From a candidate division WOR-3 bacterium (GTDB taxonomy: Bacteria; Hydrothermota; Tepidihabitantia; SM23-42; JAOAFX01), in NCBI GenBank assembly GCA_039802005.1, contig JBDRVV010000016.1:1-48318 (forward strand): a stretch of DNA of 48,318 bases, read 5' to 3'. A model generated the notes under the pieces. It was given only the letters and a program-made list of their open reading frames with translations. It searched no databases and had not been told where the DNA came from. The position numbers and the translations under genes were made by a program. Below, in pieces: positions 1 to 48,318 of this stretch (its first letter is position 1; each line of letters opens with the position of its first letter).

Positions 1-2
1 AT

Positions 3-1127
3 AAGGGTGGGATAAAATCTACTATTTCTTGTCTGCGACTATTCAAGACCGCATTAAATAACGAAAAGATAAATAAATTTAACGATAAAGCAGTCCTTTT
101 CTTTCTCATTCCACCTATCCCGTCAGAGAGTTTTAGACGCCATTTAAGGCATTATTCAAACAAATTTATTTTGCGAAACGGAAATAGTTTCTTTGGACAG
201 GCATTCATCGCGGTCAATCGCAAATGTCCGTTCAATTGCTGGTATTGTAGTGCAGGCAACACGCAGGATAATGAATTGAGTTTAGAAGAACTGGATGGAG
301 TTATTTCGCTGTTTAAAGACTGGGGTGCAAGCACAATTGTCTTTACCGGTGGTGAACCACTTTTTAGGGATGATATAGATATTTTGATCTCAAAATATCA
401 TGAAGATCTGTCATTTGTTATATTGACTTCTGGTTATGGATTGAGTGTAAAAAGGGCAAAAAGACTGAAAGATAACGGTTTGTTTTCAATTTCTATCAGC
501 CTCGATCACTTTGACCCTAAAATCAATGACCGGTCAAGGGGTAGGGAAGGGGCATTTGACATTGCCCTAGATGCCATAAAGAATGCCAAGAGTGCTGGAT
601 TGTATACAGTCGTCCAGACCGTAGCAACAAGCGAATTGTTAAGGGATGGAGAGACAGAAAGATTCATAGACTTTGTAAAAAATTTAGATGTTGATGAATT
701 ATTCCTCCTTGAACCGCTCTGCACTGGAAGATTGTTTAGTAAAGAAAAAAATATCTATGTGAACAGCGAGGAGATAGAAAGATTAAAATCATTACATATT
801 AAATCAGCAAGAGAGAAAGATGGTTTAAAGGTTATCACATCTCCATTTATTGAAGACACAGAAAAATTTGGTTGTGGTGCTGGCACCCAGCATATCTATG
901 TTGATACTACTGGTGAACTCTGGCCCTGCAATTTTCTTCCAGTATCATTGGGGAATGTATTAAGAGAACCTGAGACGGTGAAGGAAAGACTGAAGAAATA
1001 TTTCAGTAAACCGTGTGGTTTTTGTCTTCTAAAAAAATATCATAAAAAATTATTGAGATACTATAACAATAGCCTCCCAGTTAAATTTGAATATGCTGAT
1101 AAAATATTAAAAGAAATGGCTGATTAA
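3..1127 (+). CDS. Radical SAM protein with SPASM-like C-terminus (5' partial)
   Basis: The frame stays open from base 3 to the TAA at 1127, so the gene starts outside the window; the TTG at 171 is only an internal codon. The extension upstream of 171 carries sensible protein sequence (PPIPSESFRRHL). A CPFNCWYC motif (C-x3-C-x2-C) starting near 228 binds the SAM-cleaving 4Fe-4S cluster. A GGEP motif follows near 350. The C-terminal third holds further cysteines (CGAGT, WPCNF, PCGFC) arranged like a SPASM or twitch auxiliary cluster. Family knowledge: such enzymes do radical chemistry on peptides or small molecules in the cytoplasm. The substrate is unknown. The next gene, a FabH-like ketosynthase, starts 120 nt downstream on the same strand and has its own promoter and SD, so a shared pathway is only a guess. 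Confidence 0.88.
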   Translation, partial: KGGIKSTISCLRLFKTALNNEKINKFNDKAVLFFLIPPIPSESFRRHLRHYSNKFILRNGNSFFGQAFIAVNRKCPFNCWYCSAGNTQDNELSLEELDGVISLFKDWGASTIVFTGGEPLFRDDIDILISKYHEDLSFVILTSGYGLSVKRAKRLKDNGLFSISISLDHFDPKINDRSRGREGAFDIALDAIKNAKSAGLYTVVQTVATSELLRDGETERFIDFVKNLDVDELFLLEPLCTGRLFSKEKNIYVNSEEIERLKSLHIKSAREKDGLKVITSPFIEDTEKFGCGAGTQHIYVDTTGELWPCNFLPVSLGNVLREPETVKERLKKYFSKPCGFCLLKKYHKKLLRYYNNSLPVKFEYADKILKEMAD

Positions 1128-1189
1128 TTTTAAGAGTTTGTAGGAAGAGCAGTTGTCGTTCTACCTTTGGTAGATAATAATGCGCCGTA

Positions 1190-1217
1190 TTGTAATGATA
1201 AAAAATTTGGATATAAT
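1190..1217 (+). promoter_or_regulatory. Sigma-70-type promoter for the FabH-like gene
   Basis: TTGTAA (1190-1195), 16-nt spacer, perfect TATAAT (1212-1217). The predicted transcript starts near 1224 and carries an AAGGAGG Shine-Dalgarno just before the TTG start at 1248, giving a leader of about 24 nt. The -35 box is weak. Confidence 0.55.
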
Positions 1218-1247
1218 TCACGAGTTAATGAATGCTAAGGAGGTTGT

Positions 1248-2273
1248 TTGATAAATAGAACAAAGATTTTGTCAATAAGTTATTATGTGCCGGAACAGGT
1301 TATAAAGACAATTGATATTGAAAAGAAATTGCAATTTAAAGAACGATTTGGTCTCCCTTATGGCCTTTTGACAAAGATGACAGGCTGTAAAGAACACCAT
1401 GAGGCAAGGGGTAAATTAGATGCATCAGATCTGGCGGTACGTGCGGCGCAGAAGGCAATAAATCAGGCAAAGATTAACCCAGAAGAGATTGACCTGGTTT
1501 TATTCTGTGCCTGTGACCATGATATTGATGAGCCTGCTACCGTTAATATCGTGGCGGAGAAATTAGGGTTGAAAAAAGTTTCCGCATTTGATATAAAGAA
1601 TGCCTGCAATTCTTTTTTAAACGGTCTGGATATTGCGGATGCAATGATAAAGAGCGATAAAGCAAGAACAGTTCTCGTTACCACCGGCGAGGTCATAACA
1701 AACTGGGTCTGTTATAACATAAGGTCAAGGGATGAACTTAAATACAAGGCTGCTGGATTGACCCTTGGTGATGGTGGTGCCGCAGCGATAGTGATGCCGA
1801 GTGAAACAGAAAACGGTATTCTAATGAGCCATTTTGAAACTTATGGAGAACACTGGCGGATTGCGACGGTTATGGCCGGTGGAACGATGTATCCAAGATG
1901 CCCTGCAGATTCGGATTTGGATGTTACCTATTTTCTTTCAGATAGTGAGAAAATTCTTGAACTTGCCTTAGAAAAAATCCCACCGTTGATGGAAAAGGTG
2001 ATGGCAAAAGTAGGGTGGAAACCCGGAGATGTTGATCTGGTAATTGGGCATCAAGTGACGATTAAGATAATGCGCGATATATTGAATCGGGTGAACATTC
2101 CATTTGAGAAGACTGTAGTAACGGTTGACCGCTATGGCAATACCGGTGCCGCAAGTATCCCGATTGCTATATGTACTGCACTGGAACAGAGGAGATTAAA
2201 ACCCGGAATGACGGTCTTACTCGTTGGTGGTGCAAGTGGATTTTCTGCAGGTGTTATGGCACTTATCTGGTGA
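1248..2273 (+). CDS. 3-oxoacyl-ACP synthase III (FabH)-like thiolase-fold enzyme
   Basis: This is a 341-aa thiolase-fold ketosynthase of the FabH/OleA/HMG-CoA-synthase group. The acyl-accepting Cys lies in NACNSF at about residue 119. His is in GHQV at about 268, replacing the GHQAN of typical FabH, and Asn is in GNTGAAS at about 298, so the Cys-His-Asn triad is complete. The C-terminal glycine-rich LLVGGASGFSAG segment is typical of the family. The start is TTG with an AAGGAGG SD 2-9 nt upstream, and the length is normal. In the cytoplasm it would condense an acyl-CoA or acyl-ACP with malonyl-ACP or a second acyl chain. Whether it initiates normal fatty acid synthesis or makes a special lipid cannot be decided. 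The radical SAM neighbours on both sides and the absence of other fab genes favour a specialised role (inference). Confidence 0.88.
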   Translation: MINRTKILSISYYVPEQVIKTIDIEKKLQFKERFGLPYGLLTKMTGCKEHHEARGKLDASDLAVRAAQKAINQAKINPEEIDLVLFCACDHDIDEPATVNIVAEKLGLKKVSAFDIKNACNSFLNGLDIADAMIKSDKARTVLVTTGEVITNWVCYNIRSRDELKYKAAGLTLGDGGAAAIVMPSETENGILMSHFETYGEHWRIATVMAGGTMYPRCPADSDLDVTYFLSDSEKILELALEKIPPLMEKVMAKVGWKPGDVDLVIGHQVTIKIMRDILNRVNIPFEKTVVTVDRYGNTGAASIPIAICTALEQRRLKPGMTVLLVGGASGFSAGVMALIW

Positions 2274-2275
2274 TG

Positions 2276-3628
2276 TTATCTTGGACCCAAACGATGACTC
2301 CTTATCGTTGCCTGGCGCAAAAATAAATGGAAGGCAATTGCCCAAAGTGTTGTGATTAAGTTTTTGGTTGACCGAAGTGTTTTTATAAATCTTTTAAATA
2401 TCGCACCCAAGTTATAAATTTTTTTCACAACATAATTCCGTGCATTTTCAAGTTCACTAACAGTCATTCCCAATGGGTGATAAGTTACCTCAGCAAATGT
2501 ATAATGTTCCCAATCTTCTGGATATCTCGTGTAGATTATCCTTCCTTGATTGTATAATTCTTCATATAATCTTGTGCCGGGCAAAGGTGTAAGATAGGTT
2601 ATCTGGATTGCATTGGCATTACTTTTTATTATATAATCTGTTCTTTCTTTAATTGTTTTCATTGTGTCGGTATCCATTCCAAACATAAACGCCCCGATGA
2701 CACCGATGCCATATTCATTGATTCTGCGGAAGATGATTTCCATTTTTTGATTACCTGTTTTAAGATTCAATTTTTTGTTTATATTCATCAATGCTGGTGT
2801 ATCTTGTGCTTCAATCCCAATGAAAAGGAGTTTACAACCACTCTTTGCCGCAAGATAAAGCAGATCTTCATCTTCACCAAAAGAGAATGTTGTCTGACAC
2901 CACCAGTCTTTTTTTATATTTTTTTCAATCATTATCCGACACAAATCCTTGAGTCTCTCTTTTGATGAAGGTGTGAAGCCTATAATGTTATCGTCAACAA
3001 AGAAAATTTTTTTCTGGGGAATTGTCTTTAGCTCATTGAGAACATCTTCAACTGGTCTGAATCTTTGATTCCTGCCATAAAATGCACTCACCGAACAGAA
3101 TTTGCAATCCATTGGGCAGCCCCGGCTTGTTTCAATTGAACCGAAGATATATTCGTTTGAAAAAATGTTGCGTCTGGGCAAAGGTAAATTGTTTAAATCT
3201 GCAGGTATTCCGCTATATACTTTCTTTAAATTGCCAAATTCAAAATCTTTAATTAATGAATGCCATACATTTTCTGCCTCTCCAAGCACCAGACTATCAG
3301 CAAACTGGAGTGCCTCATCAGGATACATTGTGATATGGAAACCACCCATCACCACCGGAATATTTTTCTTGCGAAAGATTTGGGCAATCTCATAGGCACG
3401 TGGTGCAGTAGCGGTAAACGTAGTTATACCTACGAGGTCTGCTTCCTGATAATGAAAAGATACAAAATTTTCATCGATCATGGTTATTTCCCAGTTATCA
3501 GGGGTCAGGGAGGCAATAATACCTAATCCGAGAGGTTGAAATCTTGTTGTGCGGTTTGCCGTAAGACCAACACGATTTTCGTAAAATCGCTGATTTATCG
3601 GATTAATCAGGAGTAACCGTCTTTTCAC
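2276..3628 (-). CDS. B12-binding-domain radical SAM protein
   Basis: The 450-aa protein starts with a Rossmann-like cobalamin-binding domain (residues ~1-140: LLINPINQRF, LGLGIIAS, VVMGGFHIT, LGEAE). The radical SAM core follows, with SRGCPMDCKFC at about residue 170 supplying the C-x3-C-x2-C cluster ligands. The C-terminal ~150 residues, including the GAFMFGMDTDT and TPLPGTRLY motifs, match the layout of B12-radical SAM enzymes with a DUF4070-like tail. Such proteins methylate or rearrange unactivated carbons in lipids and natural products; the substrate is not visible here. The start is GTG at 3626-3628 with no SD but a consensus promoter whose -10 ends 7 nt upstream, so the mRNA is probably leaderless. 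The 3' end faces the FabH-like gene with only 2 nt between the two stop codons. Confidence 0.9.
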   Translation of the reverse strand: MKRRLLLINPINQRFYENRVGLTANRTTRFQPLGLGIIASLTPDNWEITMIDENFVSFHYQEADLVGITTFTATAPRAYEIAQIFRKKNIPVVMGGFHITMYPDEALQFADSLVLGEAENVWHSLIKDFEFGNLKKVYSGIPADLNNLPLPRRNIFSNEYIFGSIETSRGCPMDCKFCSVSAFYGRNQRFRPVEDVLNELKTIPQKKIFFVDDNIIGFTPSSKERLKDLCRIMIEKNIKKDWWCQTTFSFGEDEDLLYLAAKSGCKLLFIGIEAQDTPALMNINKKLNLKTGNQKMEIIFRRINEYGIGVIGAFMFGMDTDTMKTIKERTDYIIKSNANAIQITYLTPLPGTRLYEELYNQGRIIYTRYPEDWEHYTFAEVTYHPLGMTVSELENARNYVVKKIYNLGAIFKRFIKTLRSTKNLITTLWAIAFHLFLRQATIRSHRLGPR

Positions 3629-3634
3629 TAATAA

Positions 3635-3662
3635 ATTATAGTAATATAAAAAACAAAGTCAA
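3635..3662 (-). promoter_or_regulatory. Consensus promoter giving a leaderless GTG-start mRNA
   Basis: On the minus strand: TTGACT (3657-3662), 16-nt spacer, TATAAT (3635-3640). The GTG start of the B12 radical SAM gene begins at 3628, so initiation 6-8 nt after the -10 box would fall almost on the start codon. Confidence 0.75.
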
Positions 3663-3703
3663 GGCAGAATTCTACTTCATTATAGATGTTATTGCGGACT
3701 TGC

Positions 3704-3731
3704 TTGACAAATCCGCTATTTCGGTTATAAT
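3704..3731 (+). promoter_or_regulatory. Perfect consensus promoter for tRNA-Met and the downstream operon
   Basis: TTGACA (3704-3709), 16-nt spacer, TATAAT (3726-3731): both boxes are perfect. The predicted start near 3738 leaves about 9 nt of 5' leader before the tRNA at 3747. No other promoter is visible before the CDS at 3828, so it probably drives that gene too. Confidence 0.82.
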
Positions 3732-3746
3732 AAAGTATATTTATAA

Positions 3747-3819
3747 GGCGGCGTAGCTCAGTTGGCAGAGCAGGAGAATCATAATCTCTGTGTCGGGGGT
3801 TCGACTCCCTCCGCCGCTA
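3747..3819 (+). tRNA. tRNA-Met (anticodon CAT)
   Basis: A full cloverleaf can be folded by hand. The acceptor stem is GGCGGCG/CGCCGCT (one terminal G-U), the D-stem GCTC/GAGC, the anticodon stem GGAGA/TCTCT with loop ATCATAA (CAT at positions 34-36), and the T-stem GGGGG/CCCTC with loop TTCGACT. CCA is not encoded. The anticodon stem lacks the three G-C pairs of initiator tRNA, so this is elongator Met. tRNA-Ile2, whose CAT is modified by TilS, is a less likely alternative. It sits 8 nt before the next start codon. Confidence 0.95.
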
Positions 3820-3827
3820 TAAAAATT

Positions 3828-6800
3828 ATGGTATCAATAAAAGAATATCTGAATGAAGCAACTAATTTTTACAGGCGCGTAGAAGTAATCACCGAATTTT
3901 TGAATAATTCCGGTATGCAGTTGAAAGAATTGATAAACCTGTTTGAAAAAATATTTGATGCTTTAAAACGCAGTAATAATTTGATAAATTTTTTGAAAAA
4001 TTATTCACAGACCTTTGAGTCACAGATGGTAAAGTTGGGAGATGAATTAACAGGAATTAAAGAGAAGGTTGTTTCATATCAAATACAACTTTCCAATATT
4101 GAACAGATTATACAACAAACACGAACATTAACCGATTCTATAGAGGAGAATGCTCATATATTTATAAAATTTGCGCGGATGATTACTTATCTCGCAGAAA
4201 ATATTGAGGTGAAAGCCTATCAGGCGAGACAAGAGGGTGTAGGGCTGGCAGTAATTGCCCGTGAGACATATAAAATCGCAAAATCTTCAGAATTATTGTT
4301 TCAACATTTTGACGAATTGCTTGAAGTTATCAGAAAAAATGTTGAGCCGTTCTCAGCTGAGATTGATATGACAATCAAGGATGCAAATGCTTCATCAAAG
4401 GATTTAATAGATTTTTTATCATCTCTTAAGACAGTAAGTGAATCAATAGAATTACTTAAGAAATTTATCCGTTCCATTGAAACCGGAAGTGAGATTTTTT
4501 CGGACCTCGAATTAAAAATAAACGAGAGGGTAAACAGTATTCAGAAACAGCTGACCGATGCTTTATATACAGTCGATGAAATATCAATAAGGGGTTCTGA
4601 AATTATTAGCCTTTCTCAAATTCTTTATGAAATGTATAATATTGTTAATGCTCAACATTACCGTAATAAAAACCCTTATGTGTTAAAGCAATTCAAATAT
4701 CTGATTGGTGAGAATTTAAGGATTTTGAAAAAAATAAATATTGGAATCTGTCCTTCTTTGTTGCCCTCAGAACTTTTAGAAGAAATACACTATATTATTA
4801 ATCAAATCACTAAATTATATGAACTTATTGTTAATAATGTGGGTGAAGTTGAAAACTTAAATTCTATAATGGACAAGATTGCAGGTATTAAAATGGATAT
4901 TAATCAAATTTTCTCTAATCGCAATATGATTGCTGATAAAATTTCTGATTTTAAAAAAATACTTCAAGAACAATTACTGATCATTGAAAATTTAACTGTA
5001 ATCGGTTCAAAAATTATAACAAAACTAAAAACTCTTGCTATATTTTCCCGATTGGAAAAAAGCCATAGCACCCAATATCACGAATTGATTACGCCTATTA
5101 TCGAAGAATACAATAAATTGTTAACACAGATGACTTCTTCTTTTAATGCCCTGGAATCAGGTGTTACATCGTTGAAAACTTTATTAAACAAACTTGATAC
5201 CATTTATTTACAGAAAGACTTTTCCCATATGGAACTTCCTGATTTCTCACGAATAAAAATATTTTATGATGATACACTCAGGGTATTTGAAAAGTGTTCT
5301 ATAGACATTAAGAATTTAAAGGACTTGATAGATAAATTAGATAGGGATAATTTTTTGTTAAAACACCACTGGAATGTATATGAAGAAGCAGCGCTCGGTG
5401 TTTTAAACTTTCAGTCTTACCTAAAAAGTCTTTTATCAGAAAAAGAACCTGTGCCCAGCTTTATAAAATCACAAAATGTTTTTGCAATAAACTTATTCAA
5501 TGATCCTGTAACACTGAAACCTGATTTAAAAACAGATGCGACATCGCAGCAGGTAATTGTGAACTACTCAACTGGATTATTCCAGTTTGGTTTTGGGACG
5601 AGTATAATCCCCGGACTTTGTGATGAGTATAATGTATCCGAAGATGGCAAAGATTATATTTTTCACTTGCGCGATGATTTAAAATTTGCGAATGGGAAGA
5701 AACTCAATATTGAGGATGTTAAAGCGGGGATATTAAGAGGTTTGAATGGTCCGAATCATAATCTTCTGGAAATGATCGCCGGTGCTAGGGAATATTTGCA
5801 ATCTAAAGATGAAAATCTGCTCTGGGTTAAAATTGTTGATCAACATAGAGTAAAGATAAGACTTGAATATCCATATCTTGCATTTTTATCAAGTTTTGCA
5901 ACGAATATTGCGGATCCGTATATAGATTTAGAATTACCTGTAGGGATGGGACCATTCAAGGTTTCTGCCTGGGATAGAGGTAAAGAATTGATTCTTGAGG
6001 CAAATGATTTCTATTTTGAAGAAAGGCCCTCGATAGATGTGCTGAAATTCATTATCACAGTTGATGATGATATGGGATATGAACTATTCAAAAGGGGAGA
6101 ATTATCAATTTATCAACCGGGGCATAGATTATTAAAGAAAGTAAAACAAGAATTTCCGGAATTGTTGATAACCATGCCAGAATTATCAGTTCAGTTTTTG
6201 TGTTTCAATTGTCAGAAGCCACCATTTAATAATAAATTTGTTAGACAGGCAATATGTTATGGAATAAATGTAGAAAAATTTGTTAATGATTTGCTCTCCG
6301 ATGTAGCAATTCCAGCAAAAGGTATATTTCCTCCATCGATGCCATCTTATAATAAAAAACTTGGTGGTTATAAATATGACCCTTCAAGAAGCAGAGAATT
6401 ACTAAGTCAGGCTGGGTTTCCTGGTGGATTGCCGGATAAATATCCCCTGCTGGTTAGCGACACGATAAATTCAATAAGAAGGGCGGAATTTATCAAAGCA
6501 AATCTGAATGAGATTGGAATAGGGATTGAGATAAATCCCCTACCCTGGCATGATTTCTTAGAGAATTGCTATAAAGGCAATTTTTTACTCTGCCTCCAGG
6601 GTTGGATAAGTGATACCGGAGATCCGGATAATTTTCTTTACCCTCTGTTTCATTCAAATTCCTTTGGTTATACAGGAAACACATTCTTTTTTTCAAATCC
6701 TGAAGTTGATAAGATGATTGATAATGCAAGACAGATAAGAAATATAAAACAGCGTATAAAATACTATCAGGAAATTGAAGAGAAAATAATTGACGAGGCA

Positions 6801-6974
6801 CCGGGTGTCTTTCTATTCCATTCTTTGAAAAGTCTTGTAGTCCGAAAGGGTGTACGCGGTTTTAAACCACATCCGTTGAGCATTATAAGGGCAAAATATA
6901 TTCAGCCTATTATGCTTATGGGTAACAAAGAAATTTTATCGGAAAGATTAAGTCCCCGATTTGTAAAGGTATAG
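3828..6974 (+). CDS. Soluble MCP-like helical domain fused to a family 5 solute-binding domain
   Basis: The protein has 1048 aa. I start it at ATG 3828; the frame is open further upstream but would run into the tRNA. Residues ~1-540 are almost entirely helical/coiled-coil. Residues ~126-155 (NIEVKAYQARQEG.. GLAVIARE..KIAKSS) align without gaps to the chemoreceptor signalling-tip consensus, about 12 of 30 identical to the consensus as I remember it. Residues ~550-1030 are a clear SBP_bac_5 (OppA/DppA-like) domain: VSEDGKDYIFHLRDDLKFANG, PVGMGPFKV and a late GWISDTGDPDNFLYPLF segment. No signal peptide, lipobox or TM segment is visible, so unlike normal SBPs it should be cytoplasmic. It probably senses or sequesters a ligand in the cytoplasm (inference). 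A coiled-coil gene follows 10 nt later, implying an operon. Confidence 0.85.
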   Translation: MVSIKEYLNEATNFYRRVEVITEFLNNSGMQLKELINLFEKIFDALKRSNNLINFLKNYSQTFESQMVKLGDELTGIKEKVVSYQIQLSNIEQIIQQTRTLTDSIEENAHIFIKFARMITYLAENIEVKAYQARQEGVGLAVIARETYKIAKSSELLFQHFDELLEVIRKNVEPFSAEIDMTIKDANASSKDLIDFLSSLKTVSESIELLKKFIRSIETGSEIFSDLELKINERVNSIQKQLTDALYTVDEISIRGSEIISLSQILYEMYNIVNAQHYRNKNPYVLKQFKYLIGENLRILKKINIGICPSLLPSELLEEIHYIINQITKLYELIVNNVGEVENLNSIMDKIAGIKMDINQIFSNRNMIADKISDFKKILQEQLLIIENLTVIGSKIITKLKTLAIFSRLEKSHSTQYHELITPIIEEYNKLLTQMTSSFNALESGVTSLKTLLNKLDTIYLQKDFSHMELPDFSRIKIFYDDTLRVFEKCSIDIKNLKDLIDKLDRDNFLLKHHWNVYEEAALGVLNFQSYLKSLLSEKEPVPSFIKSQNVFAINLFNDPVTLKPDLKTDATSQQVIVNYSTGLFQFGFGTSIIPGLCDEYNVSEDGKDYIFHLRDDLKFANGKKLNIEDVKAGILRGLNGPNHNLLEMIAGAREYLQSKDENLLWVKIVDQHRVKIRLEYPYLAFLSSFATNIADPYIDLELPVGMGPFKVSAWDRGKELILEANDFYFEERPSIDVLKFIITVDDDMGYELFKRGELSIYQPGHRLLKKVKQEFPELLITMPELSVQFLCFNCQKPPFNNKFVRQAICYGINVEKFVNDLLSDVAIPAKGIFPPSMPSYNKKLGGYKYDPSRSRELLSQAGFPGGLPDKYPLLVSDTINSIRRAEFIKANLNEIGIGIEINPLPWHDFLENCYKGNFLLCLQGWISDTGDPDNFLYPLFHSNSFGYTGNTFFFSNPEVDKMIDNARQIRNIKQRIKYYQEIEEKIIDEAPGVFLFHSLKSLVVRKGVRGFKPHPLSIIRAKYIQPIMLMGNKEILSERLSPRFVKV

Positions 6975-6984
6975 AGGGGGTGTT

Positions 6985-9165
6985 ATGGCAAAAAAAGAAG
7001 ATATTGATATTCTTGCTGACCTGGAAGAAAAACTCGGTCAGCTTGAGAAGGTTGAAAAAGAACTCGCAGCAAAAAATAAAGAATTGAAATCTGCTGAAGA
7101 AAAACTTGCGGAAACATATTCTACACAAATGGAATTAACTGGCGAAGTTGAAGAATTGAAAAAAACAATTCAGGAATTAAAAAGAGAAGAAAAATCATTG
7201 AAGGAAGCAGTAAAGACAGCAGAAAAAGATGGTCAAAAATTAGGTACACTTCAGCGTGAACTCAGCGAACTTATTTCAGAAAAAGAAAAAAATGAAACAA
7301 GACTCAAAGAATTAAAGATTGAATATGAAAAATTGAATAATGAGAAGAACAAGCTTGAAGATATAATTGAGAAATTAAAAACAAAACAAAGTGAATTGAC
7401 CAAGAAATGTGATGAATTGGAGTCAAGATATAATGAACAGGAAAAGAATTATAAAAACCAGGAAAAAACATATAATGATATTAAACTAAAAACCGAAGAA
7501 CTAAAGAATGAATATCAGAGCGTGGAACAGACATTGAGGGCGGCACTTTCAGATTTACGGGCCACAGAAAAAGACCTGAAGGTAATGAATGAGGAAAGGA
7601 ACGCGCTTAATAAAGAACTTGGTGCTTTGAAGAAATCACTGGAGAAGGACGAGGCACGACATCAAAAGATATTAAGTGAAGTCCAGTCATTAACCGAAGA
7701 AAGAGATAGATTAAATAAAACAATTGAAGAATTTAAGAGGGAAGAGAAAGAGTTGAGCGAGCAGTTGAAAGAAATAAGAAATACATTTGAAGTTGAGAGT
7801 GCGGAGCTTGAAAAATTACAGAAGGAGGTATCGGAATTACGGGACACCAGAGATAAATTATACAAAGAAAATGAAGAACTCGCAAATTTGAAAAAAGAAC
7901 ATGATGCACTCATTCAGAAAATTGCCGAATTAAAAAAGGAAGAAGGAGAACTTGTATCCAACATTTCTAATTACCAATTAGAATACAGCACACTTGAGGC
8001 ATCATTTAACGAACTGGATAAAAAATATAAAAAAGAAGAAAAAGAAGAAAGTGAATTGCAGAAAAATATTGAAAAGATGAAAAAGGAGCAGGAAGAGTTA
8101 CAGAGGATTGTTGATAAACTACGGAAGGAACACAAAGAACTTGAACCGGTTGTTGCAGAACTTAAAGAGAAAGAAAAAGAATTACGCAAAATTGAACCTG
8201 AATACAAAAAGATAAAGGAGGAACATACACGCCTTAAAGAAGAGGCACAGGAATTGGGTAAGTCTATTGAGCTTGCCAAGAAGCGGATTGAGGAACTTGA
8301 ACCTCAGGTTGCTAAATACGAAGAAATGGATAAAGAATACAAAAAGAAAAAAGAGGAACTCGAAAAAGTCGAAGCACAATTGCATAAGAGTGAAGACAAG
8401 ATAAAACATATTGAAGAAGAATATGAGAGGATAACATCTGAATTACCAAAACTTCGTGATGAACACGAAGAATTGCAACTGGCGATTGAGGAGAATGAGA
8501 AGATTAAACAATTATTAGAGACGAGAAAGAAAGAATTATCAATGGTTGAAGATAAGATTGGAGACCAGCGAAAAGAACTTGCAACACTTAATGAAAAACT
8601 TGAGATTTTAAAGAAAGAAGAGGCAAAGGCGGTTGAGGAGTTGAATAAAGAAACAAAAGAATTGCTCAGAGAAAGGGATAAATATAAAGATGAGATTGAG
8701 AAACTTGCGGGACATAGAAAAGAAATTGAAGAAAAGATAAATGATTTAAAGATTCTTCTTTCGGAAACTGAAGGAAAGGTTGAAAAAGCAAAGGCAGTTG
8801 AGGCAAATATGCTTGCCAAGATTGATAAAAGACGTGAAGAACTGGTAAAAATCAATGATGAGATTGAGAAAAATAAAGCAAAGATTAAGAAAGAATGTGA
8901 AGAGGAACTGAAGAAATTAGAATTGGCAAGGGATGAAATTAAAGAACTTGAAACCAAGAAAAAAGAAGCAGCAATAATTATTGCCCGGGCTGAAGAGTTC
9001 AAAAAATCAATTGTTAAATTGAAGGAAGAAAAAGACGAACTTGAGAAAACGATTGCTGAGAAAAATAAAGAGTTGGAAAAAATAAAGATATTTATTGCCC
9101 GTCTTAAGGAGGCACAAGCCCCTAAGCCTAAAGAAGGGGATAAAAAGCAGGAAATATCCTTTTAA
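6985..9165 (+). CDS. Long coiled-coil protein (SMC-like rod without ATPase heads)
   Basis: The 726-aa protein is extremely rich in Glu, Lys and Leu and shows heptad patterning from about residue 8 to 700. No Walker A, ABC signature, TM segment or signal peptide is seen, so it is a rod-like cytoplasmic protein rather than a true SMC. It ends with a short PKPKEGDKK tail. The start ATG is preceded by a GAGGGGG SD and lies 10 nt after the stop of the MCP/SBP fusion. The two are almost certainly co-transcribed and could assemble together through coiled coils (inference). Database searches would return myosin/SMC-like hits that reflect composition, not function. Possible roles include scaffold or cytoskeletal filament; no specific function can be assigned. 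Confidence 0.85.
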   Translation: MAKKEDIDILADLEEKLGQLEKVEKELAAKNKELKSAEEKLAETYSTQMELTGEVEELKKTIQELKREEKSLKEAVKTAEKDGQKLGTLQRELSELISEKEKNETRLKELKIEYEKLNNEKNKLEDIIEKLKTKQSELTKKCDELESRYNEQEKNYKNQEKTYNDIKLKTEELKNEYQSVEQTLRAALSDLRATEKDLKVMNEERNALNKELGALKKSLEKDEARHQKILSEVQSLTEERDRLNKTIEEFKREEKELSEQLKEIRNTFEVESAELEKLQKEVSELRDTRDKLYKENEELANLKKEHDALIQKIAELKKEEGELVSNISNYQLEYSTLEASFNELDKKYKKEEKEESELQKNIEKMKKEQEELQRIVDKLRKEHKELEPVVAELKEKEKELRKIEPEYKKIKEEHTRLKEEAQELGKSIELAKKRIEELEPQVAKYEEMDKEYKKKKEELEKVEAQLHKSEDKIKHIEEEYERITSELPKLRDEHEELQLAIEENEKIKQLLETRKKELSMVEDKIGDQRKELATLNEKLEILKKEEAKAVEELNKETKELLRERDKYKDEIEKLAGHRKEIEEKINDLKILLSETEGKVEKAKAVEANMLAKIDKRREELVKINDEIEKNKAKIKKECEEELKKLELARDEIKELETKKKEAAIIIARAEEFKKSIVKLKEEKDELEKTIAEKNKELEKIKIFIARLKEAQAPKPKEGDKKQEISF

Positions 9166-9186
9166 AAAACCCGGTCAAATAAAATA

Positions 9187-10017
9187 ATGAGTATCATTTT
9201 TTTAATCATTGGCACGATATTTTATAGTTTGAGTTATGCGATTTTTCTTATTCCTCATAACATTGTCCCCGGGGGTATTTCAGGGCTGGCAATGGTGTTG
9301 CACATTCTTTTCAAAACGCCAGTTGGAATTATGGTAATTTTGCTCAACATTCCTTTATTCATACTTGCAATCAGAATTTTAGGCTTTTCTCTTGGTGCTA
9401 AATCCGTCATTACGATAATTGTTACTAATTTATTGATAGATTTTTTAACTTACACAATCAAGGTTCCTACACCAACGGGTAATGTCATTCTTGCTTCAAT
9501 ATATGGCGGAGTGATGTTGGGTATTGGTTTGGGTTTGATATTTCGAGGTGGGGCAAATACAGGTGGTACTGATATTATCGGGCAGATATTGAATCGTTTT
9601 ACAAGTTTCTCGGTTGGAATATGGATATTGATTGTGGATACAATAATAATAACACTGGCGGGTTTCGTCACTAATTCAATAGAACTTGCTTTGCTGGGTT
9701 ATCTTGCACTTTTTCTTTCTACCAGAGTCATTGATTTAATACTTGAAGGCATAGACTATGCACGTGCTGCATTTGTTATTAGTGAACATACAGAAAAAAT
9801 CATAGAAGGAATTTATCAGAAGTTAGGCAGGGGTATTACAATACTTGATGGTTTCTCACCATATACAAAGGCGAAAAGGCCGGTTATTATGTGTGTAATT
9901 ACGAAAAGAGAAACCGAAAATTTTAAAAAATTGGTAAAGAGTATTGATGAAAAAGCATTTGTTATATTGACTGATGTATTTGAAGTTCTCGGGCATGGTT
10001 TTAGACCTCGGGTATAG
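9187..10017 (+). CDS. YitT-family membrane protein (DUF161/DUF2179)
   Basis: The 276-aa protein has five to six hydrophobic segments in residues 1-190 and a soluble C-terminal domain (~200-276: GITILDGFSPY, VIMCVITKRE, FVILTDVFEVLGHGF) matching the DUF2179 domain of the YitT family. The conserved N-terminal IPHNIVPGGISGLA and central FRGGANTGGTDIIG glycine-rich signatures are present, and the length is normal. It is an inner-membrane protein. The family is suspected to be transport-related but has no settled substrate. The gene lies 21 nt after the coiled-coil gene with no obvious promoter and little SD, and its end overlaps the next gene by 23 nt, consistent with one operon starting at the tRNA promoter. 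Confidence 0.9.
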   Translation: MSIIFLIIGTIFYSLSYAIFLIPHNIVPGGISGLAMVLHILFKTPVGIMVILLNIPLFILAIRILGFSLGAKSVITIIVTNLLIDFLTYTIKVPTPTGNVILASIYGGVMLGIGLGLIFRGGANTGGTDIIGQILNRFTSFSVGIWILIVDTIIITLAGFVTNSIELALLGYLALFLSTRVIDLILEGIDYARAAFVISEHTEKIIEGIYQKLGRGITILDGFSPYTKAKRPVIMCVITKRETENFKKLVKSIDEKAFVILTDVFEVLGHGFRPRV

Positions 10018-10744
10018 GAAGTCATTAATTATACTCTGGATATTAAGTTTAATATTATCCTGTTCAGCAAAAAGGAAATTTTTTGCACCGGTTTTGCTGG
10101 AGTATAGAATTATTTATCCTGATATGGCAAGAGAGATGGGACTGGAGGGCAAAGTAGTCCTTGGCGTGTTGATAAACGAAGTTGGTAGTGTTGAAAAGGT
10201 TCGCATTTTGAAATCTTCTACCAGTGTTCTGCTCGATTCGGCAGCGCTTGAGACTGCTTATACTTTCAAATTTTCACCCGCAATGATAGGGCACAGACCG
10301 GTAAAAACCTGGGTCAATCTGCCGGTGGAATTTAAGTTTGAAGAAGTTAAACCTGAAGAATGGCTCTTAGAAGTTAAAGCATTGCAGAAAAACATTTCTC
10401 AGGATTATAGAGAAAGTCTGATAATGGATTTATATAAACTATATAAAAAACTTATTTTTTCGCCCAAAAAGTCCATTGAAATAAAAGTAAACGATTTTAT
10501 AAAACTTGCAGTATTAGATAGAACTGCAAAATTATGGGATGGATACTGGAAATTGTATCCTGCAACACCTATTTTGTTTTTTGATATTATATATCGCTAC
10601 CCGGATTCCTATGCACGATTCGAGGCGGAAGAAGAATTTAAAAAATTCTTTGAACGAGAAGCAATCACAATACGCTCCACACTTCCACAGGTCGCTGCTG
10701 ATACATTGATTATGCGTCTGAAAAACGCTATAGAAAAACTTTGA
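9995..10744 (+). CDS. TonB C-terminal-domain lipoprotein
   Basis: I choose the ATG at 9995 (249 aa) over 9974. It gives a compact lipoprotein signal: basic start, hydrophobic SLIILWILSLIL, then a lipobox-like ILSC. Residues ~35-115 contain a TonB C-terminal-type domain (YPDMAREMGLEGKVVLGVLINEVGSVEKV, split here over several strands, then SAALETAYTFKFSPA), the fold that normally contacts outer-membrane transporters. The remaining ~130 residues are helical and unassigned. The single proline-rich periplasm-spanning linker of true TonB is missing, so it is a periplasmic lipoprotein with a TonB-like fold rather than a classic energy transducer. It overlaps yitT by 23 nt and ends convergently to ileS, 32 nt away. 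Confidence 0.75.
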   Translation: MVLDLGYRKSLIILWILSLILSCSAKRKFFAPVLLEYRIIYPDMAREMGLEGKVVLGVLINEVGSVEKVRILKSSTSVLLDSAALETAYTFKFSPAMIGHRPVKTWVNLPVEFKFEEVKPEEWLLEVKALQKNISQDYRESLIMDLYKLYKKLIFSPKKSIEIKVNDFIKLAVLDRTAKLWDGYWKLYPATPILFFDIIYRYPDSYARFEAEEEFKKFFEREAITIRSTLPQVAADTLIMRLKNAIEKL

Positions 10745-10776
10745 AGATAAATAGGATCTATTGTTGATATAAAATG

Positions 10777-13700
10777 CTATTTATTTATTCTTGATAAGCC
10801 CACTTTAACAGGAATGCCGTTAATTTCAAGTTCTCTATGGATTTCGCCAGCTTCTTCTCTCTCTATAACTTCCACCGCAAGTGTTTCACCTTTTAAATAA
10901 TCTAAATTTTTATTTATTGCACTTTTTAATTTATCCGGACACTGGTAATAAATTTTTATTCTGTCGGTAAGATTGAAATCTGCTTCTTTACGCATTAACT
11001 GGATTTTATGAATAAATTCTCTCACTAATCCTTCGGCTTCCAGATCTTCAGTTATTGCAGTATTTATTGCTACAACAATGTTATCTTCCTCAATGATTAC
11101 CCAATTCGGTACTTCCTGTTTCTTGATTTCCACATCTTCCTTTGTGATTTCAATTAGTCTACCATCAAAATTATTATTTAATAAACCTGTTTTTACAAAT
11201 TCTTTTGCTTCTTTTTCTCCTAACCCTTTTATCCATTCGCCAACTTTTCTTGACAGTGCACCATATTTAGGTCCAAGCCGGTCAAACTTTGGATTTAAGC
11301 CGTAGATATATAACTCATCAGCATTTGACACGGACTGCGCTTTTTTAATATTTAATTCCTCAAGGATTGTATTTATTGCCGATTCATCAAGTTTTTGTTC
11401 TCCAACCGGCAAACAGATACGGATTTCTCCAAGTGGTTGGCGCACTTTAATATTTACTTTGTTTCTTGCTGACCTACCCATTGAAACAATCTTCCGAATC
11501 AGTGCGATTTCATTTTCTAATTCCTGGTTAATCATTGATTCGTCAACTACAGGGAAATCACAAAGGTGAATACTCAAAGGGGCATTAGGGTCAACACTTC
11601 TTACTAGATTTTGATACATATCTTCGGTCCAGAAAGGGATTATTGGAGAAATGATTTTGAGTAAGTTTAAAAGACAGTTATATAGAACAAGATACGCTGT
11701 TTCCTTGTCAAGGTCATTTTCTGATTTCCAAAAACGTCTGCGATTTCTGCGTAAATACCAATTTGAAAGTTCATCAAAGTAATATTCAACTTCTTTTACT
11801 ACTGCAGCAACATCGTATTTATCATAATAAGAATCACAATTTTTAATAAGCGAATATGTCCGTGAGAGTATCCAACGGTCGAGTTTTGTTAAATTTTCTT
11901 TTGCTAATTTCTTACCTATTGGATTGAAATTATCAATATTGGCATAAGTAATAAAGAAAGAATAGACATTCCACAGGGTTAAAAGATTACGTTTAATTTC
12001 TTCAGCGGGTCCGTATCCAAAATTAAGATTTTGAACAGGATTGTGCTTGGCAAACATCCAGCGCATTACATCCGCGCCCATTTTTTCTGCGGCATCATCA
12101 AACCAGATTGCATTACCCTTGCTTTTATGCATTTCTTCACCATGTTCATCGCGCACAAGTGCATGTCCAAGCAGGACTTTAAATGGTGGCTTATTTTCAA
12201 GGACTGTGCTCATTGTTAAAATTGCGTAAAACCAGTTCCGGAATTGACCAGGGAAACACTCGGTGATAAAATCTGCAGGGAACCATTGTTCCCAATATGA
12301 TTTATCATTTGGATAGCCATTATAGAGATTATGCATATCTTCAGGTGGCCTCATAGTTGAGTATGGAACTATGCCAGCATCAAGCCATGGATTACCTACA
12401 TCCGGAATCCGGGACATCAATTTGCCACACTTTTCACATTTAATTCTTATTTTGTCAATCCACGGTCTATGGGGCGTATGCCCTTCAAATTCTTTCCAAC
12501 CTTCAACTGCCTTTAGTTTTAACTCATCTTTTGAACCAATAACAGTAAAATGCCCACAGGAACACTCCCAGATGGGTAGGGCAAGTCCCCAATATCTTTT
12601 CTTTGAGATACACCAGTCAGCCATATTCCTGAGCCAGTCAAGTTCTCTATCAAGACCCCATTCTGGAATCCAACGTTCAACTTTTTTTGCAACTTCAGCA
12701 ATTTCGTATCGTAAGGTATCCATTGAAATATACCATTCATCTACAAGCCTGAATATCAATTCACTGTCACAACGCCAGCATACTGGGTAACGATGTGTAT
12801 AATCCTCTACGTTGTATAAAATACCTCTTTTTTGCAGATCTTCAATAATTGCCTCAGTTACTTCGTTTACATTTCTGCCACTGAGCCAATCAAAGCCTTC
12901 AATATAATATCCAAGTTCATCAAGAGGTGCAATTGTTTTAAGCCCAAATTCTTTGCCAAGGGCAAAATCCTCTTTACCACATCCTGGCGCAATATGAACA
13001 AGTCCTGTTCCTTCACTTTCGCTGATTTCTTCCCAGGGGATTACTTTGTGAATTACTTCTTTCTGGGCAGGAAGATGATCAAAAGGTCCGTCGTATACCA
13101 GATTTAATAAATCCTTCCCCGGCATCTCTGCCATTATTTCATAATTCCCCTTCAATACTCTGACAAGATTTTTTGCCAGATAATATATTGCACCATTATT
13201 TTTCACTTTGACATATATAAAATCTGGGTGGACTGCAACTCCAGTATTTGAAGTCAATGTCCAGGGCGTGGTGGTCCAGACCAGGAGATATTCATCTTTT
13301 CTGTCTTTTAACGGAAAGCGCACGAAGATTGCCTTGTGAGTTAACTCTTGATATCCTTCGGTTGCAATCTCCATATCGCTTATAGCGGTTCCGCACCTCG
13401 CACACCAGGGCATTACATCTGTTCCTTTATAAATCAAACCACGTTCATAGCATTTTTTTAGAAAATACCATATAGTATAGTTATTAACTTCGCTCATTGT
13501 ATAATATGAATGGCTCTTCTTTAACCAATCTCTATCATCCAGACTTGTTTTCCATTCTCCCCAATCCATCCACATCCCAAGTCGGATTGACTGTTCGGTT
13601 TGGACCATAGAATACTTATGGACCCGTTCCTGGCATTTAAGGACAAATTTATCTATTCCATATTTTTCAATATCCCGTTTAGAAGTGAAACCAAGTTCTT

Positions 13701-13995
13701 TTTCAACTTCAACCTCTACCCATAATCCCTGGCAGTCAAAACCGTTCTGATATCTTTGTTCAAATCCCTTCATTGTTTTATACCTTTGGAAAATATCTTT
13801 ATAAGTTCTACCCCAGGCATGATGCACGCCCATTGGATTATTTGCAGTAATAGGTCCGTCCTGAAAAGACCATTTTTTTCTGCCCTTGTTTTTATTCTTA
13901 TATAAAGAAAAAATATTGGTCTTTTCCCAAAATTCTAATATCCGGTGTTCAAGTTCTGGAAAATTCAATTCCTTATTAACAGGCTTAAAATTCAT
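10777..13995 (-). CDS. ileS: Isoleucyl-tRNA synthetase
   Basis: This 1072-aa class I synthetase charges tRNA-Ile in the cytoplasm. The N-terminal catalytic core carries the HIGH-equivalent in the unusual form NPMGVHHAWGRTYKD (~residue 55). The editing (CP1) domain has TTTPWTLTSN (~245), and there are zinc-knuckle-like cysteine pairs (CARCG, CEKCGK). The KMSKS-equivalent is MHKSKGNA (~655). An anticodon-binding helical domain and a C-terminal extension follow. The form of HIGH and the length resemble the subgroup often annotated IleRS in diverse uncultivated bacteria, possibly the type 2, eukaryote-like branch. The start ATG 13995 is 7 nt from a consensus -10, so the mRNA is probably leaderless. 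No T-box leader is possible with such a short 5' end. Confidence 0.93.
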   Translation of the reverse strand: MNFKPVNKELNFPELEHRILEFWEKTNIFSLYKNKNKGRKKWSFQDGPITANNPMGVHHAWGRTYKDIFQRYKTMKGFEQRYQNGFDCQGLWVEVEVEKELGFTSKRDIEKYGIDKFVLKCQERVHKYSMVQTEQSIRLGMWMDWGEWKTSLDDRDWLKKSHSYYTMSEVNNYTIWYFLKKCYERGLIYKGTDVMPWCARCGTAISDMEIATEGYQELTHKAIFVRFPLKDRKDEYLLVWTTTPWTLTSNTGVAVHPDFIYVKVKNNGAIYYLAKNLVRVLKGNYEIMAEMPGKDLLNLVYDGPFDHLPAQKEVIHKVIPWEEISESEGTGLVHIAPGCGKEDFALGKEFGLKTIAPLDELGYYIEGFDWLSGRNVNEVTEAIIEDLQKRGILYNVEDYTHRYPVCWRCDSELIFRLVDEWYISMDTLRYEIAEVAKKVERWIPEWGLDRELDWLRNMADWCISKKRYWGLALPIWECSCGHFTVIGSKDELKLKAVEGWKEFEGHTPHRPWIDKIRIKCEKCGKLMSRIPDVGNPWLDAGIVPYSTMRPPEDMHNLYNGYPNDKSYWEQWFPADFITECFPGQFRNWFYAILTMSTVLENKPPFKVLLGHALVRDEHGEEMHKSKGNAIWFDDAAEKMGADVMRWMFAKHNPVQNLNFGYGPAEEIKRNLLTLWNVYSFFITYANIDNFNPIGKKLAKENLTKLDRWILSRTYSLIKNCDSYYDKYDVAAVVKEVEYYFDELSNWYLRRNRRRFWKSENDLDKETAYLVLYNCLLNLLKIISPIIPFWTEDMYQNLVRSVDPNAPLSIHLCDFPVVDESMINQELENEIALIRKIVSMGRSARNKVNIKVRQPLGEIRICLPVGEQKLDESAINTILEELNIKKAQSVSNADELYIYGLNPKFDRLGPKYGALSRKVGEWIKGLGEKEAKEFVKTGLLNNNFDGRLIEITKEDVEIKKQEVPNWVIIEEDNIVVAINTAITEDLEAEGLVREFIHKIQLMRKEADFNLTDRIKIYYQCPDKLKSAINKNLDYLKGETLAVEVIEREEAGEIHRELEINGIPVKVGLSRINK

Positions 13996-14002
13996 AGTCT
14001 AT

Positions 14003-14031
14003 ATTATATTCAAAAATTGCGGTTTTGTAAA
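14003..14031 (-). promoter_or_regulatory. ileS promoter, leaderless
   Basis: On the minus strand: TTTACA (14026-14031), 17-nt spacer, TATAAT (14003-14008). Seven nucleotides separate the -10 from the ileS ATG, leaving no room for a ribosome binding site. Confidence 0.75.
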
Positions 14032-14050
14032 GTATTAAATGTTATTTATG

Positions 14051-15553
14051 CTATTCTTCTGGTTTACTAGACGAGAGTCGTTCAATCTCTCCAATCCTTG
14101 CGATTACTGCATTTCGGTTTGTTGCATTTGGTGATAATTTTAAGTAAATTTTGTATTCAGTGATTGCTTCTTTATATTTTCCAATTCGGCTATATAGATC
14201 TCCAAGGGAAGCATGTGGTGCAGGGAAATAAGGGTTGATTGAAATTGCTTTTTTATAATACTGCTCGGCTTTGTGCCATATACCTTGCCGGTAATAGAAA
14301 TGTCCAAGGTTATGATATCCAAGGGGTGCGTCAGGATTTTGCATTATCATTGTTATAAAGAATTTCTCTTCGTTACTCCAAATTGGGATTCGTAATAATG
14401 TAAAAATTATATTAGATATAAAAATAAAAAGAAAAATCAACGACGCTAAAACATTCTTTAAATTAGAGAAGAAACATGATATTTTATCCGGTATAAGCCC
14501 AGCGATTAGTATAGCAATACCAATTGATGGGAAATAAAGAAATCTTTCAGCTACCGGCATACCTGATAAAGGAAAGATATTCAAAACTGGTATTAGTCCA
14601 ATTATAAACCAGAGACTTCCTAAAAGAATTTGGTGATTTTTCTTAACTCGCAATAATAAAAAGATCAAGACCATCAGGATTATAAAGTTTATCATAAATT
14701 TATCTAAATGAACATTGTTGGATAGAAAGTGATAATGTCGGGCATTCAAATTGAAAGGGAATAAAAGAATTTGTAAATAAAAAACAATGATTTGTGGGAT
14801 CATAATAATTCTCTGAAGAAATGTAAATCCAGATTGGGGGGGAGATAATATATTTTTGATAAGGAGAGTTTTTAATAAAAAATAGAAAATAAATATGACA
14901 ATAATTATTGAACCGCCAAATCTAAAATGAGTAATACGGATAGTCTTTGGATATTTAAATAAAACCAGAAGTATAAATATAAAAGGAAATATGTATGCAA
15001 TTTCCTTTGAGAGTAGTGCAAAAAATAAAGAGATTGAAAATACAGACATTTTCAGGAATAATGGTGTATTACTTGCAAAATAGATGTTGAGGGCAATCAA
15101 CATAAACAGGGTAGCGAGAGAATCCATGCGGCCGCTTATGAATACAACATTTTCAATATGCACTGCAAATGTAGTGAATATTAAAGAGGCAAAGAACCCT
15201 TTTTGGAGATTGAAGAGCCAACTTATTAAATAAAAAATATTTATCACAACAAGTATATGGATAATAATATTTGATAAGTGAAATCCGAATGGTTTTTTGT
15301 CCCATATCAGGTTATCAATTGTATATGTAATGATTGTTATTGGTCTATAAAATCCATAGTCTTCACCAAACACCTTAATGCTTGTTTTAAATGCATCCAT
15401 AATTTTTGATGGATTCTGAACACTTCGATTCTGTAAAATTAAAGAACGATCATCCCAGATAAAATCAAAATGCAAGCTCTGTATATAAAGGATTACATTT
15501 AATATAATTAAAATTACTACATATTGTAATTTCAAAGATATTGCTTTTTTCAT
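14051..15553 (-). CDS. Multi-pass membrane glycosyltransferase-like protein with C-terminal TPRs (TMTC-like)
   Basis: The 500-aa protein starts with an N-terminal anchor, then FIWDDRSLI at about residue 30, the acidic pair typical of GT-C/PMT-type transferases, then YRPITIITYTIDN. About ten hydrophobic segments follow to residue ~390. The last ~100 residues contain two to three tetratricopeptide repeats (NLGHFYYRQGIWHKAEQYY, then ASLGDLYSRIGKYKEAI). This order matches bacterial TMTC-like membrane O-mannosyltransferase-type proteins, which use polyprenyl-phosphate sugars at the outer face of the inner membrane. The acceptor and sugar are unknown; many of the exported proteins in this window could be substrates (speculative). 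The start ATG lies 7 nt after a consensus -10. Confidence 0.8.
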   Translation of the reverse strand: MKKAISLKLQYVVILIILNVILYIQSLHFDFIWDDRSLILQNRSVQNPSKIMDAFKTSIKVFGEDYGFYRPITIITYTIDNLIWDKKPFGFHLSNIIIHILVVINIFYLISWLFNLQKGFFASLIFTTFAVHIENVVFISGRMDSLATLFMLIALNIYFASNTPLFLKMSVFSISLFFALLSKEIAYIFPFIFILLVLFKYPKTIRITHFRFGGSIIIVIFIFYFLLKTLLIKNILSPPQSGFTFLQRIIMIPQIIVFYLQILLFPFNLNARHYHFLSNNVHLDKFMINFIILMVLIFLLLRVKKNHQILLGSLWFIIGLIPVLNIFPLSGMPVAERFLYFPSIGIAILIAGLIPDKISCFFSNLKNVLASLIFLFIFISNIIFTLLRIPIWSNEEKFFITMIMQNPDAPLGYHNLGHFYYRQGIWHKAEQYYKKAISINPYFPAPHASLGDLYSRIGKYKEAITEYKIYLKLSPNATNRNAVIARIGEIERLSSSKPEE

Positions 15554-15560
15554 TACTGAA

Positions 15561-15588
15561 ATTATATTCAGTAATTTATTACAGTCAA
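15561..15588 (-). promoter_or_regulatory. Promoter of the TMTC-like gene, leaderless
   Basis: On the minus strand: TTGACT (15583-15588), 16-nt spacer, TATAAT (15561-15566). The ATG begins 7 nt after the -10, so transcription should start at or within 1-2 nt of the start codon. Confidence 0.75.
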
Positions 15589-15646
15589 TCTATATGTTTC
15601 GTGGGAACTTGAATTTTGTTATCTTCTGTATTTTAGATTACTTATA

Positions 15647-15937
15647 TCAATATCTTCTCTCTCTTTTCCTTCTAATAAATTTCTTCCTTTTGTCAGCCCT
15701 TGGGCGGGCTTCGTTTATGTTCATAGGCCTACCTTTAAGGATGGTATTGTTGAGTGATTGCATTGCATTCTTTGCTTCATTATTATCAGACATTTCTACA
15801 AAGCCAAATCCTCTTGACTCGCCTGTGAACTTATCCTTTATAACTATTGCAGATAATACCTTACCGTATGTTTCAAATACCTTGCGCAGGTCATCATTAG
15901 TAACATCCCGCGACAGGTTGCCCACATAGATATTCAT
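15647..15937 (-). CDS. RRM-domain RNA-binding protein
   Basis: This 96-aa protein is a single RNA recognition motif. RNP2 is IYVGNL (residues 3-8), RNP1 is RGFGFVEM (~42-49) and the fold ends with LKGRPMNINEARP. A very basic tail (RKKFIRRKRERRY) follows and probably adds nonspecific RNA affinity. It matches the small bacterial glycine-poor RRM proteins (cyanobacterial Rbp-like) thought to act on mRNA stability or cold response. The start is supported by a perfect AAGGAGG SD spaced 5 nt from ATG. It has its own promoter about 25 nt upstream of the SD region and is a single-gene unit. Confidence 0.93.
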   Translation of the reverse strand: MNIYVGNLSRDVTNDDLRKVFETYGKVLSAIVIKDKFTGESRGFGFVEMSDNNEAKNAMQSLNNTILKGRPMNINEARPRADKRKKFIRRKRERRY

Positions 15938-15961
15938 AAAGCCTCCTTAATCTTTTTACAG

Positions 15962-15989
15962 AGTATAACAATAAATAACAGAAAGTCAA
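15962..15989 (-). promoter_or_regulatory. Promoter of the RRM gene (leadered)
   Basis: On the minus strand: TTGACT (15984-15989), 16-nt spacer, TATACT (15962-15967). The transcript would have about 20 nt of leader including the AAGGAGG SD. Confidence 0.7.
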
Positions 15990-16023
15990 TACATTTATTA
16001 TCTTGAATATATAAAAGTAACTT

Positions 16024-16587
16024 TTATTGTTGATTTATTTTTCTAATGATTTTTGCAAGGTAATCGTATTCAATATTAACAAAGTCTCCGACCTTTCGGT
16101 TGCCGAGTGTGGTATTATTTAGGGTGTGGGTAATTAGGAATACTGAGAAGGTGTTACGGCAAATATCGCCAATGGTCAGACTTACACCATCAATTGCAAT
16201 ACAGCCTCTGGAAATCAGATATTTCGTATTCTCCGGAGAAATTTGAAAATAATATTCATTTTCTTTGATCTTTATTATGCGTGCGATCTCATCAATATGC
16301 CCAAGAACGATGTGCCCGCCGATGTGCCCATCAAAAGTAAGTGCCCGTTCCAGATTTACATATTCTCCTGCTTTCCAGTAGTGCAATGTTGTCCTGCCTT
16401 TTGTTTGTTCCATTACCTCTACAGAAAACCCATTTTTTATAGTCTTGGTAACGGTCAAACATATACCCTGGATAGCAATGCTGTCACCGGGTTCTACTTC
16501 CAAATTTGACTGAATATCAATCTTTTGCAATCTACCTTTGGTTATATTTAAAATTTTGCCCTTTTCCTCAACTATTCCTGTGAACAT
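16024..16587 (-). CDS. ribE: Riboflavin synthase alpha chain
   Basis: The 187-aa enzyme converts two 6,7-dimethyl-8-ribityllumazines into riboflavin plus a pyrimidine. It starts with the invariant MFTGIVEE and has two lumazine-binding barrel repeats: the first with IQGICLTV and GGHIVLGHID, the second with CIAIDGVSLTIGD and HTLNNTTLG. It is slightly shorter than the common ~200-215 aa, but both repeats are complete. A GGGGAGG SD lies about 9 nt upstream, inside the end of ribD. The 20-nt overlap with ribD indicates translational coupling in a two-gene riboflavin operon. No RFN element is seen, and ribBA and ribH are not in the window. Confidence 0.95.
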   Translation of the reverse strand: MFTGIVEEKGKILNITKGRLQKIDIQSNLEVEPGDSIAIQGICLTVTKTIKNGFSVEVMEQTKGRTTLHYWKAGEYVNLERALTFDGHIGGHIVLGHIDEIARIIKIKENEYYFQISPENTKYLISRGCIAIDGVSLTIGDICRNTFSVFLITHTLNNTTLGNRKVGDFVNIEYDYLAKIIRKINQQ

Positions 16588-17626
16588 ATAATTTATCCTC
16601 CCCGATTTTGAATTCTTCCATTTCTTTCAATTCAATGTTATTTTCCAAGAGAAAATTTATATTTTCTGTTCCAACCGTCTCTGGTGAAACAAATATATAT
16701 AATTCATCATAGAATTTTTTATTCAAAATTTGTGAAAAAAGAATACCGCCACCTTCTACCATAACTGATGCTATATTATGTTCGGCAATGATCCCAAAGA
16801 TATTTTTTATGGGGTAATAGTCCCCATTTAAGAATATGATTTCAACCCCGGCATCTTGAAGGCATTTGATTTTTTTTACATTTTCCTTTTCACTTGTGAT
16901 AATTATGCGTCTGGCATCTTCCTTCAAAAAATTTGCTGTCATTGGTATTTTTAAATGTGGATCAATAACAATCCGTGTCGGATTATTTCTTCCGATAAAA
17001 CGGTCATTCAAAAATGGGTTATCATTTATAATTGTATTTATTCCTACCAAAATTGCATCCACCTGACTTCTTAACGAATGGACATATCTTCTTGATGTTT
17101 CAGATGTAATATATTTTTGAGGAAATCCTGAAATTTTTCCGTCCTGTGAGACAGCAATTTTTAATATTATATAAGGCATTTTCGTTGTAATATATTTTGT
17201 ATAAAATCTATTCAGTTCTTGTGCCTCTTTTTCTAATATCCCTACAATGGTATTGATGTTATTTTCTATTAGAGTCTTTACACCCGTTCCGTTCACCAGG
17301 GGATTCGGATCCTTCATTCCGATAACTACTCTTTTTATCTTTGACTTTATGATTTGTTCAACACAGGGTGGGGTTCTTCCTTTACAGGTACAGGGTTCAA
17401 GGTTCACATATAAAGTTGCGCCTTCAGCCTTTGAACCTGCTTCAAGGAGGGCAACTGTTTCAGCATGCGCTTCGCCAATCTTACGATGGAAACCCCTTCC
17501 TAAGATTTTATTATCTTTAACAACCACAGCCCCAACAAGAGGATTTATAGATGTTTTTCCCCAACCCCTTTTTGCCAGTGAAAGCGCTTCATACATAAAT
17601 CGTATATCAAGGTCATTCTGAGTCAT
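16568..17626 (-). CDS. ribD: Bifunctional deaminase/reductase RibD
   Basis: The 352-aa protein catalyses steps 2 and 3 of riboflavin synthesis. The N-terminal deaminase domain (1-~145) has the zinc site HAETVALLEAG and PCTCKGRTPPC. The C-terminal reductase domain (~150-352) has ILKIAVSQDGKI, DAILVGINTI, NPTRIVIDP and VMVEGGG for NADPH and substrate binding. The length matches the family. The start codon is only about 9 nt from a perfect TATAAT, so the leader is at most about 2 nt and there is no SD; the downstream ribE has a strong SD instead. The operon carries only ribD-ribE, so the remaining pathway genes must lie elsewhere. Confidence 0.95.
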   Translation of the reverse strand: MTQNDLDIRFMYEALSLAKRGWGKTSINPLVGAVVVKDNKILGRGFHRKIGEAHAETVALLEAGSKAEGATLYVNLEPCTCKGRTPPCVEQIIKSKIKRVVIGMKDPNPLVNGTGVKTLIENNINTIVGILEKEAQELNRFYTKYITTKMPYIILKIAVSQDGKISGFPQKYITSETSRRYVHSLRSQVDAILVGINTIINDNPFLNDRFIGRNNPTRIVIDPHLKIPMTANFLKEDARRIIITSEKENVKKIKCLQDAGVEIIFLNGDYYPIKNIFGIIAEHNIASVMVEGGGILFSQILNKKFYDELYIFVSPETVGTENINFLLENNIELKEMEEFKIGEDKLYVHRNS

Positions 17627-17635
17627 AATCTAAAG

Positions 17636-17663
17636 ATTATAGATATCATATTAAGTAAGTCAA
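17636..17663 (-). promoter_or_regulatory. ribDE promoter, near-leaderless
   Basis: On the minus strand: TTGACT, 16-nt spacer, TATAAT, then 9 nt to the ribD ATG. Coordinates may be off by one. No conserved FMN riboswitch boxes fit in this space. Confidence 0.7.
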
Positions 17664-17690
17664 GAGAAAAGTAACCTGTGATTATTGTAA

Positions 17691-18614
17691 TTATTCTTCA
17701 AACAATTCAGTGGATAAATAACGCTCACCTGTATCAGGTAAAATTACCACAATCATTTTATTTTTATTTTCACTCCTTTTTGCTATTTCAATTCCTGCCC
17801 ACATTGCCGCACCTGAAGAAATTCCACAAAAGATTCCTTCTTCCTTCGCAAGTCTGCGTGTCATTTTTATTGCATCTTGTTCTTTTACTTTGATTATTTC
17901 ATCTATCAAATCAATGCTTAAAATATCGGGTATAAATCCAGCACCTATACCTTGAATTTTGTGTTGCCCAGGTTGACCACCTGAAAGAACCGCTGATTTT
18001 TCAGGTTCCACACCGACTATTTTTACCTGTGATTTCTTGGCTTTCAGAAATTTACCAATTCCAGTGATTGTTCCGCCGGTTCCAATACCCGCAACAGCAA
18101 AATCAACCATTCCATCTGTATCATCCCAGATTTCTTGGGCGGTTGTTTTATAATGAATTGCAGGATTTGCTGGATTTTTAAACTGGTCAGGAATGAATGC
18201 GTTTGGTGTTTTTTTAGCAATTTCTTTCGCTTTTTCTACTGCGCCATTCATTCCTTTCTCGGCAGGGGTTAAGACTATCTCTGCACCGAGCATTTTGAGT
18301 AATTTTCTCCTTTCAATACTCATTGATTCAGGCATTGTTAGAATCAAGCGATAACCCTTTATTGCACAGACAAATGCAAGTCCAATACCCGTATTACCTG
18401 AAGTTGGTTCAATGATAACCGTATCCTTGTTTATTAATCCTTTCTCTTCAGCATCTCTTATCATTGCATAACCTATGCGGTCTTTTACGCTATGGAGTGG
18501 ATTAAAATACTCGAGTTTTGCAATAACGGTTGCTACGCAATCTTTGGTAATCTTATTGATTTTAACCAAAGGTGTTTTGCCGATCAATTCGGTTATATCG
18601 TTTGCTATTTTCAT
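17691..18614 (-). CDS. cysK: Cysteine synthase A (O-acetylserine sulfhydrylase)
   Basis: This 307-aa PLP enzyme makes cysteine from O-acetylserine and sulfide. The PLP lysine is in [11 protein letters not shown] (~residue 44). The phosphate/substrate loop is PTSGNTGIG and the glycine-rich PLP-phosphate cradle is [12 protein letters not shown]. The C-terminal ISSGAA and [10 protein letters not shown] motifs are typical of CysK. NPLHSVKD differs from the usual NPxxSVKD only in the variable positions. The length is normal and there is no regulatory CBS domain. It has its own promoter with an approximately 68-nt leader and lies divergently from the Lgt-like gene. Confidence 0.95.
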
Positions 18615-18689
18615 TTTATCCCATCTTTAATCCAGTTCAAAGATTTTCTCCATTTTAACATATACTGCACCAAATCAATATCATAAACA

Positions 18690-18717
18690 ATGATACATAA
18701 TTTTGTCATTTTGTCAA
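18690..18717 (-). promoter_or_regulatory. cysK promoter
   Basis: On the minus strand: TTGACA (18712-18717), 16-nt spacer, TATCAT (18690-18695). It predicts a 5' leader of about 68 nt in which I see no known riboswitch fold. It is divergent to the promoter at 18759-18786. Confidence 0.65.
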
Positions 18718-18758
18718 TTGCAGAAACGAGAGAATGAGAGATTAATTGCAACTAATAC

Positions 18759-18786
18759 TTGACAAATGGAGAGATATACTTATAAT
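18759..18786 (+). promoter_or_regulatory. Consensus promoter of the Lgt-like gene, leaderless
   Basis: TTGACA (18759-18764), 16-nt spacer, TATAAT (18781-18786): perfect boxes. The GTG at 18795 begins 8 nt after the -10 and an alternative ATG lies at 18801, so the leader is between about 2 and 8 nt. Confidence 0.8.
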
Positions 18787-18794
18787 TTTCACAG

Positions 18795-20444
18795 GTGGGT
18801 ATGAATTATTTGGCAACGATTGACACTGCAACAATGGCTGGCATATATCCCAGATTTTATTTACTTGCTGTATATACTGGTTTTGCAATTGTTATTTATG
18901 AAGTATATCGTAGAAAATTGCCTTTGTTACCTATGCTCATTACGATGGTCTGGGGCTTGATATTTGCCATCATTGGCTCTAAACTACTTACCCTTGCTCC
19001 CGGAGAATTTTTTGCCCGCATTAAGGCAGGTTCAATATTGTCGGTCCATGAGAGGGTCTACATTGGATGGCTCATTGGGGGAATGATCGGTATAAAAATT
19101 TTTAGAAAAATCCTTGGCTTCAAATTTGACCTATTTGATATCTTTGCATTTGCATTGCCTGCTGGTTTTGCCCTGATGCGTATCGGTTGTCTGTTCGGTG
19201 GTTGTTGTTTTGGGAAACCGGCAGATCTTCCCTGGACGATTGTCTATGCACGGCATTCACCATGTTATAACTATCATCTTTATAATGATATGCTTAACCC
19301 AAATGCTCCAATATCACTGCCAGTCCATCCTGCCCAGATCTATGAAATCATTGCAATGATTATCATAATCTTCTTGCTTCTATATTTAAGACCCCATTTA
19401 AAAAAACAAGGCAGTCTTGGTTATTCATATCTTGTGCTCCATTCAATATTTAGATTTTTTATTGATTTTACAAAAGAAGGGGGGAGTTATATATTGGGAT
19501 TGAAATCAATGCAATGGCTTTTGCTATTTGTAATACCAACCGGTATTCTCTTTATATTGTGGCGCGAAAGGAATTGCAGATTGAAGGATATTTGTATTTT
19601 TGAGGAGAAACCGTTTTTATTGAATTTTATATTATATCTCCCTGCCCCTATATTTCTATTATTCCCGAAAAACTGGCTCACACCTGCTGAATTTAAAGTT
19701 CTTTTGATTTTCAATCTTTTTGTCACAGGAGTTTTCATATATAGTGCCGTAAAATATTTATTTCACCGCTATAAAATTTTTATACGGATTCCGGTCGCCA
19801 TTGCGAGTATCGCAATCCTTGAATCAAGCCTTGATACAACGATAGCAAAAGATTCATTGAAGGATATCTTTTATATTGACCTTGATGGTGGATATATGAA
19901 GGGTACCTATGCGGAAATCTGTGGAGGATTTATTCCATATCAAGCAGGTGGGGTAGGATCGGGTGTATATTTAAAAGATAGATTTCATACAATCTATGGA
20001 ATAAATGTCAAAGGATATTTATATGATGAAAAATATTCCAACCTTCGGTTTGGCTGTGCTGGAAATTTTATATTTAATCACCGATATATTGGTTTTGACC
20101 TTGGGGCAGGAAAAGTTTTTAATTGTGATATCGCCTATCCAAGCATTGGCTTGAGATTGGGACCGCGCGATAAGGCATTCGTTGAAGGAGAATTTTTAAA
20201 GCACAAGCCCTCTGATTTGCCGATACCGCCGCTAAAATTAGGAATCGGCATCGGTTCCGGTAATTTAAAGAATGACACTCATTTCCGCTTTGGAATTTCT
20301 TTACTTGAAGGTTTCTATGCAAGTCCGGTTATATATCTTTTCAATAATCGGTTGAAGATTAATCCATATTTTGCAGGAGGGATGCAAGGCGATATTTATC
20401 AAATCAATTTGGACATCGGCTATCGGTATTATTTTAAAGATTAG
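18795..20444 (+). CDS. Lgt-like membrane protein with a C-terminal beta-barrel-like extension
   Basis: The protein has 549 aa (547 if ATG 18801 is used). Residues ~10-265 form a multi-pass domain of the prolipoprotein diacylglyceryl transferase family. RIGCLFGGCCFGKP (~130) corresponds to the Lgt signature region and HPAQIYE (~175) to the second conserved block. Two or three more hydrophobic segments follow to ~350. Residues ~355-549 alternate short aromatic and glycine strands (YIDLDGGYMKG, GVYLKDRFHTIYG, LDIGYRYYF) and end in an aromatic residue plus KD, like an outer-membrane barrel or curved sheet. True Lgt is ~260-300 aa and lacks this part. It may modify lipoproteins or other acceptors; with its GCC motif it is probably a paralogue rather than the housekeeping Lgt (inference). 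Confidence 0.75.
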   Translation: MGMNYLATIDTATMAGIYPRFYLLAVYTGFAIVIYEVYRRKLPLLPMLITMVWGLIFAIIGSKLLTLAPGEFFARIKAGSILSVHERVYIGWLIGGMIGIKIFRKILGFKFDLFDIFAFALPAGFALMRIGCLFGGCCFGKPADLPWTIVYARHSPCYNYHLYNDMLNPNAPISLPVHPAQIYEIIAMIIIIFLLLYLRPHLKKQGSLGYSYLVLHSIFRFFIDFTKEGGSYILGLKSMQWLLLFVIPTGILFILWRERNCRLKDICIFEEKPFLLNFILYLPAPIFLLFPKNWLTPAEFKVLLIFNLFVTGVFIYSAVKYLFHRYKIFIRIPVAIASIAILESSLDTTIAKDSLKDIFYIDLDGGYMKGTYAEICGGFIPYQAGGVGSGVYLKDRFHTIYGINVKGYLYDEKYSNLRFGCAGNFIFNHRYIGFDLGAGKVFNCDIAYPSIGLRLGPRDKAFVEGEFLKHKPSDLPIPPLKLGIGIGSGNLKNDTHFRFGISLLEGFYASPVIYLFNNRLKINPYFAGGMQGDIYQINLDIGYRYYFKD

Positions 20445-20501
20445 GTTTGGCACAATCTTGCATTAGAAAATAATTTGTTTCTCAGTTCTTCTTAAGATTT
20501 C

Positions 20502-21524
20502 CTATCTTACTAAAATAAACCGTTTCCACATCTTATAATCTTCAGTTTGTAAACGACAGAAGTATATACCAGCAGGGATTTCTGTATTCAGATCGGTGCA
20601 ATTCCAGATTAAGGAATATGTTCCTGCAGGACGGTCTCTGTTTTCTAATAACTTTATTAATCTTCCTTGAATATCATAAATACCCATAGATACTTTTCCC
20701 GGTTTATCTAACTGATATGTGATTTTTAGTATACCGGTTGTAGGATTGGGTTTAATGATCAATCTGTTTTCTTGGGATATTATATCATTTCCTGTTTCTT
20801 CATTTCCGACCTGTATTGACCACCGATAGATTCCCTTGGTTTGGGTTCCGGCATAGATATACATTGATTGACTTTTGCCGAGACAATTTATTTGCAGGTT
20901 CTGTAAGCCTTGATTTATCTGTGTCCAAGATGTGCCCCAATCGGTGCTTAGATATACACCGTTGGTATGGGTACCAACATAGACACCATCGTAAGCCGAT
21001 GATCCCCGATTAACAACAATCGCATTCACACGGCCGCCAGTAAAGTTAGTGGTGAACCAGGTGTTTCCTCCGTTTGTGGATTTGTAACAACTTCTATTCG
21101 TCCCGACATATATTTCGTTTGGATAATAGGGGTCAATTGCCAGCGCATATACCACGGAGTCTGGTAATCCTGGCGTCGTAAGTTTGGTCCAGTTATTTCC
21201 GGCGTTGGTAGTTTTGTATATAGTCGCGACATTATTTTCTTTACCACCGACATATACCACATTAGAATTTCCTGGTTCCAGGACAAGGGCGTAAGCCATA
21301 CCAGTGAGAGTGCCAAGGTTATATCTGGTCCACGATGTTCCGTTGTCGGTTGTTTTCGATGCTGCCATTACATATATGGAGCTGACATAACCATCACCGC
21401 AACTCCAGAAAACATTGGTATTGACCGGGTCAGCTACTACTGCTCCCCCTGTATTATAATAACCAGGATCGGCTAATGACCAGACGGACCCGCCGTCTGT
21501 GCTTTTATAAGCTTGGGCAGTCCC
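20502..21524 (-). CDS. BNR-repeat surface protein, C-terminal part downstream of an in-frame TGA
   Basis: The reading frame continues from the previous half in the same frame after TGA 21525-21527; the first in-frame ATG is at 21368 (288 aa). It carries further BNR/VPS10-like propeller repeats with the STDxGxSW signature (STDGGSVW, STNGGNTWF, STDWGTSW). A hinge follows, then a FlgD-like/type IX-type sorting domain: LIIKPNPTTGILKI, VSMGIYDIQGRLI, PAGTYSLIWN, IPAGIYFCRL and a final KRFILVR. By itself it has no signal peptide, so it makes sense only as the end of one ~749-codon protein that begins at 22751. Either the gene is broken (or mis-assembled) at one base or the TGA is read through. Confidence 0.8.
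   Translation of the reverse strand, partial: GTAQAYKSTDGGSVWSLADPGYYNTGGAVVADPVNTNVFWSCGDGYVSSIYVMAASKTTDNGTSWTRYNLGTLTGMAYALVLEPGNSNVVYVGGKENNVATIYKTTNAGNNWTKLTTPGLPDSVVYALAIDPYYPNEIYVGTNRSCYKSTNGGNTWFTTNFTGGRVNAIVVNRGSSAYDGVYVGTHTNGVYLSTDWGTSWTQINQGLQNLQINCLGKSQSMYIYAGTQTKGIYRWSIQVGNEETGNDIISQENRLIIKPNPTTGILKITYQLDKPGKVSMGIYDIQGRLIKLLENRDRPAGTYSLIWNCTDLNTEIPAGIYFCRLQTEDYKMWKRFILVR
21481..21499 (-). other. Perfect hairpin downstream of the in-frame TGA
   Basis: On the minus strand: CAGACGG, loop CGGGT, CCGTCTG, a 7-bp perfect stem whose loop begins 33 nt after the TGA. It overlaps codons for the BNR STDGGSVW motif, so it may be incidental. Confidence 0.4.
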
Positions 21525-21527
21525 TCA
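21525..21527 (-). other. Single in-frame TGA interrupting the BNR-repeat gene
   Basis: The codons read GGT CTT GGT TGA GGG ACT GCC. Both sides are in the same frame and translate to continuous BNR-repeat sequence, with no shift or other stop. Elsewhere in the window TGA ends ordinary genes (fabH-like, ribD), so it is a normal stop codon here. Confidence 0.9.
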
Positions 21528-22751
21528 ACCAAGACCTTCAATTGCCATTACATAATTGGGGTCGTTGTATTTAACCGCAATAGAGGCCATATCGCCGCAA
21601 CTGGAAAAAGAAGGGCAGAGAATCCATGAATTCCCACAATTTGTCGTTTTATAGACGCCCACATCTTCAACCTGGATATAAACAGTCGTAGGTGTTGATG
21701 GCGCAGCAGTAGCGGCAACCACAGGTAAACCAAGATTTATGCCGTCATTAGATGCAATCCAGTTTGTGCCGCCGTTGGTTGTTTTGAAGGCACCAGCCCG
21801 ATTACCAACCAGAACTTCTAAATGATTCGTTCGGCTGACCGCGAGTCCATAATGATAATTTGCTGGGAGACTTGCAGTCAGGTCGGTCCAGGTTTCACCA
21901 GCGTCAGTACTTCTGTAAAAATAATAAATCCCTGAACAATAAACATAATTTGGGTTTGCGGGTGAAACCCCAAGGCGATAATTGTAGTATGCTGAAGAGA
22001 CCTTTGTCCAGTTTTGGCCTGCATCAGTGGAACGATAAATACCATCATAATAAGTACAGGCATAAACGATGTTAGAATTGGCAGGATTCACTGCTACATC
22101 ATAGACATAATAACCGGCGGTGGAAGAATATACCTGGGTAAAGGTGTTACCGCCGTTCGTTGACTTAAATATCCTTGGTTCGTAGGTGGTTGAATAGACA
22201 CTGCCACCAACATAAATTACATTGGGATTATTACGGTCAACACTGATACCGTAGCCATAAGAATATCCGCCAACATAGACATCGACCGTTGACCAGTTAT
22301 TTCCGGCATTCGTTGTTTTGATAAAGACTATTGCATAATCACTGCCGCTGACATATCGGTAGCCACAGCCGTAAATGGTGTTGGGATCGGTAGGATGTGC
22401 TTCAAGGTCATAGAAACCAACATTGCCGACTGAAGATGGTATCCAGGTTGCTCCGTTATCGGTTGATTTGTAGATGGAACCATAGTATCCGGCGTATATG
22501 ACGCCCGATTGGCTGACAGTCATCGTATAACAATAACTTCCGAATGAACCAACCTCGGTCCAGGTTATACCTTTGTTGGTAGACCTGAAGATTTTTGTCG
22601 GGGAGGAATATGAACCTGCATAAACCATGTTCTCATTGACCGGTGAGATAGCCATAGTATATAACTGACCACCCGGTGGACCGATGTACTGCCAATTGGC
22701 ATAAAGTAACCCCGCAATGCCTAGGCTCATGAGGAGCGATATAAGTCTCAT
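21525..22751 (-). CDS. BNR-repeat surface protein, N-terminal part (ends at in-frame TGA)
   Basis: I place the start at ATG 22751, not at the upstream in-frame ATG 22841: it has an AAGGGGG SD and opens a typical signal peptide (MRLISLLMSLGIAGLLYA, cleavage probably after LYA). The mature part is built of ~45-55-residue BNR/sialidase-type propeller repeats (RSTNKGITW, KSTDNGATW, KTTNAGNNW, RSTDAGQNW, RSTDAGETW, KTTNGGTNW). Family knowledge: such propellers are found in sialidases, hydrolases and sortilin-like binding proteins; no catalytic residues can be assigned here. The frame ends at a TGA in mid-repeat and continues beyond it, where a C-terminal sorting domain is found. As it stands, the product would be exported but not anchored. 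Confidence 0.82.
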   Translation of the reverse strand: MRLISLLMSLGIAGLLYANWQYIGPPGGQLYTMAISPVNENMVYAGSYSSPTKIFRSTNKGITWTEVGSFGSYCYTMTVSQSGVIYAGYYGSIYKSTDNGATWIPSSVGNVGFYDLEAHPTDPNTIYGCGYRYVSGSDYAIVFIKTTNAGNNWSTVDVYVGGYSYGYGISVDRNNPNVIYVGGSVYSTTYEPRIFKSTNGGNTFTQVYSSTAGYYVYDVAVNPANSNIVYACTYYDGIYRSTDAGQNWTKVSSAYYNYRLGVSPANPNYVYCSGIYYFYRSTDAGETWTDLTASLPANYHYGLAVSRTNHLEVLVGNRAGAFKTTNGGTNWIASNDGINLGLPVVAATAAPSTPTTVYIQVEDVGVYKTTNCGNSWILCPSFSSCGDMASIAVKYNDPNYVMAIEGLG

Positions 22752-22773
22752 CAAACCCCCTTTCAGATTGGAG

Positions 22774-22801
22774 ATTATATTTAAGACATAAGTCTTGTCA
22801 A
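22774..22801 (-). promoter_or_regulatory. Perfect consensus promoter of the split BNR gene
   Basis: On the minus strand: TTGACA (22796-22801), 16-nt spacer, TATAAT (22774-22779). The leader is ~16 nt with an SD before ATG 22751. The -35 box lies inside a long palindrome. Confidence 0.82.
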
Positions 22802-22810
22802 GACTTATGT
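22786..22810. promoter_or_regulatory. 25-bp perfect palindrome over the -35 box (putative operator)
   Basis: Arms ACATAAGTCTTG and CAAGACTTATGT are exact inverted repeats around one central base. The element covers the -35 box and part of the spacer of the BNR gene promoter, exactly where a dimeric repressor would block RNA polymerase. No regulator gene lies next to it. Confidence 0.7.
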
Positions 22811-22972
22811 TGACTGAAAGTCCTATCTTGATGAATATCATATCTTTTGTATACTATGAACGATGGAAAAAATAACCTTATCTATCCCCAGCTTGTAAGT
22901 GAAGAATGAAAATCATGAGGATTTATTGTTTTTTGTTAATCCGTGTAAATCCGTTTTTCAGGGTCTTCTACT

Positions 22973-25168
22973 TTAATAAATAATAATCTTCCGCACTTTC
23001 TGTTGTCCATCGGATTTCAGAATTAAGAAATAAGTACCGCTGTTTAGTCCTTTAGTGCTGAATTCAAGATTATGGATTCCGGGATCAAAATCTGCCTCAT
23101 AGATATTTTTAACCAGACGTCCGGTTGCATCATATAATTTTATTAAACAAGTGCGCGACTGGTCTATCATGAAGGAAAGCCTCGCCAGCGAATTTTTCTT
23201 GGCGAGTGTAGGAACAAAGAAAGACAGATTGTTTTCTCTTATTTTGTTTTCAGTAATTCCGTGTGTAATGTCGGTACTCACCCAGAATCTCCTGCCACCT
23301 TCGTAATAGAATAATGCATCATTACAGGCAAGTAAACCACCAAAGAAATGGGGGATAGGAAACGGCTCCTGTTCAATCGTGTTGCCGGTATTAAACGAGC
23401 GGGCAATATAGGTTGTATCCGTACCATAATATAGAAAGTAAAGACTACCATTGGGTGCGACAGTGGTAGAAAAGTTGGCATAACCATTAATCGGGACGCT
23501 ATCAAGAGTATTGGTTAATAGATGGTATCGGTAAAGTGGAATATCCGTGAGATAGAGGATTTTTTGATTGTTATCATAAGATATTTCATCTGTCTCCTGT
23601 CCCGGGTCAATCGTCAAGAATTGCCAGGTTGCACCACGGTCATAACTGACAAAAACCGAATTGTTTGTTTCTACAAAGATTGTATCAATCCCCGCAAGAT
23701 TGGATAGAGAAGCAGGTTGTGCAAATACCGGGGTAAAATTGACCCCGCCGTTTGTTGAACGAATCAAAAATGTATCACAGAGTCCAATGATGACATTGGG
23801 GTCACTGGTAATGAGAAAGTCTGTGGGCAGATAAGTAGAATCAACCTTTGTCCAATTTTGACCGCCATCCGAAGAGGTAAATATCGTCCCCAGGGAAAAT
23901 GTAGTTCCGACAATCTGGGCATCAGCACAGGAGGCGATAATAAAATTGGGATTGGTTGGTGCGGATTCAACTGCGGAGCCCATTAAGAGAAAGTTCTTCA
24001 ATGTATCATAAGAAGCACCATAATTTTTAATTCGATAAACAGTTCCACCAAGACCGATGCTATAAAAAACTGTATCCACCGAAGGATAACTTGCAGCGCC
24101 AGAACTGATAATGGTATGGGCATAAAGATTATTACGCTGGACGCTCCATGATAAGCCATTATTCGTCGTTTTGAATACTCCTTTGCCAAGGCTGCCTGCA
24201 TAGAATGTTCCTGAGCCTGCAGGGCTCATAAAGGTTGCAATCTCCCTTGATTCTACCTGAGAGAAGAGCCAGAATCCATATTGTCTTACACCCCGGAATA
24301 TTCCCGGATTGATGACACTTGAGACAATAATTGTGTCATTGCCGGTAAATTCAATATCCGCTGCCTGGAATAAACCGAATGCATAGGGTTCATTTATCCT
24401 TGTCCAGGGTCCCTGGGCTGATGTTGACTGGTATATTCCGTTGTCAGTGGTAATGAGCACAAGATTGGGATTATATGGATTGGGCTGGATATCAGCGACT
24501 TCGCCAGTAACGATTGTATCAACGAATCCTGAAGAAGGAGAGAAGTAGATATAGGTCAATGTATCATCTGGAGTGGTGTGGCCAGTAAACCAGAACACAC
24601 CGGGATTGCTCTTGAGATGTGCGATGCAGTCAATACTATAAAGGTTATTGAATGTAGCAATTATCTGCCAGGATAAACCCGCATTTGTGCTGCGCCAGAG
24701 CCTTGGGGGAATGCTGTCAATCAGATAGATTACCGTATCCGCAACATCAAAACTTGCGGTCTGAAAATTGTTGGTGTATAAGACCTCTGCCCAGTCATTT
24801 CCACCATTCAAGGTTATCCAGACGACACCACCGCCGTCAACAACAATTCCCCTTGAAGTTGTTGATAATATACCGCCTCGGGGCATACAGTTTTCTAATG
24901 ATAAACTCCAGTTTGCACCACCATCAGTCGTGCGCCAGATATCACGAAAGGAAATCGCAAAGGCAAGGTTTGGGGAATTAGGATTGCTGAATGTGCCGAG
25001 GATTTCGCCACCGGGTAGATTAACCAGATTCCAGGTCCAGGGATTAAAAGTTCCTGTTTCTTTGTTTACATATTGGGGATTATAATATTCTTTCTGCATA
25101 TCCCAAATCTTTTTTAGAGGATTGGGCATAAGCGCACTGATTATTAAAAATAAATTGATGAAGTTCAC
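22973..25168 (-). CDS. BNR-repeat exported protein with C-terminal sorting domain
   Basis: The 731-aa protein is exported: a short signal-like N-terminus (NFINLFLIISALM) is followed by a mature region of repeated propeller motifs (RTTDGGANW, RSTNAGLSW, KTTNNGLSW, SSDGGQNW, RSTNGGVNF, SYDRGATW). It ends in the FlgD-like/type IX-type domain (ARLSFMIDQ, LIKLYDATGRLVKNIY, LNSGTYFLILKS, KVRKIIIY). The start is GTG at 25168 with an AAGGGGG SD; the ATG overlapping it is out of frame. It is a second, only distantly similar, copy of the domain plan seen in the gene downstream (21525-22751), but with an intact frame. The role is unknown; the architecture suggests a cell-surface binding or sensing propeller. 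The type IX secretion genes themselves are not in the window. Confidence 0.85.
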   Translation of the reverse strand: MNFINLFLIISALMPNPLKKIWDMQKEYYNPQYVNKETGTFNPWTWNLVNLPGGEILGTFSNPNSPNLAFAISFRDIWRTTDGGANWSLSLENCMPRGGILSTTSRGIVVDGGGVVWITLNGGNDWAEVLYTNNFQTASFDVADTVIYLIDSIPPRLWRSTNAGLSWQIIATFNNLYSIDCIAHLKSNPGVFWFTGHTTPDDTLTYIYFSPSSGFVDTIVTGEVADIQPNPYNPNLVLITTDNGIYQSTSAQGPWTRINEPYAFGLFQAADIEFTGNDTIIVSSVINPGIFRGVRQYGFWLFSQVESREIATFMSPAGSGTFYAGSLGKGVFKTTNNGLSWSVQRNNLYAHTIISSGAASYPSVDTVFYSIGLGGTVYRIKNYGASYDTLKNFLLMGSAVESAPTNPNFIIASCADAQIVGTTFSLGTIFTSSDGGQNWTKVDSTYLPTDFLITSDPNVIIGLCDTFLIRSTNGGVNFTPVFAQPASLSNLAGIDTIFVETNNSVFVSYDRGATWQFLTIDPGQETDEISYDNNQKILYLTDIPLYRYHLLTNTLDSVPINGYANFSTTVAPNGSLYFLYYGTDTTYIARSFNTGNTIEQEPFPIPHFFGGLLACNDALFYYEGGRRFWVSTDITHGITENKIRENNLSFFVPTLAKKNSLARLSFMIDQSRTCLIKLYDATGRLVKNIYEADFDPGIHNLEFSTKGLNSGTYFLILKSDGQQKVRKIIIY

Positions 25169-25188
25169 ATTACCCCCTTGATGGTAAA

Positions 25189-25216
25189 ATTATAATAAAA
25201 AATATTTTTATGTCAA
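25189..25216 (-). promoter_or_regulatory. Perfect consensus promoter of the second BNR gene
   Basis: On the minus strand: TTGACA (25211-25216), 16-nt spacer, TATAAT (25189-25194), then a ~14-nt leader with AAGGGGG before the GTG start. Confidence 0.8.
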
Positions 25217-25245
25217 TGATTTTATGTCCGACGGGCTCAGTTAAT

Positions 25246-25374
25246 GTAGGGCAAGGCTTTAGCCTTTCAATCGACAGGTACAATGTAGGGCAAGGTTTCC
25301 TTCATAAAGCGATGGTTCTTTCAGAACCCGAGTTCAGCCTTGCGAAGATATTGCAGACCAAGGTCTGCCACTAC
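25246..25374. repeat. Cluster of REP-like palindromes in an intergenic region
   Basis: It holds three GTAG-headed palindromes. 25246-25268 (+) is GTAGG plus GCAAGGCT-TT-AGCCTTTC. 25285-25343 (+) has GTAGG with GCAAGG and CCTTGC arms separated by 42 nt that contain an inner GGTTCT-TTC-AGAACC hairpin. 25353-25374 (-) is GTAGTG plus GCAGACC-TT-GGTCTGC. The first and last are in opposite orientation, like a BIME. No coding sequence is seen in 25217-25417. Confidence 0.72.
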
Positions 25375-25417
25375 AATTTTTCTATTAATAAAAGATTTTA
25401 TACTTCACATAATTTCA

Positions 25418-26092
25418 TCAGTATTCTACTTCCAAAGTCGGAACAAAGTTTGACTTTTCTTTATACTCTCTGCAGACAAATTCGCGTTCCACACCATATT
25501 CGCCAACCGGGTCAAGGGCAATGCCGTAGTTGGGCTCACCCGCGAGCCATTTTTCCAAAATCTGTGTCACATCCCATTCGTACCATATCCCACCTTCACG
25601 CTCAGAGCGGGCACCCTTGATTGTAATGACTGATACTACATTATCGGATAATTTCGGAGCAGTCTTCCATGTAACCGCCATTTCTTCCCATGTAGAGAGA
25701 ATCTGTTTCGCTGCAACCTGGGTCGGTGCATCAGAACCTGAATAATCGTTGTATAATTTTACCACAGCGCGCTTTGGCTTCTTGTCTTTAGGTAAATTGG
25801 TAATATCAAATTGGAGCAGAACGATTTCCTTATCGGTTCCGGAAAAACCCAAAAACAATTTGGGAATGGTGACTGGGTTGTATGGGTCGGTGATATCCTT
25901 CCAGCCACCACCATCCCCATAATTTTTATTAGGCTGTGCCTTGTATATCCAGGTATCTTTTACAACCTGGCATTTTATTTTGTTTTGCATAACTAACCTC
26001 CGGTCTTTCTGACCGCAAGAGAAACACAACAAAGAGATTATGGCCAACAGAATCAAATTTTTGTGTTGTATCTTTTGTTTTTTATCAAACAT
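25418..26092 (-). CDS. DNRLRE-domain lipoprotein
   Basis: The 224-aa protein has a basic start and a hydrophobic stretch ending in the lipobox-like CFSC, so it is a lipoprotein anchored by Cys ~26. The mature part is a DNRLRE-type beta-sandwich, a module common in large secreted cell-wall and surface proteins. Visible motifs are a DTWIY entry, IVLLQFDITNLP, AVVKLYNDYSG, WEEMAVTWKTAP, WYEWDVTQILEKWLAGE and NYGIALDP, ending in LEVEY. It is an unusually small stand-alone version. It follows the FG-GAP gene by 38 nt on the same strand without its own promoter, so the two probably form an operon. Confidence 0.85.
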   Translation of the reverse strand: MFDKKQKIQHKNLILLAIISLLCFSCGQKDRRLVMQNKIKCQVVKDTWIYKAQPNKNYGDGGGWKDITDPYNPVTIPKLFLGFSGTDKEIVLLQFDITNLPKDKKPKRAVVKLYNDYSGSDAPTQVAAKQILSTWEEMAVTWKTAPKLSDNVVSVITIKGARSEREGGIWYEWDVTQILEKWLAGEPNYGIALDPVGEYGVEREFVCREYKEKSNFVPTLEVEY

Positions 26093-26130
26093 AAATACCT
26101 CTGACTTCTACTTCACAAACAGAATTTGAT

Positions 26131-29100
26131 TTATTGTAAAAATATGAATTTGACGCTGTTCGATGCAGAATCAAGGGATATTATCCGAGCAAAATAGACA
26201 CCAGAACCGCATGTATTCCCATTTTTATCTTTGCCATGCCATTCGTATTCTGTGCCCGAAACCTGGAATCTATTTACTTCCGAACCTAAAATGTTGTAGA
26301 TCACCAGAGTTCCATTGCCATGTTTTAATCCGCTGTATTTGAATCTTACTTTTCCGGGTGAGTTATTAGCCATTAAATTTATTTCATAGAGTGTTGGGTC
26401 AGTATTATCTTCATTAGTACCAACCTGTATGCCCGTTCGGAAATCAGTTTCATTAAGCCCATTTGATTGAATATAATACCATCTTGAGTGTATCGGTGAA
26501 CCATATTTTGGATGGTATTTTATCCTTGCACGCCATTTATAACAGGTATTGACCGATAACCCGGTTATTACACGGCTTATTTGCTGCCCTGTTGTCCCAA
26601 GATTTATCCAGTTTGACTCCACAAGATCTATGCCATTGAATGGCGCACCAAAAGGTTTTACTTCAAACTGCGCCTTGGCAATAACCCGTCCATAGGACGA
26701 CCGTCCGAATAACCTTGAACCGAATGAATTATTTGAATAAGTGAATAATGGTGGAACAATCTGCCGGGAAAAATCTGGTCTCATTTGCTCGGGTTTTACA
26801 TTAACACCCATTACTTCATTGCCATAATAGACAAAAGCCCTTCCTTCATTCATTTCACCATTATCATAAAAATATGCACCTACTATCACATCTGAATATC
26901 CATCGCCATTGACATCGCCGGCAGTGGAGACTGAGATACCGTAATTTGCAGATGTTTGGTTTGATTCGCCGGTCCATTTGGGCGTGCTGGATAGTCCGGT
27001 TGCCGATCCGTGATAGACAAAAGCCATACCCTCATCTGTCTGTCCATTATCATAATATGGGGCACCGATGATTATATCTGAATATCCATCGCCATTGACA
27101 TCACCCGCAGCAGAGACCGATATACCGTAATTTGCAGATGCTTGGTTTGATTCGCCGGTCCAGTTTGGGTTTGAGGACAATCCCGAAGCCGAACCATGGA
27201 AGACATAAGCACGGCCTTCATCCGTCTGTCCGTTATCATAATTGGGAGCTCCAACGATTACATCCGAATAACCATCACCATTCACATCGCCAGCATAGGC
27301 AACAGAAGTGCCGAAATATGCATTGGCCTGGAGTGAAGCTCCTAACCAACTTGGATTCACAGAAAGACCTGATACTGAACCATTATATACAAATGCCAAT
27401 CCTTCACGATTTTGAAATAGCCAACTTTGAGGTGCTCCGATTATTACATCAGAGTAGCCATCACCATTGATATCACCAGCCGTAGAGACCGAATACCCAA
27501 ACCATGCATTTGTAAGATTAACTTCACCAATCCAGCTGGGGGTGTTGGATAGTCCAGATACCGAGCCATGGTAGACAAAGGCTGCACCTTCGTCAGTGTC
27601 TCCATCGTCATATAATGGGGCACCGACGATTATATCTGAATATCCATCGCCATTGACATCGCCGGCAGTGGCGACCGAGGTTCCGTACCGTGCATTATTC
27701 TGGTTTGATTCACCGGTCCAGTTTGGGGTTGTAGATAATCCGGTAGCCGAACCATGATATACATACGCCCTTCCTTCGTCAGTTTCACCATTATCATAAT
27801 AATGCGCGCCTACTATTACATCTGAATATCCATCACCATTGACATCACCTGCCGTAGATACTGAGACACCGTAATATGCAGATGGTTGGTTTGATTCGCC
27901 GGTCCAGTTGGGGGTTGTGGATAATCCGGCTGCCGAGCCATGGTAGACGAAAGCCCGTCCTTCGTCAGTTTCACCATTATCATAATAATGCGCGCCTATG
28001 ATTACATCAGCATATCCATCGCCATTGACATCACCTGCAGTAGAGACAGAAAAGCCAAAATATGCATTGTTCTGATTTGCTTCATTGGTCCACATTGGTG
28101 CTGTTGATAATCCGGATGCTGAACCATGATAGACAAATGCAGCACCTTCGTAATCCTGTCCGTTGGTGTAGAATGGGGCACCAACAATCACATCTGCGTA
28201 TCCATCACCATTAACATCGCCCGCCGTAGAGACAGAAAAGCCAAAATATGCACCATTTTGATTCCCCTCATCCATCCAGATTGCTGTATTGGATAATCCT
28301 GAGGCGGAGCCACAATAAACAAATGCAGCACCTTCGTCACCCTGTCCGTTGGTATATAATGGGGCACCAACAATCACATCCGCGTATCCATCACCATTTA
28401 TATCGCCTGCAGTAGCGACTGATCGCCCAAATGAGGCATTTGAAACATTCGGTTCGGCAGACCAGGTCGGGAGTGTTGACAATCCAGATGCGGAACCATG
28501 ATAGACATAAGCCCGTCCTTCATCGGTTTCGTTATTGTCAAATTCAGGTATCCCAATTATCACATCTGAATATCCATCACCATTGACATCACCAGCGCAG
28601 GCAACCGAAGTACCATAATGTGCATTTGCCTGATTTGATTGACCGGTCCAGTTTGGCGAAGTTGCTAAACCAGATGCGGAACCGTGGTAGACATAAACCC
28701 TACCTTCATTAGTCTGTCCACCGTCATAATAGTGAGCACCAATTATTACATCTGAATATCCATCGCCATTGACATCACCTGCAGTAGATACTGAGATACC
28801 GTAATATGCAGATGCCTGGTTTGATTCGCCGGTCCAGTTTGGTGAAGTAGGTAAACCATAAGGCGAGCCATAATAGACAAATGCCATGCCTTCATCTGTT
28901 TGCCCATTATCATAATCTGGAGCACCGACAATCACATCTGAATATCCATCACCATTGACATCTCCAGCACAGGATAATGAATTACCGTAATGGGCATTTG
29001 CCTGATTTGATTGCCCAATCCAGTATGCTGTATTGGATAAGCCAGAAGCAGAACCATAATACAGGTATGCGGCACCCACATCTTGGAATCCGGCGTCATA

Positions 29101-30111
29101 ACCGGGTGCCCCAATTAGAACATCCTGATATCCATCGCCATTAATATCACCAGCACAGGAAACTGCATATCCATAATGAGCATATGCCTGATTTGGTTCA
29201 TTAGTCCAGTTTGGTGAAGTTGGTAATCCGGTTGCTGAACCGTGATAAACAAAAGCCATACCCTCATCTGTCTGTCCATTATCAAACCACATGGCACCGA
29301 CTATTACATCCGAGTATCCATCACCATTGACATCACCGGCTGAGGCTACTGCAATTCCATAAAACGACAATATTTGATTACCTTCACTTGTCCAGTTGGG
29401 AGTTTGAGATAATGGGTCGACAGTTATGGGATAAACTGCATTAGCATCTTCTATGACAATTTTGAATCCATTTTCGGATTTTTCAAAATGGGCGGGAATT
29501 ATTTTACCATTTGCATCCGATACCTTCATATCCAGATAGTTCATAACACAAGAACCACCCGGCACCGCACGGATAAAGGTTATTTTATCATCAATGACAT
29601 TCATCTCAACACCCAATAATTCTACAGTGAGATTCAAATTCAGATTGCCTTTTCCTTTCAACTTTTTGGATACCACAAAGTTTTGCCTCATTCCACTTTC
29701 CATATTTTCAAAATCAATTTTCAACAGATTTCCTATTACTTCGGCTTTGTTCTTATCAACTTTTAATATATCTCCTTGATATATACCTTCTTTTTTGTCT
29801 CTTCCAACAGAAATCAATTTAATTATCACAGACCAGAAATTATCTTTTTCATAAACCCTCGGTTCTGCTTTGAAACCGTCAACATAATATGAAAAACGGA
29901 GATTTTGAGCACGGTTAGGAGATTGATAACAACCTGCTTTATCCTGCCACCTTATTTCATATTCAGATTCTTTTATTTTCTGCTGGATGGTTGTCAACCA
30001 GTCGCTATCCATTTTTGCAGGTACGGGAATATTTGTATTCCCCAAAAGAAAGATGGGTAGGGTAATGCATAAAAAGACCATCCAACAATGAGACTTAGTA
30101 AAAGTTTTCAT
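26131..30111 (-). CDS. Large FG-GAP (integrin alpha-like) repeat protein with C-terminal sorting domain
   Basis: The protein is about 1326 aa. The start at ATG 30111 is chosen because a GAAAGGAGG SD lies 4 nt upstream; the earlier in-frame ATG 30126 would place the SD inside the gene. A signal peptide (hydrophobic WMVFLCITLPIFLLG) is followed by a ~220-aa N-terminal domain ending in VYPITVDPL. Then come 14 tandem 62-residue repeats, each with GDxNGDGYxDVIxGA calcium-binding loops and EGxAxVYxGS. A linker and a FlgD-like/type IX-type sorting domain (VIYNILGSEV, GSGVYFARI) follow. Fourteen repeats could make two seven-bladed propellers (inference). Surface adhesion or calcium-dependent binding is plausible. 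The gene probably leads an operon with the DNRLRE lipoprotein. Confidence 0.9.
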   Translation of the reverse strand: MKTFTKSHCWMVFLCITLPIFLLGNTNIPVPAKMDSDWLTTIQQKIKESEYEIRWQDKAGCYQSPNRAQNLRFSYYVDGFKAEPRVYEKDNFWSVIIKLISVGRDKKEGIYQGDILKVDKNKAEVIGNLLKIDFENMESGMRQNFVVSKKLKGKGNLNLNLTVELLGVEMNVIDDKITFIRAVPGGSCVMNYLDMKVSDANGKIIPAHFEKSENGFKIVIEDANAVYPITVDPLSQTPNWTSEGNQILSFYGIAVASAGDVNGDGYSDVIVGAMWFDNGQTDEGMAFVYHGSATGLPTSPNWTNEPNQAYAHYGYAVSCAGDINGDGYQDVLIGAPGYDAGFQDVGAAYLYYGSASGLSNTAYWIGQSNQANAHYGNSLSCAGDVNGDGYSDVIVGAPDYDNGQTDEGMAFVYYGSPYGLPTSPNWTGESNQASAYYGISVSTAGDVNGDGYSDVIIGAHYYDGGQTNEGRVYVYHGSASGLATSPNWTGQSNQANAHYGTSVACAGDVNGDGYSDVIIGIPEFDNNETDEGRAYVYHGSASGLSTLPTWSAEPNVSNASFGRSVATAGDINGDGYADVIVGAPLYTNGQGDEGAAFVYCGSASGLSNTAIWMDEGNQNGAYFGFSVSTAGDVNGDGYADVIVGAPFYTNGQDYEGAAFVYHGSASGLSTAPMWTNEANQNNAYFGFSVSTAGDVNGDGYADVIIGAHYYDNGETDEGRAFVYHGSAAGLSTTPNWTGESNQPSAYYGVSVSTAGDVNGDGYSDVIVGAHYYDNGETDEGRAYVYHGSATGLSTTPNWTGESNQNNARYGTSVATAGDVNGDGYSDIIVGAPLYDDGDTDEGAAFVYHGSVSGLSNTPSWIGEVNLTNAWFGYSVSTAGDINGDGYSDVIIGAPQSWLFQNREGLAFVYNGSVSGLSVNPSWLGASLQANAYFGTSVAYAGDVNGDGYSDVIVGAPNYDNGQTDEGRAYVFHGSASGLSSNPNWTGESNQASANYGISVSAAGDVNGDGYSDIIIGAPYYDNGQTDEGMAFVYHGSATGLSSTPKWTGESNQTSANYGISVSTAGDVNGDGYSDVIVGAYFYDNGEMNEGRAFVYYGNEVMGVNVKPEQMRPDFSRQIVPPLFTYSNNSFGSRLFGRSSYGRVIAKAQFEVKPFGAPFNGIDLVESNWINLGTTGQQISRVITGLSVNTCYKWRARIKYHPKYGSPIHSRWYYIQSNGLNETDFRTGIQVGTNEDNTDPTLYEINLMANNSPGKVRFKYSGLKHGNGTLVIYNILGSEVNRFQVSGTEYEWHGKDKNGNTCGSGVYFARIISLDSASNSVKFIFLQ
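26805..29405 (-). repeat. 14 tandem 186-bp coding repeats (FG-GAP)
   Basis: Each unit is exactly 62 codons, and adjacent copies keep the same phase through the array. Several units (those around 27.6-28.0 kb and 26.9-27.2 kb) are near-identical at the nucleotide level, pointing to recent duplication or gene conversion. Boundaries are approximate. Confidence 0.88.
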
Positions 30112-30126
30112 AATACCTCCTTTCAA

Positions 30127-30303
30127 TCAATTGACCAATCACGGATTTCATAATCCTTATATATTCTTAAAAGCCATAATTTTTTATATTTATTATTTAG
30201 TTTTTTCCTCTTCTGGGCAGAAATCGTCTTTCTTTTTTTAAGCGATTTAGCCCTGGAACAGGAATTATATAGCCTTCTAATCACAATTTATTATATTAAT
30301 TCA
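30127..30303. other. Intergenic region upstream of the FG-GAP gene, no gene seen
   Basis: This AT-rich stretch probably holds the FG-GAP gene promoter. The best candidate is a minus-strand TATAAT at 30264-30269 with no clear -35, which would leave a ~150-nt leader. AAATCG and CGATTT (30216-30243) could pair within that leader. I see no ORF with a start and SD here. Confidence 0.35.
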
Positions 30304-30468
30304 CACTTACCAAACACTTACCAGTTTGTTGTGAAGGTGATTAAGATATTGTTTTAGGACGTGGCAGATTGTAGTGGCAGACCTTGGTCTGCAAATTTAT
30401 AAGAGCCAAGTAAACTCGGAGATATTAATGAATTGCAGTCTCAGGTAAGGCTTTAGGTTTGCTTATTA
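30304..30468 (+). repeat. Intergenic repeat module, copy A, with one REP-like palindrome
   Basis: 30304-30392 matches 33594-33682 with one visible mismatch, and 30393-30420 matches 33790-33817. It contains a REP at 30371-30392 (GTAGTG plus GCAGACC-TT-GGTCTGC). The tail, with GTAAGGCTTTAGG, is a decayed version of the second palindrome family. Copy A and copy B are in direct orientation and bracket the PKD lipoprotein gene. Confidence 0.85.
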
Positions 30469-30475
30469 AGTTAAT

Positions 30476-30506
30476 AAAAAAGGGGGAGTGTTGCCACTCC
30501 CCCTTT
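30476..30506 (-). terminator. Intrinsic terminator of the PKD/Ig lipoprotein gene
   Basis: On the minus strand: AAAGGGGGAGTG, loop GCAA, CACTCCCCC followed by a run of six T. The perfect 12-bp stem lies ~20 nt after the stop codon of the gene. This is the clearest rho-independent terminator in the window. Confidence 0.93.
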
Positions 30507-30524
30507 GATTAATTTTTGCTTATG

Positions 30525-33470
30525 TTAGCGTCTTATTTTGCCACCACTACGAATTTCAAATGTCTGGCTCAAACCATAGGCATTGGTATTCTGGGTATTG
30601 GCAATTCTAATCCGGCAGTTCGTGCCTGAGACATTGGGAACGGTCCAGAGGTAATAACCATCATTGGCGGCATTCTGAGCGATTTGATTCCAGGTTGTCC
30701 CACCATCAGTAGAGTAGTCTAATCGGGCATTAGAAAAGTCGCCGGTCCAGTCCCAGGTGATATAATAACTCCTTCCTGCATACCAGATATCGCCATTGAG
30801 TGGTGAAGTTACTTTTATGGTCTGGGGTGCGATTGTAAATGTATTACTGACGCCATAATTTGTAGTATTGGCAACCCCAACCCGGATTTTGCAGTTGTTT
30901 CCATTTATCCCATCAGGCAAATGCCACAGATAATAACCATCGTTTGAAGTGGCGGTAGTTAGCTGATTCCAGGTTGAACCACCATCGGTTGAATAGTCTA
31001 TTCGGGCAGTAGAAAATTCACCATTCCAGTACCAGGTGATATAATAATCCCTGCCGCTCAGCCATATATCACTTGTCTTCGGTGATGTGATTGTGATGGT
31101 CTGGAGATTTATGGTGAATATATCACTTTCATCATAGTTACTGGGATTGGAGGTGCTGGTAACTTTTATCTTGCAGTTATTACTTGAAAAGTTTCCGCTG
31201 ATTGACCATAGATAATAACCACCACTTGTGCTTGATGTTATTTGATTCCATGAAGAACCACCATCGGTTGAATAATCTATACGCACGCTTCCGGTATATG
31301 TGCCGGTCCAGGTAATGTAATAATCTCCACCCTGTATCCAGGTATCGTTGAGCATGGGAGAGGTGACCTGAATTGAATCAGAAACCTGGGTCGTGGTTAT
31401 TGTGAAATTGTTATCACTGATGTCATAGGCATTTGCATCCTGAGAACTCACCACTCGGATACGGCAATTGGTTGAATTCAGGTTCGGCACGGTCCAGTTA
31501 TAAGAACCGTCATTGGTTGCACCGGTAACGATATTTGTCCAGATCGTCCCACCATCTGTTGAATACTGGATATTAACCGTGCTGACGCCGCCGACCCATT
31601 CCCAGTGTATTGGATAGTGTTTACCACTCCGATAAGTTTCACCACCATTCGGCCTTTTAACTGTAAATACGGGTCTGGCAATCGTAAAGACTGAATTGCT
31701 TACATCATTGAGATTGGCATCACTCTGATTTTTAACTCGAACAAGGGCAGTGGTAGAAGGTGCATTTGCTACATTCCAGGCATAACATCCATCGTTCGTA
31801 GTAGATGAAATTACTGATGTCCAGGAAGTTCCATTATCAGTTGAATAATCAATACTTGCGGTGGAGAAGTTTCCGGTCCAATCCCAGTGGACTGGATAGT
31901 AGTTACCAACATAGTAATTTTCTCCACCATTAGGCATAACGACCGTGATAGTATCCCTGGCAATTGTGAAGTTCGCATCGCTGAGGTCATAGATATTTGG
32001 ATTTGTCGCATGGCTCACCCTTATCCGGCAGTTAGGATATGTCGTGCTCTTATATGGAACACTCCAGTGATAACAACCATCATTGCTTGTATTGGAGACG
32101 ATAGTAGTCCAGGAAGTTCCGCCATCAGTTGAGTAGTCAATTGTTACTCCTGAAAAACTTCCATACCAGTTCCAGTGGATTGGGTGGTATTCACCAGATA
32201 GATAGGTTTCACCGCCATTCGGCCTGGTAATTATAATTCCTTCGGTTATGTTTATAGAATGGGGACTTGACCAACCAGATGTTGCCCCTTGAATATCCCT
32301 TGCCTGGGCACGGACTGAATATGTGCCAGTTGAGGTATAGGTATGGGTATCCTGGACTGTGCCACCGCTTGGAACAAAAGAACTCCAGCTTGAGGTATCC
32401 CCATCACCCCAGGCAAATCGGATTGAGATATTCTGACCATCAGGGTCGGTAGTGGTTGCAGAGAATGTCTGTGCAATTGTTACATATCCGCTCGTCGGAC
32501 CGGTTAGGGTTGGTGTATTTGGTGGATTATTGGCACCGCCGGTATATATCAAAATCTGGTGTGGGGAAGACCAGGACGACCTTAGACCATGGATATCCCT
32601 TGCCTGTGCAGTGATATTGTATAAACCAGTGTTTGCATAAGAATGGGACATTGTTACTGTTGAACCACTTGATACATAACCGCTCCAGTTTGAGGTATCT
32701 CCATCACCCCAGGCAAAGCGGATTGAGATTAAGTCATTATTGGGATCGGTTGTTGTGGCATTAAAATCATAGGACACATTTGGATTTCCGCTCGTTGGTC
32801 CGGTGACGGTAGGGGCATTCGGTGCCTGGCTGGAGCCGGTAGTAATTGTAATCTGATGTGCACCTGACCATTCTGAGGTTGCTCCATTTACATCCTTTGC
32901 CTGGGCAGTGACATTGAATGTGCCAGTTGATAAATATGAGTGCGTCATTGCGATTGTATCACCGCTCACCTGATACGAACTCCATGCTGAGGTATCTCCA
33001 TCACCCCAGGAAAATCTTACTGCCACACCCTGACCAGCCGGGTCACTGGCACAAGTATAGAATTCATAAGAATATTGAGAGCCCTGATAACCACTTGAAG
33101 GACCCCAGGGTGTTGCTGGTGTGTTTGGTGGATTGATGACCACTACGGTTATTACTTCTGAAGTTCCTTCGTTATTTGCCTTGTCATAAGCCTTGGCATA
33201 GATATTGTGCTGAGAATTATCCTGTAAGGCGGAGGTATTCCAGGAATGGGAATAGGGTGAAGATTGGTCAGTGGAAACGAGGATGTTATCTATGTAAAAC
33301 TCTACTTCAGTTACTCCTTTATTATCAGTTGCATTCGCATTAACGATAATGGTTCCACCAACGGTGTCTCCATTTGCGGGTTGGGTGATTGAAACCTCGG
33401 GTGGTTCTTTATCACCGCAACCAACGAAAAACAATCCTACTGCAATGCCAAGTGCTAATAGCTTTTTCAT
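30525..33470 (-). CDS. PKD/Ig-like repeat lipoprotein
   Basis: The protein is about 981 aa. The start at ATG 33470 is preceded by a perfect AAGGAGG SD; the longer frame to 33506 adds a polar N-terminus with no SD. The signal peptide ends in the lipobox VGC (Cys ~19). One bacterial Ig-like domain (SITQPANGDTV, VEFYIDN) follows, then three ~95-aa PKD-like domains with RFSWGDGDTS/RFAWGDGDTS. Six ~90-aa repeats follow, with xxRPNGGETYxxG or TSPxxxDxW and IDYSTDGGTSW motifs, like the Kre9/KNH-type Ser-Thr-rich repeats of secreted proteins. It is anchored at its N-terminus and has no C-terminal sorting domain, unlike its neighbours. It is probably a stalk-like surface or periplasmic spacer. It is flanked by direct repeats and has its own promoter and terminator. 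Confidence 0.87.
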   Translation of the reverse strand: MKKLLALGIAVGLFFVGCGDKEPPEVSITQPANGDTVGGTIIVNANATDNKGVTEVEFYIDNILVSTDQSSPYSHSWNTSALQDNSQHNIYAKAYDKANNEGTSEVITVVVINPPNTPATPWGPSSGYQGSQYSYEFYTCASDPAGQGVAVRFSWGDGDTSAWSSYQVSGDTIAMTHSYLSTGTFNVTAQAKDVNGATSEWSGAHQITITTGSSQAPNAPTVTGPTSGNPNVSYDFNATTTDPNNDLISIRFAWGDGDTSNWSGYVSSGSTVTMSHSYANTGLYNITAQARDIHGLRSSWSSPHQILIYTGGANNPPNTPTLTGPTSGYVTIAQTFSATTTDPDGQNISIRFAWGDGDTSSWSSFVPSGGTVQDTHTYTSTGTYSVRAQARDIQGATSGWSSPHSINITEGIIITRPNGGETYLSGEYHPIHWNWYGSFSGVTIDYSTDGGTSWTTIVSNTSNDGCYHWSVPYKSTTYPNCRIRVSHATNPNIYDLSDANFTIARDTITVVMPNGGENYYVGNYYPVHWDWTGNFSTASIDYSTDNGTSWTSVISSTTNDGCYAWNVANAPSTTALVRVKNQSDANLNDVSNSVFTIARPVFTVKRPNGGETYRSGKHYPIHWEWVGGVSTVNIQYSTDGGTIWTNIVTGATNDGSYNWTVPNLNSTNCRIRVVSSQDANAYDISDNNFTITTTQVSDSIQVTSPMLNDTWIQGGDYYITWTGTYTGSVRIDYSTDGGSSWNQITSSTSGGYYLWSISGNFSSNNCKIKVTSTSNPSNYDESDIFTINLQTITITSPKTSDIWLSGRDYYITWYWNGEFSTARIDYSTDGGSTWNQLTTATSNDGYYLWHLPDGINGNNCKIRVGVANTTNYGVSNTFTIAPQTIKVTSPLNGDIWYAGRSYYITWDWTGDFSNARLDYSTDGGTTWNQIAQNAANDGYYLWTVPNVSGTNCRIRIANTQNTNAYGLSQTFEIRSGGKIRR

Positions 33471-33527
33471 TGAACCTCCTTGTTGTCCATTTTGATTTTT
33501 GGGCATTTGCCAAAAAGATTGTGGCTA

Positions 33528-33555
33528 ATTATATAGATATTTGAAGCAAAGTCAA
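33528..33555 (-). promoter_or_regulatory. Promoter of the PKD/Ig lipoprotein gene (leadered)
   Basis: On the minus strand: TTGACT (33550-33555), 16-nt spacer, TATAAT (33528-33533). The leader is ~50 nt with a perfect SD before ATG 33470. Confidence 0.75.
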
Positions 33556-33593
33556 GCATAGCTATAAATTTATTCATTATTTTATAAAAATTC

Positions 33594-33900
33594 CACTTAC
33601 CAAACACTTACCAGTTTGTTGTGAAGGTGATTAAGATATTGTTTTAGGACATGGCAGATTGTAGTGGCAGACCTTGGTCTGCATCAAATCCTGTAGTGGC
33701 AGAGTTTACTCTGCAATAATCAATGTTGAGCAAGTTCAACCACTACTGGGAAAAAAATGATTGACTCGTAGTGGCAGACCTTGGTCTGCAAATTTATAAG
33801 AGCCAAGTAAACTCGGACACTACATCAATTTTAATGAATCGGCAGTCTCAGGTAAATCTTTAGGTTTGTGTTTTTATGCAAGGCTAAAGCCTTGCCCTGC
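33594..33900 (+). repeat. Intergenic repeat module, copy B, with five REP-like palindromes
   Basis: This fills most of the gap between the PKD gene promoter and the TPR/BTAD gene; no ORF is seen. REPs: 33661-33682 (+) and 33768-33789 (+), GCAGACC-TT-GGTCTGC; 33693-33714 (+), GCAGAGT-TT-ACTCTGC; 33726-33746 (-), TTGAAC-TT-GCTCAA; all four with a GTAGTG head. 33878-33900 (-) is GCAGG plus GCAAGGCT-TT-AGCCTTGC. Relative to copy A there is a 107-nt extra segment (33683-33789) bounded by identical REPs. Confidence 0.85.
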
Positions 33901-33915
33901 TAATTATAAAAAAAC

Positions 33916-36060
33916 CTACGAGAGGAGATGATTTTTCAAATCCTCTGTTTCCCTACTCAGTTCCAGACCTAATTCATCTTTTATGATATTTTTAATTCTT
34001 TCATATTGTTTTAATACCAGGTCCTTTCTACCTATCTGTGCATAACATTCCATCAGAACCCGATGGCATTCCTCTGATAGTTCATCTTTTGATAATGCCA
34101 ACTTGCAGGTGCTGATAGCACTTTCAATATTATTATATTTGAGGTTTATGCGTGAGGCGGTAATGGCTGCACTAATGAAAATCTCGCGTGTCTGCTCACG
34201 CACCATTATAATATCTACTAAATCAATTCCCGACAAAAAGTCACCCTTATACAAGTCAAAGATTTTTTGGTAGAATTTTAATGCCTCTTTATTTTTTCCT
34301 GATATTTCTAATTGCCGTGCCTGGCGATAAAATTTCAAAAAATCTTCTAAGTCGGTGTGGATACTATCCAACCTCATCCGGTAAGAGTGATTTTCATATT
34401 CTATTATTTGTGATTTTTTACCTTCTTTCAAATTCGGTTCTAACCTTTTGCGAAGTTCGTTTATTGCGACCTGTAGGTTCATTGTTGCCAGCGCCTGTGG
34501 TTTTTCGGGCCAGAGCGCAAGTAGAAGTGTATCACTGGGGACAAATTTATCTTCGAATATGAGTTCCCCACCCCTGTTTATTATTTGTTTTGTAAAGAGT
34601 AGGCTGAATACCAATCGTGCCGAATTCCGGCGCCATTTTTCTATTTTTACACCATTTACAAATATTTCAAATCCACCGAAGGTAAGAAATTTTATCTCTG
34701 GGAGTTTTGATCCAATTGCTGTAAGCGGTTTATATTTTAAATTCAGTTTTTTGATATAAAGGCGCGGACTCTGGGGATTCAATTTTTCAATAAGATGCCA
34801 GTAATTATTAAAAATTGCAGGGTCAAATAAAAAATCATAGCCGTACTTCTGACAGATATTAAGTGCCTTTGAAAATGTCTTAACGGCAGATGCCTTTTTT
34901 TCTTGATTTAATAAATCATCTGTAAGTTCTAAATAACCAGTCGCGGTATGATATGCCATTTTCATTTTTTTATAATAGTTGAGCGATTTTTTCAATAATT
35001 TGAGACCCTCTGTGTATTTGCCGGTTGCAAAGTATAACTGTGCCATATTGAATTCAGCACCGGCCCTTTCAATTGGTGTATCTGCTGGGCAAGATTCCAA
35101 TGCCTTTAGCGCATATTTTTTGCTTAAATCAATCTTATTTTGTAAGCGATATAATCTGCTTAACGCAATACAACAGTTGGTCAAAAACGATGAAGTCTGG
35201 GCATCATCGGTCTTTTTCATTGCCTGAAGAAGGGTATCTTCTGACTGTTTAAATTTTTTCTGGAACATTAATATCTCACCTAAATTAACCATTGCCGGAC
35301 CAATTGCTAAGCCCAGACCAATCTTCATAGCCTCGGTGATTGCCGATGTGGAGAGCGATTCAGCACGGTCAAGTTCTCTCATCAAAAGATACAATCCAGC
35401 AAGATTCAAAGCCGCAAGACAATAACTCCTTCTGTTATCTGAATTTTCATAGAACCTGAGTACTTCTTCTTTTTCTTTTCTTGCTTTTTGAAAATTTCCC
35501 AATTTCACATCTATTGCTGAAGCATTGGCAAGCGTGCGCATTTCCCCTTCTTTATCACCAATTGCAATATAAATATCCATTACTTTTTTATAAAATTGTA
35601 TGGCTTCTTTGTATTTTAAAAGTCTCCAGTAACTCCCTGCTATTGTAGATAATAGTCCTGCTCTTCCTCGAAAGTCGTCTGGGGGAAGAAGTTTCAAGCC
35701 AAGTTTTGAAACTTCAATTGCCTTTTTATTTTCTCCCATATCCTGATAGATATAAGATAGATAACGATATGCCGCAGTGAGCCCTGATTTATCACCCTGT
35801 TTTTTCAAGATTGGAATTGCGGTTTGAATCTTTCTTTCGGCACTGAGCAGTTCGCCACTTAAATAATCGGTGTTGGCACGAACGAGTAAGAGTTTTGGAT
35901 TCTTTGCAGACTCATCTTCAGGGATTGCGTTAAGGAATTCTTTTAATATATTGATTTTTCCCTGCTGGAGCAAATCACGGCTGTGCGCTACGACCAATCG
36001 GGCTGCAGAAGCAAAGTCTTGTTTTGTTATTGCTTCTTTAATCTGGTCTTCTACCGACAT
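33916..36060 (-). CDS. TPR-BTAD winged-helix transcriptional regulator (SARP/MalT-like)
   Basis: The protein is about 714 aa. The start is set at ATG 36060, ~8 nt after AGAGG; GTG 36069 is also possible. Residues ~1-430 are MalT-type tetratricopeptide repeats (YRYLSYIYQDMGENKKAIE, YWRLLKYKEAIQFY and later copies). Residues ~445-560 form an OmpR/SARP-type winged helix (FLTFGGFEIFVNGVKI, WRRNSARLVFSLLF, LLLALWPEKP, VAINELRKRLEP). Residues ~565-714 are the BTAD all-helical partner (YKGDFLSGIDL, CHRVLMECYAQIGR, YERIKNIIKDELGLELS). Classic SARPs have the DNA-binding part first; here it comes after the sensor repeats. No ATPase domain is present. It overlaps the OPT transporter gene by 23 nt, so the pair is translationally coupled. 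It may be a peptide- or stress-responsive activator (inference). Confidence 0.88.
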   Translation of the reverse strand: MSVEDQIKEAITKQDFASAARLVVAHSRDLLQQGKINILKEFLNAIPEDESAKNPKLLLVRANTDYLSGELLSAERKIQTAIPILKKQGDKSGLTAAYRYLSYIYQDMGENKKAIEVSKLGLKLLPPDDFRGRAGLLSTIAGSYWRLLKYKEAIQFYKKVMDIYIAIGDKEGEMRTLANASAIDVKLGNFQKARKEKEEVLRFYENSDNRRSYCLAALNLAGLYLLMRELDRAESLSTSAITEAMKIGLGLAIGPAMVNLGEILMFQKKFKQSEDTLLQAMKKTDDAQTSSFLTNCCIALSRLYRLQNKIDLSKKYALKALESCPADTPIERAGAEFNMAQLYFATGKYTEGLKLLKKSLNYYKKMKMAYHTATGYLELTDDLLNQEKKASAVKTFSKALNICQKYGYDFLFDPAIFNNYWHLIEKLNPQSPRLYIKKLNLKYKPLTAIGSKLPEIKFLTFGGFEIFVNGVKIEKWRRNSARLVFSLLFTKQIINRGGELIFEDKFVPSDTLLLALWPEKPQALATMNLQVAINELRKRLEPNLKEGKKSQIIEYENHSYRMRLDSIHTDLEDFLKFYRQARQLEISGKNKEALKFYQKIFDLYKGDFLSGIDLVDIIMVREQTREIFISAAITASRINLKYNNIESAISTCKLALSKDELSEECHRVLMECYAQIGRKDLVLKQYERIKNIIKDELGLELSRETEDLKNHLLS

Positions 36061-37957
36061 TTCTTTCACCTCTACTATGCAAATGGAAGAAAAGGACTAA
36101 TGCAAGAATAAAAAAGATAATTATAGAACCGATATTAGCATAATTGCCAAGCCAGGCACCCACTGGTAAACTCTCATAGATTTTATTGAGGGCAGGGATT
36201 CCAATCAAAAATGCAATTAGCACACCAACGAGGGCGTCACCGGCAACAAGACCTGAGGAGAATAGAATGCCTTTCTCTTCTTTGAATTTTAAAATTTCAC
36301 CCGTAGATGTTTTCTGTATAAAATAGTAGATTGACGCACCAGCCATAATCGGCATTGATAGTGATAATGGAAGATAGAGTCCGATTGCAAATGGTAATGC
36401 AGATATTCCCAGCAATTCCACAGCAATTGCAAGAATTGCTCCCAGACCAACAAAGGTCCAGGGTAAGGTTCCACTGAGCACACCCTTTACTACAAATGAC
36501 ATGAGCGTTGCCTGGGGTGCGGGAAGTTTATCAGAACCTATCACCATTGTTTTGTGTAAAAGCATCAATACACCACCCATAAATAATGCGGGGATAATAA
36601 CACCGATAAATTCAGCAATCTGCTGGTAGAAAGGAGTTGAGCCAACTAAAAATCCAGTCTTTAAATCCTGGGATGCATCACCAGCCATACATATTGCAAT
36701 ACAAACGACACTACCAATGGACATTGCACCGATCATTCCCGGCATTCCCCGCCAGCCAAAAGCGACAAATATCAAACAGGTTATAAGCAGTGTAGCAATT
36801 GTCATCCCTGAGACCGGGCTTGATGAACTACCAACGATTCCCACAATCCTTGATGCAACAGTAACAAAGAAGAAACTGAATATAACAACGATCAACATTC
36901 CAATAATGCCAATATGGGTCTGGGGAATGAGTAACATTAAGATTGCAATTATTATTGCACCAGCAATTACCACACTCATTGGGATATCCTGCTCGGTCCT
37001 TGGGGCATTCTTATCGGGTAAAAATTTAAATCCTTTGAACATTTCAACGAATCCGAGTTTGAAGCATTTAAATACGATCGGACAGACGCGTAGAAGGCTT
37101 ATCAATCCACCGACCGCAACCGCACCCGCACCGATATATCTAATATAATAACTGCGAATTTCCGAAGGAGAGAGGAGTGCAACGATATTATCCGCGGGAG
37201 GAATTGGTGTATTTAAATTTGCACCAATAAACGCAATCAAAGGGCTTATCACGAGATAACCAAGGATTGCACCGGAGAGCATATAGGAAGCGATTCTTGG
37301 ACCAATGATAAATCCAACACCTAATAAAGCAGGTGTTAAGTCAATGCCGATTTCCATTCCTTTTACACCGCTCACCAGCCAGGTTGCAGTCTCTTTCCAC
37401 AATTTCAGACCACTCATCAAAAATTTGTATAAAGCACCGATTCCCACACCTGAAAATACAATCTTTGCCTTTGCACCCCCCTTATCACCTGCCTTTAAGA
37501 TCTCAGCACAGGCGGTTCCCTCGGGATAGGGAAGGGTCTTATGTTCCTGAACGATTAAATACCTTCTTAAAGGAATCATAAATAAAATGCCCAAAAATCC
37601 ACCCAAAAAAGAAATCAAAATAATTGTCCAGGCATCAGGAAAGTAATCCCACATAAAGAATGCGGGGATTGTAAAGATAATCCCTGCTGCCAATGATTCA
37701 CCAGAAGAGCCAATGGTCTGGGAAATATTATTTTCTAATATTGTTCCTTTTCTTAGTGCACCCTTCAAAATTGCCATTGATATTACTGCAGCGGGGATTG
37801 ATGCGGATACCGTCATTCCAACTTTTAATCCGAGATATGCGTTCGCCAGACCAAAGACAATCGCCAGGATTGAACCGAGAACAACTGCCCTTACAGTGAA
37901 TTCACCAATTCTCTCATCCGATTTTATATAAGGTTGAAAATCTGAATTTGATTTCAT
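36038..37957 (-). CDS. OPT-family oligopeptide/metal-chelate transporter
   Basis: The 639-aa inner-membrane protein has about 14-16 hydrophobic segments. The N-terminus EFTVRAVVLGSILAIVFG followed by ANAYLGLKVGMTVSASIPAA is the classic OPT-family signature, and YPEGTACAEIL (~150) is a second one. The length matches prokaryotic OPT proteins (TIGR00733 type). The family imports oligopeptides or metal-siderophore conjugates by proton symport; the substrate cannot be read from sequence. The SD AAGGAG lies 5 nt before ATG. The C-terminus (HSRGERNVGRRPD) overlaps the TPR/BTAD regulator gene. It is divergent to the giant kinase-activator gene across 126 nt, so shared regulation is possible. Confidence 0.92.
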   Translation of the reverse strand: MKSNSDFQPYIKSDERIGEFTVRAVVLGSILAIVFGLANAYLGLKVGMTVSASIPAAVISMAILKGALRKGTILENNISQTIGSSGESLAAGIIFTIPAFFMWDYFPDAWTIILISFLGGFLGILFMIPLRRYLIVQEHKTLPYPEGTACAEILKAGDKGGAKAKIVFSGVGIGALYKFLMSGLKLWKETATWLVSGVKGMEIGIDLTPALLGVGFIIGPRIASYMLSGAILGYLVISPLIAFIGANLNTPIPPADNIVALLSPSEIRSYYIRYIGAGAVAVGGLISLLRVCPIVFKCFKLGFVEMFKGFKFLPDKNAPRTEQDIPMSVVIAGAIIIAILMLLIPQTHIGIIGMLIVVIFSFFFVTVASRIVGIVGSSSSPVSGMTIATLLITCLIFVAFGWRGMPGMIGAMSIGSVVCIAICMAGDASQDLKTGFLVGSTPFYQQIAEFIGVIIPALFMGGVLMLLHKTMVIGSDKLPAPQATLMSFVVKGVLSGTLPWTFVGLGAILAIAVELLGISALPFAIGLYLPLSLSMPIMAGASIYYFIQKTSTGEILKFKEEKGILFSSGLVAGDALVGVLIAFLIGIPALNKIYESLPVGAWLGNYANIGSIIIFFILALVLFFHLHSRGERNVGRRPD

Positions 37958-37990
37958 CTCTTCTCCTTGATAAATTAGGAAAAATGTCCT

Positions 37991-38020
37991 TCAATCTCAA
38001 AAATATATTCAAAAATTTTC
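37991..38020 (-). promoter_or_regulatory. Candidate promoter of the OPT-regulator operon
   Basis: On the minus strand: TTGAAA, 16-nt spacer, TATATT, giving a leader of ~45 nt with the AAGGAG SD before 37957. Coordinates are approximate and the boxes are weaker than elsewhere. Confidence 0.45.
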
Positions 38021-38042
38021 TTTTTTCAAGACAAAAAATCTT

Positions 38043-38076
38043 GTCCATTGACAATTATAGGAAATAGAATAAACTA
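38043..38076 (+). promoter_or_regulatory. Candidate leaderless promoter and inverted repeat before the giant regulator
   Basis: TTGACA (38048-38053), 16-nt spacer, TAAACT (38070-38075); the ATG is at 38084 and no SD is present. The -35 lies within an inverted repeat TTGTC-CATT-GACAA. A further CAAGA/TCTTG pair lies just upstream. These could be operators shared with the divergent OPT operon. Confidence 0.5.
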
Positions 38077-38083
38077 AAATATA

Positions 38084-41000
38084 ATGCAGAAAATAGGCAG
38101 GTATAGAATCATTGAAGAGATTGAAAAAGGAAATTATACATCAGTCTACAGGGTTAGTGATAGTAAAACCGAACTTGTCTTAAAGATCGCGCGTGAGAGT
38201 TATCCTGAATTTAATGAGATAATCCGCAGAGAGTTCCAGATTCTTTCTCAATTCAGACATCCCAATATTGTCCCTGTATATGAATATAATATTACCGAAG
38301 ATAACAGGGCATTTTTTACTCTTGAATATATGCGGGGAAAACCGATAACCCATTCTTTCAATAAATTTTCTGAGGAATTTATTGAGTCAATAATACAGAT
38401 TATCAATGCACTTGGTGCATTCCATAATAAAGGTTTTATACATGGAGATATTAAACCAGAACACATAATTTATAATGAAAAAGAAAAAAAAGCCGTTCTC
38501 ATTGATTTTGGATTTGCCGGCATTTCAACCCATCAGATTAAAGAGTATGGCACCATTGGTTATGTCGCACCCGAAGTTATAAAAGGGATTGGTATGGACC
38601 AGCGTAGTGATTTATACTCACTCGGTGTTATTATCTATGAGATATTATCAGGGTCAGGTATAAAACAGCCGATTAAACCAATAAAAAATATCCCGGAAGT
38701 TTTAAATAATACAATCCTTCGACTCTTATCGGAAGAACCCGCCCTGAGGCCGACTGCATTAGAATTATTTGAGGTATTCAGCAGTCTTGTCCCTGAAAAA
38801 AAATTTGTATTTCCTAATTATAAAGTTCAATTACCACCAACTGGATTTGTTGAAATCCCTGAGATTATGGAAAGATTATTGAAATTGAAGGGTGATACGG
38901 TGGTTCTCAATGGCGAGGTTGGTTCAGGAAAGACGAGGTTTTTAAGAGAGTTGCGTTATAAATACCTTTTCAAAGGCTATGATGTCTTCTCTTTCAATGG
39001 CAGGGAACATGGTTATTTCCACGAGTTTGTCTGTGATTCCATTAATTTTAAAGATTTAGATTTTTCTAAGAAAGAAGACCAGTTTCAGGTATATGATGAG
39101 ATTACTGAGCGATTGATTGAATATGCAAAAGATAGAAATGTCGTTTTACTCGTTGATGACCTTGATAAATTGAATGATTATGAACTCGGGCTGTTCAGAT
39201 TCATCGGGCATAGCCTTGAGAATACAAATATTACGATGATTGGCACAGCAAATTATGACCAAAGGGTAAAGGACTTAAATTTCTTTGAACTTAACTTAAA
39301 GCCATTTTCTATTGATGAGATGAGAACATTGATTAATAAGACATTTTTTGAGATTGAAACAAAAGATGGGACTGAAATTTCTCATTTTATAGAATGGTTT
39401 CGTAAGTATACCGGCGGCAATCCATTATTCATTGTTGAAACCTTGAAGGCGCTCCATAGTCAGAATATTTTAGATTACCAGATAAATAAATGGCAGATTG
39501 ATATGAGTGCACTAAAAGAATTTAGAATTTCTGAAGATGTTGAAGGAATATTATCAATGAAACTACAGGGTTTGAATGAGGACGAAATCAATATCTTGAA
39601 GGTTCTTTGTATTGCTGATTATCCATTAGAATCTTCTATTTTCTGGTCAATCTTCCCTATGTTGAATAATACCAGTATTGAGGTTTTGAAATTATTGGGG
39701 CTTATTAAAGACGAATATATACATGGTAAGAGATTTTTCGTTCTTACAAATCAGATAGTAAAAAATCTGGTTGAAAAACAAATGGCAAAAGAAGATACTG
39801 TCCTGATTGTTAAAAGAATTGCTCAGACGATAGAAGAAATAGAATCTTACGAAATTTACTACCCACTGCTTGGCAGGCTATATAAGCAAATCGGTGAAAC
39901 GAAAATGGCGTTTCACTATTTTCGTCTTTCCGCAGAGAGCGCTGAAAAGATAAATGATAGAAATAATGCTATAGAATATTATACAAATGCCCTTGAATGT
40001 GCAGGAAGTGAAAAATCACAAGAATACGCCTCAATTCTCATAAAATTAGGTAATCTATATCTCCTTTCCGGGGATAACCATAAGGCGATTGAACACTTCA
40101 ATAAGTCCGTTAGATATATTCAGTTTAGATGTGATGCATTATTCGGTATAGGAAAGGCATATTCAAATCTGGGAGACTATGATAAGGCGATTGAATATCT
40201 AAGAAAAGCGCTTGAAGGAAATGTAGAAGAAAAGAGGCAGGTAGAGGTCTTAAACCGCCTTGCCTATTGTTATATAAGTTTAAGGGATTTTGATGAAGGG
40301 GGAAGGATAATCAATGAAGCGATAAAGATATCCCGAAGGATAAATGACCCTGGACTTGAGGCAGAGTCATTATACTACGATGCTACACGCTGGTGGTTTA
40401 CGGGTGAGTATGGAAAAGGCGAGAATGTATGTAAAGAATTATTAGAATTCTGCGAAAAGAACAGTCTAAACAAGCAATATGCCTATGTAGCAAATCTATT
40501 GAGTTCTTTTTATCTCCAGACCGGTAATATTGAAAATGGAATGAGATATATTGAGATTGCAATAAAAGGATTTGAGCATATTAAAGACTTTAATGCCCTT
40601 TTGTCAGGGATGATTAACAAGGCAATATTATTTCGCAATAACGGTGATATAAATAATGCCAGGAAGATTTTTGAACATACCCTGAATAGTGCCTTGAAGA
40701 TTGGTAATAAGATCCATCAGCATATATGTTTTACACAGCTTGCTGGTATTCTTGAAGAAACGAGCAAATTTGAAAAGGCACTTAAATTCTACAAAAATGC
40801 CCTGGGAATTGAACCGGATTCTGAATATGCAAATTATATGCTTGCAATGATTTATTACAAGTTGTCAGAGATTGATAAGGCGAAGTCAATACTTGAGCAA
40901 AGATCAGCAAGGAAAGAAGGCGTCTTATATCTTATAGGGCTCGGTCTGGTATATTCTGTGTTGGGAAGCATTGAAAAGGCAAGGGAGAATATAGAAAAGG

Positions 41001-42913
41001 GTATTGATATACTTAAACAGGAAGGTCTGGAGGTCTCCATTCAACAGGAGGCATATCTCAAATCAAGCCAGTTCTATTATGAGATAGAAGATTTTGAACG
41101 CTCATTGAATCTTGCAGAGAGTTTAAAGAAGATTGCGATAAAGGATAGCAGGGAGTATATAATGGCAGATGCCCTGATAAAGATAAATAAGTTCAGAATG
41201 AAATTGATAGATAGATTAGATGTAGATTCAGAACTAAAATATCTGAAAAATAAGGGATTCTTATACGACTATGGATATATTAAAAAATTAAAGATTGAAT
41301 CCCTTATTGATAAGGGCCTTGAGCGAGAGAAGATAAAAGAGATTGCAGAAGAACTTGAGTCAGTGGAACAGGTATTTAAAACAATCGGTGCAGAACTTGA
41401 ATTGAACAGGGTTCAGAAACTGAAATTATATATCTACCCGGATATCATCCGTGATTATTCACGGAGGATAATATCGGTCCAATACCTTGATACATTCTCT
41501 AAACTCGCTGAACTTATAAATTCTAATCTCGGTGATGAAGATTTTGTGTTAAATGTCCTTGACCTGGTGATAGAGGCTACTGGTGCAGAGAGGGGAGCGA
41601 TATTTATTAAAGGTGAAAAGGGGATGGATTTTGTTGCCGGCAGGAATATAGATAAAAAGACGATAAAGGATGCGGGTGAACTTTCAAAGTCCACAATTGA
41701 GGAGATTGATAAAAATAGAATAGTCTTTATCCCGGATGCGGTTGATGACCCTAAATTCAATATAAAGAAGAGTGTTTTATTGAACCAAATCCGTTCAATA
41801 CTCTGTATCCCCCTTGTGGTTAGTGATAATATTGTCGGTGCTATATACCTTGACTCAAGGATGGCAGGCTCAATATTCAATGAACAGGACCGGGATTTTT
41901 TAAACACAATATCAAAGATACTTGCCTCGGTCATTGAAAAGTCCATTATATTTAAAAATTTAAAGAGCGAAAATATTTTATTAAAGGCAAATGTGATTGG
42001 CGAGATTGGTGCTGGTTATCTAATAAGTAGATCAAGAAAAATGAAAAAGATTTATGAAGATATAGAGGCGATTGCCCAGTCAGATGCGCCGGTTTTAATC
42101 ACCGGTGAGACCGGAACCGGAAAGGGTATGCTTGCCCGATTGATTCATTTGAAAAGCAAACGCAGGGATAAAAAATTTATCTCCATAAATTGTGGTGCCA
42201 TACCCGAGACCCTGCTTGAATCAGAACTATTCGGGCATAAAAAAGGTGCATTCACAGGTGCCTTAAACGACAAAAAAGGTCTATTAGAAGAGGGCGAAGG
42301 CGGGACAATATTCCTTGATGAGATTTCAAATACATCTGCGGGATTCCAGGCGAAGATGCTTGAGGCAGTAGAGGATAAGATAATCCGCAGGCTTGGTGAG
42401 ACCACAACGAGAAAGATAGATGTAAGATTCATTCTTGCTTCAAATAAAGAACTTGAGATAGAGGTTGAAGAAGGTAGGTTCAGGCAGGATTTATACTTCA
42501 GGATAAATGTCTTCAGGATAAGGGTGCCACCACTAAGGGAGCGAACTATTGATATTCCGGAACTTGCGAAATTCTTTCTTGAAAAATATTCTAAACAAAT
42601 GAATAAAAATATTTTAGGCTTTGGAACTGGAGTGATTGAACGATTGAAAGAATACCACTGGACTGGGAATGTAAGGGAATTGATGAATGTGATTGAAAGG
42701 GCGGTGACTTTGTGTAAAGGCAATATAATCACGATAAATGACATAGGTCTGGGGAAAGAGAAGAAAGAGATAGTTTCCTTAAAAGATATAAAAAAAGAGG
42801 TGATAATTGAGGCATTGAATGCAACAAACTATGATAAGAAAAAGACTGCAAAATTGTTAGGTATTGCGAGGGCGACACTTTATAACTATTTAAATAAGTA
42901 CGATATTAAATAG
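38084..42913 (+). CDS. Giant regulator: Ser/Thr kinase - ATPase - TPR - GAF - sigma-54 activator - Fis HTH
   Basis: The 1609-aa cytoplasmic protein has six parts. (1) Kinase, ~7-260: Lys34 in LVLKIA, HGDIKPEHI (~120, a non-RD kinase), DFGFAG (~140), GYVAPEV, but a degenerate glycine loop. (2) STAND-like ATPase, ~270-560: Walker A GEVGSGKT, Walker B VVLLVDDLD. (3) TPR array, ~600-1110. (4) GAF domain, ~1134-1290, with ATGAERGAIFI. (5) Sigma-54 AAA+ domain, ~1304-1540: Walker A GETGTGKG, GAFTGA (~1388), GGTIFLDEI and arginine-finger region FRQDLYFRIN. (6) C-terminal Fis-type HTH (KKKTAKLLGIARATLYNYL). Parts 1-4 match the AfsK/PknB-AAA-TPR plan of eukaryote-like histidine/serine kinases. Here the output is an enhancer-binding activator on the same chain, so sensing and sigma-54 activation need no separate response regulator (inference). 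Confidence 0.92.
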   Translation: MQKIGRYRIIEEIEKGNYTSVYRVSDSKTELVLKIARESYPEFNEIIRREFQILSQFRHPNIVPVYEYNITEDNRAFFTLEYMRGKPITHSFNKFSEEFIESIIQIINALGAFHNKGFIHGDIKPEHIIYNEKEKKAVLIDFGFAGISTHQIKEYGTIGYVAPEVIKGIGMDQRSDLYSLGVIIYEILSGSGIKQPIKPIKNIPEVLNNTILRLLSEEPALRPTALELFEVFSSLVPEKKFVFPNYKVQLPPTGFVEIPEIMERLLKLKGDTVVLNGEVGSGKTRFLRELRYKYLFKGYDVFSFNGREHGYFHEFVCDSINFKDLDFSKKEDQFQVYDEITERLIEYAKDRNVVLLVDDLDKLNDYELGLFRFIGHSLENTNITMIGTANYDQRVKDLNFFELNLKPFSIDEMRTLINKTFFEIETKDGTEISHFIEWFRKYTGGNPLFIVETLKALHSQNILDYQINKWQIDMSALKEFRISEDVEGILSMKLQGLNEDEINILKVLCIADYPLESSIFWSIFPMLNNTSIEVLKLLGLIKDEYIHGKRFFVLTNQIVKNLVEKQMAKEDTVLIVKRIAQTIEEIESYEIYYPLLGRLYKQIGETKMAFHYFRLSAESAEKINDRNNAIEYYTNALECAGSEKSQEYASILIKLGNLYLLSGDNHKAIEHFNKSVRYIQFRCDALFGIGKAYSNLGDYDKAIEYLRKALEGNVEEKRQVEVLNRLAYCYISLRDFDEGGRIINEAIKISRRINDPGLEAESLYYDATRWWFTGEYGKGENVCKELLEFCEKNSLNKQYAYVANLLSSFYLQTGNIENGMRYIEIAIKGFEHIKDFNALLSGMINKAILFRNNGDINNARKIFEHTLNSALKIGNKIHQHICFTQLAGILEETSKFEKALKFYKNALGIEPDSEYANYMLAMIYYKLSEIDKAKSILEQRSARKEGVLYLIGLGLVYSVLGSIEKARENIEKGIDILKQEGLEVSIQQEAYLKSSQFYYEIEDFERSLNLAESLKKIAIKDSREYIMADALIKINKFRMKLIDRLDVDSELKYLKNKGFLYDYGYIKKLKIESLIDKGLEREKIKEIAEELESVEQVFKTIGAELELNRVQKLKLYIYPDIIRDYSRRIISVQYLDTFSKLAELINSNLGDEDFVLNVLDLVIEATGAERGAIFIKGEKGMDFVAGRNIDKKTIKDAGELSKSTIEEIDKNRIVFIPDAVDDPKFNIKKSVLLNQIRSILCIPLVVSDNIVGAIYLDSRMAGSIFNEQDRDFLNTISKILASVIEKSIIFKNLKSENILLKANVIGEIGAGYLISRSRKMKKIYEDIEAIAQSDAPVLITGETGTGKGMLARLIHLKSKRRDKKFISINCGAIPETLLESELFGHKKGAFTGALNDKKGLLEEGEGGTIFLDEISNTSAGFQAKMLEAVEDKIIRRLGETTTRKIDVRFILASNKELEIEVEEGRFRQDLYFRINVFRIRVPPLRERTIDIPELAKFFLEKYSKQMNKNILGFGTGVIERLKEYHWTGNVRELMNVIERAVTLCKGNIITINDIGLGKEKKEIVSLKDIKKEVIIEALNATNYDKKKTAKLLGIARATLYNYLNKYDIK

Positions 42914-42976
42914 TTTTTATAATACGATCTTAAAAATCTGACTGGGTATTTTCTATAAATGCGACAGATTTTGAAA

Positions 42977-42995
42977 GTGTCCAAAATTTTGACAC
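42977..42995. promoter_or_regulatory. Enhancer-like site 1 (upstream activating sequence)
   Basis: GTGTCCAAAATTTTGACAC is an inverted repeat with GTGTC/GACAC arms. It matches site 2 at 16 of 19 positions and lies ~165 nt upstream of the predicted sigma-54 transcription start, a normal distance for bacterial enhancer-binding proteins with Fis-type HTHs. Confidence 0.72.
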
Positions 42996-43046
42996 GAATG
43001 TCATAAAAACCAACGAAATTCCATATACTTTTAAGAAATCCAAGAT

Positions 43047-43065
43047 ATGTCCAAATTTTAGACAC
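43047..43065. promoter_or_regulatory. Enhancer-like site 2 (upstream activating sequence)
   Basis: ATGTCCAAATTTTAGACAC has TGTC/GACA arms like site 1, whose start it follows by 70 nt. It lies ~95 nt upstream of the predicted start site. Paired sites of this kind allow cooperative binding and hexamer assembly. Confidence 0.72.
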
Positions 43066-43092
43066 ATTTATTAATGACCGAGTCCATTTTCT

Positions 43093-43106
43093 CTTGAAAT
43101 TTCAAG
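43093..43106. promoter_or_regulatory. 14-bp perfect palindrome between enhancers and sigma-54 promoter
   Basis: CTTGAAATTTCAAG is self-complementary. It sits between the enhancer-like sites and the -24 box. It could bind another dimeric regulator or simply be a bend; there is no further support. Confidence 0.4.
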
Positions 43107-43116
43107 ACTTTGTTCG

Positions 43117-43131
43117 GGCACGAAATTTGCT
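43117..43131 (+). promoter_or_regulatory. Sigma-54 (-24/-12) promoter
   Basis: GGCACG, AAAT, TTGCT: all positions of the GGCACG-N4-TTGCW core match, with exactly 10 nt between the GG and GC dinucleotides. The predicted start (~43142) gives a 15-nt leader with an AAAAGGAG SD for the peptide at 43157. It lies 204 nt after the end of the sigma-54 activator gene. Confidence 0.87.
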
Positions 43132-43156
43132 ATATAAATAGGCAAAAGGAGTCAAA

Positions 43157-43345
43157 ATGAAGAGGGCAATAACATATATCATAATCCTTCTGGTGCTCGG
43201 TGGAATTTTTGGTCTCAGTATGCACCAGAATAGTAATCCTGTTATTGGGTCAGGTCTTGATATAATAACCCCGGCAGTGGCGTTTGCAGATTCGGATACG
43301 GTGAAGGCACCTGCTCCACCGCCACCGCCACCGCCGATTAATTAA
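43157..43345 (+). CDS. Small exported or membrane-anchored peptide with a polyproline tail
   Basis: The 62-aa protein has an AAAAGGAG SD 7 nt before ATG. Residues 4-21 are hydrophobic after a basic MKR start (signal peptide or anchor). An AFA tripeptide at ~42-44 could be a signal-peptidase site, although it is far from the hydrophobic core. The mature form would then be the 18-residue DSDTVKAPAPPPPPPPIN. Seven consecutive prolines would need EF-P for translation. No cysteines and no known bacteriocin or RiPP leader motif are seen. It is the first gene after the sigma-54 promoter and therefore the likely main target of the giant activator. I do not recognise a family; a signal, a surface ligand or a precursor peptide are all possible. 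Confidence 0.75.
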   Translation: MKRAITYIIILLVLGGIFGLSMHQNSNPVIGSGLDIITPAVAFADSDTVKAPAPPPPPPPIN

Positions 43346-43365
43346 TTTAAATAAAGGGGTGTTTT

Positions 43366-43581
43366 ATGGCGCCTGTCCATTTATATGAGATAAAGATGAT
43401 TGATGGTTCAAAATACCGTGGGGAGATTGCATACCGGGATGATAAGATGATTGTATTGAAACTGGCAAATTATGATCGTTCCGAATTTGGCTCAAAGATA
43501 AAATTATTCTATAATGGGATAATGAGCATCCAGGAACTCGGTTGGTGCAAGATAATGCTGAAGCCGGTCCGGGTAGATTGA
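43366..43581 (+). CDS. Small Sm/Hfq-like beta-barrel protein (hypothetical)
   Basis: The 71-aa protein has an AAAGGGGTG SD and follows the polyproline peptide by 20 nt, so it belongs to the same sigma-54 transcript. The pattern of a five-strand barrel is visible: VHLYEIKMIDG, YRGEIAYRDDKMIVLKL, then a short loop and IKLFYNGIMSIQEL. This resembles Hfq/LSm proteins in the placing of the Gly, the Asp in strand 2 and the final hydrophobic strand (compare KHAIST in Hfq). No signal peptide is present. RNA binding is inference only; an SH3-like protein-binding fold is equally possible. Confidence 0.7.
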   Translation: MAPVHLYEIKMIDGSKYRGEIAYRDDKMIVLKLANYDRSEFGSKIKLFYNGIMSIQELGWCKIMLKPVRVD

Positions 43582-43591
43582 TAATGTTTTC

Positions 43592-43620
43592 AAGGGGACT
43601 GCCCTTTCGGGCAGTCCCTT
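43592..43620 (+). terminator. Strong hairpin at the end of the sigma-54 operon (terminator-like)
   Basis: AAGGGGACTGCCC, loop TTTC, GGGCAGTCCCTT: ~11 pairs. No T-run follows on either strand, so it may be a partial terminator or 3'-end stabiliser between the Sm-like gene and the HD-GYP gene rather than a full stop. Confidence 0.55.
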
Positions 43621-43637
43621 AAACAATAAAAATTTAT

Positions 43638-44978
43638 ATGAATGAGATAATAACCATATCGGCGCTATTTTTTCAAATAACTGCAATAGGTATTTCTTTA
43701 TATTATTATAAAAGGATGCCGAATCCTGCATGGATATTGGTTTCAATCGCCTTATTCGTTATGGCAATAAGAGGGTTATTAAACCTGTTCGGATTCAGAC
43801 TTGAGGCACTTGAGGTTTTGATATTAATTATTAGCATATTAATTTTTTTAGGATTTATCTTTGCAAAAAAAATCTTCAAAGAAGTTGATAAAATACTTAA
43901 GTATTTAAAAGGTTTATGGGAGATTGACCGGGTTATAATTTCGGGACTTACACCAAAGAGCATAATCAATGGTGTAAAAAAGGTGATTGCAGACCTATTT
44001 AATTGCGATGCCCTTGGCATTTATATTTTGCATAAACCTGATATGAAATTAATCCCTTATGCAAATCAAAACTTGAATGAAGAATTTCATAAAGAAATGA
44101 TTGAAAATAAAGACGGTCTTCTCTGGAAGGTTGTTAAAGAGAAAAAGAGTATTTTTATTGAAAAATCCAATAAAGACTTTGATTTTCCTAATGTTTTAAA
44201 AAAGGAGAATTGTTCAACCTTCATCGGTGTGCCTCTAATATTGAAGGGAGATCTATTAGGTGCTATAATTTTGCTATCAAATAATAAAACTTATCAGACG
44301 GGCGAGGTAAAAAAATATATTGAGGGTATAAGTCGTCAACTGGTAATAGCAATTGATAAAATACAGACGATAGAAAAGATTAAAGAGATAAATATTGAAT
44401 CAGTATTTGCCCTGGTGCAGGCAATTGAGATGCGCGACCCTTATACCAAAGGACACTCATTGCAGGTTTCAAATCTTGCAGTTGAATTGGCAAAAAAATT
44501 TGAATGTTCTGAGAGAGAATTAGAACTTATAAAATTCGCTGGTTTATTACACGATGTTGGAAAGATTGCGGTTCCAGAAAATATTTTGAATAAGCCATCA
44601 AGTTTGAGTGAATATGAATGGATAATTATGAAAAAGCACCCTATATTTAGTTATGAAATAATTAAACCTATAAAAGGACTGCTGGAGATTGAGAAATGGA
44701 TATTATACCACCATGAAAAATGGGATGGAAGCGGTTATCCAGAAGGATTGAAGGGCAGTGAAATTCCATTCTTTTCACGGATCCTTGCGGTTTGTGATAC
44801 TTATTCAGCAATGCTGAGCAACCGTCCATATAGAAAAAAGCTCACTGACGAGGAGGCAAGGGAAGAAATAAAAAGGTATGCGGGAAAACAATTTGACCCG
44901 GAAATAGTTGAGGTATTTTTAACCCTTCCCAAAGAGTCTTTGATAAAACTTATTGAAAAAACAGTTGACCCTTCATAG
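43638..44978 (+). CDS. Membrane GAF-HD-GYP protein (putative cyclic-dinucleotide phosphodiesterase)
   Basis: The 446-aa protein has three predicted TM helices in ~1-80. A GAF domain follows at ~95-245 (FNCDALGIYIL, GVPLILKGDLLGAIILLS). The HD-GYP domain at ~255-425 has RDPYTKGHSLQVS, LLHDVGKIAVPE, a KKHP motif, HHEKWDGSGYPEGLKG and DTYSAML. The metal-binding HD, HH and GYP residues are intact, so c-di-GMP (or cGAMP) hydrolysis at the inner membrane is plausible. No SD precedes the ATG and only a hairpin separates it from the Sm-like gene, so expression may come from readthrough of the sigma-54 transcript. It shares GAF input with the giant regulator. Confidence 0.92.
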   Translation: MNEIITISALFFQITAIGISLYYYKRMPNPAWILVSIALFVMAIRGLLNLFGFRLEALEVLILIISILIFLGFIFAKKIFKEVDKILKYLKGLWEIDRVIISGLTPKSIINGVKKVIADLFNCDALGIYILHKPDMKLIPYANQNLNEEFHKEMIENKDGLLWKVVKEKKSIFIEKSNKDFDFPNVLKKENCSTFIGVPLILKGDLLGAIILLSNNKTYQTGEVKKYIEGISRQLVIAIDKIQTIEKIKEINIESVFALVQAIEMRDPYTKGHSLQVSNLAVELAKKFECSERELELIKFAGLLHDVGKIAVPENILNKPSSLSEYEWIIMKKHPIFSYEIIKPIKGLLEIEKWILYHHEKWDGSGYPEGLKGSEIPFFSRILAVCDTYSAMLSNRPYRKKLTDEEAREEIKRYAGKQFDPEIVEVFLTLPKESLIKLIEKTVDPS

Positions 44979-44991
44979 ACACTCCCACTTT

Positions 44992-45026
44992 GGGGCTGGG
45001 TTTAGGGGTCCTGTTTCCCCAGCCCC
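44992..45026 (+). terminator. Terminator-like hairpin after the HD-GYP gene
   Basis: GGGGCTGGG and CCCAGCCCC form a perfect 9-bp stem around a 17-nt loop, 14 nt after the stop codon. No T-run follows, so termination efficiency is uncertain. Confidence 0.5.
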
Positions 45027-45034
45027 TGTTCATC

Positions 45035-45062
45035 TTGACTTATTCTTTAAAATGAATATCAT
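45035..45062 (+). promoter_or_regulatory. nfeD operon promoter, leaderless
   Basis: TTGACT (45035-45040), 16-nt spacer, TATCAT (45057-45062). The ATG is 5 nt after the -10, so the start site should coincide with the start codon. Confidence 0.7.
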
Positions 45063-45067
45063 TAATT

Positions 45068-46315
45068 ATGGCAATTTTATTTTCGTTGGTTATACTACAG
45101 ACGAATACAATCTATCTTGGTGAATTGAGTGGGGTCATAAGTCCGGCAAGCAGTGCCTATATACTCCGTGCCATTACGATTGCTGAGGAAAAAAATGCAG
45201 AGTGTCTCATTATAAAACTTGATACACCGGGTGGACTTGATGAATCAATGAGGGAAATAACAAAGAGAATTTTAAATGCGAAAATTCCTGTCGTTATATA
45301 TGTTGCACCCAAGGGGGCAAGGGCTGCATCTGCGGGCGTATTTATTTTATACTCAAGCCATATTGCCGCAATGGCACCGGGAACAAATGTTGGTGCTGCC
45401 CATCCCGTGGGAATGGGAGGAGAAAAAGTTGATAGTGTTATGTCAAATAAGGTGACAAACGATGCTGTGGCATATCTACAATCTCTGGCAAAGGCAAGAA
45501 ATCGCAATGTCCAGTGGGCTGAAAAGGCAGTGCGCGAAAGTGCCTCAATTGATGATGAGACCGCATTGAAGATTGGTGTCTGTGAAATCATTGCAGAAAA
45601 CGAAGAAGAATTGATTAAGAAACTTGATGGCAGAGAGATTAAAATCCATGAACAAACAAAAAAATTGGATACAAAATCTTCCCCGTCCAAAAAACTTTCC
45701 ATGACCTTAAGAGAAAAATTGCTTTTGATACTGACAAATCCAAATATTGCATATATTTTATTATTGCTTGGAATATACGGTTTATTTTTTGAACTTCAGA
45801 ACCCGGGAATGATTTTTCCAGGCGTTGTTGGTGGCATATGTTTAATCCTCGGATTCTACGCCTTACATCTTTTGCCCGTTAATTATGCAGGTCTGGCATT
45901 GATTATATTGAGTGCAATCTTTTTCATCCTTGAAATTTATGTAACATCACATGGATTATTGAGCGTTGGTGGTGTTGTATCACTGATAATTGGTTCTTTG
46001 ATTCTTTTTGAAAGTGACCTGCCGTTTTTAAGGGTATCCTGGGAGGTGATAATGGTCGTTGTCATTATTATTGTCATTTTTGTAGGTATTTTGTTGTTTA
46101 TGGGAATTAAAGCTCAATTCAGAAGACCATCCGCCGGCAAAGAAGGACTTGTTGGTGAAATAGGTATTGCCAGAACTGATATTGATGAAAAAGGAGGAAC
46201 TGCATTTGTCCATGGTGAATGGTGGAATGCAGTGAGCGATAAACCAATAAAAAGGGGAGCAAAAATAAGAGTTCTAAACTCTGAGGGGATGGTGTTAAAG
46301 GTTGAAGAGATTTGA
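45068..46315 (+). CDS. NfeD-family protein with ClpP-like membrane serine protease domain
   Basis: The 415-aa long-form NfeD has a short signal/anchor at 1-14. A ClpP/SppA-like protease domain follows at ~15-190 (IIKLDTPGGLDESM, VVIYVAPKGARAASAGV with the nucleophile Ser, GTNVGAAHPVG). The catalytic Lys is probably in the AEKAVRESASI region. Three to four TM helices lie at ~215-335 (YILLLLGIYGLFFELQNPG, GVVGGICLILGF). A C-terminal OB-fold lies at ~345-415 (GLVGEIGIARTDI, AFVHGEWWNAV). Family knowledge: such proteins partner stomatin/SPFH proteins in inner-membrane quality control. No stomatin gene lies within the window. The start has a leaderless promoter; the stop overlaps the next TTG start. 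Confidence 0.9.
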   Translation: MAILFSLVILQTNTIYLGELSGVISPASSAYILRAITIAEEKNAECLIIKLDTPGGLDESMREITKRILNAKIPVVIYVAPKGARAASAGVFILYSSHIAAMAPGTNVGAAHPVGMGGEKVDSVMSNKVTNDAVAYLQSLAKARNRNVQWAEKAVRESASIDDETALKIGVCEIIAENEEELIKKLDGREIKIHEQTKKLDTKSSPSKKLSMTLREKLLLILTNPNIAYILLLLGIYGLFFELQNPGMIFPGVVGGICLILGFYALHLLPVNYAGLALIILSAIFFILEIYVTSHGLLSVGGVVSLIIGSLILFESDLPFLRVSWEVIMVVVIIIVIFVGILLFMGIKAQFRRPSAGKEGLVGEIGIARTDIDEKGGTAFVHGEWWNAVSDKPIKRGAKIRVLNSEGMVLKVEEI

Positions 46316-47025
46316 TAATTTTCTGTCTTTTAAATATCTTTGAAAATTTTCTCTTTCCGGATTGTGCCCTGAATAACCCAAAATTCAATCCTGCGGATTT
46401 TATTGAACCGAAAGTATTTATATCATTTGGTGGTGATGAAAAATTTGGAATCAATGAGTTACACACCTGGAATGCTGACCTGCAAATCAGACCATTCAGG
46501 TTGAGGCTGAAAACATTAGGTAATGAACTATATCGAGAGAATGCATTAGAACTTTCGGGTGGATTCCTTATCTATAAAACATTGACGGGCGGTATCTCCA
46601 TCGGTCTTTTAAACAACTGGATAAAAGAATATACAAATCGTTTTACATATACAATAAAATTGGGCAGCGTTTATTATCTTTCTAATTTTAAATTTGATTT
46701 TTGTCTTAATAATATAAATTATCCAAAATTTTCTGAAGTTGATTATTTGCCGGTGACTTATGTTTTTGGCTCAAATTACTTTTTAAATAAAGAATTTAAA
46801 CCGTATTTTTACATAATGGGCAAAGAGAAAGAAAAACCATTTTTAAAACCCGGATTATTTATAATGCCAGTAAAGAATTTTGAATGTTTCACTGGATTGA
46901 GTACGGAAAATTTTCTTTTTGAATTCGGTTTAAGAATTCATCTTGGTAGAATCATTCTTGATTATGCGGGAACGAGCCATCGCCAGTTGGGTCTGTCCCA
47001 TTCTTTTTTTGTTAATTTTTTTTGA
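46312..47025 (+). CDS. Predicted outer-membrane beta-barrel-like protein (hypothetical)
   Basis: The protein is 237 aa. The TTG start overlaps the nfeD stop (TTGA), giving tight translational coupling. The N-terminus has a short hydrophobic signal-like stretch (IIFCLLNIFENFLF). The rest alternates aromatic and glycine strands (GGFLIYKTLTGGISIGLL, YTIKLGSVYYLSNF, FGLRIHLGRIILDYAG) and ends in VNFF, a terminal Phe as in many BAM substrates. The layout resembles PorV/PorQ-type or other FCB outer-membrane proteins, but no signature motif is recognised. The gene ends in TGATG, overlapping the next start. It probably acts with the following HhH/barrel protein at the envelope. Confidence 0.7.
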   Translation: MIIFCLLNIFENFLFPDCALNNPKFNPADFIEPKVFISFGGDEKFGINELHTWNADLQIRPFRLRLKTLGNELYRENALELSGGFLIYKTLTGGISIGLLNNWIKEYTNRFTYTIKLGSVYYLSNFKFDFCLNNINYPKFSEVDYLPVTYVFGSNYFLNKEFKPYFYIMGKEKEKPFLKPGLFIMPVKNFECFTGLSTENFLFEFGLRIHLGRIILDYAGTSHRQLGLSHSFFVNFF

Positions 47026-48318
47026 TGTTCGCCTTAATTTTTTTGTTATTTCACACTTTAAATCAGGACTTATTTGAAACCGAACAGGAAAAAGATTTTG
47101 AAACGATATTATTCGAATTAGAAAATTTAAAAAATAATCCAGTTGACCTTAATACGGCAGACTTAAGGGAATTATCAAAAATTCCATTTTTAAAACCTGC
47201 TGATTGTTTAAAGATTATTGGATACAGGGAGAAATTCGGAAGTTTTGAGACAGTTGATGGTCTGCTCAAGATAAAAGGGTTTGATAGAGAATTTGTTGAG
47301 TTGATAAGACCCTATCTAACAGTAAAGACTAAACCTTTTAAATGGCAGGCTGTGCAGAATAGATTGAGGCTCCAAAAGGAATTAGATAAAGTTGGTAGCG
47401 AAGAGTATTATACAAAAAACATATTTGCTATGCAGGATTACAAGATTTTTATTGTCACAGAAAAAGACCCTTATGAATCTTCTTTTCTTGATTACTACAG
47501 CGCGGGCGTTCTGATTGATGAAGGCAAAAGAAAATTTGCCCTGGGGAATTACAACCTTGATTTTGGTTCAGGTATCATTCTTTCTTCAACCGGCACATTC
47601 TTTCAGGGGACTGACTTTAGATTACTAACCCGGGAGCGGGGTATAACACCCTATACTTCAACAATGGAAAATGGTGGATTTTTTGGTGCTGCGCTGACTG
47701 ATACTCTATTCATTAATTATGCGCTTTTCTATTCAAATCAAAAACTTGATGGCAGGATTGATACTTCAGGATATGCAAGGTCTTTTGATCCCTCAGGAAA
47801 CCACACTGATTCAGCATCAAATGCACACAAGGACCGCATCCGCGAAGAGATATTTGGCTATAATATACGCTATATAAAAGATAAAATTCTGTTAGGACAG
47901 ACCACATACTGGTCTGATTATGAACCGTCATTTGTATGTTCTGATTCCACAATTGGTTTTTATGGTAAAAATTATTTTATGACTGGTTTTAATCTGAATT
48001 ATTATGCAGATAGATTTATTCTTTTCGCGGAATTTGCAAGGTCGTTCCAGAATCGCCTGGGCAGTATTTTTGGCTGGGTAGGACTTTTACCCTATAATTT
48101 TGAATTCAATATTGCGGGCAAATATTTCAATCCTGGATACTATGCACCAAAGGGTGCTGAGGCAGATAAAGATTACATTGGCTTATATTTCGATTTAAAT
48201 AATAATTCGCCCATAGTTCATGCAGGAACGACCGTTAATATTTATACCAACAACCAGGCAGATACAAATAGATATGATTTGAAATTTAATCTTGGTAAAA
48301 AAATAGGCTTTACCGATA
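47025..48318 (+). CDS. Helix-hairpin-helix protein with barrel-like C-terminal part (3' partial)
   Basis: ATG 47025 overlaps the preceding stop (TGATG) by one base. The frame stays open to the window end (431 codons seen). A short signal peptide (FALIFLLFHTL) is followed by a ComEA-like helix-hairpin-helix region at ~40-100: VDLNTADLRELSKIPF, then FGSFETVDGLLKIKGF. HhH modules of this type bind DNA backbone. The rest is rich in beta-strand aromatic motifs (ALGNYNLDFGSGIIL, YNIRYIKDKILLGQTTY, YADRFILFAEFA). This HhH-plus-barrel plan is known in FCB-group genomes but has no firm function. Export of an HhH domain suggests envelope DNA binding or uptake (inference). Confidence 0.82.
   Translation, partial: MFALIFLLFHTLNQDLFETEQEKDFETILFELENLKNNPVDLNTADLRELSKIPFLKPADCLKIIGYREKFGSFETVDGLLKIKGFDREFVELIRPYLTVKTKPFKWQAVQNRLRLQKELDKVGSEEYYTKNIFAMQDYKIFIVTEKDPYESSFLDYYSAGVLIDEGKRKFALGNYNLDFGSGIILSSTGTFFQGTDFRLLTRERGITPYTSTMENGGFFGAALTDTLFINYALFYSNQKLDGRIDTSGYARSFDPSGNHTDSASNAHKDRIREEIFGYNIRYIKDKILLGQTTYWSDYEPSFVCSDSTIGFYGKNYFMTGFNLNYYADRFILFAEFARSFQNRLGSIFGWVGLLPYNFEFNIAGKYFNPGYYAPKGAEADKDYIGLYFDLNNNSPIVHAGTTVNIYTNNQADTNRYDLKFNLGKKIGFTD

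Follow-up and report, generated by a model that had tools for sequence, protein, structure and literature searches.

A conserved proline-rich micropeptide gene beside a giant kinase-TPR-sigma-54 activator in candidate division WOR-3: a possible peptide-based control system

The locus and its features

Here, we describe a micropeptide gene and its surroundings in a window (the whole stretch of DNA that was analysed, 48,318 nucleotides) from a candidate division WOR-3 bacterium. The ORF at 43157-43345 on the forward strand encodes a product of 62 aa, MKRAITYIIILLVLGGIFGLSMHQNSNPVIGSGLDIITPAVAFADSDTVKAPAPPPPPPPIN. Its ATG at 43157, with GGAG as ribosome-binding site (RBS), lies 243 nt past the stop codon of a giant activator gene, and the gene for a 71-aa protein, p71, begins 20 nt past its own stop codon. 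The features of the region are the following.

38084..42913, + strand: activator, 1609 aa, Ser/Thr kinase - AAA - TPR - GAF - sigma-54 AAA+ - Fis-type HTH (Pfam)
42978..42994, no strand: putative enhancer palindrome 1, TGTCCAAAATTTTGACA, a perfect match, of which the genome has two, with conserved spacing
43048..43064, no strand: putative enhancer palindrome 2, TGTCCAAATTTTAGACA, the other perfect genome match, 70 bp from palindrome 1
43092..43107, no strand: third conserved palindrome, TCTTGAAATTTCAAGA, with equivalents at other module promoters even though the enhancers differ
43116..43131, + strand: sigma-54 promoter element, GGGCACGAAATTTGCT, with equivalents TGGCAY..TTGC in relatives
43157..43345, + strand: micropeptide gene, 62 aa; signal-like region, residues 1-44; proline-rich tail, residues 45-62 (43289-43342)
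43366..43581, + strand: p71, 71 aa, Hfq/Sm-fold protein by predicted fold, second gene of the apparent transcript, conserved behind the micropeptide
43593..43620, + strand: terminator-like hairpin 3' of p71, without a clear T run (from sequence)
43638..44978, + strand: GAF-HD-GYP protein, the usual neighbour of the module (Pfam, synteny)

A preliminary description of this DNA had given the ORF 62 residues, a hydrophobic N-terminus, an AFA site and a seven-proline tail, and reading the sequence bears this out. The N-terminus reaches a Kyte-Doolittle mean of 2.93 in its best 12-residue window, and the AFA|D site is followed by the tail DSDTVKAPAPPPPPPPIN, with seven consecutive prolines and IN as the last residues. 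In a structure model, residues 2-21 form a helix, a further helix is short, and the tail is extended. The export-type N-terminus proposed earlier is likewise supported by hydropathy and by an AxA|D site that is kept in homologues, and export may be its role, although a signal peptide would be expected to have a shorter spacer between helix and AxA site. A search of Pfam and NCBIfam with the window's micropeptide gave no match to a known family.

The activator matches PF00158 (1.8e-66) and PF02954 (4.6e-10), together with TPR_8 (1.1e-26) and TPR_MalT (1.8e-9), and a hydropathy scan found no transmembrane segment in it. Its full-length relatives are about 1600-1770 aa long. Among the 80 contig loci kept (matches listed), the closest activator match is CP070680.1, from candidate division WOR-3, and a kinase-sigma-54 fusion occurs only in a WOR-3 record. 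The window's own genome carries a paralogous kinase-sigma-54 activator, 52% identical (L115, contig C3 121841-126652). This paralogue drives an HD-GYP gene and no micropeptide, with a private enhancer pair whose sites are 71 bp apart.

Conservation and selection

A protein search found about 15 homologues of the micropeptide in same-genus, same-family and same-order genomes (about 14 genomes besides its own), while little was gained beyond the order when 147 genomes of the phylum were searched with a profile. In an alignment of 15 homologues, four positions do not vary (M1, D45, P58 and P59), and alanine precedes the predicted cut in nearly all (AFA, AYA, CFA or MYA; AHA in genome G018, via a shifted alignment). 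Against the nearest relative, dN is 0.16 and dS 1.35, and dN/dS values of about 0.07-0.24 in five other homologue pairs indicate purifying selection. Since the prolines are encoded by a mixture of CCA and CCG that changes synonymously among relatives, the proline run is not a DNA repeat artefact. Conservation, dN/dS and synonymous codon changes rule out a chance ORF; on comparative sequence evidence, the 62-aa ORF is real and conserved. Conservation near homologous activators and codon-level selection, whose absence had been named beforehand as refuting, were both found.

Order-level relatives usually share one layout: activator, two palindromes, sigma-54 promoter, micropeptide, p71 and mostly then the GAF-HD-GYP gene, with activator orthologues 5' of the micropeptide in most of them. 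G004 and G008 are exceptions: there, the best-matching activator is encoded at a different place in the genome from the micropeptide. Secondary micropeptide copies (L043 and L044) are without a clear sigma-54 site of their own. In three close relatives (G015, G017 and G023), the N-terminal half of the micropeptide is nearly invariant and changes fall mostly in the tail, so the composition of the tail rather than its sequence may matter.

Promoter and enhancers

The sigma-54 element ends 25 nt 5' of the micropeptide ATG, and RpoN is encoded in the same genome. Homologues adjoining an activator each have a sigma-54 promoter and two palindromic enhancers. Automatic location succeeded for both enhancers in 12 loci, and in these their centres are 70-71 bp apart. 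From the downstream enhancer to the promoter, the distance is about 60 or about 71 bp, values one helical turn apart. From genus to genus, enhancer sequence and the recognition helix of the adjoining activator change in step: RRTIER, RRTIQR or RKTIQR goes with TGTCGCA-type arms, and RTSIYRY or RKSIYRY with GTGTCA/GTATCA-type arms. Such switching at fixed spacing provides a natural data set on DNA reading by Fis-type helices.

The window's own enhancer motif has two perfect sites genome-wide, both at the micropeptide promoter, and a search of the same genome for a wider regulon by enhancer pattern gave nothing above control level except this local pair. Because the perfect motif is confined to the locus in its own genome, control of the micropeptide looks dedicated. 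The pattern GCGACANNNTGTCGC occurs exactly twice in each of G008, G016 and G019, always at the micropeptide promoter; twice in the window's own genome, at the paralogous activator on contig C3; once in G024; and once at the micropeptide promoter of G003, where one further match lies elsewhere. In G015 and G017, the other of the two enhancer types is also found at the promoter of a second p71 gene. G017 has one further enhancer pair of this type (L287/L288, contig C160 1791-1878), away from the module; a sigma-54-like site and small ORFs lie 3' of it, and one of these ORFs resembles a protein downstream of the micropeptide in L123. The third palindrome lies about 16 bp 5' of the sigma-54 element and has counterparts in L031-L042 and L115-L117.

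The fixed spacing, the co-variation with the recognition helix, the private motif and the presence of RpoN strongly suggest that the activator binds the enhancer pair and, with it, that the adjacent activator drives the micropeptide gene. Its sigma-54 AAA+ domain, its Fis-type HTH and the predicted upstream enhancers at a sigma-54 promoter are those of a sigma-54 enhancer-binding protein. At the level of sequence, the gene anatomy is established: a predicted enhancer pair and sigma-54 promoter of the micropeptide's own, beside a kinase-AAA-TPR-GAF-sigma-54 activator. The preliminary description had proposed sigma-54 control, which the element, its equivalents in relatives and RpoN support, and dedicated control by the giant activator, with which an enhancer pair unique in the genome and co-varying with the recognition helix agrees. 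It had also called the activator 'multi-input', for which the support is its domain list, and had made the micropeptide the first gene under the promoter, which stands; it is not the sole product, as the gene for the Hfq-fold protein p71 follows.

Recurrence across the phylum

A search of relatives for short C-terminal-polyproline ORFs downstream of kinase/sigma-54 activators, which the preliminary description had asked for, was positive. Under a single criterion fixed after a first list had been read (an RBS; a length of 12-135 aa; five or more prolines, PP among them, in the last 22 residues; a start at most 700 nt downstream on the same strand), a proline-rich micro-ORF follows the activator class in 45 of 67 regions in the WOR-3 phylum, a count that includes 11 loci found via the micropeptide and four known before the criterion (30 of 52 without these), several of the 67 loci being closely related and a few activator frames of 580-950 aa being putative members of the kinase class. 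The positive regions span 13 family-level groups, and nearly all of their micro-ORFs are 16-105 aa long. The criterion misses G056 (a 127-aa repeat form), G121 and G013, which are member-like by eye.

Controls gave far fewer positives: 2 of 67 when the opposite strand was scored, none of 10 regions downstream of ordinary GAF-sigma-54 activators, 1.2% of Markov shuffles and 7/201 at other gene ends in WOR-3 loci, where four were true module peptides and one was antisense to one. Some activators of the class are without a proline-rich micro-ORF. Large sigma-54 frames are also present among 14 genomes from outside WOR-3, and none of the seven checked has a proline micro-ORF behind it; seven proteins are a small sample, too few for the module to be called confined to the phylum.

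Forms of the peptide

The proline-rich peptide comes in three forms. A single tail after a signal-like N-terminus is found in this window, G034, G131 and G138. Tandem repeats after a signal-like N-terminus occur in G117 (DGIPHPPKPVPPTQ four times, with small changes), G009 and G012 (GPDAPPPSP four times), G020 (GGIPQPPPSGR twice) and G067 and G069 (DDPLPPPPII twice). Leaderless peptides of 16-21 aa, such as MDGIVPILPPPRPAPPVK, MFGVFVPPPPLPCPPK and MDGYPIPPKPGPLPDPPSQG, occur in two families and in G082, with no visible export signal; that of G082 has two copies of GIPIDMPGSPRPPW. G031 and G033 have PILPPPRPAPPVK in common, with differing codons. At L151 (G120), tandem genes 226 and 314 nt past the activator stop encode nearly identical leaderless peptides, MNDSFPILPQPGPIAPPLGI and MNDSFPILPQPGPIAPPLY.

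These forms bear on what the peptide may do. One possibility, to which we give about one chance in four, is an exported effector, which would serve as a ligand or structural element rich in proline, whether in the periplasm, on the surface or beyond the cell; the activator would have it made on demand and would not sense it. Most members have the signal-like N-terminus that this would need, and close relatives keep the tail prolines while other residues change, as for a polyproline-II element; the leaderless members do not fit, and no surface or secretion partner gene recurs nearby. An antimicrobial or toxin-like proline-rich peptide under stress control is improbable. The peptides are small, mostly secreted-looking, proline-rich and sometimes repeated, but in 19 sampled tails the net charge is -8 to +3, mostly neutral or acidic, unlike cationic proline-rich antimicrobials, and the loci share no recurring gene for immunity or for a dedicated exporter.

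The micropeptide stop is followed, in several families, by a strong terminator hairpin and then by a convergent gene, so the micropeptide is the sole evident protein product there and nothing in cis is left to control. This weighs against a translation-arrest leader, in which the proline run would stall ribosomes near the stop and control the next gene, a reading suggested by the position of that run and by the gene 20 nt downstream in the window. Members in G117, G120, G146 and G082 have PP without PPP, and the tail sequence is not a fixed motif. With some members lacking PPP and others a downstream gene, we regard an arrest leader as the least probable of the readings, and very improbable.

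p71 and neighbouring genes

An AlphaFold2 model of the unannotated protein p71 is a five-stranded barrel (mean pLDDT 76), and Foldseek places Hfq at the top of its matches (TM ~0.63, rmsd 0.8-0.9, best E 3e-3), which makes p71 a predicted Sm-fold barrel. Hfq-related matches with Pfam and NCBIfam profiles stay below cut-off (E ~0.1; 13 bits against a cut-off of 27). Canonical Hfq (PF17209) was not found in 31 relative genomes by a search that does find Hfq in control genomes. An SH3 barrel binding the proline tail was considered for p71 and dropped, since Foldseek favours Hfq. A second p71 in G015, G017 and G023 stands under a sigma-54 promoter and enhancer-like palindromes of its own, with no peptide, and stand-alone p71 relatives lie away from the module in several genomes (L100-L105).

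An Sm-like partner in the window's order is one point in favour of a cytoplasmic or membrane-bound feedback microprotein, which would bind the activator (at its TPR, AAA or kinase part) or the Sm-like protein directly, with no export and re-import. The leaderless forms and the fixed adjacency to the activator agree with it. We nevertheless hold it to be rather unlikely: in most families, the signal-like N-terminus and the conserved AxA|D would, by the positive-inside rule, put the tail outside.

Divergent from the activator, 33916-37957 (-) holds overlapping genes for a BTAD-TPR regulator and an OPT oligopeptide transporter. The OPT gene (36038-37957) was considered as the module's peptide importer and rejected, since relatives do not have it next to the module. 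A conserved protein of 90-99 aa follows the micropeptide in family f4, in the place held by p71 in the window's order. Its positions past the activator stop are as follows.

L139: 519-810
L140: 649-922
L141: 517-808
L146: 475-772

A candidate peptide-signalling loop

We favour, tentatively and at somewhat less than even chances, the reading that the ORF encodes a propeptide within a dedicated signalling loop of TPR regulator and peptide, with a logic like that of RRNPP systems, because a TPR regulator with a secreted, repeated or leaderless propeptide is the RRNPP layout. The activator would drive transcription through the enhancer pair and sigma-54; the N-terminus would carry the peptide through Sec; signal peptidase would cut after AFA; and the tail would be the active part. 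In the least certain step, the tail or a fragment of it would be re-imported and sensed by the activator's cytoplasmic AAA/TPR region, giving autoregulation. Output would run via sigma-54 and, in this order, via the co-expressed Sm-like protein.

Several points speak for this loop: an ORF under purifying selection, a fixed-spacing enhancer pair that tracks the recognition helix and is private to the locus, the excess of micro-ORFs behind this activator class over the controls, tandem-repeat and leaderless single-unit forms (both known for TPR-receptor pheromones), transcripts that code for the micropeptide alone before a terminator, and a cytoplasmic activator with TPR and MalT-type TPR matches. 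Against it stand the tail being the most variable part in close relatives, the long spacer before the AxA site, the lack of a conserved peptide importer next to the module in relatives, a receptor far larger than those of RRNPP systems, and class activators without a peptide, among them the C3 paralogue with its HD-GYP gene.

A wider claim, a little less probable still, is that proline-rich peptides are the cognate signals of giant kinase-TPR-sigma-54 activators throughout the uncultured WOR-3 phylum, with private enhancers and an origin separate from that of Gram-positive RRNPP systems. Our literature searches found no description of such an activator/proline-peptide system and no published work on cell communication in this phylum, and the pairing has the look of a peptide-based control system not described before. 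If the peptides prove to be signals, the phylum gains a testable language, and peptide signalling a new variant; if they are not, they still form a large class of unannotated, tightly regulated microproteins.

Comparison with known systems

SecM is an arrest leader controlling secA. In leaders of this type, as in the module, the N-terminus is signal-like and a proline-rich end lies near the stop codon and the gene that follows; the module peptides differ in having no fixed arrest motif, no universal PPP and often no downstream gene, so that a conserved C-terminal arrest sequence controlling a downstream gene is missing. With Hfq and other Sm-like proteins, p71 shares the predicted five-strand barrel, whereas its model is without the N-terminal helix of Hfq and its scores fall under the family cut-offs.

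Peptide pheromones read by TPR regulators have been described for Gram-positive bacteria. In RRNPP(A) pairs (Rap-Phr, PlcR-PapR, NprR-NprX and Rgg/ComR with SHP/ComS), as here, a cytoplasmic TPR regulator adjoins a propeptide gene of 10-100 aa. Their propeptides, secreted by Sec or, in leaderless forms, by PptAB, mostly have a Sec-type signal, with some leaderless and some of repeated units, a range of forms that resembles the signal-like, leaderless and repeated ones of the module. Tandemly duplicated propeptides are known in RRNPP systems (PMC11343458), whose signature includes a receptor of about 250-500 aa (PMC10075063). The window has the TPR regulator and the adjoining short propeptide-like gene, but the candidate receptor is 1609 aa, and because of this size we do not file the module as RRNPP. 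The module regulators, at 1600-1770 aa against 250-500 aa, carry kinase, AAA, GAF and sigma-54 domains, the peptides are proline-rich and the host is not one of the Bacillota, the likeness being one of gene layout. An uncultured phylum repeats, at the level of its genes, this TPR-regulator/peptide logic with a kinase-sigma-54 fusion and proline-rich peptides.

The module is also comparable to bacterial enhancer-binding proteins that have a local sigma-54 target, with which it shares the AAA+ sigma-54 domain, the Fis-type HTH, paired upstream enhancers and a local promoter. It differs from the usual members in the N-terminal Ser/Thr kinase-AAA-TPR sensor part of its activator and in having a micropeptide as the first product.
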